Assembly: GCF_005930475.1 (NCBI RefSeq)
Contig: NZ_SJEW01000022.1
Location: 1-64,000 of the forward strand
Origin: Modestobacter altitudinis
Lineage (GTDB): Bacteria; Actinomycetota; Actinomycetes; Mycobacteriales; Geodermatophilaceae
Length of the DNA stretch: 64,000 nucleotides
Direction of reading: 5' to 3'
Shown: piece by piece, positions 1 to 64,000 of the stretch
Layout of the letters: every line of letters begins with the position of its first letter
Position numbering within the stretch: position 1 is the stretch's first letter
Program-made: the position numbers and the translations under genes
The notes under the pieces: generated by a model
Told to the model about the DNA's origin: nothing
The model's database searches: none
What the model saw: the letters and a program-made list of their open reading frames with translations, nothing else

Positions 1-74
1 TCACGCCGGGCGTCCACCGCCAGCCGGGTCGCCCGCTCCCGCAACTCGTCGGGGTACTTCCTCGGTGCCGCCAT
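1..74 (-). CDS. IS3-family transposase OrfA, N-terminal 24 codons only
   Basis: Reading down from the ATG at 74 gives MAAPRKYPDELRERATRLAV, then DARR, and the frame leaves the window. This is the usual opening of IS3/IS911-type OrfA, a helix-turn-helix protein that starts the transposase and is normally joined to OrfB by programmed frameshifting. A GAGGATGAGAG stretch just upstream can serve as ribosome binding site. Only the start of the first recognition helix is present, so intactness cannot be judged. Confidence 0.72.
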   Translation of the reverse strand, partial: MAAPRKYPDELRERATRLAVDARR

Positions 75-126
75 GACTCTCATCCTCACGTGGATTGAGA
101 GCCTCCATCAGACCCGGGGCGGGACA
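1..126 (-). mobile_element. End of an IS3-family insertion sequence (partial)
   Basis: The window opens inside an insertion sequence read on the minus strand. A transposase OrfA-like N-terminus starts at 74. The sequence before it, read on the minus strand from 126, begins TGTCCCGCCCCGGGTCTGAT, which has the TG start and GC-rich look of IS3-family terminal repeats. From 127 the DNA is in frame with the helicase fragment, so 126/127 is my best junction estimate. The other IS end and any target duplication lie outside the window. The family assignment rests on the OrfA start and the shape of the end. Confidence 0.7.
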
Positions 127-3100
127 GTGTATCTCGCAGGCTCCGTCGAGGCACGTGGCAGGGACACCTACTTCGTTCCGTCGTCGCGGGCCGACGGACG
201 TCACACCTGGCTGATGCTGGGGGACGAGGACACCTATGTGGACGAGGACGAAGACGTCCTCGACACGACAGGTCAGGCAGCCATGCCCGATCAAGATGCC
301 TTTCTGTGCGTCGACTGCGGGGCTTTGCATGGCAACGCAAGGCCGTATTGCGGCTCGGCCGGTTGCTCGTCGTCCACCCTTCGGGCGGTCCGCAAGTTCG
401 AGCGCTCGCACCGGGTGATGAGCTCGTGCACAAGGTGCGGTGCGCGGGCGAGAGATGTCGTGCGTCGCTTGCAGACCGGCTCCGATGCTCCCCCTTCAGT
501 CCTGACGACCGCGCTCTACCAGCAGCTGCCGCCAGGGCCGTCGGAAGCGGCAGATTTCCCGGGGCAGGGGCGAAAGCTGTTGCTGTTCAGCGACAGCCGG
601 CAGGCGGCGGCCTTCGCCGCGCCTTACCTGGCCAATACGTACGGACAGTTGCAGCAGCGATCGCTGCTGGTGGATGGGTTGATGCGCGCATCCGAACAGA
701 CTGGCGACATCGGTGCCGCCGACCTCGTGCACTACACGTTGACTGCGGCCGATCAGGCAGAGTTTTTCAGGACAACCGAAACTCGGGACACGAAGCGGCG
801 GGAAGTCGCCCGTTGGCTGGCCCTGGAACTCGTGGCGATGGATCGGCGACAGTCTCTGGAGGGCCTCGGGCTCTTGGTCGTCCAACACCAGCGTGGGGCG
901 GTGGCTGCGCCTGCGCCGTTGCTGGCGATGGGCTTCACCGAGGTAGAAGCCTGGAATCTCCTCGAAGAGCTCGTCGGCATGATGCGCCAGCAGGGCGCGG
1001 TCAGCATGCCTGAGGGGGTCGATCACAAAGACGAGTCCTTCCTCCCGCGGCTTGGGCCCATCTTCATGCGACAGAACGGCTCAGAGGTTCGGAAGAAGGT
1101 TCTTAGCTGGAGCCCTACTCGGGGGACCAACAGGCGCATCGACTACATGGCGCGCGTTCTGGCGACGGTAGGTGGCGGGCCAGCTCAGCGTGACGTACTG
1201 GATGGTTGCTGGAAGTTCGTCCAGCAGCAGCTGGAGTGGACGGTGAGCGTCACGGACAGCACGCTGGGCGCCCTCTTCCAGGATGACGTGCAGCGACTTC
1301 GCTTCCTTCCAGGCGTAGACGGGCAGTGGTTCCGCTGTTCGAAGTGCCGGATGACATCGGCCAGGTCCATACGGGGGGTGTGTCCGACTCTGCGCTGCGA
1401 CGGAGAGATGGTGGCCGAGTCGCTCCCAGCTCTGGAACTGGACGACCAGCACTACCGACGTCTCTACCGAACTCTTCGGCCGATCCCGATGAAGGCTCAA
1501 GAGCACACAGCGCAGTGGTCTCCGACGCGAGCGACCGAGATCCAGAACGAGTTCGTTGAGGGTAAGACGAACGTGCTGTCCTGCTCGACCACCTTTGAGC
1601 TGGGTGTCGACGTCGGCGACCTCCAGTCGGTGGTCCTGCGGAACATGCCGCCGTCCACCGCGAACTACGTCCAGCGAGCGGGGCGGGCCGGTCGACGGGC
1701 CGCGTCAGCCGCATTGGTGCTCACCTACGCTCAGCGGCGCTCTCATGACCTCTCGCGATACCAGAGCCCCGAGCGAATGATCGCCGGTCACATGCGCGTG
1801 CCGATCATCCCGCTCGACAACGAGCGGATCGATCGACGCCACGCTCATTCGATCGCCTTAGCAGCCTATTTCCGAGCCCGGTTCGAAGCAGACGGATCCC
1901 GGTGGTCCAAGGTAGGCCAGTTCTTCATCAGCCCCACCGGCGGCCCGCCGAGTGACGGAGTGCGCGACTTCCTCAACCCCGTGCCGCCGGCTGTCCTTGC
2001 ATCGCTGCAGGCGGTGCTCCCACCGGCCGTCAGTGAACAGATCGGCGTGGCAGACGGGTCGTGGGTCCGTGAGCTGTGTGACTTGCTTGACTCCGTTCGA
2101 GACCAGGTGATAGCGGAAGTCGCGCAGTTCGAAGCGCGGCAGAACGAGTTCGTGTCCGCCAAGCGCTTCGGGCTGGCCAACGCGATGAGCAAGACCATTG
2201 AGACGATTACGGGCAGGAATCTGCTTGGTTACCTCGGCAGTAGGAACGTCCTGCCCAAGTACGGGTTCCCCGTGGACACCGTTGAATTGCGAACCTTGCA
2301 CTCCAGCGAGCCCGTCGGTCGGCAGCTCGAACTCAGCCGTGACCTATCCCAAGCCATCTACGACTACGCGCCCGGTAACCAAGTCATCGCCGGTGGAAAA
2401 CGGTGGACCTCGGTCGGAGTACATCGAGTTCCGGGGAAAGACTTGGTCGCCGTCGACTACCAGGTCTGTGCCGCTTGCGGCTCGTACGTCGAGGGTCCCG
2501 CCGCCGCTGAGGCTGGCTGCCCGGCCTGCTCGACGCAGTATCGGCACGGTGCTCGTCAGTACGTCGTTCCAGAGTTCGGCTTCAACTGCGATCCAGACCC
2601 CACCGATGTGGGGACCGGAGCGCCGGAACGACGATGGGGCGGCGCAACGCACATCCAGTCACTCGGAGCTGAGGTCTTCGAGCGGGACTGGGCCACGCCG
2701 TCGGGGGCTCGATGCGTCGCGCGTGCTGGCGCGCGTGGACGCATCACTGTGATCTCTGATGCCGGTGGACCGCAGTTCCACATCTGCGACTGGTGCGGAT
2801 GGACGACTGTCCTGCAGCCCGGGCAACGCTGGGCGAAGCACAAGCGCCCCACAGATGGCAAGGACTGCGGTGGCACCTGGTCCCGTCGTTCGCTCGGCCA
2901 CGCCTACGAGACAGACATCGTCGAGCTGACATGTGACGCCTGGAACGCAATCGGAGACGACAGCGAGTGGCTCTCGCTGCTGTACGCCACCGTCCAAGGG
3001 GCGACAGAGCGGCTCGAGATCAGCGAGGACGACCTCGATGGTGCCCTCTACCGAACCCCGACTGGGCAACGAGCCGTCGTCCTGTTCGACACAGTGCCAG

Positions 3101-3621
3101 GGGGTGCCGGCGGAGCGCGGCTACTCGCCGACTCCTTGGAACAGGTGTTGGCGGGCGCTCTAAGCCGCGTGGCGTCGTGTGAGTGTGGCGCAGAGACAGC
3201 TTGCTACGGCTGCCTGCGCTCGTATCGCAATGCCCGGCATCACGAAGAGCTGAGTCGCAGTGGAGCGCAGCGCATGTTGGCGGTGCTTGGCGTTGGTCAG
3301 CCAGTGGGGGGCGGCGGTGCCGACGGAGCGATGCCCACGGACTGGCAAGGACTGCTAGACGGCGCTCTGTCCCGGGCGGAGGTCGACCTATTGACCGCTC
3401 TTCATGCCCTGGGTGTACCTCTCCCTGAGCAGGGCTTCGAGACCTCTGACGGCACGCCGCTTGAGCTCGCCTGGCCAGCCTTCTGCGTCGGTGCCCACCT
3501 CGGCGACGGCGGGTCGTCCGTACACGAGCACGGTTGGGCAGTGGTCACCGTTGACGGTGACCCGAGGGCCGCGTCGCTGGCGATCTTGAGCGCGCTTGAA
3601 GCCAAGGAAGGGGCGGCGTGA
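73..3621 (+). CDS. SF2 helicase with DUF1998 (DruE/MrfA-like), N-terminally truncated by the IS
   Basis: This is the C-terminal half of a large DEAD/DEAH-type helicase. It shows two Cys-rich zinc sites (about residues 77-125), the start of helicase domain 2 (LLLFSDSRQAAAF near 168), motifs V-VI (STTFELGVDVGD near 505 and QRAGRAGRR near 540), and a DUF1998 zinc module (FDTVPGGAGGA near 1006, then CECG and ACYGCLRSY near 1036-1050). Walker A and the DEAD box are missing. Family members are usually much longer at the N-terminus. The first 18 codons (73-126) come from the IS end, and the native frame begins near 127. Large DUF1998 helicases include DruE of Druantia and repair proteins such as MrfA; DISARM DrmB also carries DUF1998. 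As it stands the protein cannot hydrolyse ATP, so it is probably a dead gene. GC is lower than in the surrounding core genes. Confidence 0.75.
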   Translation: MTLILTWIESLHQTRGGTVYLAGSVEARGRDTYFVPSSRADGRHTWLMLGDEDTYVDEDEDVLDTTGQAAMPDQDAFLCVDCGALHGNARPYCGSAGCSSSTLRAVRKFERSHRVMSSCTRCGARARDVVRRLQTGSDAPPSVLTTALYQQLPPGPSEAADFPGQGRKLLLFSDSRQAAAFAAPYLANTYGQLQQRSLLVDGLMRASEQTGDIGAADLVHYTLTAADQAEFFRTTETRDTKRREVARWLALELVAMDRRQSLEGLGLLVVQHQRGAVAAPAPLLAMGFTEVEAWNLLEELVGMMRQQGAVSMPEGVDHKDESFLPRLGPIFMRQNGSEVRKKVLSWSPTRGTNRRIDYMARVLATVGGGPAQRDVLDGCWKFVQQQLEWTVSVTDSTLGALFQDDVQRLRFLPGVDGQWFRCSKCRMTSARSIRGVCPTLRCDGEMVAESLPALELDDQHYRRLYRTLRPIPMKAQEHTAQWSPTRATEIQNEFVEGKTNVLSCSTTFELGVDVGDLQSVVLRNMPPSTANYVQRAGRAGRRAASAALVLTYAQRRSHDLSRYQSPERMIAGHMRVPIIPLDNERIDRRHAHSIALAAYFRARFEADGSRWSKVGQFFISPTGGPPSDGVRDFLNPVPPAVLASLQAVLPPAVSEQIGVADGSWVRELCDLLDSVRDQVIAEVAQFEARQNEFVSAKRFGLANAMSKTIETITGRNLLGYLGSRNVLPKYGFPVDTVELRTLHSSEPVGRQLELSRDLSQAIYDYAPGNQVIAGGKRWTSVGVHRVPGKDLVAVDYQVCAACGSYVEGPAAAEAGCPACSTQYRHGARQYVVPEFGFNCDPDPTDVGTGAPERRWGGATHIQSLGAEVFERDWATPSGARCVARAGARGRITVISDAGGPQFHICDWCGWTTVLQPGQRWAKHKRPTDGKDCGGTWSRRSLGHAYETDIVELTCDAWNAIGDDSEWLSLLYATVQGATERLEISEDDLDGALYRTPTGQRAVVLFDTVPGGAGGARLLADSLEQVLAGALSRVASCECGAETACYGCLRSYRNARHHEELSRSGAQRMLAVLGVGQPVGGGGADGAMPTDWQGLLDGALSRAEVDLLTALHALGVPLPEQGFETSDGTPLELAWPAFCVGAHLGDGGSSVHEHGWAVVTVDGDPRAASLAILSALEAKEGAA

Positions 3622-3760
3622 CACGGAGTCGGCCAGCGGCTTGGCTAAGAATCAGGGGTCCCACAGGCGCAGTTCCCGCATCCCGCGCCTGGCGAAAGTT
3701 TTCGAGAAGTGAACAGCTCTTGTTCTCCGCCTACGTCCGGCATTGGCCGGTGTTGATCCA

Positions 3761-4333
3761 ATGAGTTCCGGAAAGGCGCTGGGCTCCCAAGGTCGCTCCG
3801 GCATGGCGCGAGCGGCCGAAGTGGAGGAGGCGCGGCTCAAGCGCATCGCGGCGTCAAAAGCGGCCGGTGACCGATACCCAGCAGCGGGCGCGGCGGGGAC
3901 TCCTGGGAGTCGGCTTGGCGGCACAGCTGCCAAGCAGAAGCGGATGTGCTCCCAGTGTGTCGTGCGCCGCGCCCGCGGCGACATGCCGCTCTGCCGGACT
4001 TGTGTCCTATCCGCGGGGTACGCGGCATGCGCCCGTTGCTCTCGACTGGTCACGCAAAGCTCGCTAACGGCCCGGCGATGCCCTAACTGCGTAAGCAAAC
4101 CGTTGTGTGCAGACTGCGGCGAGCTAGCCCCGGTAAAGCGGTCACCCTTCTGTCATGCCTGCTCAGTCAGACACGGCTATAAGGGCTGCTCGTCCTGCGG
4201 AAAGTTGTTCTTACCCGGCAGGGAGGACGCGCGACGCCGGCGCTGCCCGGCGTGTGTGATGAAGCATCAAGGAAGCGTGCGTAAAGGAAGAGGCAACAGC
4301 GTCTACACCGTCTCAGGTGGCCTGCCGGGATGA
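3761..4333 (+). CDS. Cys-rich multi-zinc-ribbon protein, function unknown
   Basis: A 190-residue basic protein. The N-terminal 65 residues are low-complexity and Ala/Gly-rich. The rest is a string of CxxC pairs (CSQC, CRTC, CARC, CPNC, CADC, CHAC, CSSC, CPAC), enough for about four zinc ribbons of the treble or rubredoxin-knuckle type. ATG at 3761 was chosen; a TTG six codons earlier (3743) is also in frame. No clear ribosome binding site is visible. It follows the helicase fragment by about 140 bases and faces the HNH gene tail to tail. Composition is low in GC for this genome (36/60 at 4081-4140), which suggests acquisition. A nucleic-acid-binding accessory of the same island is plausible but not shown. 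Confidence 0.55.
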   Translation: MSSGKALGSQGRSGMARAAEVEEARLKRIAASKAAGDRYPAAGAAGTPGSRLGGTAAKQKRMCSQCVVRRARGDMPLCRTCVLSAGYAACARCSRLVTQSSLTARRCPNCVSKPLCADCGELAPVKRSPFCHACSVRHGYKGCSSCGKLFLPGREDARRRRCPACVMKHQGSVRKGRGNSVYTVSGGLPG

Positions 4334-4340
4334 CCTGCGG

Positions 4341-5246
4341 TCAGCCGATTCCGAGAAACTGTCGATAGCGCTGATCCAGGTTCTCGCGGTTCGGTTGTGC
4401 GGCGCGCTGCCGTGGCACGGTGATCCGCACGCCGGCCATCTCTTGAATGCCATGCTTGAGCATGGGTCCATCTATCTCAGCAAGGATGTCTCGCCGCACG
4501 TCGATGACGAGGTCTGGGCGAACGCCGATGATGTTCCGGTCGTAGGCAGCATGGTGGATCTTGCAGAGCGCCAAACCGTTGGGGACGACTGGCAGTCCTC
4601 CTTCGTCGGCGTCCCGGACGATGTGAGCCGCGTCCAGCAGGTCGGCGTGCTTCAGGCGGCAGATCGCGCACTGAGTCTCATACGCTTGTAGTACTCGAGC
4701 GCGGAACACCGGCTGGTGCAGGCGGATCTTGGTCAGGCGCTCCAAGTATGAGCGGCTGTCCGGTGTTAGCTTCTCCAGCAGCTCCGGGTCCACCAGTCGT
4801 TGCGCCTCATCGACTGCGACTAGGAAGGCTTGTTGCTCCGGCCGCTCGCCCACGATGAACACTGGAAAGTGCGCCTGGTAGACGCTTTTGGCCACGCCGA
4901 TGAAGTACGCCAGCGGCCGCTGTTCCTGCATCGCGGTCCGGAGCGCACGGTTGTCCGAGTGGTTTGGGTCGGTGCCGCGATACGCGTACTTGATCAGCCC
5001 GCCCATTGCGATGTCGTCCTGGTATGGCGGTAGCTGGTTGGGCGCCGTGTAGGTCGTTCGGATGGTCAGTGCGGCGTTGAGTTCCGCCGGCTTCCAGATG
5101 CCCGGCTGAACGACGAGCTTCAACGCTCGGCCCGCTACCGTGAAGGTGTTCAGATCAGCCGAAGTAACGCCCTCGGGGTGCAGCGCAGTCAAACGCTCAA
5201 GATGCGCGAACATCGCGGTGCGGACTTGCTGGTCGTCCAACGCCAC
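4341..5246 (-). CDS. HNH endonuclease with SBD-like (phosphorothioate reader) N-terminus
   Basis: A 301-residue protein. The C-terminal half has an HNH_2-type nuclease site: CAIC, DAAHIV, a conserved Asn in VPNGLALC, then IHHAAYD. The N-terminal half contains GGLIKYAYRGTDPNHSDN and PLAYFIGV. I associate this pattern with the sulfur-binding domain of McrA-type enzymes (ScoMcrA/SprMcrA) that cut phosphorothioated DNA, so the predicted role is restriction of modified DNA. The GTG start at 5246 is preferred because GGAGG sits six bases upstream; the ATG at 5279 lacks such a site. It is convergent with the zinc-ribbon gene, with 7 bases between. The SBD assignment comes from memory of the family. 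Confidence 0.72.
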   Translation of the reverse strand: MALDDQQVRTAMFAHLERLTALHPEGVTSADLNTFTVAGRALKLVVQPGIWKPAELNAALTIRTTYTAPNQLPPYQDDIAMGGLIKYAYRGTDPNHSDNRALRTAMQEQRPLAYFIGVAKSVYQAHFPVFIVGERPEQQAFLVAVDEAQRLVDPELLEKLTPDSRSYLERLTKIRLHQPVFRARVLQAYETQCAICRLKHADLLDAAHIVRDADEGGLPVVPNGLALCKIHHAAYDRNIIGVRPDLVIDVRRDILAEIDGPMLKHGIQEMAGVRITVPRQRAAQPNRENLDQRYRQFLGIG

Positions 5247-5423
5247 TCCGGACCTCCGTCGTTCGCGGTCGCTACGCAACCAGCTGCCTGCACGATCTCA
5301 CCCACGTCCGTCTTCCTGCCAGACGGACACGCCATGGCGCCGGCTGTGCGCTCGTCCCCCGCACAGCGATCGCCATCTCCGAGGAGCCGTTCGGTGGATT
5401 TGGTTTGGGATGGCTCCGGCCTC

Positions 5424-6815
5424 TCAAAAGACCCGCTTGAGCGCGGCGGTGAAGGTGTCGTTCCACAGACCGAGGTGCGGCCACCGCTCGGCCACGGCGG
5501 CCGTCGCCTCTTCGGTAGATAGACCCTCCGTGCGGCGGAGCCACGCCCGCAGTACCAGCCCCGTGCGGGATGCCCCGCCGTGGCAGTGCACGAGCACCGG
5601 CAGGCCCTCGGCCCGCAGCGCCGCCATGTCGTCCAGGACGTCGGCCAGCACGGCGTCCACCTCGCTGTTCGCGTCGTCGTCGGTCAGGTATGCGTACCGC
5701 TGAACCTCGTGCCCGAACGGCTCGCCGGTGCGGCACAGCGAGACGACGGCGAAGTCTCGGGAGCTGGCCCGGGCGCCGTCCAGGTCAGCCGCCCACACGC
5801 CGTCGACCACCTCCCGCGGCTCGATCCGCGGGCTGCACGCGGCTACGTGCCGGTCGGTCGGGTGACCGTCCAGCGTGGCGGCGAGGGCGTGCAGGTCGGC
5901 CAGGTCCCAGCGCTTGGCCGCGTAGCCGGGCACCCGGCCGTGGACGACGGAGGTCCACCGCATCGGGATGCCAGCGATGCCGAACACCGCCCCGGCCAGT
6001 CCGCCGGCGACCGCGGCCACCGTGTCGGTGTCCCCGCCGAGGTCGATGACCCGGCGCAGCACCCCGGCGAAGTCGTCGGAGTTCCGCAGCGCCCACACCG
6101 CCTGACCGAGCGTCGGCCACACCGCGCCGTTGCTCTCGGTCGCCTGCTCCGGCGTCCAGCCCGGGTCGAGTACGGTCGCCCAGCGGTCGCGGTGCTCGGG
6201 CGCCACCAGGTCCAGCGTCGCGGGGATCGCGGCCAGCGGGTCGCCGCCGTCGAGCGCCACCCGCACCAGCTCGTGGAAGACCGCGCACCCCTCACCGGCC
6301 GACGGGTCGCCGTGGGTGAGCGCGGAGATCCGCCGGGCGGCGTCCATCGTCGCCGCCGTGCCGGACCGGGCGAACCAGATCGCCGCGGGCGTCGTCCGCA
6401 TCAGCGATCCGTTGCCGGCCGCGTGGCCGGATCGGGCGAAGTGCTCGGCCGCGGCGACGTCCCACGGCCGGCCCGAGCCGAGGACGGCGCGGGTCTGGTT
6501 GCCGACGTCCGGCGGTCCGCCGCGCAGCCAGGTGCGGAAGCGGTCGAACAGGTCGGCCTCGTCCAGCCCGCCGCGCTCGACCAGCGACGCCGCCACGAGC
6601 AGCGCCATCTGGGTGTCGTCGGTGAACTCGCCCGGCTCCCAGTCCAGCGAGCCACCGCCGCACATCTCCGTGGCCACGCCGCGGGCGTCCGTGGGGAAGC
6701 GGGCGGAGAACCGCCCGGCCGGGCCGAACTCGAACGGCGCGCCGAGCGCGTCGCCGACGGGGGAGCCGATCAGCGCACCGGCGACGCGGTGGCTGCGGGG
6801 CATGGGCTGGGTCAT
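5424..6815 (-). CDS. ADP-ribosylglycohydrolase fused to a dual-specificity phosphatase
   Basis: A 463-residue two-domain protein. Residues about 10-300 form a DraG-type ADP-ribosylglycohydrolase with all signature elements visible: SPVGDALGAPFEF, GEFTDDTQMAL, GNGSLMR and GGDTDTVAAVAGGL. Together they build the two-metal site that cleaves the ADP-ribose glycosidic bond. The C-terminal about 150 residues carry the Cys-x5-Arg phosphatase loop HCHGGASRTG of dual-specificity phosphatases. The ATG overlaps the TGA of the upstream ARPP-1 gene by one base (TGATG), so the two are translationally coupled. The pairing of glycohydrolase, phosphatase, ARPP-1 and NUDIX regulator fits a pathway processing ADP-ribose phosphates or ADP-ribosylated substrates. 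The exact substrate is unknown. Confidence 0.85.
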   Translation of the reverse strand: MTQPMPRSHRVAGALIGSPVGDALGAPFEFGPAGRFSARFPTDARGVATEMCGGGSLDWEPGEFTDDTQMALLVAASLVERGGLDEADLFDRFRTWLRGGPPDVGNQTRAVLGSGRPWDVAAAEHFARSGHAAGNGSLMRTTPAAIWFARSGTAATMDAARRISALTHGDPSAGEGCAVFHELVRVALDGGDPLAAIPATLDLVAPEHRDRWATVLDPGWTPEQATESNGAVWPTLGQAVWALRNSDDFAGVLRRVIDLGGDTDTVAAVAGGLAGAVFGIAGIPMRWTSVVHGRVPGYAAKRWDLADLHALAATLDGHPTDRHVAACSPRIEPREVVDGVWAADLDGARASSRDFAVVSLCRTGEPFGHEVQRYAYLTDDDANSEVDAVLADVLDDMAALRAEGLPVLVHCHGGASRTGLVLRAWLRRTEGLSTEEATAAVAERWPHLGLWNDTFTAALKRVF

Positions 6816-7673
6816 CAGGCCTCCTGCAGGGAGTGGGTGAGGTCGTACGCGGACAGGTGCGCGGTGCGGTCGTGCCAACGCACGGCGTCCACCCGCATGC
6901 GGCCGCCGCCCTGCTCCCGGGCGCCGAGGCCGGCGCTCCTGGTGGAGGTGAGCGGCGTCGACTCGACCCGCTCGGCGAAGGCCCGGGCCAGGGCGGCCGG
7001 GGCGCGCACCGCGGGCCGGCCGAGCGCGTCGAGGGTCGCGGCGTCCAGCAGCCCGGCCCAGTGCGCGGCGAGTGCGCGACCCGAGCCGAACACCTCCAGC
7101 CACGGGGCGACCGGCGATGCCGACGAGCAGCCCCCGCTGGCCGGACAGCGGCCGCAGCCCGGACGTCAGCGACCGGGCGCCGGTCGCGTCGAGCCGGTCG
7201 AGGAGCGACTCGGTGGCCGACGCGCCCGCCACCGCACCGAAGCGGCTGACCCGCCGCCAGACCTCGTGCTGGCCGTCGGCGCGCTCGAGGTGGGGGAGGA
7301 GCGACAGTGGCGCCCGGCGGCTGCGTCGGCGGTGCGCCTCGCCGCCGTGCCAGCGGCCGTGCTCGACGCAGACGACCGGCAGCACCGTCGGGGTGTTCGG
7401 CGCGAGCATCGTTGTCGCGGTCAGTGCGCGGTGCTGCATGCCGCCCTCCAGCAGCTCGCCGGCCAGCAGCAGCACCGGCCGGTCGCCGCGGTTGGTCACG
7501 ACGAGCTGGTCGACGGCGGGGGAGCCGGACCGCTCGGCGACGTCGACCGGGGCGTCGGTCCCGGTCAGGTGCGCGGAGCCCAGCGACGGTGCGTCGGTCC
7601 AGACCGGGAAGACGGTCAGCGGACCGCGGGTGGTGCCCTGGCCGACGTGCAGCCGGGGTGTGGAGAGCGTCAC
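6815..7673 (-). pseudogene. ARPP-1 domain protein interrupted by a frameshift
   Basis: The N-terminal part (GTG at 7673, AGGAG seven bases upstream) reads as an ARPP-1 protein (ARG and rhodanese-phosphatase associated): LHVGQGTTRGPLTVFPV, DQLVVTNRGDRPVLLLAGEL, then LLVGIAG. Immediately after this, near 7105-7120, the family-like sequence PWLEVFGSGRALAAHWAGLL continues in another frame, down to a TGA at 6815-6817. A one-base change would join the two. Unshifted, the first frame runs straight into the glycohydrolase gene, making one 761-codon open frame from 7709 to 5424. A sequencing error or a real mutation are equally possible from sequence alone. Confidence 0.7.
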
Positions 7674-7712
7674 GTCGTCACTCCTACTTCGCAGCACTTC
7701 TGCGGTCAACTA

Positions 7713-7740
7713 GACAATGACGCAGACATGCCGCATTGTC
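7713..7740. promoter_or_regulatory. Palindromic operator between the divergent ARPP-1 and NUDIX-regulator genes
   Basis: A perfect inverted repeat, GACAATG-N14-CATTGTC, with half-site centres two helical turns apart, lies in the short divergent space. It overlaps the first possible ATG (7717) of the regulator, which favours the downstream GTG at 7747 as its start. NrtR-type regulators bind such palindromes between themselves and their NAD-pathway targets, so this is the likely site of autoregulation and control of the ADP-ribose genes. Confidence 0.6.
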
Positions 7741-7746
7741 AACCAG

Positions 7747-8904
7747 GTGACAACGCCGCACCGGGACAGGTCGAACCGCACCCTGGCCGACTACCCCCGC
7801 CCGTCGGTGGCGGTGGACACCGCCGTCCTCGTGGTCGACGTGCGGGACGCCGCGCTCGGCGTCCTCCAGCACCGGCGCGAGGCCGGCGGGGCGCACGGCG
7901 GGCAGTGGGCGCTCCCGGGGACGTTCCTGCACGAGGGCGAGACGCTGGCGGACGCCGTCCTCCGCTCGCTCGCGGAGAAGGTCGGTCTGCGCGGGACCCG
8001 TCCGCAGCAGCTGCACGTCTTCGACGACCCCGGGCGGGACGACCGGGGGTGGGTCCTGTCGGTCGCGCACGTCGTCCTGCTCCTCGCCGACGACGTCGAC
8101 GCGGTGCTGTCGAGCCGGGGCGACCTGCGGGTCGTGTCGGTCGAGGAGGTGGCGGGGCTGCCGTTCGGCCACGACCAGATCGTGCGCCTGGCCGTCGACC
8201 GGGTGCGCTCGGACTACGCGCTGCAGCCCGACCCCGTGGGGCTGCTCGGGGAGGCGTTCACCTTGAAAGGCCTGCAGGCGCTGCACGACGCCGTGGCGCC
8301 CCGTCCTGGGCCCGGCGAGACACGCCCGTCCATCGACACCTTCCGGCGGTACATGGTCGGCAAGGGGCTCATCCGCCCCACCGGCGAGTTCGCCCGCAAG
8401 GAGCCGGGGTCGGGCGCGATGGGGAAGCCCGCCGAGCTCTACCGCCGCGCCGCCGACAGCCGCGATCTGACCGAGGTTGTCGGCGTCCGCCCGGTGCGCA
8501 AGGACCGCAACCGGGCCGACCGACCCGGGGACGACGCCGGCCCGGCGCGGGCCTTCGGCGAGCTGGCCGGTCACAAGGTCGATCCGCAGATCCAGGGCCT
8601 GGTGGACGACGTCGGCGGGCACGTGCCGCTGACGCTGACGGTGATGCCGCACTACGTGGCTGTGCGCCCGGTGGGGTCGGATCGGGTCGCTGCCTACGCC
8701 AAGCCGCTGACCCTCTCGGTCGGCCTCGACCCGGACGACGCGGTGGCGGTCGCCACCGATCACCCGGACTTCCGGCTGGAACGCACATCCGCGGCGACGC
8801 ACCACGTCCACGTGCCCGCGTCCGCGTTGCACGAGCCGGCGCGACGCCAGGCCGCCCGCACTGCGCTGGAGCAGGCACTCGAGCGCACCGCCGGCGCGCA
8901 CTGA
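7747..8904 (+). CDS. NrtR-like NUDIX-derived transcriptional regulator with extra C-terminal domain
   Basis: The N-terminal half is a NUDIX fold (VDTAVLVVDV, then GGQWALPGTFLHEGETL). The Nudix box is degenerate: where active enzymes have REUxEE this protein reads RSLAEK, so hydrolase activity is probably lost, as in NrtR sensors. A winged-helix-like segment follows (FTLKGLQALHDAV to FRRYMVGKGLI, about residues 170-215). The last about 150 residues are a domain I do not recognise. GTG at 7747 was chosen because the ATG at 7717 lies inside the operator; neither has a ribosome binding site, and CATTGT at 7734 could be the -10 of a leaderless message. Likely ligand: ADP-ribose or a related nucleotide (inference from the family). 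Confidence 0.75.
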   Translation: MTTPHRDRSNRTLADYPRPSVAVDTAVLVVDVRDAALGVLQHRREAGGAHGGQWALPGTFLHEGETLADAVLRSLAEKVGLRGTRPQQLHVFDDPGRDDRGWVLSVAHVVLLLADDVDAVLSSRGDLRVVSVEEVAGLPFGHDQIVRLAVDRVRSDYALQPDPVGLLGEAFTLKGLQALHDAVAPRPGPGETRPSIDTFRRYMVGKGLIRPTGEFARKEPGSGAMGKPAELYRRAADSRDLTEVVGVRPVRKDRNRADRPGDDAGPARAFGELAGHKVDPQIQGLVDDVGGHVPLTLTVMPHYVAVRPVGSDRVAAYAKPLTLSVGLDPDDAVAVATDHPDFRLERTSAATHHVHVPASALHEPARRQAARTALEQALERTAGAH

Positions 8905-9000
8905 GCCGTGGCAGCCCACCGGGCGTGGGTCACGACTCTCCGGGGCACACTCCTCGGAAGACGCGGCCAGGACCGGCCGCCTCGACACAGGGAGAACACC

Positions 9001-9162
9001 ATGGCAGGCATGATCCGCAAGCTCCTGGTCTCGACCATCGCGACGAAGGTCATCCAGGAGGCCCGCAAGCCGCAGAACCAGGCGAAGCTCAAGAAGGCCT
9101 TCGCGGACTTCCAGGCCAAGCGCAGCGGTGGCAAGCGCCCGGGCGGCACCAACCGCTACTGA
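9001..9162 (+). CDS. Small basic protein, 53 residues, unknown function
   Basis: ATG at 9001 follows CAGGGAG at good spacing. The 53-residue product is rich in Lys and Arg, with an amphipathic helix (IRKLLVSTIATKVIQEA) and a basic Gly-rich tail ending KRPGGTNRY. It resembles short uncharacterised actinobacterial proteins I have seen annotated only as hypothetical. It lies between the regulator and another small gene in the same direction, 29 bases before the next start. No enzymatic motif is visible; nucleic-acid or membrane-surface binding through the helix is possible but speculative. Confidence 0.6.
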   Translation: MAGMIRKLLVSTIATKVIQEARKPQNQAKLKKAFADFQAKRSGGKRPGGTNRY

Positions 9163-9191
9163 CCGCCCTCCGGCGGATCACAGCGGGGGAC

Positions 9192-9647
9192 ATGGAGCAG
9201 GAACTGTCGGGGCGAGCCTCGGTGCGCCGCATCGCCGAGGTGCTCGACTTGTCGGACGACGACGTGCTCCGCGCGCTGGGCGGTGGCTGGCGGCTGACCG
9301 AGGACCCGCTCCTGAGCTCGTACTCCGGCGGCTGGTTCGTCACCGGGGAGCCGATGCAGGTGCTGCTCGGAGTCGGCGGGTCCACGTTGACCCTGGCGAG
9401 GGTCGGGCTGCGTTGGGGCGGTCCGGGCACGGTGTCGATGCACACCACGGAGGAGCGTGAGTACGCCCACGAGGACGTCCTCTACCAGCCAGAGCTCCTG
9501 GGGGAGGCCGTCGAGGAACTCGCCCGCAAGACCCGCAGGACGTTCCGCTGGTGCCGAACGTGCCGCACGGTGAACAGGCCCGAGGACATGCAGGACCGGC
9601 TCAACTGCATGGCCTGTGCGTCCGAGTACGGCGGCGCCGTCAACTGA
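9192..9647 (+). CDS. Hypothetical protein with C-terminal zinc ribbon, 151 residues
   Basis: ATG at 9192 follows GGGGGA. The N-terminus (RRIAEVLDLSDDDVLRALGG) looks like a short helical DNA- or protein-binding segment. The middle is beta-rich (GWFVTGEPMQVLLGVGG), and the C-terminus has two CxxC pairs (WCRTC and CMAC) 18 residues apart, which fits a zinc ribbon. It starts 29 bases after the preceding small gene, so the two are probably cotranscribed. A much longer open frame (from 5580) ends at the same stop, but its upstream part is antisense to the ADP-ribose genes and is not protein-like. Confidence 0.65.
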   Translation: MEQELSGRASVRRIAEVLDLSDDDVLRALGGGWRLTEDPLLSSYSGGWFVTGEPMQVLLGVGGSTLTLARVGLRWGGPGTVSMHTTEEREYAHEDVLYQPELLGEAVEELARKTRRTFRWCRTCRTVNRPEDMQDRLNCMACASEYGGAVN

Positions 9648-9688
9648 GGCGCTCTCCCGGAGGTGCCCGATGGGAGAACGTCAGCGCT

Positions 9689-9717
9689 CAGGTTCCCGCC
9701 GTCCCACAGGCGACGGC
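9689..9717 (-). repeat. 29-base fragment resembling the nearby vapC gene
   Basis: This stretch matches 11064-11092 inside the vapC gene at 26 of 29 positions, with 21 consecutive identical bases. On the minus strand both read RRLWDG. It is probably the scar of a lost PIN-toxin gene or of recombination within the island. No intact toxin frame surrounds it. Confidence 0.45.
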
Positions 9718-9848
9718 TGAACGTGGCCGGCTGTCGAGTCCGTAGCGGCGGCCATCGCCCGGGGGTGGCCTGTGGACAGGCATCGACCTGTGCCACTCCA
9801 CCGTTATCTTCGGGAGCGGACACTTCTCCCACCAGCGAGGAGGCCGAC

Positions 9849-10394
9849 GTGAGCGTCAGCGATGCGGTCGTCGACGGACGGCCTGTGACGATGGAGCAGT
9901 ACCGCGCCCTGGGGGAGGACCCGGCCGTTGAGTACATCGACGGGCGACTGGCGGTGAGCCCCAGCCCGTCGAGGCGCCATCAGAAGGCCTGCACGCGACT
10001 GGTCGCCGGACTGGAGCAGGTGCTGCCGGCCACGCACGACGTCGCGATGGCCTGGTCCTGGACGACCGGTACCGACGAGTTCATCCCCGATGTGATGGTG
10101 CACGAGGCGACCACCGAGTCGGCCCGCTTCACCGGCACCCCCGCACTGCTCATCGAGGTGCTGTCGGGCAACCGGCGGGACGATCTGGTGCTGAAGCGAC
10201 GGAAGTACGCCCTCGCCGGCATTCCCCACTACTGGGTCGTCGACGTGGACGCCGGCACGGTCGAGACACTGGAGTCCAGTTCGGACGAGCCGGGGAGCTA
10301 CCGCGTGGCACAGCTCCTCAACGCCGACACCGGCGCCCGATCCCTGGACTTCGGCGTCGCTTCCCTCGTCGTGGATCCTCGCCGCCTGGCCTGA
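9849..10394 (+). CDS. Uma2 family (DUF820) PD-(D/E)XK endonuclease-like protein
   Basis: GTG at 9849 is preceded by GAGGAGG. The 181-residue product has the Uma2 pattern: MEQYRAL near the start, EYIDGRLAVSPSP, a conserved His in RRHQ, FIPDVMVHEA (catalytic Asp), ALLIEVLS (catalytic Glu), then a Lys/Tyr helix (DDLVLKRRKYALAGIPHYWVVD). Uma2 proteins are common in cyanobacteria and actinobacteria. They carry a restriction-endonuclease fold of largely unknown role, often beside mobile elements or toxin-antitoxin genes, as here. It is convergent with the vapC gene across a 339-base space. Confidence 0.85.
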   Translation: MSVSDAVVDGRPVTMEQYRALGEDPAVEYIDGRLAVSPSPSRRHQKACTRLVAGLEQVLPATHDVAMAWSWTTGTDEFIPDVMVHEATTESARFTGTPALLIEVLSGNRRDDLVLKRRKYALAGIPHYWVVDVDAGTVETLESSSDEPGSYRVAQLLNADTGARSLDFGVASLVVDPRRLA

Positions 10395-10733
10395 GCACCA
10401 CCGCGTTGGCGCAACCGGTCGTCGACGCGGCCAGCATGAGACCTTTCCGCCGCGGTGACCGACCTCGGCCCTGACCCGGACTCATCCCGAAGCCTGCGTG
10501 CTCGACGCCAGATGCCGGGCTCAACGACCGCAGGCCCATCGCCTCCCGGGAAGCGAGCCTGGCCGATGATGACGGCGTGCCGCCCGGCCCTCGCGCTGAT
10601 CTGCCGCCGCTCACCGGTGAGGATCGCGCCTGCGCCTTGTGCCCGTTCATCTCGCCAACCACGACATCGACCGGGCCGTGTCCGTCGTCGCCGGCACCCG
10701 GTGCAGGCGTGGCGGTTGGTCGAACGGGCGGAC
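10395..10733. other. Gene-poor space between convergent Uma2 and vapC genes
   Basis: I see no supported gene here. Frames on both strands stay open because of GC content, but none has a credible start or family-like protein. No RNA gene or strong hairpin was seen. It may hold decayed sequence from earlier toxin-antitoxin or mobile-element turnover, consistent with the vapC-like scar on the other side of the Uma2 gene. Confidence 0.4.
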
Positions 10734-11159
10734 TCAGGCGTTCGTGTCCACGACGGCCAGTCCGTCCGCTCGCCATGCGGAGAGCAGTTCCTGGTCCCCG
10801 CTGGCCGCGACCAGTTCCTCGTCGGCGACGGACAGAGCAGCGGCGCAGTGGACGGCGTCGTACCCGCGGAGGCCGTGGCGGAGGGCCACTGCTGCGGCGG
10901 CTCGTAGCCGCAGCTCGTCCGCCTGCACGACAGCGATGTCACTCCAGAGATCGGCCAGCACGTGCGTCGCGGCTTCCAGCGCCGACTGCGAGAGGCGACC
11001 GGATCGCTCTGTCCGGGCCAGTGCCGCGCACGCCTCGACGTGCCCGAGCGCCGAGCAGAGCACCAGGTCCGCGCCGTCCCACAGGCGACGGCAGCGGAGC
11101 GAGGACGCCTCGGTGACCAGCAGGGGAACGAGCGCCGACGTGTCTAGATAGAGGATCAC
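10734..11159 (-). CDS. vapC: VapC-family PIN-domain ribonuclease toxin
   Basis: A 141-residue PIN domain. The acidic site is visible: LYLDTSALVPLL (first Asp, residue 6), HVEACAALART (Glu), GYDAVHCAAAL (Asp) and AASGDQELLSA (last Asp). Such toxins cleave specific RNAs when their antitoxin is degraded. The ATG overlaps the antitoxin stop by four bases (ATGA), so production is coupled and both genes share one promoter. The antitoxin is Phd-like rather than a classic VapB. Confidence 0.9.
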   Translation of the reverse strand: MILYLDTSALVPLLVTEASSLRCRRLWDGADLVLCSALGHVEACAALARTERSGRLSQSALEAATHVLADLWSDIAVVQADELRLRAAAAVALRHGLRGYDAVHCAAALSVADEELVAASGDQELLSAWRADGLAVVDTNA

Positions 11160-11413
11160 CGGCGGTCGGCGAGCACGGTCTCAGAGAGCGACACGTCAGC
11201 GACGACCGGGTCCGGTGCTGGGCGCTTGCGATGCGTCGGGGGCTGCACGATGCCCTCGGCGATCAGCTGCTCCAACGCGGTTGGCGCCTGGACGGGGACG
11301 ATCCGAGCCACCGGCGTGCCGTGATCCGTCACCGTGATCGTGGCGCCCTGACGCACGTCGGCGATGTGCTTGCTCAAGCCGTCGCGCAGCTCGCGGATGC
11401 CGATGCTCGTCAC
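11156..11413 (-). CDS. Phd/YefM-type antitoxin of the VapC pair
   Basis: An 85-residue protein with the Phd/YefM fold at the N-terminus (IGIRELRDGLSKHIADVRQG, then ITVTDHGTPVARIVPV), used for dimerisation and DNA binding. The C-terminal tail (EGIVQPPTHRKRPAPDP) is disordered and Pro-rich, the usual toxin-neutralising part. It is the first gene of the pair and overlaps vapC by four bases. A strong inverted repeat 11-43 bases upstream of its start is the expected operator, implying autorepression by the complex. Confidence 0.9.
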   Translation of the reverse strand: MTSIGIRELRDGLSKHIADVRQGATITVTDHGTPVARIVPVQAPTALEQLIAEGIVQPPTHRKRPAPDPVVADVSLSETVLADRR

Positions 11414-11423
11414 AGCGCCCCCT

Positions 11424-11456
11424 TGTGGCTACAAATACGCGGCCAGTGTAGCCACA
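11424..11456 (-). promoter_or_regulatory. Operator of the Phd/VapC operon
   Basis: A perfect 9-base inverted repeat, TGTGGCTAC-N15-GTAGCCACA, lies directly upstream of the antitoxin start at 11413. On the minus strand TACACT within it could act as a -10 hexamer. The position and symmetry are what Phd-family antitoxins use for autoregulation. Confidence 0.7.
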
Positions 11457-11544
11457 GGTGACTGTGTCGCTGCCAGAACGCACCGATGCGAGTGCTGAGC
11501 ACCGGACGTCGTGGGAGCACTCGACCACCTGCTGAGCGAAAGGC

Positions 11545-12591
11545 TCACGGAGCGGGCGTGACGAGGATGTCCGAACTTTCGCTGAGGGCGATCAGTTCGT
11601 TCATCAACGGGTACGTCCCCACTCCCCACATCTTCGACAGCACCCACGTGCGGCCGCCGGAGTGCACCGGGTCGTCCATGAACCATCGGCGGAGGTTGTG
11701 CTCCGACCGCGGGTAGGCCGCTGTGAAGGCGTCATCCAGTTCGCTGCCGGACAGCGTGCCGTCGACCGGCAGGAACTTCGCCCGACGGATGGTCGAGGCG
11801 ACGTCCTCGGCGGCCACCCCATTGGCCACGAGGGCGTGCACGACCGTCAACAGCGCGCGGCGCTTCGGTAGCGGTTCAGTCGCCCCAGCAGGCACAGCCA
11901 CGACGTAGCGCGTCAGGTCACGACCGTCCGTCGAGTTCGCGGCGCGGGCGGCCTCTTCGCGGTGTCGGAGCCGGACGGTGAGCTCTGCCGCCTCCGGCAG
12001 CGGGATCACCTGCTGCACGTCGAGCAGGAGCCTGTCGTCGAGCTTGTAGGCGACCAGCCGAACGCAGGTGATGTCCAGCCCGTACAGGTCGTTGAGCCAG
12101 AGCACAGTGGTGGTGATCTGGGTGTCGAAGCCTCCCGACACGAGCACGATCCGCACCCGGCGCTGGAGGACGGTCTCCTCGCCATCGGCGTCCTCCAGGA
12201 AGTCCGCCAGCAGCTCACGAGCCTGTCCGGCCCGCGGCGGGTCCACCACGCCGAGATACCGATCGAAGGTGGTGACCAGCTGGTCGAACGTCATCACCGA
12301 GACCATGGCTGCGTATCGCAGGGCCTGGAGCTCCAGATGTCCACCGTCCGTCGTCCGCTTGAGCTCCACCACGACGAGCTGTCCTGTCCGGTCGACGCAC
12401 AGGAGATCGATGCGGCGGTTGACGTCGAAGTCGCCGAACTCCTCCGAGACGACCAACAGGTCGTCGCCGAGCACGTCGATCCGTTCCCGGAGGGCACGCT
12501 GCAGATCCGCGCGCTCCAGCACGTGCTCTGCCGCGAGGGTGGTCACCGGAACGCTCGACAGCGACCGGTCGGAGAACTCGAACAACGCCAT
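11545..12591 (-). CDS. PD-(D/E)XK nuclease, DUF91/NucS-like, probable partner of the giant helicase
   Basis: A 348-residue protein. The N-terminal 130 residues hold a RecB/NucS-like nuclease core: DFDVNRRIDLLCVD (catalytic Asp) followed by LVVVELKRTTDGGH (Glu-x-Lys), then a helix LQALRYAAMVS. The C-terminal about 200 residues are a domain I do not recognise (LNDLYGLDITCVRLVAYKLDD, later RRWFMDDPVHSGG). The gene begins 75 bases after the stop of the 1939-residue DUF4011 helicase in the same direction, so the two are probably cotranscribed. A DNA-cutting role next to a defence-type helicase is inferred, not shown. Confidence 0.75.
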   Translation of the reverse strand: MALFEFSDRSLSSVPVTTLAAEHVLERADLQRALRERIDVLGDDLLVVSEEFGDFDVNRRIDLLCVDRTGQLVVVELKRTTDGGHLELQALRYAAMVSVMTFDQLVTTFDRYLGVVDPPRAGQARELLADFLEDADGEETVLQRRVRIVLVSGGFDTQITTTVLWLNDLYGLDITCVRLVAYKLDDRLLLDVQQVIPLPEAAELTVRLRHREEAARAANSTDGRDLTRYVVAVPAGATEPLPKRRALLTVVHALVANGVAAEDVASTIRRAKFLPVDGTLSGSELDDAFTAAYPRSEHNLRRWFMDDPVHSGGRTWVLSKMWGVGTYPLMNELIALSESSDILVTPAP

Positions 12592-12666
12592 GCCGCCAGT
12601 GTGGAGGGCTGGTGACCGGCCACCCGGTTGCCCGGCGCACGCGTCGCCGGCGTGCCGACCCGGTCG

Positions 12667-15600
12667 TCAGGCGGTGAGCAGTCCGGACGGCGCAGCGGTC
12701 AACCGGCCGGTGTACGTCGTCGCGACCAGCGCCGCCTCCAGGACGGCGACCTGCGCAGCGGTGCGGCGGCGGTAGCCGAACACCTCCAGGGTCTGGGCGA
12801 ACAACTCGTCCTTCGTCATCCCGGCACTAGCCCGGCAGAGCGCGACCATCGCGTTGCCGATCTCCTCCGGTGCCACCTGCTCCATGGGGCGGGTCGCAGC
12901 CGGATCCGAGCGGAAGCCGGCCCACGTCGTCCGGTCGACCCCGGACGGCCAGACGACGTCGCCCACCCGGGCCGACGCAGGCACCAGCGCCGCCAACCCG
13001 TCCAGGCGGGCCCGGGCGACCCGGGTCAGCCCGAACGCGCCCGCCGTTAGCCGGGCCAGCCGGTCGACGTGCACCGGTCCCTCGGCCTCGACACCCGCCT
13101 GCAGCACCTGCCGGACGCGCTCGGCCACGCGCTGGTCGGCCAGCTGGTCGAGCAGGGTGCGCTCACCCGCCGGCGCCGGTGCCCACGGCACGAAGGGCTC
13201 CTCGCCGTCCAACTGAGGAATCGGAGTCGGCAGAACGGCCGGCACCGTCACCGCAGGCTCGGGAGCCGGTGCAGCTGCGGCCGGCAGGTCGACGGTGGCC
13301 GGTTCGGCGACGGCCGAGGCCGGCGTCTGCGCCGCGGCGACCAACCGGTCGAGCACCTCGTCGCGGTCGGCCAGCCACGACGGCAGCCACACCCGCTCGA
13401 CGGCCGGCCAGCGCAGCATCCCGCCGAGCACCTCGACGGGCAGGCCGTCGCGGTCGCCGACGGTCCGCCGCCGCGCCCACGCCGGTCCGTCGAGCAGCAC
13501 GGCGAGCACCGGTACATCGGGCACCTCAGACAGGGCAACGGAGAGGTCCACCTTGAAGTCCGACAGGCCGACGTCGGTGCGCACCACCAGCCCCCGGTCC
13601 CGCAGTGCCGCAGCGACGTCCTCGCGGTGCCGGTCGGGCACCGAGGCCAACCGCGCGTCCCGCGGCAACGCATCGGTGCCGAACGCGGCCAGGTCGAGGT
13701 AGGCCCGCAGGTGCTTGATGCCCACCGACGAGGTCTGCTCGGCCCGCAGGTCGCCGGGGGCGAAGGAGGAGAAGACGACCACCTGGCGTCGGGCGCGGGT
13801 GATCGCCACGTTCAGCCGCCGCTCGCCGCCGGACTTGTTCAGCGGTCCGAAGTTCAGCGGCAGCTGTCCCCGCTCGTTCGCGCTGAACGCGGTGGAGAAC
13901 AGGACGACGTCCCGCTCGTCGCCCTGCACGTTCTCGAGGTTCTTGACGAACAGTCCCTCACCGTCGGTCCGGTCCAGCGCCTCGACCAGCCGCTCGTCGC
14001 CGGCGTCACGCAGCAGCCCCTCGATGAGCGCCCGCTGCTGGGCGTTGAAGGTCACCACGCCCAGCGAGGGGACGGCGTCCGGTGATCCGTCGAACCGGCG
14101 GCGGATCTCCGCCACGATCGCCTCGGCCTCCACCGGGTTGGTGCGGAGCAGCTTGCCGACTCCCGACCGGTGGAACGTGCCGTCGACCCGGACCAGCGAC
14201 ACCCCGTGCCCGTCGGGTGCCGAGGATGCCGGCCCGTGCACCGGCGCTGGGAAGGACGAGAGCCGGTTCTCGTAGTACTGACCGTTGCTGAACGCGATCA
14301 GCGACTCGTCCTGGCTGCGGTAGTGCCACGAGAGCCACTGCCGCGGCACCCGGGCCTGCACGCACTCGGACAGGATCGACTCCTCGTCCTCCACGGCGGT
14401 GGCCAGGTCCTCGGGCAGCGAGTCGTCATCCGCCGTCGGCTCGGCGAAGGACGTCGGCGGCATCTGCTTGCTGTCCCCGACCACCACGGCGGCCCGCGCC
14501 CGGCCGAGCGCTCCGACCGCGTCGGCCACGCGGATCTGGGACGCCTCGTCGAACACCACCAGGTCGAACAGCCCCGCGCGGGCCGGGAAGAACCGCGCCA
14601 CCGAGTCCGGGCTCACCAGCACGCACGGCATCACGGCGGTGACCAGGTCGCCGTACTCGGCGAGCAGCGCACGCACGCCGAGCCCACCGCGCTGCCGGTT
14701 CAGCTCCCGCTGCAGTGCGCCGACCCGGCCGCCACGCGCCGACACGTCGAACGACCGCGACGTCACGACGGCAGCGGGCAGTGCCGACGTGAGGTGTGCC
14801 CGCACCGCTCGCGAGGCAGCCGTGAACCGGGTGATCGACCGCTCGTGCACGGGCGCGTCGAAGCCGGCCAGTCCGGTCGCCTCCTCCCGCTCGGCCATCG
14901 ACGCCCCGGCCAGCCCCCGCTCGAACGACCGGACGGCGTCGTCGGCGGGTACCGCGCCGGTGAGCAGGGCGGACCGGGCCTCAGCCAACCCCGCCGACCG
15001 CAGCGGCTCCAGTGCCACGACCAAGTCGAGCCACCGCCGCAGCGAGGGGAGTCCGGGCGTCACAGCGGCCCGCTCGACGCGGGTCGCCTGCCACCGGTTG
15101 AGCAACCCCTCGGGACCGGCCCACGCGGCGAGCTGGTCGCCGTCGGCACGGCAGGCCACCAGCAACTGGGTCACCGCGTCGCGCGCCCGCCGGACCGCTG
15201 CGGCGGCGGCCGGGTTGCTGGCCGGCCCCTGCACCAGCAGCGCCCGGACCGCGGCCGGGAACCCCGTAGCACCGTCGACCACCGCACCGGCCAGCCGGAG
15301 CCAGTCGACCTCCCGGTCGACGAGCCCCGGGTCGGTCAGCGGGTTCCACGACGCGGGCACCCGCAGTCCGGGGATCGCCGCCGCGCGGGCGGCCAGCGCC
15401 CGGGCCGAGGTCTGCGCGGTCAGCAGCGCCGACGCCAGGGTCGGCACCGCCTTGGGGTGGACCTCCCCGGTCAGTACCGCGGCCAACGACTCCCGCACCG
15501 CGATCAGTCGCTTCTTCCGGCCGAAGAACCCCGAGTCCGCGGCCGCCTGCCCGGCCGCGGCGATCTCCGCCAGCGGCAGGTCCAGCGCGGCCGGCGTGGC

Positions 15601-18486
15601 GACGTCCAGGCCCGGATGTGCCGCAGCACGGAAGGCGGCGACGTCAGCGGACAGGCCGGCGGTCTCGCTGCGCCAGCGCGCACTGCGCGTCTCGTCCAGC
15701 ACCGACAGGTCCACCGGCGGGCCGTCCAGCACCCGGGCCAACCCGTCCAGGTCTACGGGCGTGCGGACCTCGGCCAGCACCGGCCCCAGCCGCGCGGACC
15801 CCAGCAGCTCCGTGAACGCGGCATCGACGGCGGCACACGCGGCCGCGGCGTTCGGCACGTCGACCTCGGCGCTGTCCACGAACGCCCACGGGTGCCCGGG
15901 ACGTGGGCGGGCCAGGTCCGCGACATCCGGCAGCGCCGCCAGCGCCCGGCGTACCGCCGCGGTGGACTCCGCCGTCAACCCCCCGATGGCGACCGGTGAC
16001 ACCGGTAGCGCCGGCACCGAGTCACCGATGCTCAGCGCACCGGTGTGCGCGCTGTACAACGACAGCCCGGCGGTGTTCGGCTCGTGCAGTCGTGCGGCGT
16101 AGCGGGCGAGGGTGCGGCGGGCCGACCGCAGGTCCTCGGCGTCGGCGGTGAAGCCCTGCTCGTCGACGTCGACGGCGTGCTCCAGTGCCGCCCGCACCTG
16201 CGCGCGGACGACGGCCGGCCTGCTGCCCTTGTCGTGCAGGTCGAGGGCGAACGGACCCATGCCCACCGCGTCCAACCGGCGCGCGACGACGTCCAGCGCG
16301 GCCCGCTTCTCGGCGACGAACAGCACCCGCTTGCCGTCGGCGACCGCGCGGGCCAGCAGGTTGGTGATGGTCTGCGACTTGCCGGTGCCGGGTGGGCCCT
16401 CGAGCACGAAGGTCCGCCCGGCGGCGGCCTCGGCGACCGCGGTCAGCTGCGAGGCATCGGCCGACACCGGCACCGAGGCCGCGAGGTCGTCGAGGTCGAC
16501 GGCGGCAGCGTCGTCGACCGGGTCGTCGAACGGGTCCGTGGGGGAGTGCACCAGGTGCGCGACGAGCGGGTTCTCGGTGAGCGCCGCCCAGTGCTCGTCG
16601 AGGTCCTTCCACAGCCGGAACTTCGCGAACGCGAGGATCGCCAGGTCGGCCGTCGGCTCCACCCGGTACGGCAGCCCCTGCTCGGCCAGGGCCACGCGCA
16701 TCGCCTGGAGGGCGGCGTCCAGGTCGATCCCGGCGCCGTCCTCGGTCGGCTCCTGCAGGCCGGGCACGGTCAGGCCGTGCAGCTGGCGCAGCTTCTCGAG
16801 GAGGCAGTAGTTCGGCGTGCTGGTGCCGGCCTCGTCCATGGTCAGCCGGTAGGCACCGGTACGGGACACCGGCTTGAGCACGACGGGGACGAGGACCAAC
16901 GGTGAGCGCAACGGCCGGCCGTCGAGCTCCCAGGCCAGGCTGCCCAGCGCGAGGTACAGGTTGTTGGCGCCGGTCTCCTCGACCACCGTCTTCGCCTTGT
17001 AGGCCAGCGCCCGCATCCGGGTGAGGTAGGAGCCCTCGTGGACGTCGACGTACACGCCACGGCGTTCCAGCAGCAGTTCGGCGAGCTGGTCCTGCGGGAG
17101 CTCCCGGGCCGAGCGCAACCCGCGCTCGCGCTGGACGGCGGCCAGCTGGTCGCTGGGCAGCAGCGTCACCGGCGCACCGCCGTTGACCAGGTCCTCCAGG
17201 CTCCCCAGGTGGGCGTCGGGAACGGTCAGCGCGATCCCGGCCCGGGGCGTGTAGTTGATCAGCCGGTTGCGCAGACTCAGGTCGAGCAGGGCGTTCTTCC
17301 ACTGCGCGATCCGTGGAGGGGCGACCTCACGCGTGGTGCCGGGAGCAGGCGCCGTCCCGCCGTCCGGCGTCCGTGCCGGCGTGCTGTGCGCCGCAGGTCG
17401 GTACTCGACGACCTGGACGGTCCCGTCGGCGTCGCGGGTGCGGGCCGGGAGCGGGAGGACCCCGTCGCGGCGGGCGCGGTAGACGTCGACGACGCCGATG
17501 ACCCGGTCCAGCTCGCCGGTCAACCAGGTCGCGTACGGCGGACGGTGCAGCTCGTCGAAGTCGGCCGGCTCGGCGCGCGTGGTCAGCATCGTGGTCTCGA
17601 CGAGCCGGACGAGCCCCAGGTCGACGAGGTTGACCAGGCTGGCGACGTCGGTGGTCGCGGCGCTCTGCGAGGACAGCTCCTCGCGCCAGTAGCCGAGGAA
17701 CGCGTGTCCTTCGACCAGCCAGAGCAGCGGTCGGATGCCGGCCTGCTCGAGTGCGGCGGCCAGGACGACGACGAGGTCCAGGCAGGTGCCGACCCGCTCG
17801 TCGAGCACCTCCCCGGGCGTGCGCACCTTCTGGCCGACGTCGGCCCAACTGGCCGGCGGCTCGCTGTACCGGATGTCCCGCTGTTGCATTGCGCCGCAGA
17901 TCGCCGCGGTGATCGCGTCGACCCGCTCGGCGCCGGACTGGTAGCCCTGGACCGAGGGGCTGCCGGTCCGGACCCGCAGCAGCTCGGCCGCCTCCCCGAC
18001 CAGCGCGGTGACCGACGGGTGGTTCGGCAGGACGTGCGCGGCGAGCATCTCCATCGCCAGCGACAGGGGTGTGGCCAACCACTGGGCGGCCGCGAGGACC
18101 ACGACCGGCACGCGGGCCGAGCCGAGCACCTGGCCGTCCTGCTCGACCGAGACCGACAGCCAGCCCGGACGTCGTTCCTCGACCTGCAGCATGGCGGCCG
18201 GGTCCAGCCGCAGCCCCACGTCGGTGAGCACGGTCGTGCGTCCGGGGTCGACGTCGGCGAGGAGCTCCACGGCCGCGCCGATCGGGCCCTCGGCGTCCCG
18301 GACCCCGACGTGCACGCTGACGTTGCGCACCGGGGCGCCGCTGCCGGTGAGGGTCAGCTGCGACACGATCGGGACGCCGTTGTGGGCCAGCGCGTAGCTG
18401 AGGACCGGAACGGACGTGACGTCGACGGTGACCCGGGCTCCGGCCACTGCGGCGTCGGGCAGGTCGAGGTCAGCAGCGTTCCCCAT
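12667..18486 (-). CDS. DUF4011 / SF1 (UPF1-like) helicase / MTES_1575 endonuclease / DUF3320 giant protein
   Basis: A 1939-residue protein. An N-terminal region ends in a transglutaminase-like segment (RVGTCLDLVVVLAA near 230 and EGHAFLGYW near 260, supplying Cys and His). DUF4011 follows near 390 (QWKNALLDLSLRNRLINYTP). The SF1 motor has Walker A GPPGTGKSQ near 696, a long insertion, Walker B VVFDEASQ near 1311, VVVGDSKQMPP near 1333, WHYRSQDES near 1387, ENVQGDERDVV near 1517 and AITRARRQ near 1558. A Vsr/MTES_1575-type nuclease lies near 1620-1720 (DFKVDLSVA, AVLLDGPAW), and a DUF3320-like tail near 1876-1930. DUF4011-helicase-nuclease proteins have been reported as single-gene phage defence (Hhe; from memory). 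GC matches the core genome, so it may be long resident. Confidence 0.85.
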   Translation of the reverse strand: MGNAADLDLPDAAVAGARVTVDVTSVPVLSYALAHNGVPIVSQLTLTGSGAPVRNVSVHVGVRDAEGPIGAAVELLADVDPGRTTVLTDVGLRLDPAAMLQVEERRPGWLSVSVEQDGQVLGSARVPVVVLAAAQWLATPLSLAMEMLAAHVLPNHPSVTALVGEAAELLRVRTGSPSVQGYQSGAERVDAITAAICGAMQQRDIRYSEPPASWADVGQKVRTPGEVLDERVGTCLDLVVVLAAALEQAGIRPLLWLVEGHAFLGYWREELSSQSAATTDVASLVNLVDLGLVRLVETTMLTTRAEPADFDELHRPPYATWLTGELDRVIGVVDVYRARRDGVLPLPARTRDADGTVQVVEYRPAAHSTPARTPDGGTAPAPGTTREVAPPRIAQWKNALLDLSLRNRLINYTPRAGIALTVPDAHLGSLEDLVNGGAPVTLLPSDQLAAVQRERGLRSARELPQDQLAELLLERRGVYVDVHEGSYLTRMRALAYKAKTVVEETGANNLYLALGSLAWELDGRPLRSPLVLVPVVLKPVSRTGAYRLTMDEAGTSTPNYCLLEKLRQLHGLTVPGLQEPTEDGAGIDLDAALQAMRVALAEQGLPYRVEPTADLAILAFAKFRLWKDLDEHWAALTENPLVAHLVHSPTDPFDDPVDDAAAVDLDDLAASVPVSADASQLTAVAEAAAGRTFVLEGPPGTGKSQTITNLLARAVADGKRVLFVAEKRAALDVVARRLDAVGMGPFALDLHDKGSRPAVVRAQVRAALEHAVDVDEQGFTADAEDLRSARRTLARYAARLHEPNTAGLSLYSAHTGALSIGDSVPALPVSPVAIGGLTAESTAAVRRALAALPDVADLARPRPGHPWAFVDSAEVDVPNAAAACAAVDAAFTELLGSARLGPVLAEVRTPVDLDGLARVLDGPPVDLSVLDETRSARWRSETAGLSADVAAFRAAAHPGLDVATPAALDLPLAEIAAAGQAAADSGFFGRKKRLIAVRESLAAVLTGEVHPKAVPTLASALLTAQTSARALAARAAAIPGLRVPASWNPLTDPGLVDREVDWLRLAGAVVDGATGFPAAVRALLVQGPASNPAAAAAVRRARDAVTQLLVACRADGDQLAAWAGPEGLLNRWQATRVERAAVTPGLPSLRRWLDLVVALEPLRSAGLAEARSALLTGAVPADDAVRSFERGLAGASMAEREEATGLAGFDAPVHERSITRFTAASRAVRAHLTSALPAAVVTSRSFDVSARGGRVGALQRELNRQRGGLGVRALLAEYGDLVTAVMPCVLVSPDSVARFFPARAGLFDLVVFDEASQIRVADAVGALGRARAAVVVGDSKQMPPTSFAEPTADDDSLPEDLATAVEDEESILSECVQARVPRQWLSWHYRSQDESLIAFSNGQYYENRLSSFPAPVHGPASSAPDGHGVSLVRVDGTFHRSGVGKLLRTNPVEAEAIVAEIRRRFDGSPDAVPSLGVVTFNAQQRALIEGLLRDAGDERLVEALDRTDGEGLFVKNLENVQGDERDVVLFSTAFSANERGQLPLNFGPLNKSGGERRLNVAITRARRQVVVFSSFAPGDLRAEQTSSVGIKHLRAYLDLAAFGTDALPRDARLASVPDRHREDVAAALRDRGLVVRTDVGLSDFKVDLSVALSEVPDVPVLAVLLDGPAWARRRTVGDRDGLPVEVLGGMLRWPAVERVWLPSWLADRDEVLDRLVAAAQTPASAVAEPATVDLPAAAAPAPEPAVTVPAVLPTPIPQLDGEEPFVPWAPAPAGERTLLDQLADQRVAERVRQVLQAGVEAEGPVHVDRLARLTAGAFGLTRVARARLDGLAALVPASARVGDVVWPSGVDRTTWAGFRSDPAATRPMEQVAPEEIGNAMVALCRASAGMTKDELFAQTLEVFGYRRRTAAQVAVLEAALVATTYTGRLTAAPSGLLTA

Positions 18487-18637
18487 GGCGTCTGTCTACC
18501 TGGCGAGCAGGAGTGGACCGGGGACGCCTGGTGGCGGGTGGGACTGCTGGGGCTGGATCGGACGCTCTCGGCCCGGATCGGCTGGACCGGGTCCTCAGCC
18601 GTGGCACGATGCCACTCGGTGGCTCGCCGCCGCCGCC

Positions 18638-18697
18638 GACCGGATCACGGTGGCCGCCGCGCTCGACCGTGACGGCGACGGGGTGACCTGCGAGTAG
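18638..18697 (+). pseudogene. Excalibur calcium-binding domain remnant
   Basis: The last codons before a TAG at 18695 read DRITVAAALDRDGDGVTCE. LDRDGDGVTCE is the hallmark DxDxDGxxCE loop of excalibur domains found at the ends of secreted actinobacterial proteins. No convincing start or upstream domain is visible, and the frame runs back into antisense of the helicase gene. It is most likely the tail of a lost gene. Confidence 0.4.
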
Positions 18698-18706
18698 CGG
18701 GCCTCG

Positions 18707-19804
18707 TCACCGGGCCACCGCGGGCGCCGGCTGGGCTGTCGCGGCGTCGGCGGCCATCCGGGCGGAGAGCACGGCCGCATCGGCGCCGACGAAACCGAGC
18801 AGCGCCGAGCCGCGGCAGGTCTGCCACGGCAGGCCGAGGAAGTACAGCCCGGGCACGTCGGTCACGCCGCCGTCATGCCGGACCTGCCCGTCGACGACGA
18901 CCCCGGGAACGTGCAGCCAGGAGTGGTCGGACCGGTAACCGGTCGCCCACACGACCGCATCGACCTCAGCGGACGTGCCGTCGGCGAACCGCGCGGTGCG
19001 GCCGGTGAAGCCGGTCAGCCGCGGTCGGAAGCCGATCCCGCATCGACGCAGCCGGGCAGTGCGGGTGCCGATCACCAGGTCGCCGCGTGCGCGCAGCCGG
19101 CGCCCGATGCGGCTCCCGGCCGGCACGGTGAAGAACCCAGCACGGCTCAGCCAGGAGAACAGGTCGCGGCCGGCGATCCGCTGAGGAAGCTCCAGCTGCG
19201 TCGAGCCGACCGCGACCGTCACCGAGCAGCTGGAAGCCAGCTCGGCCGCGATCTGCAGACCCGAGTTGGCCGCACCCACCACCAGCACCCGGGCACCGGC
19301 GGGCAGCTGGCCGGGGTTCCGGTACTCCGCGCTGTGCAGCTGGACGACGTCGGGCGCGACCCCGGCGGCGAGCGCGGGGATCCACGGGACCTGGAACGGC
19401 CCGGTGGCGACGACGACCTGCCGCGCCCGCAGCGTGCCGGTCGGCGTCTCCACGACGAACGTGCCGTCGTCGGCCCGGTGCAGCCGCCGGACGGGGGAGT
19501 CCAGCCGCGCCGGCGGGGCGAAGTGCCGGGCGTAGCCGGCCAGGTAGTCGGCGACGTCGTCCTTGGTCGGGTGGCTGTCGGCCGGCGCGGGGAACGGCAG
19601 CCCGGGCAGCCCGTCGTACTGCGCCGGGCTGAACAGCCGCAGCGAGTCCCAGCGGGTGCGCCACGAGTGCCCGATCTCTGGTGCGGCGTCCAGCAGCAGG
19701 AAGTCCGCGTCGCGGCGGGCGAGGTGGTGGCCGAGCGCGAGGCCGGCCTGGCCGGCGCCGATCACGGCCACGTCGAGCACGTCGGTGGGCAGGGTGCTGG
19801 TCAT
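18707..19804 (-). CDS. Flavin-containing monooxygenase / CzcO-like FAD oxidoreductase
   Basis: 365 residues, with an FAD dinucleotide motif at the N-terminus (VAVIGAGQAGLALG, about 13-26), an aromatic cap region (WRTRWDSLRLFSPAQYDGLP) and a second Rossmann motif for NADPH (VLVVGAANSGLQIAAEL near 172). A late conserved VVWATGYRSDHSWL matches the ATG(Y/F) motif of this family. It lacks the Baeyer-Villiger FxGxxxHxxxWP fingerprint, so an N- or S-oxygenase or simple oxidoreductase is likelier. The substrate is unknown. A 25-base site shared with neighbouring exporter and metal genes lies 54 bases upstream, suggesting control by the adjacent LuxR-type regulator. Confidence 0.85.
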   Translation of the reverse strand: MTSTLPTDVLDVAVIGAGQAGLALGHHLARRDADFLLLDAAPEIGHSWRTRWDSLRLFSPAQYDGLPGLPFPAPADSHPTKDDVADYLAGYARHFAPPARLDSPVRRLHRADDGTFVVETPTGTLRARQVVVATGPFQVPWIPALAAGVAPDVVQLHSAEYRNPGQLPAGARVLVVGAANSGLQIAAELASSCSVTVAVGSTQLELPQRIAGRDLFSWLSRAGFFTVPAGSRIGRRLRARGDLVIGTRTARLRRCGIGFRPRLTGFTGRTARFADGTSAEVDAVVWATGYRSDHSWLHVPGVVVDGQVRHDGGVTDVPGLYFLGLPWQTCRGSALLGFVGADAAVLSARMAADAATAQPAPAVAR

Positions 19805-19858
19805 CGGAGCTCCTCCATCGCGTCTGGACCGCCCCGACGCTAGGAACGGACCGCCGGC

Positions 19859-19883
19859 CTCACGCCGGGAGAACCGCCGGGTT
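19859..19883 (-). promoter_or_regulatory. Shared regulatory site, copy 1 (before the monooxygenase)
   Basis: Read on the minus strand, AACCCGGCGGTTCTCCCGG then CGTGAG. Its first 19 bases are identical to the site at 24199 before the metallochaperone. It ends 54 bases before the ATG at 19804. It contains a CCCGG direct repeat with 7 bases between, a plausible site for a NarL-type helix-turn-helix dimer or for activation near a -35. Confidence 0.65.
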
Positions 19884-19885
19884 CC

Positions 19886-22645
19886 CTACACCTCCAGCGC
19901 CAGCGCGGTGAGCTCGGCGCGGGAGGTGACGCCGAGCTTGCTGAACACGTTGCGGAGGTGGAAGTCGACCGTCCGCGGGGACACGAACAGCCGCGCGGCG
20001 ACGTCCCGGTTGGACAGCCCCTGCCGGACCAGCGCGGCGACCTGGCGTTCCTGCGCGGTCAGGTCGGTCGCCGTGCTCACGTCGCGGCGGCGCGCGGTCT
20101 CCCCGGACGCGCGCAGTTCCTGCGCCGCGCGCTCCGCCCACGAGGCGGCGCCCAGCTCCTCGAACAGCGCCAGCGCCGCCCGCAGGTGGGCGCGGGCGTC
20201 GACGCGGCGGCGGGCGCGCCGCAGGTGCTCCCCGTACGCCAGCTCGGTGCGGGCCCGGTCGGGCAGCCGCAGCGAGTCCGCGTGCGCGGCGAGCGCCCGC
20301 TGGAAGTGCACCTCGGCGCCGTCGGCGAGCAGGGCACGCCCGTGCTCGACGACCGCGGTCGCCGCCGGCGTGCCCGTTCCCGCGGCGTGTTCGGCCAGCT
20401 CGTCCACCCAGGTGCGGGCGAGGTCGGCACGTCCTGCGCGGACGGCGGTCTCGATGCGGTCGACCGCCGCGGCCCGGCGCAGCCCGGGCTCGCTGATCTG
20501 CGCCAGGTGGTGCAGCGCGGTCGCCGGCTGCGCGGCGGCGCCCAGCGCCCGGGCCCAGTGGGCGAGGTCGATGACGAGGCCGTCGCTGACCCCGAGCGGG
20601 TGCGCCTCCCGGATCGCCGTCACCTCGGCGAGGTGACCGTCGGCGTCCTCCCCGCGCAGCGCGGCCAGCACGGCGAGCAGGGCGTGGGGCAGCGCGCTCA
20701 GCCCGGGGTGGCCGGTGGCGGCGGTCAGCGGCAGCGCCTCCTCGGCCGCCGCCGCGGCCTTCGACCAGGCCCCGACGGCGAGCTGCACCTGCGCTCCGCG
20801 GGTGAGCGCGTGCTCGACCATGTTCAGCGCACCGGCGGCGCGGGCCGCGGTGAGCTGGTGCTCGTGCAGCCGCAGCGCTCGCTCGTCGTCGCCGAGGAAC
20901 ACCGCGGCGATGGCCAGGTTGGGCTGCAGCACGTGGTCGTCGAGCGGGTCGGCGTCGGTGAGGGCGAAGCCGGCGCGGAAGCACTCCGCCATCGCCGCCC
21001 AGTCGCGGGAGGCGGCGGCGATGAACCCACGCCGCAGGGCGGCGGCGGCCCGCACCCGCGGCGGCGCGTCCGGTGCCGGGGGAGCGACCAGCACCGACGG
21101 GTCGACGGCGCGGGGGGAGCGGGCACCGAAGGCGACCAGCGACGCGGCGAGCATCGCCAGCTGCTGCGCCATGGCCTCGTCCACCTCGGCGGCGACCTGG
21201 ACGGCCTGCAGGACGAAGTCGTACCCCTCGTCGAGGGTGCGGGTGTTCCAGGCGATCTGGCCCTGCAGCGTCAGCAGCTGCGCCCGCACCAGCGGGTCGG
21301 TCACCGTGGCCCCAGCGGTGGTGGCCAGCGCCGCCGCCTGCGACGGGTGCGCGCCCAGCCAGGCCGAGGACGCGGCCCGGTGCAGCCGCCGGCCGCGGGC
21401 CTCGCCGCCGGTCGTCAGCTCCGCGGCGCGGGACCAGGCAGCGGCCGCCGCCTCGTGCCCACCGCGGGCGGCGGCCCGCTCGGCCACGGCGTCGAGCGCG
21501 GCGACGACGTCGTCGTCGGGCCGGTCGGCAGCCGCGGCCAGGTGCCAGGCGCGCCGGTCGGGGTCGCCGGCGAGCACCTCGGCCAGCGCCCGGTGCGCGG
21601 TGCGGCGCTGCGCGCTGGTCGCCGCGCGGTAGACCGCCGAGCGCACGAGCGGGTGGTACAGCGACACCACGTCGCCGTCGACGCGCAGCAGCCCGGACCG
21701 CTCGGCGACGTCGAGGGCGTCGTCGCCGGCGCCGAGGCGTTCGGCGGCGTCCCGGACGACGGTCAGCCGCGCGGTGTCGTCGGTGGCGGCGACGAGCAGG
21801 AACCGCTGCGCGGGCTCGTCCAGGCGCCGGTGCCGGTCGAGGAACCCGCGCTCCACCCCGCCGGTCAGCGGGAGGGGGGCCGGCAGCGGCGCCCGCCCGG
21901 CCAGCTGCTCCCCGGTGAGCACCCGGGCCAGCTCGACCAGCGCCAGCGGGTTGCCGCCGGTGCCGGCCACGAGCTGGTCGCGCACCCCCGGGTCGATCCC
22001 GCCGCCGGCGCGGGCGGCCAGCAGCGTGTCGGCGTCCGCACCGGTGACGCCGCCGAGGACGACGGCCGGCAGGTCGGCTGCGTCGAAGCGGCGTGCGTCG
22101 CCGTCGCGGGCGGCGAACAGCAGCGCCACCCGCTCGTCCTGCAGCCGGCGGGCGACGAACAGCAGCGCCGCGGACGAGGCGTCGTCGAGCCAGTGCGCGT
22201 CGTCGACGACGACCAGCAGCGGCGCCTCGTCGGCGGCGTCGGCGAGCAGGCTCAGCGTGCCCAGGAAGGCCAGGAACCGCTCGCCCTCACCGGTGGCCTC
22301 GCCGAGCGCGGCGCTCAGCGCCGCCCGCTGCGGCGCGGGCAGCCCGTCGAGGCGGGAGCGCAGCGGCCACAGCAGCCGCTGCAGCGCGGCGAAGGCCAGC
22401 GGTGACTCGGACTCCACCCCCGAGGTGCGCAGCACCCGCATGCCGGAGGCGGCCGCGACGGCGTCGCTGAGCAGCGTCGACTTGCCGGCCCCGGCCACCC
22501 CGCGGACGACCAGCGCCCCGCCCCTGCCCGAGCGTGCGGCGTCCAGCAGGGCGGTGATCGTCGCGCGCTCCCGGTCCCGCAGCACGGCCGGAACGGTACC
22601 GGGCGCGGCGGCCGGGTCGGCCGGGCCAGGCCCTGGCGAAAGCAC
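19886..22645 (-). CDS. LAL-type LuxR family ATPase transcriptional regulator
   Basis: 919 residues. The N-terminus is an AAA/STAND ATPase (Walker A GVAGAGKST near 50, Walker B LLVVVDDAHWLDD near 145), the middle is a long all-helical TPR-like region, and the C-terminus is a LuxR/NarL helix-turn-helix (LTAQERQVAALVRQGLSNRD, then TVDFHLRNVFSKLGV). This is the architecture of MalT/LAL regulators, which bind an inducer, multimerise on ATP and activate promoters. It sits in the middle of the genes carrying the shared upstream site and is the natural candidate to bind it. The annotated start is a GTG at 22645; a GTG at 22585 is also possible, since 22645 overlaps a possible site for the divergent exporter. 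Confidence 0.88.
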   Translation of the reverse strand: MLSPGPGPADPAAAPGTVPAVLRDRERATITALLDAARSGRGGALVVRGVAGAGKSTLLSDAVAAASGMRVLRTSGVESESPLAFAALQRLLWPLRSRLDGLPAPQRAALSAALGEATGEGERFLAFLGTLSLLADAADEAPLLVVVDDAHWLDDASSAALLFVARRLQDERVALLFAARDGDARRFDAADLPAVVLGGVTGADADTLLAARAGGGIDPGVRDQLVAGTGGNPLALVELARVLTGEQLAGRAPLPAPLPLTGGVERGFLDRHRRLDEPAQRFLLVAATDDTARLTVVRDAAERLGAGDDALDVAERSGLLRVDGDVVSLYHPLVRSAVYRAATSAQRRTAHRALAEVLAGDPDRRAWHLAAAADRPDDDVVAALDAVAERAAARGGHEAAAAAWSRAAELTTGGEARGRRLHRAASSAWLGAHPSQAAALATTAGATVTDPLVRAQLLTLQGQIAWNTRTLDEGYDFVLQAVQVAAEVDEAMAQQLAMLAASLVAFGARSPRAVDPSVLVAPPAPDAPPRVRAAAALRRGFIAAASRDWAAMAECFRAGFALTDADPLDDHVLQPNLAIAAVFLGDDERALRLHEHQLTAARAAGALNMVEHALTRGAQVQLAVGAWSKAAAAAEEALPLTAATGHPGLSALPHALLAVLAALRGEDADGHLAEVTAIREAHPLGVSDGLVIDLAHWARALGAAAQPATALHHLAQISEPGLRRAAAVDRIETAVRAGRADLARTWVDELAEHAAGTGTPAATAVVEHGRALLADGAEVHFQRALAAHADSLRLPDRARTELAYGEHLRRARRRVDARAHLRAALALFEELGAASWAERAAQELRASGETARRRDVSTATDLTAQERQVAALVRQGLSNRDVAARLFVSPRTVDFHLRNVFSKLGVTSRAELTALALEV

Positions 22646-22654
22646 CGGTGTGAG
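22632..22654 (+). promoter_or_regulatory. Shared regulatory site, weak copy 2 (before the DHA2 exporter)
   Basis: CCTGGCG, a divergent middle, then CCGGTGTGAG. It matches the copy at 19859-19883 at 15 of 23 positions, mostly in the two outer blocks, and ends 62 bases before the ATG at 22717. The match alone is weak; the position relative to the start is what supports it. Confidence 0.4.
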
Positions 22655-22716
22655 CGAGCGGGACGGCGGCGAGCGTGGCAGTCGACCGCACCGCCCGCTG
22701 CTCTCGAGGAGGAGCC

Positions 22717-24195
22717 ATGTCAGCCCACGCCTCCGCTGCCCACCCGCACCTGCACGATCCGGCTCCGGACGAGCCGCGCCGGCCCTGGACGGTCTTCGCC
22801 CTGATGATCGCCGCCCAGGTGATGGTCGTCCTGGACGTCTCCGTGGTGAACGTGGCGCTGCCGTCGATCGGCCGCGGCCTGGACCTGTCGGCCGCGGACT
22901 ACCAGTGGACGATCTCCGCCTACGTGCTGCTCTCCGGCGGGCTGCTGCTGCTCGGCGGACGCATCGCCGACCTGCTGAACCGCCGCGGCGCCTTCCTCGC
23001 CGGTGTCGGCCTGTTCACCGCCGCCTCGCTGGCCAGCGCGCTCGCCCAGGGCCCGGAGATGCTGATCGCCGCGCGGGCCGCGCAGGGCGCCGGCGCCGCG
23101 CTGCTCACCCCCGCGGCGCTGTCGATCATCATGACGGTCTACGCCGGTCGGCAGCGGCAGACCGCGCTCGCCGTCTGGGGGACCGTCGGCAGCCTCGGCA
23201 TCGCCGCCGGCGTGCTCTTCGGCGGCGCGCTGACCAGCGCGCTCGGCTGGCGCTCGGTGTTCTTCATCAACCTGCCCATCGGGATCGCCGTCATGGTGGG
23301 CAGCTTCCGGACCGTCGACCGCGGCACCGCGCAGGCCGGTGCGCTGCGCCGGCTCGACGTCCCTGGCGCGCTGACCCTGGTGGCCGGGCTGCTGGCGCTC
23401 GTGCTGGGCATCGAGGCCACCCGCTCGGCCGGCTGGACCGCGCCCCGCACCTGGATCCCGCTGGCCGCCGCTGCCGTGCTGCTGACGGTGTTCGCCCGGC
23501 TGGAGCGCCGCGCCGCCGACCCGCTGGTCCCGCCGGCGACCTGGCGGATCCGGTCGCTGGTCTCGGCCTCCGCGGTGATGGCCGGCATCACCGGCGTCGT
23601 CGTCGGTGCGGTCTTCCTCAGCTCGCTGTACCTGCAGACCGTCCTCGGCGCCTCGCCGGTGGTCGCGGGCCTGGCGTTCCTGCCGCTGGCCGGCGCGCTG
23701 ACGCTCGCGGCCGCCGCCGCGTCGACGGCGATCGGGCACCTCGGTGCTCGCCCGCTCATCCTGGGCGGCCTGGTCGTCCTGGCCGGGGGTGTGCTGCTGC
23801 TGGCCGCCTCCGCCGGCGGCACCTCCTACGCCGCCGACGTGCTGCCCGGCTTCCTGCTGGTCGGTGCCGGGGTCGGGCCGGTGTTCGTGGCCGTCGCGGT
23901 GGCCGCGATGGGCGACGTCCCCGCCGAGAGCTCCGGGCTGGCGTCCGGGCTGATGATGACCGGCCACGAGATCGGCGCCGCCCTGGGCGTCGCCGGGCTC
24001 ACCGCCGTCGCCGGGACCTTGACCACCTCGGCCGGGCTCGTCGACGGCTACGGCCGCGCCTTCGCCGTCACCGCCGGCGTCGCGGCCGCGCTGTTCCTGC
24101 TGACCCTCGCCGCGGTGCCCGGCGGGAAGCCCGCTCCCGGGACGGCGGCCGGCCACGGGCACGGCGTCCACGGCCACGGCCCCCACGGCCACTGA
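22717..24195 (+). CDS. DHA2 (EmrB/QacA) family major facilitator drug exporter
   Basis: 492 residues with about 14 hydrophobic segments. The first membrane helix carries the DHA2 hallmark MVVLDVSVVNVALPSIG, followed by LLLLGGRIADLLNRRGAFL (motif A) and AAQGAGAALLTPAALSI (motif C region). The product is a proton-driven exporter of hydrophobic compounds in the inner membrane. ATG at 22717 is chosen because GAGGAGGAG lies just upstream. The C-terminus ends in a His-rich tail (GHGHGVHGHGPHGH), unusual for a drug exporter; together with the neighbouring HMA protein and P-ATPase it hints at metal sensing or transport. It is divergent from the LAL regulator. Confidence 0.9.
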   Translation: MSAHASAAHPHLHDPAPDEPRRPWTVFALMIAAQVMVVLDVSVVNVALPSIGRGLDLSAADYQWTISAYVLLSGGLLLLGGRIADLLNRRGAFLAGVGLFTAASLASALAQGPEMLIAARAAQGAGAALLTPAALSIIMTVYAGRQRQTALAVWGTVGSLGIAAGVLFGGALTSALGWRSVFFINLPIGIAVMVGSFRTVDRGTAQAGALRRLDVPGALTLVAGLLALVLGIEATRSAGWTAPRTWIPLAAAAVLLTVFARLERRAADPLVPPATWRIRSLVSASAVMAGITGVVVGAVFLSSLYLQTVLGASPVVAGLAFLPLAGALTLAAAAASTAIGHLGARPLILGGLVVLAGGVLLLAASAGGTSYAADVLPGFLLVGAGVGPVFVAVAVAAMGDVPAESSGLASGLMMTGHEIGAALGVAGLTAVAGTLTTSAGLVDGYGRAFAVTAGVAAALFLLTLAAVPGGKPAPGTAAGHGHGVHGHGPHGH

Positions 24196-24198
24196 ACG

Positions 24199-24221
24199 AA
24201 CCCGGCGGTTCTCCCGGTGAG
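24199..24221 (+). promoter_or_regulatory. Shared regulatory site, copy 3 (before the HMA metallochaperone)
   Basis: AACCCGGCGGTTCTCCCGGT then GAG, starting four bases after the exporter stop and ending 52 bases before the ATG at 24274. Its first 19 bases are identical to the copy before the monooxygenase. Homology continues a little further (GAGACGCCCC here, GAGATGCCCC in the copy at 26906). Confidence 0.65.
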
Positions 24222-24273
24222 ACGCCCCTGCCCCCACACCGACGCTCGTCCCCACAACGACCGAGGAGTTCCC

Positions 24274-24507
24274 ATGCTCGCCAGCACGCCGCGCACCTTC
24301 ATCGGCTCGACCACCTTCACCGTCGCCGGCATGACCTGCGAGCACTGCCGGCGTGCGGTGACCGAGGAGATCGGCGCCGTGGCCGGCGTCGCGGCGGTCG
24401 CCGTCGACCTGGCCACCGGCACGGTCACCGTCACCGCCACCTGCCCGGTCGACCGCGCGTACATCGCCGCCGCCGTCGACGAGGCCGGCTACGCCCTCGT
24501 CCCCTGA
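24274..24507 (+). CDS. Heavy-metal-associated (HMA) domain copper chaperone
   Basis: 77 residues forming a single HMA ferredoxin-like domain. The metal-binding loop is GMTCEHC (about residues 17-23), then VTEEIGAVAGVAAVAVDLATG and a C-terminal VDEAGYAL. CopZ-type chaperones hand Cu(I) to P-type ATPases, and one lies about 3 kb downstream. ATG at 24274 follows GAGGAGTTCCC, the same leader as the small membrane protein gene at 26995. It starts its own transcription unit behind the shared site and is followed after 76 bases by the MMPL gene. Confidence 0.9.
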   Translation: MLASTPRTFIGSTTFTVAGMTCEHCRRAVTEEIGAVAGVAAVAVDLATGTVTVTATCPVDRAYIAAAVDEAGYALVP

Positions 24508-24583
24508 TCGGGTTCTCTCCTCGGCCCGGCGCCGGCGGGCTCTCCACTGCCCCGGCGATCCCCACACAGACAGGAGCACGATC

Positions 24584-26815
24584 GTGGACGCATCCGCCAA
24601 CCTCGCCGGCCGCATGGGCCGGTGGAGCGCTCGACACCGCAGGACCGCCGTCTTCGGCTGGCTCGCCTTCGTCGTCTTGGCGATCGCGCTCGGCAGCCTC
24701 CTGCCACGCGGCGAGCTGACCGCCGCGGAGCAGGACGTCGGACCGGTCCGGCAGGCGCAGGAGATCCTCGACGCCCACGGCTGGCAGCGGCCGGCGGAGG
24801 AGATGGTCCTGGTCCAGCGCGATGGCAGCACCTCAGCCGACGCCGTCACGGCTGCGATCAGCGACCTGGCCGGCACGCTGCGCCGCACGCCGGACGTCGG
24901 GCAGGTGACCAGCCCGCTGGACGGCGCACCACTGACCTCGGCCGACGGCCGCTCGGCGCTGGTGACCTTCGACATCGCCGGTGACCCCGCCGACGCCGAG
25001 GCGACGATCGGCCCCATCGCCGATGCTGTCGCTGCCGTGGCCGCACGCCACCCGGACGTCCGGGTCGACGAGTTCGGCGACACCAGCGCGACCGTCGCCC
25101 TCGACCGCGCGCTGTCCGAGGACTTCCAGCGGGCCGAGTACCTGGCGATCCCGATCACCCTCGCCGTCCTGCTGCTGACCTTCGGCGCGCTCGTCGCCGC
25201 CCTGCTGCCGCTGGTGTTCGCGCTGACCGCGTTCGTCGGGGCGCTGGGGCTGCTCACCTACGTCAGCCAGATCTGGCACGTCGACGGCACCGCCCAGACG
25301 GTCATGCTGCTCATCGGCCTGGCCGTCGGGGTGGACTACTCGCTCTTCTACCTCAAACGGGAGCGCGAGGAGCGGGCCCGCGGCGCCGGCGCCGCCGATG
25401 CCCTCGACATCGCAGCGGCCACCTCCGGCCGCTCGGTGCTGATCTCCGGCCTGACCGTCGTGGTCGCCATGGCCGGGGTGTTCCTCACCGGCATGCCGGT
25501 CTTCACCGGCATCGGCGTGGCCACCATCCTGGTCGTCGCGTGCTCGGTGCTCGGCTCGCTGACCGTGCTGCCGGCGCTGATGAGCTGGCTCGGCGACCGT
25601 GTCGAGAAGGGCCGCATCCCGCTGCTGCACCGCCGGACCACAGCCGGCCCCGGCCGGTTCTGGACGGCGGTCCTCGGCGCGGTGCTGCGCAGGCCGCTGG
25701 TCGCGGCGGTGGTCGCGGGCGGGGCGCTGGTGGCGCTGGCCGTCCCCGCCTCCGGGCTGCAGCTGCGCGACGAGGGCATCACCGACCTGCCCCAGGACCT
25801 GCCGGTCATCCAGACGTACCACCGCATCGCGGAGGCGTTCCCCGGTGGCTCGTCCCCGGCCCGCGTGGTGATCGAGGCCGACGACGTCACCGCCCCGGGG
25901 ATCCAGGCGGCGATCGGCGAGCTGCGCACCCGTGCCCTCGGGTCCGGCCGGATGAACGAGCCGGTCGACGTGCAGACCAGCCCGGACGGCGAGGTGGCGA
26001 TCGTCTCGGTGCCGTTGGCCGGCGACGGGGAGGACCGGGCGTCGGTCGACGCGCTGCACGCCCTCGAGGGCATCGTCGACGACACCGTCGGCTCGACCGA
26101 CGGCGTCACCGCCGTGGTCACCGGCAGCACCGCCGGCTCGGTCGCCTTCCGCGACCAGCTCGCCGAGCGGACCCCGTGGGTGTTCGCGTTCGTGCTGGTG
26201 CTCGCCTTCGCACTGCTGCTGGTGTCGTTCCGCTCGATCGTGGTGGCGACGACGGCGATCCTGCTGAACCTGCTGTCGGTGGCGGCCGCCTACGGCACGC
26301 TGGTGCTGGTCTTCCAGCACGGGTTCGGCGCCTCACTGATCGGGGTGCAGTCGACCGGCGCGATCGTGAACTGGGTGCCGCTGTTCCTGTTCGTCATCCT
26401 GTTCGGGCTGTCGATGGACTACCACGTCTTCATCCTCAGCCGGATCCGCGAGGGCCACGACCGCGGCCTGCCCACCCGCCGGGCCGTCACCGAGGGCATC
26501 ACCGCCTCGGCCGGGGTCGTCTCCAGCGCCGCGATCATCATGGTGTTCGTCTTCGCCACCTTCGTGACGCTGTCGACGACCAACATGAAGCAGGTCGGGC
26601 TGGGGCTCGCGGTGGCGGTGCTGCTCGACGCCACCGTCGTCCGCGCGCTGCTGCTGCCCGCGGTGATGCAGCTGCTCGGTGACCGCAACTGGTACCTGCC
26701 GCGTTGGCTGACCTGGCTGCCGGCCGTCCGCCACGAGCCCCCGGCGGCCGCCGGCCCGATCCCGGCACCGCGACCGGCTCCCGACGCCGACGAGGAGCTC
26801 ACCTCCGTCGGCTGA
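24584..26815 (+). CDS. MMPL family RND-type transporter
   Basis: 743 residues, with a cytoplasmic Arg-rich start followed by a membrane helix (VFGWLAFVVLAIALGSLL). Two extracytoplasmic domains are each followed by a block of about five helices, the duplicated layout of MMPL/YdfJ exporters. GLAVGVDYSLFYLKRERE and FGLSMDYHVFILSRIREG are the paired family motifs, with Asp-Tyr residues of the proton relay. GTG at 24584 was chosen for CAGGAG seven bases upstream. Substrates are usually lipids or hydrophobic compounds. Its place between an HMA chaperone and a copper-type ATPase is notable but does not prove a metal role. Confidence 0.9.
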   Translation: MDASANLAGRMGRWSARHRRTAVFGWLAFVVLAIALGSLLPRGELTAAEQDVGPVRQAQEILDAHGWQRPAEEMVLVQRDGSTSADAVTAAISDLAGTLRRTPDVGQVTSPLDGAPLTSADGRSALVTFDIAGDPADAEATIGPIADAVAAVAARHPDVRVDEFGDTSATVALDRALSEDFQRAEYLAIPITLAVLLLTFGALVAALLPLVFALTAFVGALGLLTYVSQIWHVDGTAQTVMLLIGLAVGVDYSLFYLKREREERARGAGAADALDIAAATSGRSVLISGLTVVVAMAGVFLTGMPVFTGIGVATILVVACSVLGSLTVLPALMSWLGDRVEKGRIPLLHRRTTAGPGRFWTAVLGAVLRRPLVAAVVAGGALVALAVPASGLQLRDEGITDLPQDLPVIQTYHRIAEAFPGGSSPARVVIEADDVTAPGIQAAIGELRTRALGSGRMNEPVDVQTSPDGEVAIVSVPLAGDGEDRASVDALHALEGIVDDTVGSTDGVTAVVTGSTAGSVAFRDQLAERTPWVFAFVLVLAFALLLVSFRSIVVATTAILLNLLSVAAAYGTLVLVFQHGFGASLIGVQSTGAIVNWVPLFLFVILFGLSMDYHVFILSRIREGHDRGLPTRRAVTEGITASAGVVSSAAIIMVFVFATFVTLSTTNMKQVGLGLAVAVLLDATVVRALLLPAVMQLLGDRNWYLPRWLTWLPAVRHEPPAAAGPIPAPRPAPDADEELTSVG

Positions 26816-26834
26816 CACCTCCTCCCTGCCCATC

Positions 26835-26870
26835 CGGCGGTGGCCGCTGCGCGCGCAGCGGCCACCGCCG
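26835..26870. terminator. Hairpin terminator after the MMPL gene
   Basis: A perfect 36-base palindrome, with arms CGGCGGTGGCCGCTGCGC and its complement, starts 20 bases after the MMPL stop. There is no T-tract, as is common in high-GC actinobacteria. It would separate the exporter unit from the next promoter, whose shared site begins at 26906. Confidence 0.65.
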
Positions 26871-26905
26871 CTGCACGTCCCGACCCCGGCGACGGACCCG
26901 CGCAC

Positions 26906-26928
26906 ATCCCGGCGGTTTCCCCGGTGAG
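26906..26928 (+). promoter_or_regulatory. Shared regulatory site, copy 4 (before the small membrane protein)
   Basis: ATCCCGGCGGTTTCCCCGGT then GAG, ending 66 bases before the ATG at 26995. It differs from the copy at 24199 by only a few bases, keeps the CCCGG-N7-CCCGG spacing and lies just after the terminator palindrome, consistent with a new promoter. Confidence 0.65.
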
Positions 26929-26994
26929 ATGCCCCGCTGGCGACGCCGACGCTTCCTCCCGACCGCACCACCCACACCTCGTCGAGGAGTTCCC

Positions 26995-27438
26995 ATGCCG
27001 ACCGGCACCGTTCCTCCCTCTTCCATCGAGTCACCCGCGCAGGCTCCGCACCGCCCGAGCGCCCGGCGGTTCGCCCGGCACTTCGTCGAGATGGTCGTGG
27101 CGATGGCCGTCGGCATGGTGGCGCTGCACCCGCTGTGGACCGTCACCCTCGACGCCGTCGGCGCCGGCTGGCTGATGGAGGACCCGTACTCCGGCGCGCT
27201 GATCATGGCGACGGACATGACGGTCGCGATGTCCGCGTGGATGAAGGTCCGCGGCCACCGGTGGCGGCCCATCGCGGAGATGGCCGCGGCGATGTACCTG
27301 CCCTTCCTGGTGCTGTTCGTGCCGCTGGCCCTCGGGCTGATCGGCGAGGGCGCGCTGATGCTCTGGGGCCACGTCCTGATGCTCCCGGCGATGGCCGCGG
27401 CGATGCTGCTGCGCCCGCACGAGTACGCCCACTGCTGA
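26995..27438 (+). CDS. Small polytopic membrane protein of the metal cluster
   Basis: 147 residues with about four membrane helices: FVEMVVAMAVGMVALHPL, ALIMATDMTVAMSAWM, MAAAMYLPFLVLFVPLALGL and LMLWGHVLMLPAMAAAML. Met and His residues recur along the helices (METs near both membrane faces, WGHVLM), which could bind Cu(I). Similar proteins have been labelled FliP in actinobacteria, but no flagellar genes are here and that name seems wrong. ATG at 26995 follows GAGGAGTTCCC. The P-type ATPase follows after 132 bases, so a role in copper handling is inferred from context. Confidence 0.7.
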   Translation: MPTGTVPPSSIESPAQAPHRPSARRFARHFVEMVVAMAVGMVALHPLWTVTLDAVGAGWLMEDPYSGALIMATDMTVAMSAWMKVRGHRWRPIAEMAAAMYLPFLVLFVPLALGLIGEGALMLWGHVLMLPAMAAAMLLRPHEYAHC

Positions 27439-27491
27439 CCGCCCAGCCGACCGGTGGTGGGGCCCTTGGTGCTCCCGCCGCCGGTCGCGGA

Positions 27492-27514
27492 CCTGGCGGT
27501 CTGCCCGGTCCGAG
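27492..27514 (+). promoter_or_regulatory. Shared regulatory site, weak copy 5 (before the P-type ATPase)
   Basis: CCTGGCGGTCTGCCCGGTCC then GAG, ending 56 bases before the ATG at 27571. It matches the copy at 19859-19883 at 16 of 23 positions, including both outer blocks, and its distance to the start falls in the same 52-66 range as the other copies. Confidence 0.4.
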
Positions 27515-27570
27515 CCCGGTGGCCGCCCCTGACGATCAGCTCCAGCACCTCGTCCGACCAGGAGATCCCG

Positions 27571-30801
<3,231 letters not shown>

Positions 30802-33069
30802 TCACGCCGGCAGGACGTCGGGGGACAGCTCCGCGGCGGAGGGCAGGTCGGCCACCGGCCGGGGCCGGGCGAACAGGTAGCCCTGCCCGGAGTCGCAGTC
30901 CAGCGTCCGGAGCTGCTCGAGCTGGCCGGCGTCCTCGATGCCCTCGGCGACCACCTTCAGGCCGAACGCGTGGGCAGCGTTGATCATCAGCCGCACGAGC
31001 TCGGAGCTGCCGCCGTCGGAGGAGTTGAGGAAGCTCTTGTCGATCTTCAAGGTGTCGACGGACAGGTGCTGCAGCTGGCCGATCGACGTGTAGCCGGTCC
31101 CGAAGTCGTCGATGCTGATCTCGACGCCCAGCCGGCGCAGCTCCACGAGGCGGTCGGCGATGCTGAGCCGGTCGACCAGCACGGTCTCGGTGATCTCCAC
31201 GACCAGCGCCGAGGCGGGCAGCCCGGAGCGCGTGAGTGCGGAGACGACGTCGTCGACGACGCCCGGGCTGGCCAGGTGCCGGCCGGAGATGTTGACCGCC
31301 ACGGTCAGCTCGCCGGCCTCGGGGTCCTCACGCCGCCACCGCGCGAGCTGACCGGTCGCCTCGTCCAGCACCCACCGGTCGAGGTCGCAGATCAGCGTCG
31401 ACTGCTCGGCGATCGGGATGAAGTCGTCCGGCGGCACCAGTCCGTGCCCGGGCCGGTGCCAGCGGACGAGCGCCTCGTACCCCTGGACCCGGCCGGTGCT
31501 CAAGCTGATCACCGGCTGGTAGTGCAGCACGAACTCACCGGCAGTCAGCCCGGCGCGGATGGCGTTCTCGGTGTCCGCCTGCTCGTCCAGCTGGCGGCGT
31601 AGCGACTCGTCGAACAGCTCGACGCGGCCGCGGCCGGCGGCCTTCGCCCGGTAGGTGGCGGCGTCGGCGTGGTGCAGCAGTGCGTCGGCGTCCGTGCTCC
31701 CGTCGGAGCTGATGGCGGCGCCGATGCTCACCCCGACCGTGACGTCCCGGTCGCCCACCCGGATCGGCGTCGAGACCGCGGTGATCAGCCGCTCGGCGAG
31801 CTCGAGCAGCTGGGAGGTGCCCTCCAGCGGCTCGACGAGGATGACGAACTCGTCGCCGGCCAGCCGCCCCACGGTGTCGCCCACGCGCACGACCGACCGC
31901 ATCCGGCCGGCCACGGCCCGCAGCACCTCGTCGCCGGCCTGGTGCCCGAACGTGTCGTTGACCATCTTGAAACCGTCGAGGTCGAGGGCCAGCAACGCCA
32001 GCTCGCTGCCGCTGCGCTGGGCGCGGTGCAGCGCGGCCTCGATCAGCCCGAGCACGTGGGCGCGGTTGGCGAGGCCGGTCAGCGAGTCGTAGGCGGCCTG
32101 GTGGGCGAGCTCCTGCTGCAGCTGGTTCCGCTTCCGGCCCGCTGTGACGACCTCCCGGATGGCCAGGTGCATCCGCGCGACCACCAACGAGAACAGCGCA
32201 ACCGAGGCGACGACGACCGGCCACCCCTGCACGCTCAGGGAGAACGCGAGCTGGACGGCCAGCGCGCCGGGGGCGATGAGCACAGCCAACCCCAGCGCAG
32301 CGAGCCGCCGGCGGGTGAACGGCGCCGGTTCACCGGCTGCCGGTGCGGAGAGGCTGCGCATCGACGGGTGCAGCGCCGCCGTTCCCCACAGCACGTAGGA
32401 GGCCAGCCACAGCAGGTCGAACACGCCGCTGTCGTAGTCCGCGTACGCGGAGATCGCCGCGTACGCGACGTCGGCCAGCATCAGCATGGCCACCGCGCTC
32501 CCGAGCAGCCGGAACGAGGCGCTCCGCGCGCCCGGGACGGTGACCAGGCGGACCAGGAGCGCGAGCAGCAGGATGTCGCCGACCGGGTACGCGACGCCGA
32601 CCAGCCGGGTGAAGGCAGGGTCGGCCGACTGCACGATCGGCCCGGCGATGACCAGCCAGGACAGCAGCCCCAGGCCGATGGTCACGATGGCGCTGTCGAT
32701 GAGCCCGGGCAGGTCGAGCTGCCGCTGCCGGGAACGGATGAGCACCAGGACCGCGCCGCCGATGACCGGGTAGGCGGCCAGGTAGCAGGCGTCCGCCGGC
32801 GACGGGAAGGGCGACACGTGCAGGACGTCGGCGTACCAGCCGAAGAGGAGGTCACCGGTCACCCAGCTCAGCTGACCGAGCGCCATGAGGTACCAGGCCG
32901 CCGGCCGGTCGGGCCGGTGCAGCCGGATGCCCACGAGGATGGTCGCGACGCTGGACAGGCCGACCAGGGCGTACACGACGTCCCGCGGGATGCCCGCCGG
33001 GAACAGCAGGTAGACGGCGAGCACCGCCGCACCCACCGATGCCTGGACACGCCACGGCCTGTTCGTCAT
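30802..33069 (-). CDS. Membrane GGDEF-EAL bifunctional c-di-GMP enzyme
   Basis: 755 residues. The N-terminal about 290 residues hold eight or so membrane helices (for example ASVGAAVLAVYLLFPAG). A diguanylate cyclase domain follows (YDSLTGLANRAHVLG to RLAGDEFVILVEP, an AGDEF active site), then a phosphodiesterase domain (GYEALVRWHRPGHG, the EAL motif, and DDFGTGYTSIGQLQHLSVDT). Both signatures look intact, so synthesis, breakdown or switching of c-di-GMP is possible. ATG at 33069 was chosen because upstream codons do not look coding. Its TGA abuts the TGA of the convergent P-type ATPase (TGATCA at 30799-30804), leaving no space for a terminator. Confidence 0.9.
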   Translation of the reverse strand: MTNRPWRVQASVGAAVLAVYLLFPAGIPRDVVYALVGLSSVATILVGIRLHRPDRPAAWYLMALGQLSWVTGDLLFGWYADVLHVSPFPSPADACYLAAYPVIGGAVLVLIRSRQRQLDLPGLIDSAIVTIGLGLLSWLVIAGPIVQSADPAFTRLVGVAYPVGDILLLALLVRLVTVPGARSASFRLLGSAVAMLMLADVAYAAISAYADYDSGVFDLLWLASYVLWGTAALHPSMRSLSAPAAGEPAPFTRRRLAALGLAVLIAPGALAVQLAFSLSVQGWPVVVASVALFSLVVARMHLAIREVVTAGRKRNQLQQELAHQAAYDSLTGLANRAHVLGLIEAALHRAQRSGSELALLALDLDGFKMVNDTFGHQAGDEVLRAVAGRMRSVVRVGDTVGRLAGDEFVILVEPLEGTSQLLELAERLITAVSTPIRVGDRDVTVGVSIGAAISSDGSTDADALLHHADAATYRAKAAGRGRVELFDESLRRQLDEQADTENAIRAGLTAGEFVLHYQPVISLSTGRVQGYEALVRWHRPGHGLVPPDDFIPIAEQSTLICDLDRWVLDEATGQLARWRREDPEAGELTVAVNISGRHLASPGVVDDVVSALTRSGLPASALVVEITETVLVDRLSIADRLVELRRLGVEISIDDFGTGYTSIGQLQHLSVDTLKIDKSFLNSSDGGSSELVRLMINAAHAFGLKVVAEGIEDAGQLEQLRTLDCDSGQGYLFARPRPVADLPSAAELSPDVLPA

Positions 33070-33484
33070 GTCCGCCCATCGACCGCTCGGCGCACCGCCT
33101 TGACCGCCGGGCGGGTGACGGGAGCCGGCTGCGGGCGCGGACCCGGCTGCTGTCAGCGGACGGGCCGCCCGGGTAGCGGAACTCGACGTTCCGCCTGAAC
33201 GCACCTGACCTGGCCGTTCACGGCCGGTCCACCTGGTGTCCACCAGTCTCGGAGTCGGCTGATCGGGCCGGCGGCAGCTCCCGGGCGACGATCGACACGT
33301 CACCCCAAGGGGTGGGCCGCAGCGCCTCGACCGACTCAGCGGCTCGGACGGTGGGGCGCCGCCACGTCGCCTGATGGGGTGAACGAGGTGACTGACAGTC
33401 ATCTCCCAGGCCGCTGGCGTCTCATGATCAACGGGACGGCGACCGATCCGGGGCGGCCGCGGCGATGGAGGAGGCGATCGGGCA
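33070..33484. other. Divergent intergenic region between the GGDEF-EAL and transglycosylase genes
   Basis: 415 bases without a supported gene. It should hold both promoters. Visible symmetry includes GCGGAAC-N5-GTTCCGC at 33176-33194 and a longer near-palindrome at 33385-33405 listed separately. I looked for a c-di-GMP riboswitch-like fold next to the GGDEF gene and could not support one by eye. Confidence 0.5.
33385..33405. promoter_or_regulatory. Near-perfect palindrome upstream of the transglycosylase
   Basis: GAGGTGACTG-A-CAGTCATCTC pairs at 9 of 10 positions per arm, 80 bases before the GTG at 33485. It is a plausible operator; the cognate regulator is unknown. Confidence 0.35.
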
Positions 33485-34243
33485 GTGGTGACGTCCGCTG
33501 CGCGGTCGCAGGTCCGGGCCGTCCGCAAGCCCCGCCGTGCGCTCACCGTCCTCCGCCGTCTCGGCCGCTTGGTCGCCGCCTTCGTCGTCACGCTCGCCGT
33601 CCTGCTGGGGATCGCCTGGGTCGTGACGCCGTCGGTCGACGACGCCCAGCAGCTCGTGTCCGCGGAGCTCGCCGCCAACGGCGGCACCCCGCTGCAGGGC
33701 GACGTCCCCGACAACCTCGCCCTCGCGCTCATCGCCACCGAGGACAGCCGGTTCGAGCACCACATCGGCATCGACGCGATCGGCGCGGTCCGCGCCGCCT
33801 GGGGTGCGCTCACCGGCGACGACGAGGGCGGCTCCACCCTCGACCAGCAGCTCGCCAAGAACCTCTACGCCGGCGGTCGGCAGGGCTTCGGCGACCGCGT
33901 GCAGTCCGTCGTCCTCGCGCTCAAGCTCGACGCCGCCTGGAGCAAGGACCAGCTGCTCCGCATGTACCTCGACGACGGCTACTACGGCCACGGCTTCTAC
34001 GGCCTGACCGCCGCCACCGAGGGCTACTTCGGCGTCGAGCCCGTCGACCTGACCTGGTCGCAGGCCACCCTGCTCGCCGGTCTCTTCCAGGCACCGTCCG
34101 CCTATGACCCGTTCCTGTACCCCGACCTCGCGGCCGACCGGCAGGCGCACGTCCTGGACCGGCTCGTCGCCGTCGGCACCCTGTCGCGCACCGAGGCCGA
34201 CGAGATCGCCGCCGAGAGCTGGGACCTCACCCCCGCCGCCTGA
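33485..34243 (+). CDS. Small monofunctional peptidoglycan transglycosylase (GT51)
   Basis: 252 residues: a short Arg-rich cytoplasmic start, one membrane anchor (LGRLVAAFVVTLAVLLGIAWVV split near residues 26-47), then a GT51 domain. The catalytic Glu lies in IATEDSRFEHHIGID and the second motif in GGSTLDQQLAKNLY. YLDDGYYGHGFYGL and FGVEPVDLTWSQATLLAGL complete the fold. It polymerises lipid II into glycan strands at the outer face of the membrane. There is no transpeptidase domain. GTG at 33485 or 33488 is the start; GGAGGAGG lies slightly far upstream. Two secreted metalloproteases follow, suggesting an envelope-remodelling unit. Confidence 0.88.
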   Translation: MVTSAARSQVRAVRKPRRALTVLRRLGRLVAAFVVTLAVLLGIAWVVTPSVDDAQQLVSAELAANGGTPLQGDVPDNLALALIATEDSRFEHHIGIDAIGAVRAAWGALTGDDEGGSTLDQQLAKNLYAGGRQGFGDRVQSVVLALKLDAAWSKDQLLRMYLDDGYYGHGFYGLTAATEGYFGVEPVDLTWSQATLLAGLFQAPSAYDPFLYPDLAADRQAHVLDRLVAVGTLSRTEADEIAAESWDLTPAA

Positions 34244-34331
34244 CCCCTCCGGGCGACGAGGGGTCGTGTGGGAGTCGACGCTCCGCTACCAAGAGAAGCG
34301 GAACGCAAACGGCCAGTCGGTGGGGGAGAAC

Positions 34332-35279
34332 GTGCGACGCCAGTACGACCAGGAACGCACGCTGCCCTCCTCGCCCACGGGCCGGATCCCGCAGTGGGTC
34401 CTCGACGAAGCGACCGGACGGGCCACACCGTCGGAACCGTGGCGGAGCTGGGCGCCGGTCGAGCCCCGGCGGCCTGCCCGCCGGCGCCGCACCTGGACCG
34501 GCATCGGCGGAGCGACGCTCGTCGTCGCCATCGTCGGGCTGGGCCTCGTCGGCTCCCACTTCGGGCTGCTGCCCGGAGCCGCCGTCGCCGGCGCGTCCGC
34601 TGCGCCGAACATGCCCTCGCCCGGGGGTGACTCGTCCGACGACCCACTCGGCACGCCGCTGACCCCGCCCGCGGGTGGTGGCTCCTACGCCTTCGTGCAG
34701 CACCAGGACGACGGCGTCACGCCCGTCGCCTACGACCCGTGCCGGCCGGTGCACTACGTCGTGCGCCCGGACAACGCGCCCGTCGGCGGGGACCAGGTCA
34801 TCCGCGACGCCGTCTCCCGGATCTCCTCGGTGACCGGACTGCAGTTCGTCGACGACGGCGTCACCGACGAGGACCCGACCGGGCAACGAGATGCTCACCA
34901 GCCCGACCGGTACGGCGACCGCTGGGCGCCGGTGCTCCTCAGCTGGGAGACGGTGACCGAGCAGCCCGACTTCGCAGCCGACGTCGCGGGACTCGGCGGC
35001 AGCCAGGCACTGTCGGTGGGCGGCCCCGCCGTCTTCGTGACCGGCACCGTGGAACTCGACGCGGCCTACTTCGCCGACCTCATGACCTGGGCCGACGGCG
35101 CACCCATCGCCCGGGCGATCGTGCTGCACGAGCTCGGGCACGTCGTCGGGCTGGACCACGTGAACGACCCGTGGCAGCTCATGAACGCGCGGGGGTCGGC
35201 CGACGTCGTGGACTTCGGCGGCGGTGACCTCGCCGGCCTGGCGCAGTTGGGCGCGGGCAGCTGCGAACCCCGGCTGTGA
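34332..35279 (+). CDS. Membrane-anchored matrixin-like zinc metalloprotease, copy 1
   Basis: About 315 residues: a cytoplasmic Arg-rich N-terminus, one membrane helix (TLVVAIVGLGLVGSHFGLL), a Pro/Gly linker, then a zincin domain with the metal site HELGHVVGLDH (HExxHxxGxxH) and a downstream LMN that fits the Met-turn. The shared block DDGVTPVAYDPCRPVHYVVR opens the protease domain, as in other actinobacterial matrixin-like proteins. GTG at 34332 with GGGGGAG upstream was chosen; an in-frame GTG at 34266 is possible. The stop overlaps the start of the paralogue by four bases (GTGA). Substrates are unknown. Confidence 0.8.
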   Translation: MRRQYDQERTLPSSPTGRIPQWVLDEATGRATPSEPWRSWAPVEPRRPARRRRTWTGIGGATLVVAIVGLGLVGSHFGLLPGAAVAGASAAPNMPSPGGDSSDDPLGTPLTPPAGGGSYAFVQHQDDGVTPVAYDPCRPVHYVVRPDNAPVGGDQVIRDAVSRISSVTGLQFVDDGVTDEDPTGQRDAHQPDRYGDRWAPVLLSWETVTEQPDFAADVAGLGGSQALSVGGPAVFVTGTVELDAAYFADLMTWADGAPIARAIVLHELGHVVGLDHVNDPWQLMNARGSADVVDFGGGDLAGLAQLGAGSCEPRL

Positions 35280-36112
35280 CCGGGCAGCCGTCGGGCTGGT
35301 CCGGGGTCCGGATCGCGAACCTCTCGCTGGGCGCGGTGCTCGTCATGCTCCTCTCGATGGCTGCCGGGAACCTGTACGTCGACGGCGAGGCGCTCCCGGC
35401 CGACAGCTGGTCGCTCAACGGTCCGACCGACGCCATCCTCGGCTTCCCACGACCGGGCCTGGAGGAGTCCGCCACACCGCTGGGCACGCCGCTGGCCGCG
35501 CCCGACGGCGGGGGACCGCACGAGTTCAACCAGGTCCAGGACGACGGCGTCACCCCGGTGGCCTACGACCCGTGCCGGCCGATCCACTACGTGGTCCGGC
35601 CCGACCACGAGCCGGCCGGCGGCCGGGCGCTGGTCCACGCCGCCATCGCGGAGGTCAGCGCGATCACCGGGCTGCAGTTCGTCTACGACGGCGACACCAC
35701 CGAGTCACCGTCCAACGACCGGTCGAGCCACCAACCCGACCGCTACGGCGACCGCTGGGCACCGGTGCTGATCAGCTGGGCCACCGGCGCGGAGGTGCCC
35801 GACTTCGCCGGCGGCATCATCGGTCTGGCCGGCAGTCGCGCGTTCTCCACGTCCACCGGAGCGGGCGTCTACGTCACCGGCGCCGTCGAGCTGGACGCCG
35901 ACTGGTTCTCCGCCGCCCTCGCCGACACCGGTGAGCGGGGGGTGGCCCGCGGGGTCGTCCTGCACGAGCTCGGTCACCTGGTCGGCCTCGCCCACGTCGA
36001 CGACCGGTCGCAGGTGATGTCCGAGACCGGCGCCGAGGTGCCCGACTTCGCCGACGGCGACCTCGCCGGGCTGACGCAGCTCGGCGCCGGGGAGTGCGCG
36101 CCGGACCTGTGA
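35276..36112 (+). CDS. Secreted or anchored matrixin-like zinc metalloprotease, copy 2
   Basis: 278 residues, a tandem paralogue of the preceding gene: the same DDGVTPVAYDPCRPIHYVVR block, HQPDRYGDRWAPVLISW, and zinc site HELGHLVGLAH with VMS as the Met-turn. The N-terminus is shorter, with one hydrophobic segment (IANLSLGAVLVMLLSMAAGN) acting as signal or anchor. GTG at 35276 overlaps the upstream TGA, so translation is coupled. The tail of a gene on the opposite strand runs open through the last 400 bases. Duplication followed by change in the N-terminus suggests two locations or substrates. Confidence 0.8.
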   Translation: MTGQPSGWSGVRIANLSLGAVLVMLLSMAAGNLYVDGEALPADSWSLNGPTDAILGFPRPGLEESATPLGTPLAAPDGGGPHEFNQVQDDGVTPVAYDPCRPIHYVVRPDHEPAGGRALVHAAIAEVSAITGLQFVYDGDTTESPSNDRSSHQPDRYGDRWAPVLISWATGAEVPDFAGGIIGLAGSRAFSTSTGAGVYVTGAVELDADWFSAALADTGERGVARGVVLHELGHLVGLAHVDDRSQVMSETGAEVPDFADGDLAGLTQLGAGECAPDL

Positions 36113-37078
36113 GAGCAGGCGCGCCCAGTCGTCGCCGAGCTGCGCGCCGTACCGGTGCCCATGACCCGGCGGCTGCGCCAGCGAGCCGGCCATCGCCCCG
36201 GTCACCTGCCAGAACGTCACCGCCGGCAGCCACGGCAGCCCGCCGTGCGGGCGGACCATCAGGTCGGGCCGCCACTGCACCACCGGGTCGTCGTCGTTGC
36301 GCACGTCGGTGCACCCGGGCACGTCCGGCTCGCCCGCCGACCCGGGCCGGCCGGCGAGCAGGCACCCGTCGACCCGACCCCCATCGCGCACCGCGGTCGC
36401 TGCGGCGGTCGCGCCGAGGCTCTCGCCGAACAGCAGCAGCCGCGGTCGCTGACCCGTCGGCAGAGCGTCGATCTCCGCCCGCACCGCGGCCAGCAACGTC
36501 GTCGCCGACCGGGTCGCCCGCTCGGTGCCACGCAGGTACTCGACCCAGCTCGGCTGCCTGCCGTACTGCACGCTCACCGTCGCCACGTCATCCCCGGTCA
36601 GGTGCTCCAGCGACCGGACGGCGCCCTCGTCCAGCCACCCCGACCCGGTGGGGACGGCGACCAGCACCGCCGATCGGGACAGCCCACCGGCCTGCGCCAG
36701 CGCCGCCGCCGCGAGCCGGGCCCGGCCGGCGTCCGAGGCCGAAGCGGCCAGCGGCACGCGCACCCGGAGGGGACCGGTCGAGGTCACCTGCACCGCCGAC
36801 GGGTCGTCCGGGGCGGGCGGCGCCGCCGGGCTGACCGCGGCCGACAGCACCAGCGTGAGCACGACGGCCGGGACGAGCGCTCCCGGACCCCGACGCAGCG
36901 CCCGCGCCAGCCGCCGGACGAGACAGACCGACCGCAGCGTGCTCCATACGGTCAGCCCGGCCAGGCCGCCGGCGAGCAGCCGCACCCAGGGCGCCGGTTC
37001 CAGCAGCCATGGGCCGAGCATGGTGGTGAGGGCGGTGGCGCACGCCGGGACCATCGCGGCCGGATGCCGGGTCCTCAC
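35705..37078 (-). CDS. Abhydrolase_9-like membrane alpha/beta hydrolase with read-through C-terminus
   Basis: 457 codons. GTG at 37078 overlaps the upstream stop (GTGA). The N-terminus has two or three membrane segments (near WLLEPAPWVRLLAGGLAGL and PGALVPAVVLTLVLSAA), then a hydrolase-like domain with VSVQYGRQPSWVEYLRG and the nucleophile elbow LFGESLGATAAATA, as in the PF10081 type. Family-like sequence ends around 36115 (LGDDWARLLSQ). After that the frame stays open for another about 135 codons, antisense to the second metalloprotease, and that part does not look like a conserved domain. Either the true stop was lost or the genes overlap tail to tail. Confidence 0.65.
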   Translation of the reverse strand: MRTRHPAAMVPACATALTTMLGPWLLEPAPWVRLLAGGLAGLTVWSTLRSVCLVRRLARALRRGPGALVPAVVLTLVLSAAVSPAAPPAPDDPSAVQVTSTGPLRVRVPLAASASDAGRARLAAAALAQAGGLSRSAVLVAVPTGSGWLDEGAVRSLEHLTGDDVATVSVQYGRQPSWVEYLRGTERATRSATTLLAAVRAEIDALPTGQRPRLLLFGESLGATAAATAVRDGGRVDGCLLAGRPGSAGEPDVPGCTDVRNDDDPVVQWRPDLMVRPHGGLPWLPAVTFWQVTGAMAGSLAQPPGHGHRYGAQLGDDWARLLSQVRRALPGAELRQPGEVAVGEVGHLGAGLGHHLRPVVDVGEADQVTELVQDDPAGHPPLTGVGEGGGEPVGVQLDGAGDVDARSGGRGERATAGQTDDAAGEVGHLRAGGPADQHRCPAVAVAVGLVARPVVGR

Positions 37079-37920
37079 GGTCGCACCCCGGTGACGACGT
37101 CCGCGATCGCCGTCAGCGACGCCGACCCGGCGCGGAAGTACCCGTCGTGCGCTGTCACGTCCGCCACGTCCAGCGGTCGCGCGCCGAAGCTCGCCGCCGC
37201 CGGGTCCGCGCCGTGCCCCAGGTCGCCCAGCTGCAGGTGCGGCACCCGGCCGATCCAGTCCCCGGGCCCGCTCCCGGCCCACACCCGGGCGGAGGTGTGC
37301 AGCGCGGTGACGTCCGGTGCCCGGGCACCGGGGCTCGCCAGCAGGACCAGGTCGTCGGCGGCCAGCTGTGGCGCCGCCAGCGCGACCACGACCGCGCCGT
37401 AGCTGTGGCCCAGGACGGTCAGGTGCGGGACCCCGCCTGGCCGGTCGCGCAGCGCGGTCACCTCCTCGACCAGAGCCGGGACGGCGGCCCGCGCCAGCCG
37501 GCCGGTCGCGGCGTCCCGACCGAGCCCCTGCGGTGTCGGGTAGCCGACCCACAGCACGACGGCGGTGTCCGGACCGGCCGCCGCCGACAGCGCCCGCGCC
37601 CAGCCCATCGGCCGCCGGTCCGGGACGACCGGGTCGTCCAGCGTGGTCAGGTCGATGTCCGCGCCGGGCACCAGCAGCACGACGTCCGCGGCGGTGGCCG
37701 GGTCGCCGAGTGCGACGACCGCGCGGCCCGGGCCGGTCGGGTCGCAGCCGAGGATCCGCACCGACAGGTCGCCGGCGAGCCGGGCGGTCAACGACCCGGC
37801 GCACGACGGGTCGAGCCGGACCGGGACCACGGCCGCGGCCCCGGCCGGCTGGGCGACGAGGAGCACTCCTTGCACCAGCGTGGACAGGCCGATCAGCAGG
37901 GTGACGAAGCGGAGGCGCAT
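37075..37920 (-). CDS. Secreted DUF1023-type alpha/beta hydrolase
   Basis: 281 residues with an N-terminal signal-like helix (FVTLLIGLSTLVQGVLLVAQ) ending in AGAAA. The body has the Abhydrolase_8 (DUF1023) pattern: DVVLLVPGADIDLTTLDD, VVLWVGYPTPQGLG, nucleophile elbow LGHSYGAVVVALAA, and a late Asp and His (ADDLVLLASPG, DVTAHDGYF). Esterase or lipase activity outside the membrane is likely; the substrate is unknown. It is the first gene of a two-gene unit and overlaps the next by four bases. The divergent two-component system starts 166 bases away. Confidence 0.82.
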   Translation of the reverse strand: MRLRFVTLLIGLSTLVQGVLLVAQPAGAAAVVPVRLDPSCAGSLTARLAGDLSVRILGCDPTGPGRAVVALGDPATAADVVLLVPGADIDLTTLDDPVVPDRRPMGWARALSAAAGPDTAVVLWVGYPTPQGLGRDAATGRLARAAVPALVEEVTALRDRPGGVPHLTVLGHSYGAVVVALAAPQLAADDLVLLASPGARAPDVTALHTSARVWAGSGPGDWIGRVPHLQLGDLGHGADPAAASFGARPLDVADVTAHDGYFRAGSASLTAIADVVTGVRP

Positions 37921-38012
37921 GCCGGTCGATGGTGGGCACGGCGACCCCTGCGGGCGTCACGCCGAGGAGCCGGATCGGCGCGCTACGGCGGGGGCAGTGG
38001 GGCCGGCGGTGC

Positions 38013-38029
38013 TACCCCCGTAGGGGGTC
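38013..38029. promoter_or_regulatory. ACCCCC/GGGGGT palindrome in the divergent hydrolase / two-component space
   Basis: TACCCCC-GTA-GGGGGTC is a perfect 15-base palindrome at its core (38014-38028). It lies 57 bases before the kinase start and 93 bases before the hydrolase start. Half-sites of this kind resemble CsoR-type copper operators (TACCC...GGGTA), but no CsoR gene is in the window; the adjacent NarL-type regulator is another candidate binder. Confidence 0.4.
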
Positions 38030-38085
38030 GGGATGCCCTCGCAGAGTGACGTCGGGGGCGGTCGGCGTCACTACGCTCGGTCGGC

Positions 38086-39348
38086 ATGACGATCTCGCTC
38101 CCTGCGCCCCGGCGCGGGCTCTCGAGGCTCGCCGGGGAGGCGATCTCCGCGGCGACCCGCCCGGCGGACCCGCGCTGGGCCGAGCCCTGGGGGCGGGTCC
38201 GCTGGGCCCCGGTCGCCGTCCGGGTCGTGCTCGGGCTCTACGGCACCATCGTCTCGATCGCCCTGGCCGGCGCGCTGTTCAACGGCCGCAACGGCCTCGC
38301 CGGCGGGCTCGCGTTCCTGTGCCTGCTGCCGCTGGTCGCCGCCCTGGTGGTCGCCGTCGCCCGGCCGCTCCACGGCTGGCTCGCGGTCACCGGCTGGCTG
38401 CTGCTGCTCAAGGTCGTGCTCCCAGCGCCCGCCGGTTCGATCCCGGTGTTCGAGATGTGGAGCTGGTTCTACTGGTTGCCCGTCCTGCTGCTGGCCGCGT
38501 GGGCCGCGCGCGGTCGGGAGCGGCTGGGCGTCGTCCTGGTGACCTACCTGGCGTTCCTGCCGGCGTGGGCGATCGACATGGGGCGGATCGACACGGCTGC
38601 GGTGGTCCCGGTCCTGCTGCTCACCGCCGTCCCGTTGGTGGTGGGCAGCGCGCTGGCCTCGCAACAGCGGGCCGAGGTCGCGCTGCACGACGAGCAGGAG
38701 CGTGCTGCGCAGGCCCTGTCCCGGCAGGGCGCGCTGGCCGAACGGGCCCGCATCGCCCGGGAGATGCACGACGTGGTCGCCCACCACATGTCGATGATCG
38801 CGGTGCGCTGCGAGACCGCGCCCTACCGGATCGAGGAGGTGCCGGCGCCGGTGCGCACCGAGTTCGCCGAGGTGGCCGCCGCCGCACGCCAGTCGCTCGC
38901 CGAGATGCAGAGCCTGCTCGGGGTGCTGCGCTCCGACGACGGCGCCGAGCGCGCTCCGCAGCCCGGGCTGGCCGACGTCGAGGCGCTGCTCCGCGCGGCG
39001 CGCGCCGCCGGCGCCGAGCTGATGTGGGAGCTGCACCTGCCCGAGGCGCCTCCGGCCTTCGGCCTGACCGCCTACCGGATCGTGCAGCAGGGCCTGGCCA
39101 ACGCGGCCCAGCACGCGCCCGGGGCGCAGGTCCGCGTCCGCGTCGCCGGCGAGGACGACGTGCTCCGGATCGAGATCGTCAACGGCCCCGGGACGACGAT
39201 GCCCAGCGGACCGGGCGGCGGTCACGGGCTGCCCGGCATGCGGGAACGGGCCGCCGTGCACGGCGGAACGGTCGAGGCCGGCGCGCTGCCCGGGGGCGGG
39301 TTCCGTCTGGTCGCCGCGCTGCCGCTCACGGTCGGGGTGCCCGCGTGA
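38086..39348 (+). CDS. NarL-family sensor histidine kinase
   Basis: 420 residues. The N-terminal about 190 residues have five or six membrane helices and no large extracytoplasmic domain, so the signal is probably sensed in or at the membrane. The HisKA_3 box is RARIAREMHDVVAHHMSMIA with the phosphorylated His at about residue 228. The ATPase domain ends GHGLPGMRERAAVHGGTVEA; it lacks one typical internal stretch, as is common in this subgroup. No ribosome binding site is visible, but TACGCT at 38072 sits at -10 distance from a start at the ATG, so the message may be leaderless. It overlaps its response regulator by four bases. Confidence 0.9.
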   Translation: MTISLPAPRRGLSRLAGEAISAATRPADPRWAEPWGRVRWAPVAVRVVLGLYGTIVSIALAGALFNGRNGLAGGLAFLCLLPLVAALVVAVARPLHGWLAVTGWLLLLKVVLPAPAGSIPVFEMWSWFYWLPVLLLAAWAARGRERLGVVLVTYLAFLPAWAIDMGRIDTAAVVPVLLLTAVPLVVGSALASQQRAEVALHDEQERAAQALSRQGALAERARIAREMHDVVAHHMSMIAVRCETAPYRIEEVPAPVRTEFAEVAAAARQSLAEMQSLLGVLRSDDGAERAPQPGLADVEALLRAARAAGAELMWELHLPEAPPAFGLTAYRIVQQGLANAAQHAPGAQVRVRVAGEDDVLRIEIVNGPGTTMPSGPGGGHGLPGMRERAAVHGGTVEAGALPGGGFRLVAALPLTVGVPA

Positions 39349-40025
39349 TCGGCGTGCTGGTGGTCGACGACCAGTCGATGGTCCGCGAGGGGTTCGCCGC
39401 GCTCCTCGCCGCGCAGGAGGACATCGAGGTGCTCGGCACCGCGGCCGACGGGCAGGCCGCGGTGGACGTCGCGCGCTCCCTGGCGGCCCGCGGCCGACCC
39501 GCCGACGTCGTCCTGATGGACGTGCGCATGCCGCGGATGGACGGCATCGCGGCCACCGAGCGGCTGCTGGCGGAGCCGCCGGCGCCCCGGGTGCTGGTGC
39601 TGACCACCTTCGACCTCGACGACCACATCTACGCGGCCCTCCGCGTCGGCGCGAGCGGGTTCCTGCTCAAGCACGCGCCGGCCGCGGAGCTGCTCAACGC
39701 CGTCCGGGTGATCGCCGCGGGCGAGGCGCTGCTCGCCCCCGAGGTGACCCAGCGGTTGATCGCGCACTACCTCGCCACCGGGCCGACGCCGGCCGCCGAC
39801 GGTGACCGGCCGGCCGTGCTCGCCGCGCTCACCCCGCGGGAGACCGAGGTGCTCCGGCTGGTCGGCCGCGGGTTGAGCAACCGGGAGATTGCCGAACGGC
39901 TGTTCGTCGTCGAGCAGACCGCCAAGACGCACGTCAGCCGCGTGTTCGGCAAGCTGGCGCTGCGCGACCGCGCGCAGGCGGTGGTGCTGGCCTACGAGAC
40001 CGGGCTGGTGACCCCGGGGCGCTGA
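39345..40025 (+). CDS. NarL-family response regulator
   Basis: 226 residues. The receiver domain starts VIGVLVVDDQSMVREGFA (acidic pair near residue 8), has the phosphoacceptor Asp59 in VVLMDVRMP, then LTTFDLDDHIYAAL and GASGFLLKH with the conserved Lys. The LuxR-type helix-turn-helix is LTPRETEVLRLVGRGLSNRE, then KTHVSRVFGKL. GTG at 39345 overlaps the kinase TGA. The pair is a cognate two-component system; targets may include the ACCCCC/GGGGGT palindrome upstream of the kinase or the small membrane protein gene that follows, but neither is shown. Confidence 0.92.
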   Translation: MIGVLVVDDQSMVREGFAALLAAQEDIEVLGTAADGQAAVDVARSLAARGRPADVVLMDVRMPRMDGIAATERLLAEPPAPRVLVLTTFDLDDHIYAALRVGASGFLLKHAPAAELLNAVRVIAAGEALLAPEVTQRLIAHYLATGPTPAADGDRPAVLAALTPRETEVLRLVGRGLSNREIAERLFVVEQTAKTHVSRVFGKLALRDRAQAVVLAYETGLVTPGR

Positions 40026-40151
40026 TCCCGATCCGCCTGTCGGTGGCCGGACCTGCCGGCACAGGGAGCTGTGGCACCGTGGGGGCAGCCGGCGAGCCGC
40101 ACGACGCCCCGGCCACACCCAGACCCCCGCACCCAGAAGAGGCATGTCCCG

Positions 40152-40589
40152 ATGAGCAGCGACGGCACCACTCCCACCGACCCGCAGACGTTCAGCCCCC
40201 AGCCCGCCGGCGCCACGACCGTCGAGCCGGGCACCCCGGCCCCGTCGGTCAGCGAGGGCACCCTCGGCGGCGTCGAGGAGACCGGCCAGGAGCCCGGCTG
40301 GGTCTCCCGGCACACCGCCACGCTGATCGCGCTGATGGTCGCCGTCATCGTCGCGGCCGTCGCGATCGCCGGCGTGATGCTCTACAAGGACCGGATCGAC
40401 GACCGGAACTCCGACACCGAGGACGCCGTCGCCCGGAACGTCGCCAGCCAGGGCGCCGCGGTGGAGACCGTCGAGTGCGACGGCGACACCTGCGCCGCGG
40501 TCATCAACGGGCAGGCCTACACCGTGCTCGTGCAGGAGGACGCGAAGGGCGAGCGGCATTTCGGCGTCTCCGCGTACGCCGGCAACTGA
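40152..40589 (+). CDS. Single-pass membrane protein, 145 residues, unknown function
   Basis: ATG at 40152 begins a Thr/Pro-rich cytoplasmic segment of about 50 residues, one membrane helix (ATLIALMVAVIVAAVAIAGV), then an outside domain of about 70 residues with two Cys (ECDGDTCAAVINGQAYTVLV), which could form a disulfide. No catalytic motif is visible. It follows the two-component system by 126 bases in the same direction and could be a target or accessory of it. Related small proteins in actinobacteria are uncharacterised as far as I know. Confidence 0.65.
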   Translation: MSSDGTTPTDPQTFSPQPAGATTVEPGTPAPSVSEGTLGGVEETGQEPGWVSRHTATLIALMVAVIVAAVAIAGVMLYKDRIDDRNSDTEDAVARNVASQGAAVETVECDGDTCAAVINGQAYTVLVQEDAKGERHFGVSAYAGN

Positions 40590-40598
40590 GCCGACAAG

Positions 40599-40614
40599 TG
40601 GATAGACCTATCCA
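40599..40614. promoter_or_regulatory. Operator palindrome before the NmrA/TetR operon
   Basis: TGGATAG-AC-CTATCCA is a perfect 16-base palindrome 67 bases before the start at 40682. The operon ends in a TetR-family gene, and TetR proteins typically bind such 15-17 base palindromes, so autoregulation is the simplest reading. Confidence 0.65.
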
Positions 40615-40681
40615 GTAGGCGTACGGTCGGGGCGACGAAGCGGACAGCCTGATCCGCTTCGCCTCCAGCGAGGAGATCCCG

Positions 40682-41614
40682 ATGACCACCGTCCTGCTCG
40701 CCGGTGCCAGCGGTGACCTGGGCGCGCGTACCGCGCGCGCCCTGGTCGCCCAGGGTGCCGACGTCCGTGCCCTCACCCGTTCCGGCGCCGGCCCGGAGAA
40801 GCACCGCAAGCTGCGCGACCTCGGCGCCACCGTGGCGGAGGCCGACTACGACGACGCCGCCGCGCTCCGGCAGGCCGCCGAGGGCGCGGACGTGGTCGTC
40901 TCGACCATCAGCGGCGTGCGGTCGGTCATCGTCGACGCGCAGACCCGGCTGCTGGACGCCGCCGTCGCCGCCGGCGTCCCGCGGTTCATCCCGTCGGACT
41001 ACGCGGCCGACTACCGCCGCGTCGCCCCGGGGTCCAATCGGAACTTCGAGATGCGCCGGGACTTCGCCCGGGTGCTCGACCGCGCCCCGATCAGGGCGAC
41101 GTCGGTGCTGAACGGCGCCTTCGCCGACATGCTGACCGGGCAGGCGCCGCTGGTGCTCTTCGACCGGGACCGGGTCCTCTACTGGCACGACGCCGACCAG
41201 CTGCTCGACTTCACCACCAAGGACGACACCGCGGCCTTCACCGCCGACGCCGCACTCGACCCGGAGGCGCCGCGCTACCTCGAGATCGCCGGCAGCGAGG
41301 TGTCCGCGCGCGACCTGGCGCGGACGATGAGCGAGCTCACCGGGCGCACCTTCCGCCCGACCTACGCCGGCGGCCTGGGCCTGCTCAGCGGCGCGGCCAA
41401 GGTGGGCCGGGCGGTGTCACGGGACGACGACGCCCCGTTCCCGGCCTGGCAGGGCATGCAGTACCTGCACAGCATGTTCAGCGGCATCGGCAAGCTGGGC
41501 CCGCTGGACAACGACCGCTACGGCCCGCGGCACTGGACGCCGGTCCGCGACGTGCTCGCCGCCCACGAAGCGGCTCCCGATGCGGGTCCAGAGGCGGCTG
41601 CGCAGGCGGCATGA
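40682..41614 (+). CDS. NmrA-like NAD(P)-binding oxidoreductase or redox sensor
   Basis: 310 residues. A Rossmann motif opens the protein (VLLAGASGDLGARTARALVA, GxxGxxG), followed by an NmrA/isoflavone-reductase-like body: VVSTISGVRSVIVDAQTRLL, RFIPSDYAADYRR and NFEMRRDF. The Ser-Asp-Tyr of FIPSDYAAD fits this group. It may reduce a quinone or aromatic compound or act as an NADP-dependent sensor. ATG at 40682 follows GAGGAGATCCCG. It overlaps the following TetR gene by four bases and has a palindromic operator upstream, so it is probably induced by the compound the TetR protein senses. Confidence 0.87.
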   Translation: MTTVLLAGASGDLGARTARALVAQGADVRALTRSGAGPEKHRKLRDLGATVAEADYDDAAALRQAAEGADVVVSTISGVRSVIVDAQTRLLDAAVAAGVPRFIPSDYAADYRRVAPGSNRNFEMRRDFARVLDRAPIRATSVLNGAFADMLTGQAPLVLFDRDRVLYWHDADQLLDFTTKDDTAAFTADAALDPEAPRYLEIAGSEVSARDLARTMSELTGRTFRPTYAGGLGLLSGAAKVGRAVSRDDDAPFPAWQGMQYLHSMFSGIGKLGPLDNDRYGPRHWTPVRDVLAAHEAAPDAGPEAAAQAA

Positions 41615-42270
41615 TAAGCCCGGTGACGCCCGAGGGGACGACGGGGCGGTTGCGGCGGGACGCCGAGCGCAACCGCGACCGGATCCTGGCGGCGGCCCGC
41701 CGGTTGTTCGCCGAGACCGGTCAGGCGGTCACCCACAACGAGGTCGCCCGCGCCGCCGACGTGGGTGTCGGCACGGTGTACCGACGTTTCCCCGAGCGCG
41801 CCGACCTGATGCTGGCGCTGTTCGAGGACCAGCTGGAGCAGGTCGGCGCTCTCGCCGAGGCGGCGCTGGCCGAGCCCGACCCGTGGTCGGCGCTGCGGGA
41901 CTTCTTCGTCCAGGTGGTCGACCTGCAGGCCGCCGACCGCGGGTTGCGCGAGTTCATGCTGGGCCCGGACGGGCGAGCTCGGGCGGGCGAGGCGACCGAG
42001 CGCATCGCACCGGTGGTCGGTGAGCTGCTGCGCCGCGCCCAGGAACGGGGGCAGGTCCGTCCCGAGGTCACCACCACCGACCTCGCGCTGATCCCGGTCA
42101 TGGTCGCCGCGGTCACCGAGCGGGCCCGCGACGTCGCGCCCGGGGTGTGGCGCCGGGTGCTCGGCCTGGCGCTGGACGGCCTCCGCCCGACCGGGGAGCC
42201 GCTGCCCGGCCGACCGCTCGCGCCGGCCGAGTTCGACCGGGTGATCAGCACGCCGCGCCGTCCCGCCTGA
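41611..42270 (+). CDS. TetR family transcriptional repressor
   Basis: 219 residues with a standard N-terminal TetR helix-turn-helix (RDRILAAARRLFAETGQ, NEVARAADVGVGTVYRRFPE) and a helical ligand domain. Tyr-Arg-Arg-Phe-Pro is the usual end of the recognition region. The ATG overlaps the stop of the NmrA-like gene (ATGA). It is expected to repress its own operon through TGGATAG-AC-CTATCCA at 40599. The ligand is unknown, though its partner oxidoreductase suggests a small aromatic or electrophilic compound. Confidence 0.92.
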   Translation: MISPVTPEGTTGRLRRDAERNRDRILAAARRLFAETGQAVTHNEVARAADVGVGTVYRRFPERADLMLALFEDQLEQVGALAEAALAEPDPWSALRDFFVQVVDLQAADRGLREFMLGPDGRARAGEATERIAPVVGELLRRAQERGQVRPEVTTTDLALIPVMVAAVTERARDVAPGVWRRVLGLALDGLRPTGEPLPGRPLAPAEFDRVISTPRRPA

Positions 42271-42421
42271 CCGGCGGGTGAACTCTTCGGGCACGCGGAC
42301 CGCGACGCTCGGGACGATCTGAAGGTCGTCGGTCGCCAGATCCCTCGTGGGTCATCCGGGCGGGTGATGGAAGCGCGGCACGCTGGTAGCGGAACTGGAA
42401 CGCCCCATAGCCTGGCCGAAC

Positions 42422-42439
42422 TCTGCACGGCTGTGCAGA
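42422..42439. promoter_or_regulatory. Inverted repeat just before the thermonuclease gene
   Basis: TCTGCAC-GGCT-GTGCAGA, a perfect 7-base inverted repeat with a 4-base centre, ends 21 bases before the GTG at 42461. It could be an operator or a hairpin in the 5' leader. Confidence 0.35.
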
Positions 42440-42460
42440 CCAACGGGGGGACGTCGAATC

Positions 42461-43597
42461 GTGAGCGGGCTACTGGCCCTTGCCGGTGCACACAAGGCTG
42501 CGACAGCGGTGTTGGCGGCGACGGTCATCGTGGGTGGTGGTGTCATCCATGCCGCGGCAGGCGACACCACCACAGCCACGGTGACCAAGGTCGTCGATGG
42601 GGACACCATCGACGTCGATTACGACGGCAAGACCCATCGCGTCCGTTTGCTCAACGTGAACGCCCCGGAATCGGTCGACCCGAACAGATCGGTCGAGTGC
42701 ATGGGGCCGGAAGCGTCGGAGTTCCTCGCCAGCCAACTCCCAGTGGGCACAGACGTGCGCCTCGAGTGGGACGAGGAGAAGTACGACAGGTACGGGCGCG
42801 AGCTTGCCGCTGTCTTCCTCGGTGAGAAGTTCATCGACGCAGAGATCGCGAGAGCCGGCTTCGGCGTCGCCATGGCCGTGGAACCGAACACCAAGTACCT
42901 GAGCCGGGTGCAGAGTGCTCAGGTGGAGGCGGAGATCGCTGGCCGTGGCCTCCACTCGACTTCGCTGGAGTGCACAGTTCCTGGCCAAGTCAGTGCGCTG
43001 GAGTCCGCCGCCACCTCCGTGCTCGACCGAGCGCCGGCCAGCAAGGCGCAGCTGGCGGACTACGACTCCTACGCTGGTGAACTCGCTGCAGTGATCATCA
43101 CCGGCAAGGCCCTCGCGAGTGTCCTGTCGGGCAAGACCGACGTCTTGCCGCTGGCCGCTCACAGCACGGGTCAGATCATGATCCTGCAGGCCCGGGTGAA
43201 CTCCAGCTTGTCGCGCCTCACCGCTGCGGAATCGAGCAACCGCACCGCACGCGCCTCCGAGCAGGGAAGGCTGGCCGAGGCTGCCCGGAAGGCGGCTGAG
43301 GACGCGGCACGAAGAGCAGCCGAGGAGGCCGCCAAGCAGGCCGCGGCAGAGGCCGCTCAGAAGGCGGCGGACGAAGCCGCCGCTGAGGCGGCCCGACAGG
43401 CAGCGGCTCGAGCAGCGGCGCGCCAGTCCTCCAGTCCCGAGCGACCGTCGTCGGGCTCGTCGAGCGCTTCCCGGACGACTGCCCCCACCTCGTCGAACGA
43501 CGACTCCGAGTCGGGCTCGTCAGGTGGGTCAGGCACGTACACCGGCTGCCGCAGCTACGCGCCGGGCGGCAAAACCTGGACGCCGATCGACTGCTAG
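42461..43597 (+). CDS. Secreted thermonuclease (SNase) with Ala-rich tail and Cys-containing C-terminus
   Basis: 378 residues. An N-terminal hydrophobic signal (ATAVLAATVIVGGGVIHAAA) precedes an SNase domain: TKVVDGDTIDVDYDG, HRVRLLNVNAPES (catalytic Arg) and DRYGRELAAVFLG (second Arg). Residues about 170-260 are an unrecognised domain. About 265-330 is an Ala/Lys/Glu-rich coiled coil (repeated AAEEAAKQAA type), then a Ser-rich linker and a short module YTGCRSYAPGGKTWTPIDC whose paired Cys recall excalibur-like ends. The enzyme would degrade DNA or RNA outside the cell. GTG at 42461 has no strong ribosome binding site. GC is lower than in neighbouring core genes. Confidence 0.85.
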   Translation: MSGLLALAGAHKAATAVLAATVIVGGGVIHAAAGDTTTATVTKVVDGDTIDVDYDGKTHRVRLLNVNAPESVDPNRSVECMGPEASEFLASQLPVGTDVRLEWDEEKYDRYGRELAAVFLGEKFIDAEIARAGFGVAMAVEPNTKYLSRVQSAQVEAEIAGRGLHSTSLECTVPGQVSALESAATSVLDRAPASKAQLADYDSYAGELAAVIITGKALASVLSGKTDVLPLAAHSTGQIMILQARVNSSLSRLTAAESSNRTARASEQGRLAEAARKAAEDAARRAAEEAAKQAAAEAAQKAADEAAAEAARQAAARAAARQSSSPERPSSGSSSASRTTAPTSSNDDSESGSSGGSGTYTGCRSYAPGGKTWTPIDC

Positions 43598-43717
43598 GTC
43601 GGTGAGCCGGTGGCTGGAGGCGCGACCCCAGATCCCCGGAAAACGGACGGAAGCGTGTCACCGTCTGCGGGCCGAGGACACCCACCGCGGCCCCGTCACC
43701 ACGAACCAGGAGAACAC

Positions 43718-44446
43718 GTGAGCTACCCCTCGCGCCCGCCGCAGCAGAAGCCGAGCGCGCCGATTCAGGCGGTCAATGCCCTGGTGGCGGCTGAGAAGAA
43801 GGATCCGGGGCTGTGGTACTTCCTCGTCACCGTGTTCACCGCGGGGTTCCTGGCCGCCGTCCCCTTCTGGCACGCCTACGTCCGACTGCGGCGACCGGAG
43901 TTGCGGACCATGGCCATCAGCTACACAGCCGTGGACCTGTTCCTCGTCCTGCTGCTGGGGATCACACCTCCGTCGGGTTCCCCGGAGGCAGCAGAGTCGT
44001 CCCTCAGCGCAATCGGGGGGTTCATGTTCGTTGCGGTGACCATCGCTGCGTGCGTTCAGTTGCGAGGCATCCGGCGGGAGGTCTACGAGACACCGCCTGC
44101 CGTTCCCGTGCACGCCGACCCAGCTGTCGCGAGAGCACTCGCGGGGCGCCAGCGGCGCGACGAAGCCCGGAAGATGTGGGGGTCCGACCCGGCGCTGGCG
44201 CGTGAGCTGGGTGTGGGTCGACCCGATCTGCGGCGCGGGTTCGACGACGGCGGGCTCGTGGATCTCAACTCCGCACCGGCCGCCGTGATCGCTCAGGTGT
44301 GCGGCATCGAGGTGCAGCAGGCTGAGGCGATCGTGGCGGCGCGGCAGACGCGCGGAGGTACCTACTTCAACTTGGGGGAGTTGTTCGTCGACGTCTCCCT
44401 GCCCCCGCATGTCCAGCAACAGCTCGCCGATCGGGCGATCGTCTAG
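43718..44446 (+). CDS. Membrane protein with ComEA-like helix-hairpin-helix domain
   Basis: 242 residues. GTG at 43718 follows CAGGAG. The N-terminal part has three membrane helices (WYFLVTVFTAGFLAAVPFWH, TMAISYTAVDLFLVLLLGI, GGFMFVAVTIAACV), then a charged linker and a C-terminal HhH pair (LVDLNSAPAAVIAQVCGI, AEAIVAARQTRGG). ComEA-type domains bind DNA in competence, but here the tail is probably cytoplasmic and the helix order differs from ComEA. The same DLNSAP pattern is found in proteins paired with nucleases. The upstream neighbour is a secreted thermonuclease, so a DNA-handling link is possible but speculative. Confidence 0.72.
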   Translation: MSYPSRPPQQKPSAPIQAVNALVAAEKKDPGLWYFLVTVFTAGFLAAVPFWHAYVRLRRPELRTMAISYTAVDLFLVLLLGITPPSGSPEAAESSLSAIGGFMFVAVTIAACVQLRGIRREVYETPPAVPVHADPAVARALAGRQRRDEARKMWGSDPALARELGVGRPDLRRGFDDGGLVDLNSAPAAVIAQVCGIEVQQAEAIVAARQTRGGTYFNLGELFVDVSLPPHVQQQLADRAIV

Positions 44447-44601
44447 GGCTCGTCCTGGTGCTCCCGGGGGCCTTGGGGGGCCAGCGACTGGCGTGGTGAC
44501 CGAGTGCTGCGACATGTGCGAAATGGTGATTGAGACGGACCTCTGCCGCTTAGCTGTCGCGGACGCCGTCGGATGAGCCGACGCCCATGAACGGGGAACC
44601 C

Positions 44602-45150
44602 ATGTCCACTCTTGACCAGCCGACCGGTCAGCCTCTCGATCCGTCGGTTCCGCCGATGCCCACCAACTACGCGCCCGCCCAGTACGCGCCGCAGCCCTTC
44701 GGTCAGCCGCAGTTCGACCAGCAGACGGCGGGCTACCTGCAGCCGATGAACATGCCGGCGGCGGCGGCTCCCTACGGCCAGCCGATGGGCCCGGTCGGCA
44801 AGATCCGCAGCACCTGGGGCGTGATCGGACTGAGCATCATCACGCTCGGGATCTACTCGCTGTTCTACTACTACGCCACGCACGAGGAGATGAAGCAGCA
44901 CTCCGGCGAAGGCCTCGGTGGCGTCGTCGGTCTGCTGTTCGGTCTCTTCACCGGTGGCTTGGTCAACGCCTTCGTGCTGCCGAACGAGATCGGCAACCTG
45001 TATGCCCGACAGGGTCGCTCTCGTCCGGTCAGCGCGACGACCGGTCTGTGGGTCATCCTGGGCGCCGCCATCGTGGTCGGGCCCCTGGTCTGGCTGATCA
45101 AGACCAACGGCGCGCTGAACGCCTACTGGCGGAGCGTCGGCGCCCGCTGA
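44602..45150 (+). CDS. DUF4234 membrane protein
   Basis: 182 residues. The first about 70 are Pro/Gln/Tyr-rich and disordered (PTNYAPAQYAPQPFGQPQ), followed by a DUF4234 domain with three to four membrane helices: STWGVIGLSIITLGIYSLFY, VVGLLFGLFTGGLVNAFVL and GLWVILGAAIVVGPLVWLI. The LGIYSLFYYYATHEEM segment is the family's signature. Function is unknown. ATG at 44602 is preferred over the ATG at 44587 because GGGGAACCC is immediately upstream. A strong hairpin terminator follows. Confidence 0.85.
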   Translation: MSTLDQPTGQPLDPSVPPMPTNYAPAQYAPQPFGQPQFDQQTAGYLQPMNMPAAAAPYGQPMGPVGKIRSTWGVIGLSIITLGIYSLFYYYATHEEMKQHSGEGLGGVVGLLFGLFTGGLVNAFVLPNEIGNLYARQGRSRPVSATTGLWVILGAAIVVGPLVWLIKTNGALNAYWRSVGAR

Positions 45151-45162
45151 CCTGCCTCGGGA

Positions 45163-45198
45163 CGATGCCCCGCTCTCTCGATGGAGAGCGGGGCATCG
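45163..45198. terminator. Hairpin terminator after the DUF4234 gene
   Basis: A perfect 15-base stem (CGATGCCCCGCTCTC and its complement) with loop TCGATG starts 12 bases after the stop. There is no T-tract. The stability and position strongly suggest transcription termination. Confidence 0.8.
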
Positions 45199-45303
45199 GC
45201 GTCTCCATCCACGCCGACAGGCGAGATTGTGACGAGGTCGCTGACCAGATGTGACGAGGTCTGTCCACCGACGTAACCGGATCGACGCGCGCGCCGTGGC
45301 ACT

Positions 45304-48024
45304 GTGGAAGTCGTGTCTTCTGCCGTGCCCGGTGCCTTGGGTGCCACTCCGCCGCCCGGTCCTCAGGACACCACCGCACCTCGCAGTGCCGAGCACGCCC
45401 GGCTGGCCGAGTCCGGCGACATGGGCTCGCCGTGGCGCCGCTGGGGTCCGTACCTGGCCGGACGGCAGTGGGGGACCGTCCGCGAGGACTACTCCGAGTC
45501 CAGCGACGCCTGGGCGTCCTTCCCCTTCGACCACGCCGTCGCCCGCACCTACCGCTGGGGCGAGGACGGCCTGGGCGGCATCTGCGACCGCTACGGCTTC
45601 CTCAACATCGGCGTCGCCGTCTGGAACGGCCGGGACCCGCTGCTCAAGGAGCGGTTGTTCGGTCTGACCAACGGCGAGGGCAACCACGGCGAGGACGCCA
45701 AGGAGCACTGGTGGGCCGTCGACGGCACGCCGACGCACTCGTGGATGCAGTGGCTCTACCGCTACCCGCAGGCCGAGTACCCCTACGCCCAGTTGCGCGA
45801 GGAGAACGCCAAGCGCTCCCGGCTCGAGCGCGAGTACGAGCTCAGCGACACGGGCGTGCTGGACGAGGACCGGTTCTTCGACGTCCAGCTGACCTACGCC
45901 AAGGCCGGTCCGGACGACGTGTGCATCACCGTCACCGCCACCAACCACGGCCCCGAGGCGGCGCCGCTGCACCTGCTGCCGCAGGTCTGGTTCCGCAACA
46001 CCTGGTCCTGGGGGCTGGACGACCGCAAGCCCACGCTCGCCTTCACCCCGGACGCCGACGTCGCCACCGTCGTCGCCGAGCACGGCTACCTCGGCCGCTG
46101 GGTGCTCGCCGCCGACGGCGCGCCGGAGGTGCTGGCGTGCGACAACGAGACCAACGCCGTCGCCCTGTTCGGCGCCGAGCGCAACAGCAGCGAGTACCCC
46201 AAGGACGGGATCAACCGCCGCGTCGTCGGTGAGGACAAGTCCGCGGTCAACCCCGACGTCACCGGCACCAAGGCCGCGTTCTGGTACCAGTGGGACGCCG
46301 TCGAGCCCGGCGAGACGGTCACGGTGAAGCTGCGGCTCCGGCAGGCCGAGTCCGACGCGCAGATGTTCGGCGCGGAGTTCGACGAGGTCCTCGCCCTGCG
46401 GAAGACCGAGGCCGACGACTTCTACGCCAGCGTCATCCACCCGGGCCTGTCCGACGACGACCGGCACGTGGCCCGCCGCGCCTACGCCGGCCTGCTGTGG
46501 ACCAAGCAGCTGTACCGCTTCGACGTCGCCCGCTGGCTGGACGGCGACCCGGACGCCCCGGCGTCCGAGGCGCGCCGCCAGCGCGGCCGGCGCAACACCG
46601 GCTGGCGCCACCTCTCTCTCGCCGACGTCATCTCGATGCCCGACGAGTGGGAGTACCCGTGGTTCGCCGCGTGGGACACCGCCTTCCACACCATCCCGCT
46701 GGCGCACGTCGACCCCGACTTCGCCAAGGAACAGCTCGTGCTGATGTGCCGCGAGTGGGCGATGCACCCCAACGGCCAGCTGCCCGCCTACGAGTGGGCG
46801 TTCGGTGACGTGAACCCGCCGGTGCACGCCTGGGCCGCCTGGCACGTGTACCGGATCGACGGCTACCGGGACCAGGAGTTCCTCATCCGGGTCTTCACCA
46901 AGCTGCTGATGAACTTCTCCTGGTGGGTGAACCGCAAGGACGCCGACGGGTCGAACGTCTTCGAGGGCGGCTTCCTCGGGATGGACAACATCGCGCTGTT
47001 CGACCGCTCCGCACCGCTGCCGCCCGGGTACCGGCTGGAGCAGTCGGATGCGACCAGCTGGATGGCGTTCTACTGCCAGCAGATGCTGAAGATCGCCCTC
47101 GAGCTGTCCCGGTTCGACCGGGCGTGGGACGGCACCGTCACCAAGTTCTTCGAGCACTTCCTCGCCATCGCCGAGGCGATGAACGCCTTCGGCTCGCACG
47201 AGGTGTCGCTCTGGGACGAGGGCGACGGTTTCTTCTACGACGTCCTGGTCGCGCCGGACGGGTCGCCGGAGCCGCTGCGGGTGCGCTCGATGGTCGGCCT
47301 GCTGCCCATCCTCGGGACCACGGAGATCCCGGCCTGGGTGAGCGAGCGGCTGCCCGACGTCGCCGACCGGGTGCGCTGGCTGCAGAAGCGCCGGCCGGAG
47401 CTGATGGGCCCGCTGACCACCCGCCGGGCGCCCGAGGGCCGCAAGATGCTGCTCTCGCTGGTCGACCGCACGCGGCTCGAGCGGATCCTGCAGCGGATGT
47501 TCGACGAGGCGGAGTTCCTGTCCCCGTTCGGCGTCCGGTCGCTGTCGAAGTCGACCGGGCAGGTGTTCGCCAACGTCGGTGGGCGCGACGTGTCGATCGA
47601 GTACGAACCGGGGGAGTCGCGCACCGGGCTGTTCGGCGGCAACTCCAACTGGCGCGGGCCGGTGTGGTTCCCGGTCAACGTGCTGCTGGCGGACAAGCTG
47701 CGCACGCTGGGCCGGCACTACGGCGACTCGTTCACCATCGAGCTGCCGACCGGGTCGGGCAACCGCTGCACGCTGGTCGACGCCGCGGACCTGATCGACA
47801 ACTCGCTGACCCGGTTGTTCCGGCCGGTGGACGGCAAGCGGCCGGCGGACGGCGACCGGATCGAGTCCAGCGACTCACCGCTGTGGCGCGAGCACCCGAC
47901 CTTCAGCGAGTTCTTCGACGGCGACACCGGCGAGGGTCTCGGTGCCACCCACCAGACCGGCTGGACGGCGCTGGTCGCCCACCTGCTCAACCCCCGGCTC
48001 CCACCCGACCCCCGCTGGGTCTGA
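45304..48024 (+). CDS. GH63/MGH1-like glucosidase family protein
   Basis: 906 residues of an (alpha/alpha)6-barrel glycosidase related to the MGH1/GH63 group. Visible blocks include WRRWGPYLAGRQWGTVREDY near the start, GFLNIGVAVWNGRDPLLKER, EYPWFAAWDTAFHTIPLAHV, PAYEWAFGDVNPPVHAWA and SNWRGPVWFPVNVLL near the end; the acidic residues in WAFGD and the late region likely form the active site. There is no signal peptide, so it acts in the cytoplasm, perhaps on trehalose-, glycerate- or glucan-type compounds. GTG at 45304 (or 45313) is used. A palindromic element follows the stop. Confidence 0.85.
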   Translation: MEVVSSAVPGALGATPPPGPQDTTAPRSAEHARLAESGDMGSPWRRWGPYLAGRQWGTVREDYSESSDAWASFPFDHAVARTYRWGEDGLGGICDRYGFLNIGVAVWNGRDPLLKERLFGLTNGEGNHGEDAKEHWWAVDGTPTHSWMQWLYRYPQAEYPYAQLREENAKRSRLEREYELSDTGVLDEDRFFDVQLTYAKAGPDDVCITVTATNHGPEAAPLHLLPQVWFRNTWSWGLDDRKPTLAFTPDADVATVVAEHGYLGRWVLAADGAPEVLACDNETNAVALFGAERNSSEYPKDGINRRVVGEDKSAVNPDVTGTKAAFWYQWDAVEPGETVTVKLRLRQAESDAQMFGAEFDEVLALRKTEADDFYASVIHPGLSDDDRHVARRAYAGLLWTKQLYRFDVARWLDGDPDAPASEARRQRGRRNTGWRHLSLADVISMPDEWEYPWFAAWDTAFHTIPLAHVDPDFAKEQLVLMCREWAMHPNGQLPAYEWAFGDVNPPVHAWAAWHVYRIDGYRDQEFLIRVFTKLLMNFSWWVNRKDADGSNVFEGGFLGMDNIALFDRSAPLPPGYRLEQSDATSWMAFYCQQMLKIALELSRFDRAWDGTVTKFFEHFLAIAEAMNAFGSHEVSLWDEGDGFFYDVLVAPDGSPEPLRVRSMVGLLPILGTTEIPAWVSERLPDVADRVRWLQKRRPELMGPLTTRRAPEGRKMLLSLVDRTRLERILQRMFDEAEFLSPFGVRSLSKSTGQVFANVGGRDVSIEYEPGESRTGLFGGNSNWRGPVWFPVNVLLADKLRTLGRHYGDSFTIELPTGSGNRCTLVDAADLIDNSLTRLFRPVDGKRPADGDRIESSDSPLWREHPTFSEFFDGDTGEGLGATHQTGWTALVAHLLNPRLPPDPRWV

Positions 48025-48037
48025 CGCTCGCTCCGCT

Positions 48038-48065
48038 CCTCGCCGAAGGCGTGCCTTCGGCGAGG
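48038..48065. repeat. 28-base palindromic element, copy A
   Basis: CCTCGCCGAAGGC-GT-GCCTTCGGCGAGG, a perfect 13-base inverted repeat with a 2-base centre, 14 bases after the glycosidase stop. Related elements with the same 13-2-13 layout occur at 53086-53143 and 61099-61126. They may act as terminators or REP-like elements. Confidence 0.7.
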
Positions 48066-48215
48066 TGGTGACGGGGGACGGCGCAGCGGCACCGAGAACC
48101 CGGGCAGGGTCGCCCCTGTGCCGGGCCCTCGGTGCTGCTTGACCGGAGTCGCGACTGCCCTGGGGCCTCCACGTCTCATCCCCGCAGCCGTTCGCGGCTG
48201 TGCCAAGGTGGAGTC

Positions 48216-49187
48216 GTGGTCGACGACCTCCTGGTGGCCCGCAACCCCGAGCCCGGCTCGTCCCTGCCCTACGTGATCCGGATCCCGCTGGGTCCGGACG
48301 GGATCGTGGTCAAGGCGCGGGAGACCTGGCCCGGTGCCGCCAAGGTCTACTGCCACCGCGCCGAGGGCTGGCCCGCCGACGCGGAGATCGTGGAGCGGCA
48401 CGCGGTGCGGTCATGCAACCGCCGGGGGCCGGCCATCGACCTCGTGCTGGAGCGCGCCCGGCAGAACCGGTCGCAGTTCGTGCTGACCGAGGTCCGCGGC
48501 CGTCAGGTGATCTTCTGGCAGAGCCCGAGCACGACCAAGCAGGCCCGCCCCCGGGTGGTACTCCCGACGGCCCGCGCGGCCAGTCAGGTACTGGAGATCG
48601 TCGTCGACTCCGGCGAGAAGTACCCGTGGTCGTTCGGCCACCAGCAGGCCGTCACCCGCCGCCAGCGGTTACCGGTCGGCGACTACGCGGTAATGAGGGA
48701 CGACGCCGTGGTGGCGGCGGTCGAGCGGAAGAGCGTCGGCGACCTGGTCAGCAGCCTGCTGTCGGGGCGACTCACGTACGCCCTGGCCGACCTCGCCGGC
48801 CTGCCCCGCGCTGCCGTGGCGGTCGAGGACCGGTACAGCCGTCTGTTCACCTTCGAGCATGCCCCAGGAGCGGCTGCCGCCGAGTCGCTGGCCGAGGCGC
48901 AGGCGCGGTTCCCCTCGGTGCCGATCGTCTTCTGCGAGACCCGACCCCTGGCGCAGGAGTGGGCCTACCGGTGGCTCGGTGCCTGCTTGACCGAGCTCGA
49001 TGCCGCAGCGGGCACCGTCGGGGTCGAGCACACGTTCTCCCCAGGCAGCGCCGTGCCGGCACCGGCTCCCCGCCCGGCAATGGTCCGCGAGTGGGCGCGG
49101 GTGCGGGGACTGCAGATCAGCGCCCGTGGGCGGATCCCGCAGGACGTTGTCCACCAGTACCTGGTGGACAACGGCTTCTCGGGTTGA
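48216..49187 (+). CDS. ERCC4-type nuclease fused to an Lsr2 DNA-binding domain
   Basis: 323 residues. The central domain carries the XPF/ERCC4 nuclease signature: IVVDSGEKYPW, LPVGDYAVM, then AAVERKSVGDL (GD...ERKxxxD). The C-terminal 35 residues (VREWARVRGLQISARGRIPQ) match the DNA-binding tail of Lsr2, whose RGR hook reads AT-rich minor grooves. The N-terminal about 120 residues are unassigned. Lsr2 is the xenogeneic silencer of actinobacteria, so the fusion could direct a structure-specific nuclease to AT-rich or foreign DNA; that is inference. GTG at 48216 follows AAGGTGGAG. A YefM/RelE pair lies directly downstream. Confidence 0.85.
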   Translation: MVDDLLVARNPEPGSSLPYVIRIPLGPDGIVVKARETWPGAAKVYCHRAEGWPADAEIVERHAVRSCNRRGPAIDLVLERARQNRSQFVLTEVRGRQVIFWQSPSTTKQARPRVVLPTARAASQVLEIVVDSGEKYPWSFGHQQAVTRRQRLPVGDYAVMRDDAVVAAVERKSVGDLVSSLLSGRLTYALADLAGLPRAAVAVEDRYSRLFTFEHAPGAAAAESLAEAQARFPSVPIVFCETRPLAQEWAYRWLGACLTELDAAAGTVGVEHTFSPGSAVPAPAPRPAMVREWARVRGLQISARGRIPQDVVHQYLVDNGFSG

Positions 49188-49210
49188 TGACGACGCCGTT
49201 CAACCTTCTG

Positions 49211-49230
49211 GCCTGATTCCAGGCTAATCT
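49211..49230 (+). promoter_or_regulatory. Promoter and operator of the YefM/RelE pair
   Basis: A GCCTG-ATTC-CAGGC inverted repeat is directly followed by TAATCT (49225-49230), a good -10 hexamer. Its end is 7 bases before the GTG at 49238, so transcription would start at the codon itself and the message would be leaderless. The repeat fits an autorepression site. Confidence 0.55.
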
Positions 49231-49237
49231 GTTGATC

Positions 49238-49510
49238 GTGACCATCGTGCCGTTGAGCGAGGCCAAGGACAAGTTGTCGGCGCTGGTCGAGGCCGCCGAG
49301 ACGACCCATGACATCGTGACGATCACGAGGCACGGGCGGGAGGCGGCTGTGCTGATGGCCAAGTCCGACCTCGACTCGCTGCACGAGACGCTGTTCTGGC
49401 TGTCCCAGCCCGGCGTGCGGGAGGACGTCGCCGAGGGGCGCCGTGAGCTGGCCGAGGAGCGGACGACCGCGGGTGCCGAGCTGAGGGCGGAGTACGGGCT
49501 CCAGGGGTGA
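49238..49510 (+). CDS. Phd/YefM family antitoxin
   Basis: 90 residues. The N-terminus has the YefM/Phd fold (IVPLSEAKDKLSALVEAAE, DIVTITRHGREAAVLMA), which dimerises and binds the operator. The C-terminal half (FWLSQPGVREDVAEGRRELA) is the helical toxin-blocking part. GTG at 49238 was chosen over TTG at 49232 because a -10 box places the transcription start there. It overlaps the RelE gene by four bases (GTGA). Confidence 0.9.
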   Translation: MTIVPLSEAKDKLSALVEAAETTHDIVTITRHGREAAVLMAKSDLDSLHETLFWLSQPGVREDVAEGRRELAEERTTAGAELRAEYGLQG

Positions 49511-49794
49511 GTTCCCCGTACGAGGTCCAGATCGCCTCGCCCGCACTTCGCCAGTTGCGTCGGCTGCCGCCGAAGGTCGCCGTTGCCATCGTCGAGTTCG
49601 TCACCGTCGTGCTCCCCTCGAACCCGTTGCGGCTGAGCAAGCCGTTGACGGGCGAGTTCGCCGACCTGCGCAGCGCGCGTCGCGGTGACTACCGGGTGCT
49701 CATCCAGGTCGATGACGGCGCCCGGACGGTGCTGGTCCTGCGCATCGCGCACCGGGCTGAGGCGTACCGGCCGCCACCTCCGTCGACGGGCTGA
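49507..49794 (+). CDS. RelE/ParE superfamily toxin
   Basis: 95 residues with the RelE layout: YEVQIASPALRQLRRLPPKV at the N-terminus, a helix VAIVEFV, then KPLTGEFADLRSARRGDYRV and a final strand VLVLRIAHRAEAYR. The Arg/His-rich end (RIAHRAEAYR) matches RelE-type mRNA interferases that cut in the ribosomal A site. GTG at 49507 overlaps the antitoxin stop. Fourteen bases after its stop nothing terminator-like is seen before the convergent HAD gene. Confidence 0.9.
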   Translation: MSSPYEVQIASPALRQLRRLPPKVAVAIVEFVTVVLPSNPLRLSKPLTGEFADLRSARRGDYRVLIQVDDGARTVLVLRIAHRAEAYRPPPPSTG

Positions 49795-49823
49795 GCGTGC
49801 CGAGCGCCGGCGGCTCCACCGGG

Positions 49824-50339
49824 TCAGAGCCAGGCTTCGATGGCGTCCAGTTGCTCGTGGGTCAGCCCGGTGTAGAGGTCGGGGGCGACGACGAGGACGT
49901 GCGGGTTCGCGGCGAGCCAGTTCCCGGTCTCTGCGGCCTGCTCGGCCAGGTCGTCGTCGATCCAGACGATCCGCCGGCCCGGCTCCTCCTCGGCGACCTC
50001 CTGGGCGGCCTCGAGCTTCCACCAGCCGGACTGGCCGCCGAGCCGGCCCATGAAGCCGGTGGGCTTGGCGCGTCCGCCGGACCTCTCGCGCAGTCCGCGG
50101 GGCAGCCCCAGCGGTTCGGCGAGCAACAGGTCGGCGTTCTCCGCCCAGGTGGTCAGCCACTGGATCTCCACCCGGCCGGCCTCGTGCAGCGCGCGCAGCC
50201 GGGCGATGACGGTGGGGTCCCAGGACAGCACGTAGCCGTTGAAGGTGCCCTGCTGCCAGCCCGGCGGTAGCTCCCAGCGCATGGCGTTGAGCACCCCGTC
50301 GACGTCCAGGAGCAGGAGAGGTGGGCGAATCGATGGCAT
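49824..50339 (-). CDS. HAD-fold protein of the Swiss-Army-Knife RNA-repair-associated type
   Basis: 171 residues. Motif I is LLLLDVDGVLN, motif II IQWLTTWAENAD, and motif IV VWIDDDLA; a Lys between them (RAKPTG) fits motif III. This arrangement, with TTW after the second strand, is typical of small HAD domains (PF18143 type) annotated from RNA-repair contexts, probably a phosphatase. ATG at 50339 follows GGAGGGG. It is convergent with the RelE gene, 29 bases apart, and divergent from the next nuclease gene. Confidence 0.78.
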   Translation of the reverse strand: MPSIRPPLLLLDVDGVLNAMRWELPPGWQQGTFNGYVLSWDPTVIARLRALHEAGRVEIQWLTTWAENADLLLAEPLGLPRGLRERSGGRAKPTGFMGRLGGQSGWWKLEAAQEVAEEEPGRRIVWIDDDLAEQAAETGNWLAANPHVLVVAPDLYTGLTHEQLDAIEAWL

Positions 50340-50607
50340 GCGGGGTCCCCTCCGTGGCGCGCCGGCCCGAGCGGGCGTCGGCGCACGACCTCATCCGAGC
50401 GTAGGAGGGCCGTCGTCGCCTGTGGGGAAGTCCGGTCTGACAGTCCGCTGGCGGGACCGCGACTCTCACATGACGGCGCAGCTCCCCGCGGTCGATCACT
50501 GCGCCAGTCCTTCGCAACGCTCACCGCTGCGCCGAAGGCGATCCGTTCATTCCGGCACCAGGACGGCCGATGACTCGGTTGCAACGAGTGTCGATCGAGG
50601 AGGCAAC

Positions 50608-51750
50608 ATGGTTGGGCTGGAGCGTCTACTCAACGGTGAAGAGCGGGTCAGTGACTTCGTCGCGTTCCTCGCCGATCTCGACCCTCAGCCGCTGGCTCGC
50701 GTACTCGGCCTTGACGCAGAGGGGTTGAAGGTCCGGCGCGAGGCGCTGGTCAATGGCAGAGGCGGCCGTGCCGACCTGTTGGTGGAGAACGCTGCTGGTG
50801 AGCCGCTGGCCCTGGTCGAGGTGAAGATCGGAGCCGGACAGCATGGCCGCCAGTACGCGGTGTATGACGAATGGGCCGCGCAGGATGGCCTGTCCGCCTC
50901 GTGCTGGCTGGTGACCCTCTCGGGCGACGACCCACATGTACCGCCGTCGTGGCACACGGGTCTCACGCTCGCCGGGCTCGTCGGGGAGTGGCGAAAGAGC
51001 GACCATGCGCAGGCGGCCTGGCTGGCTGACCTGGCCGCGGCAGTTCTCGAGCGGCGGGCGGAACAGCTCGAGGGTCGACTCGGGCTGGCCCAGGACCGAG
51101 TGGTGGCCGACCTCCTGGTCAAGCGACTCAAGGCCAGCTTGCGGCGCAGCCCGACGGCGGACCGACTGGACCTCGCGCTTGGCTCTGGCATGCGCACGAA
51201 CGGTGGCGCGCCGATGCTGCTCGGCTGGTGGTCGATCGGGACGCGCGCGGGCCTGGATGTCTTCATGACGCTGGACCTCCGAGCCGACAACCCTCGACCA
51301 CGCGCATGGGTACTTCGACTCGGACTCGAGGTCGATCCGCGAGACGTTCGAGACAGCGCGGAGGCGAGGGTGCTCGCGCATGACCTGGCCACGCCTATTG
51401 CCGCACGCCTGTCACGAACAGCGCTAGTCGCGACGCTCAACGAGGATCAACAGGCACTGGCCGCAGCGCTGGTGCCCCGGAAGCGCGGCTGGCACGACGG
51501 ACTGTCCGGGAACCCCTCCCCACGGCGACTCGCAGATTGGCGGAGCGCTGCATCTGCGGGCGAGCCGACGGGCAAACATCCGATGCTCTTCAGCGACTCG
51601 CTGTACAACGGCGGATTGCGCCTGGCCTCGCAGCTACCGGTTGACGCGGCCGAACTCGACTGGCGCGACATGCTGGAGTTGATGGAGGTGTCGCTGGACC
51701 ATCTGGCCAGCGTTGCCGCGGACGTCACGGTGGCCCCCGTCGAGGAATGA
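50608..51750 (+). CDS. PD-(D/E)XK nuclease-like protein of unknown role
   Basis: 380 residues. ATG at 50608 is preceded by GAGGAGG. The N-terminal 130 residues carry a restriction-type core: GGRADLLVENA (Asp), LALVEVKIGAGQHGRQ (Glu-x-Lys, then a Gln), followed by a helix YAVYDEWAAQ and strand CWLVTLSGDDP. The remaining 250 residues are unassigned. The layout resembles PD-(D/E)XK domains of uncharacterised host-defence or DNA-repair proteins. It stands alone between divergent neighbours, with visibly lower GC than the core genes, so acquisition is likely. Confidence 0.7.
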   Translation: MVGLERLLNGEERVSDFVAFLADLDPQPLARVLGLDAEGLKVRREALVNGRGGRADLLVENAAGEPLALVEVKIGAGQHGRQYAVYDEWAAQDGLSASCWLVTLSGDDPHVPPSWHTGLTLAGLVGEWRKSDHAQAAWLADLAAAVLERRAEQLEGRLGLAQDRVVADLLVKRLKASLRRSPTADRLDLALGSGMRTNGGAPMLLGWWSIGTRAGLDVFMTLDLRADNPRPRAWVLRLGLEVDPRDVRDSAEARVLAHDLATPIAARLSRTALVATLNEDQQALAAALVPRKRGWHDGLSGNPSPRRLADWRSAASAGEPTGKHPMLFSDSLYNGGLRLASQLPVDAAELDWRDMLELMEVSLDHLASVAADVTVAPVEE

Positions 51751-51931
51751 CTCAGCGGGTACAGCTCACCTGAGAGACGGCGCCACCGAAGTGCGGCTGT
51801 TGCACTCGCACGACGGAGTGAGCGCCGAGCAGCTGACTGGTCGGCGACGCCGCTGGCCTGCACCGACGCGGTAGGTGTCCACCAACGCATGACTTCGTGC
51901 CGTGCGCCTCCAACAATCGTGGGGAACCAGA

Positions 51932-52378
51932 ATGCGCCGACTACTTCTCGCCACGTTGACCAGTGGCGCCATGCTGCTGTCAGCCTGCGCCGCCGAACCT
52001 GCGGCTCCCTCTACGGATCCCGTCAGCGCGTCCACGCCACCGCCGGCTTTCACTGGCCCGTCCGGGTTGGAGCGCGAGTCGGAAGAATCGGCCCGTGCTG
52101 CGCTGGAGGCTCAGCGGGTCGCCGCAGAAGCCGCCGCAGCCGCAGCCGCTGCGGCGGAGGCGGAGGCTCAGCGCCAAGCGGAGACGGCCGCCGCCGCGGA
52201 AGCTGCACGCGCGTCGGCAGCAGCAGAGGAAGTGCAGGCGCCGCTGACTGAGGACGAGTGCATCGGCTACGGCTGCAGCCCGGAGCAGGACGCCGAGATC
52301 CTCGAGGGAGAGCGGTTGGCTAACGACGACTATGGGCCCGGTTGCGGCTACCAGCTCTGTAGCGAGCCGAGCTACTGA
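51932..52378 (+). CDS. Lipoprotein with Ala/Glu coiled coil and Cys-rich tail
   Basis: 148 residues. The signal MRRLLLATLTSGAMLLSAC ends in the lipobox LSAC, so it should be lipidated at that Cys and held at the outer face of the membrane. Residues about 50-105 are a long Ala/Glu coiled coil. The tail has four Cys (ECIGYGCSPEQD, GCGYQLCSEP), probably two disulfides. ATG at 51932 was chosen (GGGGAACC upstream); a GTG ten codons earlier would spoil the signal peptide. Function is unknown; the coiled coil and Cys tail recall the thermonuclease at 42461. Confidence 0.75.
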   Translation: MRRLLLATLTSGAMLLSACAAEPAAPSTDPVSASTPPPAFTGPSGLERESEESARAALEAQRVAAEAAAAAAAAAEAEAQRQAETAAAAEAARASAAAEEVQAPLTEDECIGYGCSPEQDAEILEGERLANDDYGPGCGYQLCSEPSY

Positions 52379-52539
52379 GAGCCATCCGTTGCCCAGGTAG
52401 TTGTGTCGGCTGCTGCCCGTGGGGCGTTCGAGGCGGGTGATGTCACGACTTCGCGACGTTGATCGGTCCGGCGCGTTTCCTCTGCCAAGTTGCACCCACG
52501 CGCCGGAACGGACCGGACGCTCAGTGCCAGGAGAACGAG

Positions 52540-53073
52540 ATGCGCGGAGTCGTCGTCATCGACCAGCCGGTCGAGGACCGGGTCGTGGGTTGGCACGTGA
52601 ACGTCGGCGAGGGCCTGGAGTCGACGATGGCCGGCGCCTGGGTACTGCCCTCGGACGACGACCGGATCGACCGACTGCTGGTCGGCCGGGTCCTCGTGAC
52701 CACCGAGAAGGCCGCCCCCCGCTTCGGCCGCGGCGCTGACGTGGGTGCCCTCGCGATGGCGATCGTGGCGGAGACCAGCGCGCTGGACGCCGCCTTCGCC
52801 GCGCACGTGGCCGCGCTGCCGTCGTCCAAGCGCAGCCTGGTCGCCCCGCGCTGGCCGCGGATCCCCACCCGCCCCCGCGCCGAGATCGCCGGCGACCCGC
52901 TGGCCAGCAACGCCCTGACCCTGGCGCGCTGGGTCTCCCAGCTGCTGGCCGTCTGGGACCGCATCGAGAAGGAGCGCCTCACCCGGCCGTTCCTCGCCGT
53001 CCGCGGCGGCGACGTCGCCCGCCCGCTTCCGCCCGGCTGGGCGACGGCCGACGTCCTGACCCACGCCGCCTGA
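52540..53073 (+). CDS. Hypothetical protein, 177 residues
   Basis: ATG at 52540 follows CAGGAGAACG. The product is soluble, with a beta-rich N-terminal half (MRGVVVIDQPVEDRVVGWHV, DDRIDRLLVGRVLV) and a helical middle (MAIVAETSALDAAFAAHVAA) followed by a Pro/Arg-rich patch (WPRIPTRPRAEIA). I do not recognise the family and see no catalytic motif. It stands alone, followed by two palindromic elements that separate it from the convergent hydrolase gene. Codon use is that of the core genome. Confidence 0.6.
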   Translation: MRGVVVIDQPVEDRVVGWHVNVGEGLESTMAGAWVLPSDDDRIDRLLVGRVLVTTEKAAPRFGRGADVGALAMAIVAETSALDAAFAAHVAALPSSKRSLVAPRWPRIPTRPRAEIAGDPLASNALTLARWVSQLLAVWDRIEKERLTRPFLAVRGGDVARPLPPGWATADVLTHAA

Positions 53074-53083
53074 GCCCGGGTCG

Positions 53084-53143
53084 TCCTTCGCCAAAGGCAC
53101 GCCTTCGGCGAGGACGGCCGCCGAAGGCGCGCCTGTGGCGACG
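53084..53143. repeat. Tandem pair of 28-base palindromic elements, copies B and C
   Basis: Copy B (53086-53113) reads CTTCGCCAAAGGC-AC-GCCTTCGGCGAGG and pairs at 11 of 13 positions. Copy C (53116-53143) has the same 13-2-13 layout with more mismatches. They fill the space between two convergent genes, where a bidirectional terminator is expected. Confidence 0.6.
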
Positions 53144-53153
53144 ACGACGGGAG

Positions 53154-53999
53154 TCAGGGCATGGGGTGGGCGGCGAGGAAGTCGGCGACCAGGGGGACGA
53201 ACTCCTCGGCGCGTTCGGTGCCCAGAGCGTGGCTGGAACCCGGGCCGGTGAACATCTCGAGCTTCGCCCCGGGGATGGCCTCGGCGACCTGCTTGCCGTG
53301 CCAGGGCGGGGTCAGCAGGTCCTGCTCGCCGGCGATCACCAGCGTCGGCGCGGTGATCTCACCGAGCCGGTCGAGGGTGTCGTGGCCCATGTCGGCGTCC
53401 CACTGCTCGGCGCAGGTACGGATCTGCTCCGGAGTCGACGGGAACAGCGGCAGCAGATCCTGGATCAGCTTGCCGAACTCCGGGCTGTCCAGCAGCTGCG
53501 GGGAGAACGCGACGCCGAGGGCGCCGAGCCCGGACTCCAGGTCGCCCATCCGCCAGGGGTGCGCCAGCCCGGTCATCATCGCCCGCTGGAACCCGTCCGA
53601 CCGCGCCCACGTGCAGTACAGGACGAGGGAGGCGACCCGCTCCGGCGCCGCGAGCACGACTTCCTGCGCGATCGCGCTGCCCAGCGAGTAGCCGAGCACG
53701 TGGGCGCGCTCGATCCCCAGGGCGTCGAGCACCCCGAGCGCGTCATCGGCCAGCGACCGGACGGTGAAGGTGTCCGCCCCGCGGGTCGAGCCACCCATCC
53801 CGCGCAGGTCGTAGGTGATCACCCGGTGCCGGCCGGCCCAGGCCTGCGCCAGGTCGACCCAGAAGCCCAGCGACTGGCTGGTGCCGTTGATGATCAGCAG
53901 CGGCTCGCCCTCGCCGTACTCCTGGACGGCGACGGAGATGTCGCCGACCTCGACGGTGCGCGGCGCGTGGACGGTCGGTGTGCTCAACGGGACTCCCAT
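53154..53999 (-). CDS. Alpha/beta hydrolase
   Basis: 281 residues of a classic alpha/beta hydrolase: oxyanion region LLIINGTSQSLGFW, nucleophile elbow LGYSLGSAIAQE (Ser), acid in VIAGEQDLLTPP (Asp), and His in SSHALGTER. The cap is short. It is divergent from the Baeyer-Villiger monooxygenase across 155 bases. Such monooxygenases make esters or lactones and a neighbouring hydrolase commonly opens them, so a joint catabolic route is a reasonable inference. The ATG at 53999 is the first clear start. Confidence 0.87.
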   Translation of the reverse strand: MGVPLSTPTVHAPRTVEVGDISVAVQEYGEGEPLLIINGTSQSLGFWVDLAQAWAGRHRVITYDLRGMGGSTRGADTFTVRSLADDALGVLDALGIERAHVLGYSLGSAIAQEVVLAAPERVASLVLYCTWARSDGFQRAMMTGLAHPWRMGDLESGLGALGVAFSPQLLDSPEFGKLIQDLLPLFPSTPEQIRTCAEQWDADMGHDTLDRLGEITAPTLVIAGEQDLLTPPWHGKQVAEAIPGAKLEMFTGPGSSHALGTERAEEFVPLVADFLAAHPMP

Positions 54000-54154
54000 G
54001 TTCGGCCGAGGGGTGCCTGGACCACGCCCACCAGCGGGGGACGTCGTCCGGACCGATTGTGGGTCACGTCACATGGCGGGCGTCAACTGGGGTAGAACAG
54101 CCCTGCGACGGCGCACGACGAGGTGCGCCGTCCCGCACGGACTGGGGGACGGGC

Positions 54155-55657
54155 ATGACGATGACGCAGCCGGCCGGGACGACGCTCGACGAGCGGGTCG
54201 AGCACGTGGACGTGCTGATCGTGGGGGCGGGCATCTCCGGGATCGGGGCCGCCTACCACCTCAAGGAGCACTTCCCGGACAAGAGCCTCGTCGTCCTCGA
54301 CGCCCTGGAGAGCCACGGCGGCACGTGGAAGACCCACCAGTACCCCGGCGTCCGGTCCGACAGCGACCTGTTCACCTTCGGCTACCGGTTCAAGCCCTGG
54401 CGCGGGCCCTCCATCGCGTCCTCGGAGGAGATCCTCCGCTACCTCGACGAGGTCATCCGGGAGAGCGGCCTGGACGCCCACATCCGCCACGAGCACCGCG
54501 TCAGCTCCGCCACCTGGTCGACCGAGGACCGCCGCTGGACCGTCGAGGTCACCCGCGGCGACACCGGGGAGGAGCTGGTCTTCACCACCGACTTCCTCTG
54601 GATGTGCCAGGGGTACTACAAGCACGACCAGGGCTACACGCCGCAGTGGCCGGGCATGGACCGCTTCCGGGGCCGGGTCGTCCACCCGCAGCAGTGGCCC
54701 GCGGACCTCGAGCTCTCGGGCCAGCGGGTGGTCGTCATCGGCTCCGGCGCGACGGCGGCGACGCTCATCCCGGCCCTCGCCGAGACCGCCGCGCACGTGA
54801 CCATGCTGCAGCGCTCGCCCACCTTCTTCTACGCCCGTCCGAAGACCCACGAACTGGCGACGACGCTCCGCGCGCTCGACGTCCCAGAGGAGTGGACGCA
54901 CGAGATCCTCCGCCGCGCCTACATCGCCGAGCTCAACGAGCTGACCCGCATCTCGGCCGAGTCACCCGACCTCGCGCGCGAGTTCCTCATCGAGTCGATG
55001 CGCCCCCAGCTCCCGCCGGACGTCGACATCGACAAGCACTTCAACCCCTCCTACCGGCCGTGGCAGCAGCGGATCGCCGTCCTCCCCGACGGGGACCTCT
55101 TCACCGCGATGCGCGAGGGCAAGGCCTCCGTCGTCACCGACACGATCGAGACGTTCACCGAGACGGGCATCCGGACGTCGTCCGGGGAGGAGCTGGAGGC
55201 CGACGTCGTCGTCACCGCCACCGGCTTCGACCTCAGCGTCTTCGGGGACATCGCCTTCACCGTCGACGGCCGGCCGGTCGACTTCGCCGACACCGTCACC
55301 TACCGCGGGCTGATGTTCACCGGCCTGCCCAACCTGGCCTACGTGTTCGGCTACTTCCGGCACAGCTGGACCCTGCGCGCCGACCTGATCAGCGACTTCG
55401 TGTGCCGGCTGCTCGCGCACATGGAGGAGAAGGGGGCATCGATGGTCGTCCCGCAGCTGCGGGACGAGGACGCCGACATGACGCTCGGCCCCTGGGTCGA
55501 CCCGGCCAACTTCAACCCCGGCTACCTCGCCCGCTCGATGCACCTGATGCCCAAGCAGGGCGACCGCGACCCGTGGGTCCACGGGCACGAGTACGTCGTG
55601 GAGCAGGAGGTCCTCCCCGCCGCCGACCTGGACGACGGGACCCTCGTCTACGGCTGA
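54155..55657 (+). CDS. Baeyer-Villiger flavin monooxygenase (EthA-like)
   Basis: 500 residues. FAD motif VLIVGAGISGIGAAYHL near residue 20, the exact Baeyer-Villiger fingerprint FRGRVVHPQQWP near 171 (FxGxxxHxxxWP), and NADPH motif VVVIGSGATAATLIP near 190. Motifs further on (VVTATGFDLSVFGD) complete the fold. It inserts oxygen into ketones using NADPH and O2. The sequence is of the EthA type known from mycobacteria, where it also activates thioamide drugs. ATG at 54155 was chosen. The divergent alpha/beta hydrolase may hydrolyse its product. Confidence 0.9.
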   Translation: MTMTQPAGTTLDERVEHVDVLIVGAGISGIGAAYHLKEHFPDKSLVVLDALESHGGTWKTHQYPGVRSDSDLFTFGYRFKPWRGPSIASSEEILRYLDEVIRESGLDAHIRHEHRVSSATWSTEDRRWTVEVTRGDTGEELVFTTDFLWMCQGYYKHDQGYTPQWPGMDRFRGRVVHPQQWPADLELSGQRVVVIGSGATAATLIPALAETAAHVTMLQRSPTFFYARPKTHELATTLRALDVPEEWTHEILRRAYIAELNELTRISAESPDLAREFLIESMRPQLPPDVDIDKHFNPSYRPWQQRIAVLPDGDLFTAMREGKASVVTDTIETFTETGIRTSSGEELEADVVVTATGFDLSVFGDIAFTVDGRPVDFADTVTYRGLMFTGLPNLAYVFGYFRHSWTLRADLISDFVCRLLAHMEEKGASMVVPQLRDEDADMTLGPWVDPANFNPGYLARSMHLMPKQGDRDPWVHGHEYVVEQEVLPAADLDDGTLVYG

Positions 55658-55890
55658 CCCCGGTCGGCGCCTGCACGAACGAGGTAACGGAACGGCTCCG
55701 GGCGTCACCCTTTCGACGGGATGTGCACGCAGAGTCACCATCCTGGCCTCGACACCTGCTTGCCTGACGTCGTCCACCGATCGTCCGCGCTTCCCATGGC
55801 TGCGCCCGACCGGCTGGACGACGTCCGGAGGCCACGCAGAGTGATGACCCCCGCGACGTCTGACCGACATCGGGCGATGCAGGGGGACGT

Positions 55891-56610
55891 GTGGCACTCA
55901 GGGGACCGGGGACCGAGCTCTTCGACCGGCGGTACCGCGCGTTGCGCGTGTACTGGCCGACGAGCGCCCGGCTGCGTTGGCAGGCACGGGTCGACCGCCG
56001 GGCCGGCCTCCCGCTCGGCCTGAACCCGGGGACGACGCCGGTGCTGCAGGGCCTGGTCGCCCGGCACGACGACGCCTGCGAGCGCGAGCGCACCCGCTTC
56101 CACGTCGAGACCGCACCGCTCGCCGTCCGGCTGCAGCAGATCGAGGCGGAGCTGCCCATGGCGCGCCTGCTGCTGGCCGGCCGGGCCGACGAGGTCGCCC
56201 GCACGTCCAGCCCGCCCGCCGCGGAGGCGCTCGCGCTGCGGCTGGCCGGCGAGCAGGGCCTGCCGACCGAGCTCGTCCGGCAGCGCCGGCAGACCACCCA
56301 CGACCGGGCCGCCGCTGCGGCTCGCGCCGCGCACGAGGACGCCCAGCGGGCCGTCGACGACCTGCTCGCCGAGGAGGCCGCCATCGGCGGCCAACTGCGC
56401 AACCGCTGGGACGTCACCCGCTCGCGGGCCCTCCGCTACGGCGACTTCATGCGCCGCCAGGCGTCGATCTACCGGCGTGCACTCATCCGCAAGCACCCCG
56501 AGCGGGAGTCGCTCGCCCACGGCTGGGAGACCGAGCTGTGCCCGGCCCCGAGCTGGGTCGCCGCCGACGACCGCACCCCGTCCCTCCCAGCAGCCGGAGT
56601 CAACGCGTGA
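55891..56610 (+). CDS. First gene of an unrecognised envelope operon: helical protein
   Basis: 239 residues, highly charged and mostly helical, with coiled-coil stretches (HDDACERERTRFHVE, RRQTTHDRAAAAARAAHEDA) and no membrane segment. The N-terminus (FDRRYRALRVYWPTSARLRW) is aromatic and basic. GTG at 55891 follows AGGGGGA, and the stop overlaps the next gene by four bases (GTGA). I do not recognise the family. Coupling to a four-helix membrane protein suggests a cytoplasmic partner of it. Confidence 0.65.
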   Translation: MALRGPGTELFDRRYRALRVYWPTSARLRWQARVDRRAGLPLGLNPGTTPVLQGLVARHDDACERERTRFHVETAPLAVRLQQIEAELPMARLLLAGRADEVARTSSPPAAEALALRLAGEQGLPTELVRQRRQTTHDRAAAAARAAHEDAQRAVDDLLAEEAAIGGQLRNRWDVTRSRALRYGDFMRRQASIYRRALIRKHPERESLAHGWETELCPAPSWVAADDRTPSLPAAGVNA

Positions 56611-57923
56611 ACCGCCCGTGGAGCACGAAGAAGGTGACCGACCAGCCGCTGACGGCCTCGACCGTCGTCGAGAGCGAGCACGGGACGCTGCGTCGTCCGG
56701 TCGACCCCGCGCTGCCGCCCCGGCTGTCGGCGCAGGACTCGCGGGACGCCGTCAACAAGGCCGTCACCGAGCTGCACGCCAACGGCGCGCTGGACGCCGG
56801 CAACGCCGACGCCCTCGACGGCTGGATCGACACGCTCCGCCCGCAGTGGCACGCGCACGCCACCATGGCCAGCACCGGGCACGAAGCCGTCACCCAGCAG
56901 GTCCTCGGCGACGCCGAGGCCACCGCAGCGGCCGCCCGCCAGCGTGCCACCGACGCCCGCGCCGACGTGCGGCACACCGAGCGGCTGATCGGCGCCTTCG
57001 AGGGCGCGCTGCTCCCGGACAACGGCGCCGAGGCCACTGAGCGGCGGCAGCGCCGTCCGGAGCTGGACCGGCTGGACGGCCTCACCGAGGGGTCGTGGCC
57101 CAAGGTCCTCCGGTTCAGCCTGATGCTGCTGGTCGGCGCCGGCGACCTCGCCACCTTCTACCTCACGCTGGCTGTCCTCTTCGGTGAGGCCGAGTCGTGG
57201 CTCGTCTGGGCTCTCGTCGGGTCCTTCACCACTGCCTCCATCGCGCTCATGCACGCTGCCGGGCACACCGCGAAGAACATCCGCGAGGGGCAGGGCGGTC
57301 TGAACAAGGCAGCGGTCGCTGCCCTCGTGGTGGCCTGGGCGGCCCTGGGTGGCGTCGCGTTCTACGTCCGGCTGAACTCCAGCGAACCGGCTGCGTCGAC
57401 CGCCGAGGTCGCCTTCGGTGTCGATCCGGCGACGGCGTCATCAGGGCCGTCGCCCCTTCTCACCGCCGTCCTGCTGGCCGGGCTGTTCCTGGCCTCCGGC
57501 GTCCTCGCGTTCTGGATCGGGTTCTCCCACCACCCGCGGATGACCAGCTACCGGTCGCTGCGCAGCCAGCTCGCCGTGCAGCGCACGGTGGCGATCGAGG
57601 CGGAGCAGGCGGCGATCGCCGCTGAGCACCTGCTCACCAACGCGCGGGCCGAGCAGCAGCGTGCGGCGCAGCGGGCGGCGGACGCCGTCCAGAGCGTCGA
57701 CGCCGAGATCGTCGAGCTCAAGGAACTGGCCCGGCTGCACCTCGCGGGGCTGATCGGCGAGCCCGCCGCGACGAACGCCGTCACCACCGGCCGCGGCACC
57801 GGCCCGACGATGCCCGAGCCACATCCGGCTCCGCTCGCGACCGTGCTGCCCCGGGAGGCGGCGGACGCCGTCCACCACGGCGGGCGGGTCAACGGCTCAC
57901 CCCAGCCCACCGCCGCGCGCTGA
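56607..57923 (+). CDS. Second gene of the envelope operon: four-helix membrane protein with coiled coils
   Basis: 438 residues. A cytoplasmic helical N-terminus (about 60-150), then four membrane helices (FSLMLLVGAGDLATFYLTLA, WLVWALVGSFTTASIALMH, AAVAALVVAWAALGGVAFYV, LLTAVLLAGLFLASGVLAFW), then a long coiled coil (about 315-390, rich in AEQAAIAAEH-type repeats) and a disordered tail. The layout loosely recalls MotA/TolQ-type stators with a cytoplasmic tail, but the characteristic polar residues are not obvious. GTG at 56607 overlaps the first gene; a lipoprotein gene follows after 26 bases. Confidence 0.7.
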   Translation: MNRPWSTKKVTDQPLTASTVVESEHGTLRRPVDPALPPRLSAQDSRDAVNKAVTELHANGALDAGNADALDGWIDTLRPQWHAHATMASTGHEAVTQQVLGDAEATAAAARQRATDARADVRHTERLIGAFEGALLPDNGAEATERRQRRPELDRLDGLTEGSWPKVLRFSLMLLVGAGDLATFYLTLAVLFGEAESWLVWALVGSFTTASIALMHAAGHTAKNIREGQGGLNKAAVAALVVAWAALGGVAFYVRLNSSEPAASTAEVAFGVDPATASSGPSPLLTAVLLAGLFLASGVLAFWIGFSHHPRMTSYRSLRSQLAVQRTVAIEAEQAAIAAEHLLTNARAEQQRAAQRAADAVQSVDAEIVELKELARLHLAGLIGEPAATNAVTTGRGTGPTMPEPHPAPLATVLPREAADAVHHGGRVNGSPQPTAAR

Positions 57924-57949
57924 CACCTGAACTCCTCGAAGGGAACCTC

Positions 57950-59119
57950 GTGCACTCCTCCGTCCTGCGCCGGCTGACCGTGGTCGCCGGCTGCTCCGCC
58001 CTGGCGATCGGCCTGGCCGGCTGCAGCGACCTCGCCGACCCGACCGGCGGGCTCGCGATCGTGGTCGGCGCGCGCAGCAACATGCCGACCCCGACCCTGG
58101 ACGGCGAGGCCGCCGACGCCCTCGACACGGCGCTGGACGCCCAGTCGTACCTGGCCATCGCGGTAGCCGACGGTGACCCGTTCCTCTCCCCGATGAAGGG
58201 GCAGCTGCTCATCACTGGCAAGAACGGGCCGGCCCAGGAGGCGAGCAAGGAGAAGAACCGGCAGATGGTCGCCAAGGCACTCGCCGAGGCGGCAGCGAAG
58301 ACGCCGGAGACCGACCTGCTCGGAGCCCTGGACCTCGGCGCGCGGGCGATCGCGGACTCCGATGGTGGGCACACGATCGTCGTCGTCGACTCCGGCCTGT
58401 CCACGGTCGCGCCGTTGGACTTCACCCAGCCGGGGATGCTCGACGCCGACCCGGCCGAGCTGGTCGCCAGCTTGCAGGCCGCCGACGAACTGCCCGACCT
58501 GACCGGGGACGCCGTCGTCTTCCAGGGACTCGGTGACACCGCGGACCCGCAGCCGACGCTGACCCGTGGCCAGCGCAAGAACCTCGTCGAGATCTGGACG
58601 GCGATCGCGACGGCCGCCGGCGCGAGCAGCGTGGACGTCGAGCAGTCGCCGCTGTCCGGGGACGCCGCGGTCGGGCTGCCCGACGTGAGCGTCGTGCCGC
58701 TGCCGGCGCCGATGACGTGCACCGCCGGGACGGTGACGCTGGCCGGCGGGAACGTCGCGTTCGTGTCGGACAGTGCTGCCTTCCTCGACACCGCGGCGGC
58801 GACGGACGTCGTCCGTCCGATCGCGCAGCAGATCGTCGACGGCGGGCTGACCGCGACCGTCACCGGCACGACCGCCGACGTCGGCGACGCCGTCGGCCAG
58901 CAGGCGCTGAGCCAGCAGCGTGCCGAGGCCGTCATGCACCTGCTCGTCGATCTCGGGGTGCCGGCCGATGCGCTGACCGTGCGCGGTCTGGGCAGCGACT
59001 TCCCCGGCTACGTGACCGACCACGACCCAGCGGGCAACCTCGTCCCGGCTGCTGCCGCGCAGAACCGGAAGGTCGTCATCGAGCTCGCCGGCGCATCGGC
59101 GGCGCTGGTCTGCTCCTGA
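57950..59119 (+). CDS. Third gene of the envelope operon: OmpA-like lipoprotein
   Basis: 389 residues. The signal ends in the lipobox GLAGC (Cys at about residue 25). Residues 35-230 are an alternating fold with a vWA-like feel (GLAIVVGARSNMP, TIVVVDSGLSTVAPLDF) but without a clear MIDAS. The C-terminal about 120 residues are an OmpA-type peptidoglycan-binding domain (ATVTGTTADVGD, LSQQRAEAVMHLLVDLGVPA, VRGLGSD, QNRKVVIELA). It should sit at the outer face of the membrane and grip the wall. GTG at 57950 follows GAAGGGAACC. A perfect 30-base palindrome ends the operon. Confidence 0.8.
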   Translation: MHSSVLRRLTVVAGCSALAIGLAGCSDLADPTGGLAIVVGARSNMPTPTLDGEAADALDTALDAQSYLAIAVADGDPFLSPMKGQLLITGKNGPAQEASKEKNRQMVAKALAEAAAKTPETDLLGALDLGARAIADSDGGHTIVVVDSGLSTVAPLDFTQPGMLDADPAELVASLQAADELPDLTGDAVVFQGLGDTADPQPTLTRGQRKNLVEIWTAIATAAGASSVDVEQSPLSGDAAVGLPDVSVVPLPAPMTCTAGTVTLAGGNVAFVSDSAAFLDTAAATDVVRPIAQQIVDGGLTATVTGTTADVGDAVGQQALSQQRAEAVMHLLVDLGVPADALTVRGLGSDFPGYVTDHDPAGNLVPAAAAQNRKVVIELAGASAALVCS

Positions 59120-59127
59120 GCCGTCGA

Positions 59128-59157
59128 GCGGTCCGGACACCGCGGTGTCCGGACCGC
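59128..59157. terminator. Hairpin terminator of the three-gene envelope operon
   Basis: A perfect 30-base palindrome (arms GCGGTCCGGACACCG and its complement) begins 8 bases after the OmpA-like gene. It has no T-tract but is very stable. Confidence 0.75.
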
Positions 59158-59311
59158 CGCTGGTCGTTGGCTTGCCATCGCCGGACGTCTTCGACGCCGC
59201 TGAGGGCCGCGAGCTTGTCTCGGGCGGCTGGCTGATGTTGGACGACGGACCGCTCCCGACCGGGCGTGCCAGCCCGCAAGCGGCAGCTCGGCGATAGCAC
59301 AGTTGCTGCTG

Positions 59312-59328
59312 ATGCAGCTAAACTGCAT
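59312..59328 (+). promoter_or_regulatory. Leaderless promoter and operator of the FitAB-like pair
   Basis: ATGCAG-CTAAA-CTGCAT is a perfect 6-base inverted repeat. It overlaps TAAACT (59319-59324), a good -10 hexamer that ends 6 bases before the ATG at 59331. Transcription would start at the ATG, and binding of the antitoxin to the repeat would block it. Confidence 0.5.
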
Positions 59329-59330
59329 GC

Positions 59331-59567
59331 ATGTCTGTCTCCATGACGATCCGCGACGTGCCCGACGAGACGCGGGACGAGCTCGCTGCCCGAGCCGCCC
59401 GCGCGGGCCAGTCGCTGCAGGAGTACGTCCGCGCCCAGTTGACCGCGCTGGCGCGCCGGCCGAGCCCTGACGACCTGTGGGCCCGCGTGCAGCAACGCGT
59501 CGAGGCGACGGGGTCCAGGCTGTCTGCTGACGCCATCCTCGAGGACCGGGACGCCGACCGGTCGTGA
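59331..59567 (+). CDS. FitA-like ribbon-helix-helix antitoxin
   Basis: 78 residues. The N-terminus is a ribbon-helix-helix of the FitA/Arc type (VSMTIRDVPDETRDELAARA, RAGQSLQEYVRAQLTAL), which dimerises on DNA. The C-terminal tail (DDLWARVQQRVEATGSRL) would wrap the PIN toxin. ATG at 59331 matches the predicted transcription start. It overlaps the toxin gene by four bases (GTGA). Confidence 0.9.
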   Translation: MSVSMTIRDVPDETRDELAARAARAGQSLQEYVRAQLTALARRPSPDDLWARVQQRVEATGSRLSADAILEDRDADRS

Positions 59568-59962
59568 CCATCGTGGTCGATTCTTCGGCGATGGTTGCGG
59601 CCTTGATCGACGGAGGAGTGGACGGCGCGTGGGCGCGCGCGGGCCTGGCCAGCGATGACCTCGTGGCACCGGAACACCTCTACGTCGAGGTGTCGAACGT
59701 GCTGCGGCGTGCCGTGGTGTCCGGCAGGGTGGCGCGTGAGGTGGCCGCCCTGGCGCACCAGGACCTCGTCCGTGCGCCGGTGACGGCCTTCCCCTTCGAA
59801 CCGCTGGCCGCCCGTGTCTGGGAGTTGCACCCTTCGGTCACCGCCTACGACGGCGCGTTCGTCGCTCTCGCCGAGGTGCTGGACGCGCCGCTGTGGACGC
59901 TCGATCGGAAGCTCGCGGCGTCGTCCGGCCCGCGATGTGCCTTCCGTCTTCCGGAACGTTGA
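59564..59962 (+). CDS. FitB/VapC-like PIN-domain toxin
   Basis: 132 residues. The PIN acidic residues are visible: IVVDSSAMVAALI (Asp5), YVEVSNVLRRAVV (Glu), TAYDGAFVALAE (Asp) and LWTLDRKLAAS (Asp). It is a predicted Mg-dependent ribonuclease held inactive by the upstream antitoxin. GTG at 59564 overlaps the antitoxin stop. It is convergent with the epoxide hydrolase gene, 14 bases apart, with no clear terminator between. Confidence 0.9.
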   Translation: MTIVVDSSAMVAALIDGGVDGAWARAGLASDDLVAPEHLYVEVSNVLRRAVVSGRVAREVAALAHQDLVRAPVTAFPFEPLAARVWELHPSVTAYDGAFVALAEVLDAPLWTLDRKLAASSGPRCAFRLPER

Positions 59963-59976
59963 GCCGCTGACCCTCG

Positions 59977-61074
59977 TCAGCTGAGCGCGAGCGCCTGCCG
60001 GACGAAGCCGACGAACTCGTCGGGTCGCTCCCACGCGGCGAAGTGGCCGCCGGCGGTGCCGTGCTCGAACACCCGCAGGTCGAACAGCCGCTCGGCGACC
60101 GAGCGGCGCGACCGGATGATCTCGCCGGGGAACTGGCTGACCACGGTGGGCACGTCGATCCGCTCGATCGGCGGGCTCTGCTTCACGTACGGCGCGAACG
60201 ACGTCCCGATCGCGCCGGTCACCCAGTACGCGGTGACCCAGGTCAGCAGTTCGTCGCGCGGGAACACCGACTCGACGTCGCCGCCGCAGTCGCTCCAGCT
60301 GCGCAGCTTCTCGACGATCCAGGCCGCGAGCCCGGCAGGGGAGTCGCCCAGCCCGACCGCCAGCGTGTGCGGCTTCGTCGACTGCTCGTGCATGTACGCG
60401 CCCTCGGTCGATCGCCAGGCCGAGATCCGCTCCCGCAGGTCGCGGACGTCGTCCGTCTGCGCCGCCGGGTCGCCGTCGAGGGCGGCGGCGAGCGGTACGT
60501 CGGTGACGTGCAGCACGGCCACCCGGTCGGGGTGGTTCGCGGCCAGCGCCGTCGCGACGCCACGGCCGATGTCCCCACCGGAGACCACGTAGCGCTCGTA
60601 CCCCAGCTCGGCCATCGCCTCGGCGACGACCTCGGCCATGTCCGCCGACGACAGGCCCCGGTCCGGCAGAGGAGCGGCGAACGGGTAGCCGGGCAGCGCC
60701 GGGACGACGACGTGCGCGTCGGTCAGCAGCGGCAGCACCCGCTCGTAGCGCAGCACCGAGTCCGGCCAGCCGTGCAGCAGCACGACGGCGGTGGCACCCG
60801 CGTCGGCGGCGCGCTGGTGCACCGCCCGCAGCCGGTTCGTCCGCGCCCACGGCAGCGACCGGATCCGCTGCTCGTGCACCCGCCAGTCGTAGTCGTCGGC
60901 CCAGCTGTGCAGGAGCCCGGCGAGGAAGCCGTGCTCGGTGCCGCGGTCCCAGCCGGCCGTGCCGGTGCCCTCGACCGGGCGGTAGGCGTGCAGCCGCCGG
61001 CGCAGGTCCTCGAGCACCGCCTCCTCGACCAGCGGCGGCGCGGCGTCGTCCAGGTCAGCTCGTCCAGCGGTCAC
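59977..61074 (-). CDS. Epoxide hydrolase (alpha/beta hydrolase fold with EHN-type N-terminus)
   Basis: 365 residues. The N-terminal about 90 residues are the EHN lid region (LRRRLHAYRPVEGTGTAGWD, DYDWRVHEQRI), followed by the catalytic fold: oxyanion motif VVLLHGWPDS, nucleophile Asp in VSGGDIGRGVATALA, and His in HFAAWERPDEF. This set is typical of microsomal-type epoxide hydrolases that open epoxides to diols. ATG at 61074 is used. A palindromic element lies between it and the AraC gene upstream, so it is probably transcribed from its own promoter. Confidence 0.88.
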   Translation of the reverse strand: MTAGRADLDDAAPPLVEEAVLEDLRRRLHAYRPVEGTGTAGWDRGTEHGFLAGLLHSWADDYDWRVHEQRIRSLPWARTNRLRAVHQRAADAGATAVVLLHGWPDSVLRYERVLPLLTDAHVVVPALPGYPFAAPLPDRGLSSADMAEVVAEAMAELGYERYVVSGGDIGRGVATALAANHPDRVAVLHVTDVPLAAALDGDPAAQTDDVRDLRERISAWRSTEGAYMHEQSTKPHTLAVGLGDSPAGLAAWIVEKLRSWSDCGGDVESVFPRDELLTWVTAYWVTGAIGTSFAPYVKQSPPIERIDVPTVVSQFPGEIIRSRRSVAERLFDLRVFEHGTAGGHFAAWERPDEFVGFVRQALALS

Positions 61075-61098
61075 CGTGCCACCCTCTCAGCCCGTGTA

Positions 61099-61126
61099 GC
61101 TCGCCGAAAGCGCGCCTTGGGCGGGG
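61099..61126. repeat. 28-base palindromic element, copy D (degenerate)
   Basis: GCTCGCCGAAAGC-GC-GCCTTGGGCGGGG keeps the 13-2-13 layout and the CGCCGAA/GCCTT core of the element at 48038 but with several mismatches. It lies between two genes on the minus strand, after the AraC gene. Confidence 0.5.
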
Positions 61127-61132
61127 ACGGGG

Positions 61133-62077
61133 TCAGGCGGTCGGGGCGGTCCGCTGGTAGTCGCGCGGGGTCATGCCGTAGGTCGCCTTGAAGCGGCGGC
61201 TGAAGTGGCTGGCGTCGACGAAGCCGTGCGAATGGGCGACGGCCGCGATCGAGCGCCGCTGCCGGGCCAGCTCCGCCCGGGCCGCCTCCAGCCGCAGCCC
61301 GATCACCCACTGCTCCAGGCTCAACCCGGCCTCGCTGAAGGCCTTGTAGAGCTGCCGCACCGACACGGCGTGCGCCGCCGCGATCGACTCGGGCGACAGC
61401 CCCGGGTCGCCCAGCCGCTGGGAGACGTAGGCCCGTACCCGCGTCACCAGCGTCCCGTCGCGGACGGTGGCGCGCAGCCGGTCGTCCGCAGCCGCCGAGA
61501 CGGCCAGCGCGCGCACCAGGTCCACCGTCGCCGCACCGAGCGCCGACGCGCCGTCGTCCGCTGACGTCTGGGGTGCGGTCGCGACCAGCCGCTCGAGGTG
61601 GGTCCGGAGCAGCCGGCGCAGCGGACTCGCGCCGATCCCCGGGCCCCCCGCCCGGACGACGTCCAGCGGCAGGTCGAGCTCGTCGTAGGAGACCAGCAGC
61701 ACCCGGGCCCCGCCGCCCAGCGCGCAGCCGAACGAGTACGGCGCGCCCATGTCAATCAGCATCAGGTCCGGGCCGCGGACCAGCTGCTCGTGCCCGAACT
61801 GCGCGAACTCGCCGCACCCGCGCGCCTGGAACGACAGCCCGACCACCGGCTCGCCGTCGCGCCGCACGTGGGTCGCCGTCCGGGTCAGCCGGAACCCGGT
61901 CGCGTCGGTGGCCATCAGCGTGGCCGGCCCGTAGGACCACGCCTGCATCCGCACTGCCATCTCGTCCTGCGGCTGCCGGTACTCGACCCGGCACGACGCG
62001 CCGGACTGCTGCATGGCAGCGGCGAACGCCTCGCCGCGGTCGGCCCGCGGGACGTCGGTGGTGTCCAGGATCAGCAT
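61133..62077 (-). CDS. AraC family transcriptional regulator
   Basis: 314 residues. The N-terminal about 190 residues are of the AraC-binding type found with catabolic operons (VVGLSFQARGCGEFAQFGH). The C-terminus has the double helix-turn-helix: LSPESIAAAHAVSVRQLYKA and SIAAVAHSHGFVDASHFSRR, ending FKATYGMTPRDYQR. ATG at 62077 is chosen because GGAGG lies six bases upstream; upstream codons do not look coding. It is divergent from the alpha/beta hydrolase and MBL-fold pair 156 bases away and probably controls it. Confidence 0.9.
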   Translation of the reverse strand: MLILDTTDVPRADRGEAFAAAMQQSGASCRVEYRQPQDEMAVRMQAWSYGPATLMATDATGFRLTRTATHVRRDGEPVVGLSFQARGCGEFAQFGHEQLVRGPDLMLIDMGAPYSFGCALGGGARVLLVSYDELDLPLDVVRAGGPGIGASPLRRLLRTHLERLVATAPQTSADDGASALGAATVDLVRALAVSAAADDRLRATVRDGTLVTRVRAYVSQRLGDPGLSPESIAAAHAVSVRQLYKAFSEAGLSLEQWVIGLRLEAARAELARQRRSIAAVAHSHGFVDASHFSRRFKATYGMTPRDYQRTAPTA

Positions 62078-62233
62078 CGGCGACCTCCACCGGCAGGTGT
62101 CCGCCGAGCCTGGCAGGGGCCGGGCGGCGGAGGAAGGCACTCAGGCACCACAGGCGTGCACGGACAGCCGATCCGGCGACGGTCGCCGCTGCCAGGGTGC
62201 GAGGACCGCCCCATCCCACACGAGGAGACCGAC

Positions 62234-63049
62234 ATGGCCCCCGACACCATCGTGCTCATCCACGGCTTCTGGGTGACCCCGCGCAGCTGGGAGAACTGGA
62301 AGACGCACTACGAGAGCCGCGGTTTCCGCGTGGTCACCCCCACCTACCCCGGCTTCGAGGTCGAGGTCGAGGCGCTCAACGCCGACCCGACGCCGATCGC
62401 AGAGGTGACGCTGCCGCAGATCGTCGAGCACATGACCGAGGTGGTCGGCGCGCTGGAGATACCGCCGGTCCTCATCGGCCACTCCGCGGGCGGCACGATC
62501 ACCCAGCTGCTGCTGGACCGCGGGTACGGAGCCGTCGGCGTCGTCCTCAACTCCGCGCCGACCGAGGGCGTCAAGGTGACGCCGCTGTCCCAGGCCCGGT
62601 CCACATGGGAGGTGCTGAAGAACCCGGCCAACCGGCACCGGGCGGTCGGGTTCAGCTGGGAGCAGTGGCACTACGCCTTCACGAACACCTTCAGCGAGGA
62701 GGAGTCGCGAGCGCTGTACGAGCGGTACGCCATCCCGGCGTCCGGGGGGATCCTGTGGAACTCGGTGCTGGCCAACCTGATGCCCGGGCCGCAGGACGCC
62801 CACGTCGACTACGCCAACGCGGCTCGCCCGCCGCTGCTGTTCGTCTCCGGCAGCGAGGACCACATCATGCCGCCGGCGGTGCAGCGGTCGAACGCCAAGC
62901 ACTACTCCGGCGACGCCGTCACCGAGATCCGCGAGTACCAGGGCTACCCGCACCTGCTGCCGGCCGCGCCCGGCTGGGAGCAGATCGCGGACGACGTCCT
63001 GGAGTGGGCGCTGGCGCACGCGACCGGCGCGCCGTCCCGGGTGTCGTGA
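62234..63049 (+). CDS. Alpha/beta hydrolase, probable target of the AraC regulator
   Basis: 271 residues: oxyanion motif IVLIHGFWVTP, nucleophile Ser in IGHSAGGTITQLLL, acid in VSGSEDHIMPP, and His in YPHLLPAAPGW. The family resembles actinobacterial hydrolases annotated only as alpha/beta hydrolase. ATG at 62234 follows GAGGAG. The stop overlaps the MBL-fold gene by four bases (GTGA), so the two act together, perhaps an esterase with a lactonase-like or oxidative partner. Confidence 0.88.
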   Translation: MAPDTIVLIHGFWVTPRSWENWKTHYESRGFRVVTPTYPGFEVEVEALNADPTPIAEVTLPQIVEHMTEVVGALEIPPVLIGHSAGGTITQLLLDRGYGAVGVVLNSAPTEGVKVTPLSQARSTWEVLKNPANRHRAVGFSWEQWHYAFTNTFSEEESRALYERYAIPASGGILWNSVLANLMPGPQDAHVDYANAARPPLLFVSGSEDHIMPPAVQRSNAKHYSGDAVTEIREYQGYPHLLPAAPGWEQIADDVLEWALAHATGAPSRVS

Positions 63050-63828
63050 GACTGACCCACATCGGCGGGCCGACGCTGCTCGTCGAGGTCGCCGGCTGGC
63101 GGCTGCTGACCGACCCCACCTTCGACCCGCCCGGCCGGCGGTACGCATTCGGCTGGGGCACCAGCTCGCGCAAGGTGACCGGGCCGGCCGTCGACGCCGC
63201 CGACCTGCCGCCGCTGGACGCCGTCCTGCTCACCCACGACCACCACGCCGACAACCTGGACGACGCCGGCCGCGCCCTGCTGCCGTCCGCGCCGGTGGTG
63301 GTGACGACGGCGTCCGGCGCGACCCGGCTCGGCGGCACCACCCGCGGTCTGCGGCCCTGGCAGACGACGGTGCTGGAGGCCCCCGGTCGTCCGAGCCTGG
63401 AGGTGACCGCGACACCGGCCCGGCACGGTCCGCCGCTGAGCCGCCCGGTGGCCGGGGAGGTCGTCGGCTTCGCGCTGCGCTGGGAGGGGCAGCGCGACGG
63501 CGTGCTGTGGATCTCCGGGGACACCGTGCTGTTCGGCGGGCTGCGCGAGGTCGCCCGGCGGCTGCGGGTCGACACCGCGGTGCTGCACCTGGGCGGCGTC
63601 CGCTTCCCGGTGACCGGCCCGCTGCGGTACTCGATGACCGGCCGTCAGGCGGTGGAGCTGTGCGGTCTCCTCGGCCCCCGCACCGTCGTCCCGGTGCACT
63701 ACGAGGGCTGGAGCCACTTCGCCCAGGGCCGGGTCGGGCTCGAGCGGGACCTCGCCCGGGCGCCGGAGGTCCGGCGCACGGTCCGCTGGCTGCCGATGGG
63801 TGAGGCCGCCGAGCTGGCGCCGGCCTGA
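63046..63828 (+). CDS. MBL-fold (metallo-beta-lactamase-like) hydrolase, UlaG/RomA-like
   Basis: 260 residues. The metal motif is LLTHDHHADNLD (HxHxxD), with later metal ligands in WISGDTVL and PVHYEGWSHF. The N-terminus LTHIGGPTLLVEVAGWRLLT is that of the UlaG/RomA-type group, which opens lactones or phosphoesters. GTG at 63046 overlaps the hydrolase stop. A very stable hairpin follows the gene. Confidence 0.88.
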   Translation: MRLTHIGGPTLLVEVAGWRLLTDPTFDPPGRRYAFGWGTSSRKVTGPAVDAADLPPLDAVLLTHDHHADNLDDAGRALLPSAPVVVTTASGATRLGGTTRGLRPWQTTVLEAPGRPSLEVTATPARHGPPLSRPVAGEVVGFALRWEGQRDGVLWISGDTVLFGGLREVARRLRVDTAVLHLGGVRFPVTGPLRYSMTGRQAVELCGLLGPRTVVPVHYEGWSHFAQGRVGLERDLARAPEVRRTVRWLPMGEAAELAPA

Positions 63829-63832
63829 CCTG

Positions 63833-63873
63833 CGCCGGGCTCCGGCGTCCGCGTGGGACGCCGGAGCCCGGCG
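63833..63873. terminator. Hairpin terminator between the MBL-fold and NlpC/P60 genes
   Basis: An 18-base perfect stem (CGCCGGGCTCCGGCGTCC and its complement) with a 5-base loop lies between two convergent genes, so it can end transcription from both sides. Confidence 0.8.
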
Positions 63874-63881
63874 GCAGGACG

Positions 63882-64000
63882 TCAGGCCAGACGACGGGCG
63901 GTGTTGTAGCCCGACATCGCGTCGACGTTCACGATCTTGACGACCGAGCCGGCCGTCGGGGCGTGGACCATCTGCCCGTTGCCGATGTACATGCCCACGT
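63882..64000 (-). CDS. NlpC/P60 peptidoglycan hydrolase, C-terminus only
   Basis: The minus strand from the window edge to a TGA at 63882-63884 reads VGMYIGNGQMVHAPTAGSVV, then KIVNVDAMSGYNTARRLA. HVGMYIGNGxMVHAP is the strand and catalytic His region of NlpC/P60 endopeptidases, and the ending is typical of actinobacterial RipA-like proteins. The catalytic Cys and any signal peptide lie beyond the window. Confidence 0.82.
   Translation of the reverse strand, partial: VGMYIGNGQMVHAPTAGSVVKIVNVDAMSGYNTARRLA

Follow-up and report, generated by a model that had tools for sequence, protein, structure and literature searches.

A local regulon of dyad-bearing promoters predicted for the LAL regulator of a copper-efflux cluster in Modestobacter altitudinis

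Bacterial copZ-copA copper-efflux operons are run by CsoR, CueR, CopY or two-component systems. Actinobacteria encode numerous LAL regulators, yet we found few operators of these proteins described in the literature. In the passages available to us from open-licence papers, the only actinobacterial LAL with a described consensus is MalT (ACSP50_3915) of Actinoplanes sp. SE50/110, which is maltose-dependent and whose operator, TCATCC-5nt-GGATGA, ends on its 3' side 34.4 +/- 1.0 nt from the mapped starts (PMC7567727); the same passages quote the E. coli MalT boxes as GGGGA(T/G)GAGG. The E. coli protein combines a STAND ATPase, a helical-repeat sensor region and a C-terminal DNA-binding domain (PMC4381067). 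SCO6993, an LAL of Streptomyces coelicolor, binds palindromes and thereby reduces the expression of actII-ORF4 and redD; its footprints include its own promoter, and the passages state that its authors failed to predict a consensus site (PMC9628970).

The window considered here, that is, the whole 64,000-nucleotide stretch of Modestobacter altitudinis DNA, contains a cluster in which an LAL gene is accompanied by copper- and drug-efflux genes (Table 1). A first-pass annotation had described a shared sequence (CCYGGCGG, a short variable middle, CCGG, then GTGAG) before five of these genes, in three nearly identical and two weaker copies ending 52-66 nt 5' of the start codons. All five copies are present where it placed them, with these distances and this split in strength, but the motif itself needed redrawing. 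What the five promoters share is a 16-bp dyad, CYGGYGRWWYYNCCGG, followed by YNNGA and then by a -10 of the form NANNNT. The 'variable middle' corresponds to the A/T-rich dyad centre; GTGAG does occupy the -35 position, but only its GA is near-invariant, and the -10 at fixed spacing had been missed. The dyad of the DHA2 promoter sits in the divergent LAL/DHA2 intergenic region and is nearer to a palindrome in several orthologues than in the window. The leaders of the HMA and small-membrane-protein genes are alike beyond the dyad, which would fit a duplication at the insertion of the MMPL gene.

Table 1. Predicted operators, promoter elements and genes of the cluster (positions in the window; operators with the span of the surrounding motif copy)
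Feature	Position	Strand	Basis
Dyad CCGGCGGTTCTCCCGG, predicted operator, monooxygenase promoter	19865..19880	-	34.3 bits first matrix, 35.7 second; motif copy 19859-19884 (-)
Dyad CTGGCGAAAGCACCGG, predicted operator, DHA2 promoter	22633..22648	+	22.4 bits first matrix, 20.9 second; motif copy 22629-22654 (+)
Dyad CCGGCGGTTCTCCCGG, predicted operator, HMA promoter	24202..24217	+	35.5 bits first matrix, 35.2 second; motif copy 24198-24223 (+)
Dyad CCGGCGGTTTCCCCGG, predicted operator, small membrane protein promoter	26909..26924	+	35.5 bits first matrix, 33.2 second; motif copy 26905-26930 (+)
Dyad CTGGCGGTCTGCCCGG, predicted operator, CopA (P-ATPase) promoter	27493..27508	+	23.4 bits first matrix, 23.3 second; motif copy 27489-27514 (+)
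-10 TAGCGT, monooxygenase promoter	19837..19842	-	Sequence; 0 mismatches to full promoter pattern
-10 GAGCGT, DHA2 promoter	22671..22676	+	Sequence, genome pattern search
-10 GACGCT, HMA promoter	24241..24246	+	Sequence; 0 mismatches to full promoter pattern
-10 GACGCT, small membrane protein promoter	26948..26953	+	Sequence, genome pattern search
-10 GACGAT, CopA promoter	27531..27536	+	Sequence, genome pattern search
-10 TACCGT of LAL gene, 7 nt before GTG	22593..22598	-	Sequence
ArsO-like flavin monooxygenase gene, 365 aa, predicted regulon member	18707..19804	-	ArsO family 221 bits, below 425-bit cutoff
LAL / STAND LuxR-type regulator, 899 aa, GTG start 22585	19886..22585	-	Domain searches, structure model
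DHA2/EmrB-type MFS exporter, His-rich C-terminus	22717..24195	+	EmrB model 197 bits, below 230-bit cutoff
CopZ-like HMA protein, 77 aa, MTCEHC	24274..24507	+	PF00403; CopZ models below cutoff
MMPL/RND-type transporter, no own site	24584..26815	+	Domain search
Small Met-rich four-helix membrane protein	26995..27438	+	Structure model
Cu(I) P1B-type ATPase CopA, N-terminal HMA domain, about 300-aa C-terminal extension	27571..30801	+	TIGR01511

The five sites are the top five in the 64 kb, both strands considered, with a second matrix built from 60 sites, all from genera other than that of the window, although these 60 were gathered with a first matrix that has the five window sites among its 37. 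The next-best place reaches 9.4 bits, and a one-strand Markov background of 3 Mb gave zero places of at least 16 bits. A search of the genome (5,175,439 bases) with the full promoter pattern, allowing at most three mismatches, retrieved the five window sites and one other place, on C83, while the reversed-pattern control gave one place in each of two runs. On the first matrix this C83 place reaches 21.0 bits, near the weakest window site (22.4), and it lacks the T of the -10. The first-pass annotation had named random scatter across the genome as the outcome that would speak against a regulon; the search returned instead five sites and one place at control level. Sites are confined to the cluster in this genome, and they are far beyond chance in GC-rich DNA, an explanation that we reject. 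Looser patterns were uninformative at 72.6% GC: CCYGGCGGNNNNCCCGGNGNG with two mismatches gave 691 + 657 places versus 314 + 345 in the control, and CYGGYGRNNNNNCCGGYNNGA, which omits the A/T core, 34 versus 34. They were replaced by the matrix and the full promoter pattern.

The spacing between dyad and -10 is fixed: the A of NANNNT follows the dyad after 23-24 nt. Among 114 non-redundant sites (likeness below about 85% across 70 nt), 108 have the A...T core of the -10 22-25 nt past the dyad, nearly all at 23 or 24, whereas the other printed 4-nt spacing bins hold 0-10 sites each; the -10 is absent from the matrix. With predicted start sites, the dyad would be centred near -42.5, beside a poor -35, and this fixed position is that of the operator in a class II activator promoter. 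An RNA leader was rejected because the dyad lies upstream of the -10, outside the transcript of its own promoter. The LAL gene shows another arrangement. Its start at 22585 is preferred over 22645, a choice backed by the position of the -10 across loci: of 20 non-redundant loci that have a divergent site, 14 show a TANNNT ending 6-8 nt before the start called for the LAL, so that the promoter is probably leaderless. Autoregulation by the same dyad geometry was rejected, since none of 24 divergent sites is followed on the LAL side by a -10 at 23 or 24 nt.

Across genera, related promoters retain the site, and the titles of the loci in which the dyad and -10 are kept name at least ten genera. 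Across 23 loci from the window's family (the window's own among them), DHA2 is preceded by a site of at least 18 bits in 14 of 15 genes, HMA in 19 of 23, CopA in 17 of 20 and the monooxygenase in 9 of 18. For the small membrane protein, a separate site is seen in only 2 of 13 loci; in 10 of the other 11 its gene starts within 50 nt of the HMA gene. CopA of the sister species Modestobacter excelsi has no site. Several loci carry, between LAL and monooxygenase, a gene of 136-162 aa with a site in front (DUF6010 in the one tested). The MMPL gene has a site in neither of the two loci carrying it within the same gene run; an apparent weak copy seen by eye near 24526 was rejected, as no site of at least 18 bits precedes MMPL, and this gene is probably read through from the HMA promoter.

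CopA passes TIGR01511 (573 bits, cutoff 397) and carries the CPC motif of copper-translocating P1B-1 ATPases; it also has YN and MSS motifs. The small Met-rich protein matched no Pfam or NCBIfam family, and its fold, although well modelled, has no solved relative (best E 1.5). No CsoR-family regulator lies alongside the cluster, the genome's three PF02583 genes all being on other contigs.

The LAL protein starts with an AAA_16-type ATPase domain (PF13191, 8.7e-20) with Walker A and B motifs (GVAGAGKST, LLVVVDDAHW), the key residues of which are invariant in 18 aligned LALs, and ends with a GerE/LuxR helix-turn-helix (PF00196, 3.4e-17 at 862-916) that matches the DNA-binding domains of NarL, GerE and DevR and has the recognition helix TVDFHLRNVF. 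Between them, a predicted model (pLDDT 84.8) has helices throughout about 330-846, a helical-repeat sensor region. Foldseek searches with this model gave as best match the STAND-TPR protein 6mfv (9e-10), and also the maltose-system regulation complex 8bob (2.5e-5), with low TM-scores (0.14-0.27). This architecture resembles that of E. coli MalT (PMC4381067), but the protein does not pass the MalT family model NF003420 (35.2 bits, cutoff 537). Plasmid carriage of the LAL was rejected, as a search of 72,556 plasmid records returned no match to it at E 1e-100. Nor is direct binding of copper by the LAL supported: no Cys or Met is invariant among these LALs, and the invariant His residues, almost all of them present in LALs of other loci as well, are not specific.

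Is this LAL, the large ATPase in the middle of the cluster, the protein that reads the dyad, as first proposed? Several lines of evidence support this view, and we predict that it very probably is. One is the retention of the site by related promoters across genera, described above, and another is association. With the eight best LAL candidates per genome scored, the exact site occurs in 16 of 27 LAL-bearing genomes of the family versus 5 of 85 LAL-less ones, and the co-occurrence search gave 41 places versus 1 in the control. Of 32 named loci whose LAL has a [VI][DE]FHLR helix, 30 carry a site of at least 20 bits; of 32 with other helices, none does (Fisher 6e-16, for loci that are related to each other). 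The next is joint change: the dyad arms vary symmetrically with the recognition helix in two nested LAL clades, VAFHLR and VEYHLSN, which count as two events, not many. In a search that named no base in the arms, the CYGGnG type made up 45 of 53 unique matches near DEF-helix LALs (the other 8 being of other or odd types), the CYGGnC type 14 of 16 near VAFHLR LALs, and CCCGTGGTTCCACGGA 3 of 4 near VEYHLSN LALs. At 35 loci of other LALs there were 8 matches of other or odd types, including one of EYSN type (L191) whose helix was not read. At 19 loci without LAL there were 5, of which 3 are of DEF type (L111, L112, L113); these three were fetched because they bear sites, and lie in genomes (G028, G056) that have an LAL elsewhere. 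The last is absence of the site beside another regulator: two genomes (G009, G101) keep CopA (71%, 70%) and HMA beside a BTAD/SARP-type protein, and no site is found there. In 51 LAL-less genomes, none of 30 CopA-homologue loci reaches 16 bits.

We therefore consider it highly likely that the cluster's MalT-like STAND LAL controls a local regulon of the class II, activator-dependent kind, with the five sites as its operators. A signal, probably linked to copper or to an exported toxicant, would open the ATPase module of the LAL, which would then multimerise and read the dyad with its C-terminal GerE helix-turn-helix. Bound at about -42.5, it would recruit RNA polymerase to a weak promoter with a NANNNT -10, thereby jointly switching on the flavin monooxygenase, the DHA2 exporter, the CopZ-like chaperone, the Met-rich membrane protein and CopA. 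MMPL would follow by read-through with the chaperone, and the LAL gene itself would have a separate promoter, probably leaderless, on the other strand of the intergenic region that it shares with DHA2. Going further, we tentatively suggest that one position of the GerE recognition helix (D/E versus A) pairs with dyad positions 5/10, as the EYHLSN helix does with 2/13, that this LAL clade may have taken over copper-efflux genes in several actinobacterial families, and that a NOD-like switch without metal ligands may sense copper or an exported toxicant indirectly.

Could the LAL be a mere neighbour, the dyad being bound by another LuxR-type regulator or by a CsoR-type copper repressor? Besides its three CsoR-family genes, the genome encodes many LAL-like candidates: a first look gave 63, of which 8 were scored. 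This is nonetheless improbable, as sites track the presence and helix type of the LAL, arms track the helix of the neighbouring LAL, and the same copper genes without LAL are without site; the dyad also differs from the CsoR operator. It is equally improbable that the LAL binds the dyad but represses, or switches between repression and activation. SCO6993 does repress through palindromes, in the passages available (PMC9628970), but here the dyad covers neither the -10 nor the start, being placed upstream of the -35, and the strict spacing and degenerate -35 are the layout of activator-dependent promoters, including those of the activator MalT of Actinoplanes (PMC7567727).

A sigma-factor-specific promoter, for example of an ECF sigma factor, would account for a -35 region and a -10 at fixed spacing, but hardly for a conserved 16-bp dyad that lies upstream of the -35 and changes symmetrically in both arms along with the LAL helix. 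Moreover, NANNNT is a -10 of the housekeeping sigma factor type, and we regard this explanation as very unlikely. Least likely of all, by a little, is that the copies are recent duplicates of one promoter without special regulation: the likeness of the HMA and small-membrane-protein leaders would favour it, but the promoters of different genes are unalike except in the dyad and -10, and both elements are kept among the 114 dissimilar sites, in loci titled with at least ten genera.

Returning to an LAL-activated regulon, its kind has a precedent, which amends the first-pass reading. Like Actinoplanes MalT, as presented in the passages available, the regulator is an actinobacterial MalT-like LAL encoded within its own region, with a palindromic operator over the -35, predicted here at 34-36 nt from the inferred starts, and a motif found in related species too; unlike it, the operator is CYGGYGRWWYYNCCGG and the targets are copper-efflux genes, those passages naming no metal-efflux targets (PMC7567727). 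With SCO6993 it would share the action of an LAL on short palindromes, but SCO6993, in the passages available, represses antibiotic regulators (PMC9628970). What is new is the operator, its helix-linked variation and the copper-efflux targets. As in copZ-copA operons, a copper chaperone and a P1B-1 ATPase are among the targets, but the regulator here would be an LAL, probably an activator. We found no link between the LAL class and copper in the open-licence literature, part of which was searched by whole-word matching. LAL specificity could be studied in this clade through its genome-confined regulon, its promoter layout and the helix/operator pairs that occur naturally. If the proposal is true, it would add an unclassified family of Met-rich membrane proteins to a copper regulon and a new class of regulator to bacterial copper homeostasis.

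A comparison of promoters from related clusters shows the site to be a dyad of 16 bp whose arms, CYGGYG and NCCGG, flank an A/T-rich centre; some copies are perfectly palindromic (CCGGCGAATTCGCCGG, upstream of DHA2 in the related locus L040). All five copies announced by the first-pass annotation, 52-66 bases before the start codons of the monooxygenase, DHA2, HMA, small membrane protein and CopA genes, are present at those distances. Directly 3' of the dyad comes YNNGA, at the expected -35 position. Further loci were scanned with a weight matrix built on 37 curated sites, chosen in a way that favoured intact CCGG ends, so that the invariance of the CCGG columns is partly built in. Promoter geometry is independent of this matrix, which stops 6 nt past the dyad. 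We collected 169 sites of at least 20 bits and kept 114 after removing near-duplicates (about 85% or more identity over 70 nt). In these, the A of a NANNNT -10 (A with its T) lies 23 nt from the last CCGG in 44% and 24 nt in 51%; 108 of the 114 have it at 22-25 nt, and the other 4-nt bins reported hold 0 to 10. Assuming a start 6-8 nt past the -10, the dyad would be centred at about -42.5 and would end, on its 3' side, 34-36 nt before the start. The LAL has the LAL/STAND protein features tested and does not pass the MalT family model. For Actinoplanes MalT, mapped starts lie 34.4 +/- 1.0 nt from its palindrome (PMC7567727); it is a close working parallel with the same architecture, although the operator here differs.

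A second matrix, built from 60 sites all from other genera, gives the five sites 20.9 to 35.7 bits; nothing else in the window exceeds 9.4. The full promoter pattern, allowing up to three mismatches, returned from the whole genome (5.18 Mb; GC of the window, 72.6%) the five window sites and one place on another contig, C83 (21.0 bits by the first matrix, without the T of the -10), while controls gave one per run; the regulon therefore looks local in this genome. Further genes carry the site in relatives, among them one for a molybdopterin oxidoreductase that resembles sulfite dehydrogenases (L098_12; the similar L113_7 lies far from the LAL in genome G056) and others for membrane proteins of 136-162 aa, the one tested being DUF6010.

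Features of the window and of two LAL-less copper loci
Feature	Position	Strand	Remark
Flavin monooxygenase		-	first in cluster order
LAL regulator	19886-22585	-
-10 of LAL gene, TACCGT	22593-22598		7 nt before GTG
DHA2 exporter		+
CopZ-like HMA protein		+
MMPL transporter		+
Small membrane protein	26995-27438	+
CopA		+	last in cluster order
CopA C-terminal extension	about 29800-30801		~300 residues beyond the ATPase core; orthologues have it too
Small gene pairs	59331-59962; 10734-11413		two, resembling toxin-antitoxin modules by eye
Long CopA, HMA and 1095-aa BTAD/SARP-type regulator	L257:7356-14788
Long CopA, HMA and 1095-aa BTAD/SARP-type regulator	L258:5887-13327

Is the LAL the binder? 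Scored at E 1e-180 with the 8 best candidates per genome, it is present in 27 of 112 family genomes, and 16 of these 27 hold an exact site, versus 5 of the 85 others, each of the five having a single site with a mostly GC-rich centre. Because the genes and the regulator travel together, this co-occurrence is by itself weak evidence. Eighty named loci, fetched by LAL alignment, were also sorted by recognition helix. A site of at least 20 bits accompanies 30 of the 32 [VI][DE]FHLR (DEF) helices, and in both misses (L166, L167) the upstream side is absent at a contig end. Among loci with other helices, whose LALs are also more distant, 0/32 reach 20 bits and one reaches 16; VAFHLR loci do so in 2/9 and 6/9 cases, respectively (60-site matrix), the single VEYHLSN locus has no site, and one of six loci lacking a readable helix or LAL has one. 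Genera named for site-bearing loci include Geodermatophilus, Blastococcus, Modestobacter, Nocardioides, Intrasporangium, Sphaerisporangium, Actinomycetospora, Georgenia and Cellulomonas. The genomes G009 and G101 have no LAL but carry the same long CopA (71% and 70%) and an HMA gene adjoining a 1095-aa BTAD, SARP-type regulator (domain search on the G009 copy). Neither copper locus has a site, one 14.6-bit place lying ~7 kb off in L257, and the arrangement suggests an apparent swap of the LAL for the BTAD/SARP-type regulator. None of 30 CopA-homologue loci, from 51 chosen of the 85 LAL-less genomes, reaches 16 bits.

Helix and dyad change jointly. In a base-agnostic search that fixed no arm base and required arm complementarity, GA and the -10, DEF-helix LALs had CYGGnG in 45 of 53 nearby matches, VAFHLR LALs had CCGGCC...G.CCGG-like dyads in 14 of 16 unique ones, and VEYHLSN LALs had CCCGTGGTTCCACGGA in 3/4. 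The changes are symmetric, at positions 5/10 and 2/13. Both variant clades are nested in the larger DEF-helix clade (support 100 each; quick-method tree, SH-aLRT), which implies two events. Nineteen LAL-less loci gave five matches; the three of DEF type came from loci fetched for having a site, and their genomes carry a LAL elsewhere. The LAL of L107 has a DYHLRN helix, and its three dyads end in CCGA. The LAL resembles NarL in its DNA-binding domain, and its variable helix residues probably correspond to the ones that face DNA in NarL.

Upstream of a divergent gene of 298-302 aa, EYHLSN LALs (L108, L109, L169, L170) have CCCGTGGTTCCACGGA, which may mark a second, related regulon; in L109 this gene encodes an ABC transporter ATPase and is followed by an ABC-2 permease. 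VAFHLR LALs (L173-L178, L181, L182) occur in Nocardioidaceae, Intrasporangiaceae and one Streptomyces, with CCGGCC-type dyads often upstream of DHA2-like exporters. Several family genomes (L040, L042, L044, L045, L102) have two adjoining LALs, ~76% and 60% identical to that of the window; in the complete pairs, the two recognition helices are identical or almost so.

Orthologue lengths and the TACCGT just before the GTG at 22585 favour this start (899 aa) and a message that is probably leaderless; TANNNT ends 6-8 nt ahead of the called start in 14 of 20 non-redundant loci. On the LAL side of the dyad, a -10 at 23-24 nt was found in 0/24, and thus the LAL gene does not use the dyad as the other promoters do.

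Individual targets vary. Modestobacter excelsi, the closest named relative found (LAL 92% identical), has no site at CopA. The monooxygenase has one directly upstream in 9 of 18 loci, and several loci have another small gene with a site in between. A site of its own precedes the small membrane protein gene in 2 of 13 loci; in ten of the remaining 11 the gene starts less than 50 nt from HMA, suggesting that the additional site in the window arrived with the MMPL insertion between the two. A ladder of Met residues (M33, M37, M41, M71, M75, M79, M83, M96, M100, M129, M133) is invariant among 22 homologues of the small membrane protein, as are H29, H88 and H126. The protein matches no Pfam or NCBIfam family, and its four-helix model has no solved relative; it looks like a member of an unnamed family of Cu(I) membrane proteins.

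Direct copper sensing by the LAL is unlikely, since no Cys or Met is invariant among the LALs compared and almost every invariant His is also present in four LALs of other loci. The copper link would come instead from the targets: CopA, which passes the copper-ATPase model, the HMA protein, CopZ-like though under model cutoffs, and the Met-ladder protein. No LAL was linked to copper-efflux targets in the literature searched (open-licence, partly by whole-word matching); these targets, the operator and its natural specificity variants are what is new here. The presence of a DHA2 exporter and an ArsO-like enzyme suggests a broader response to toxic compounds.
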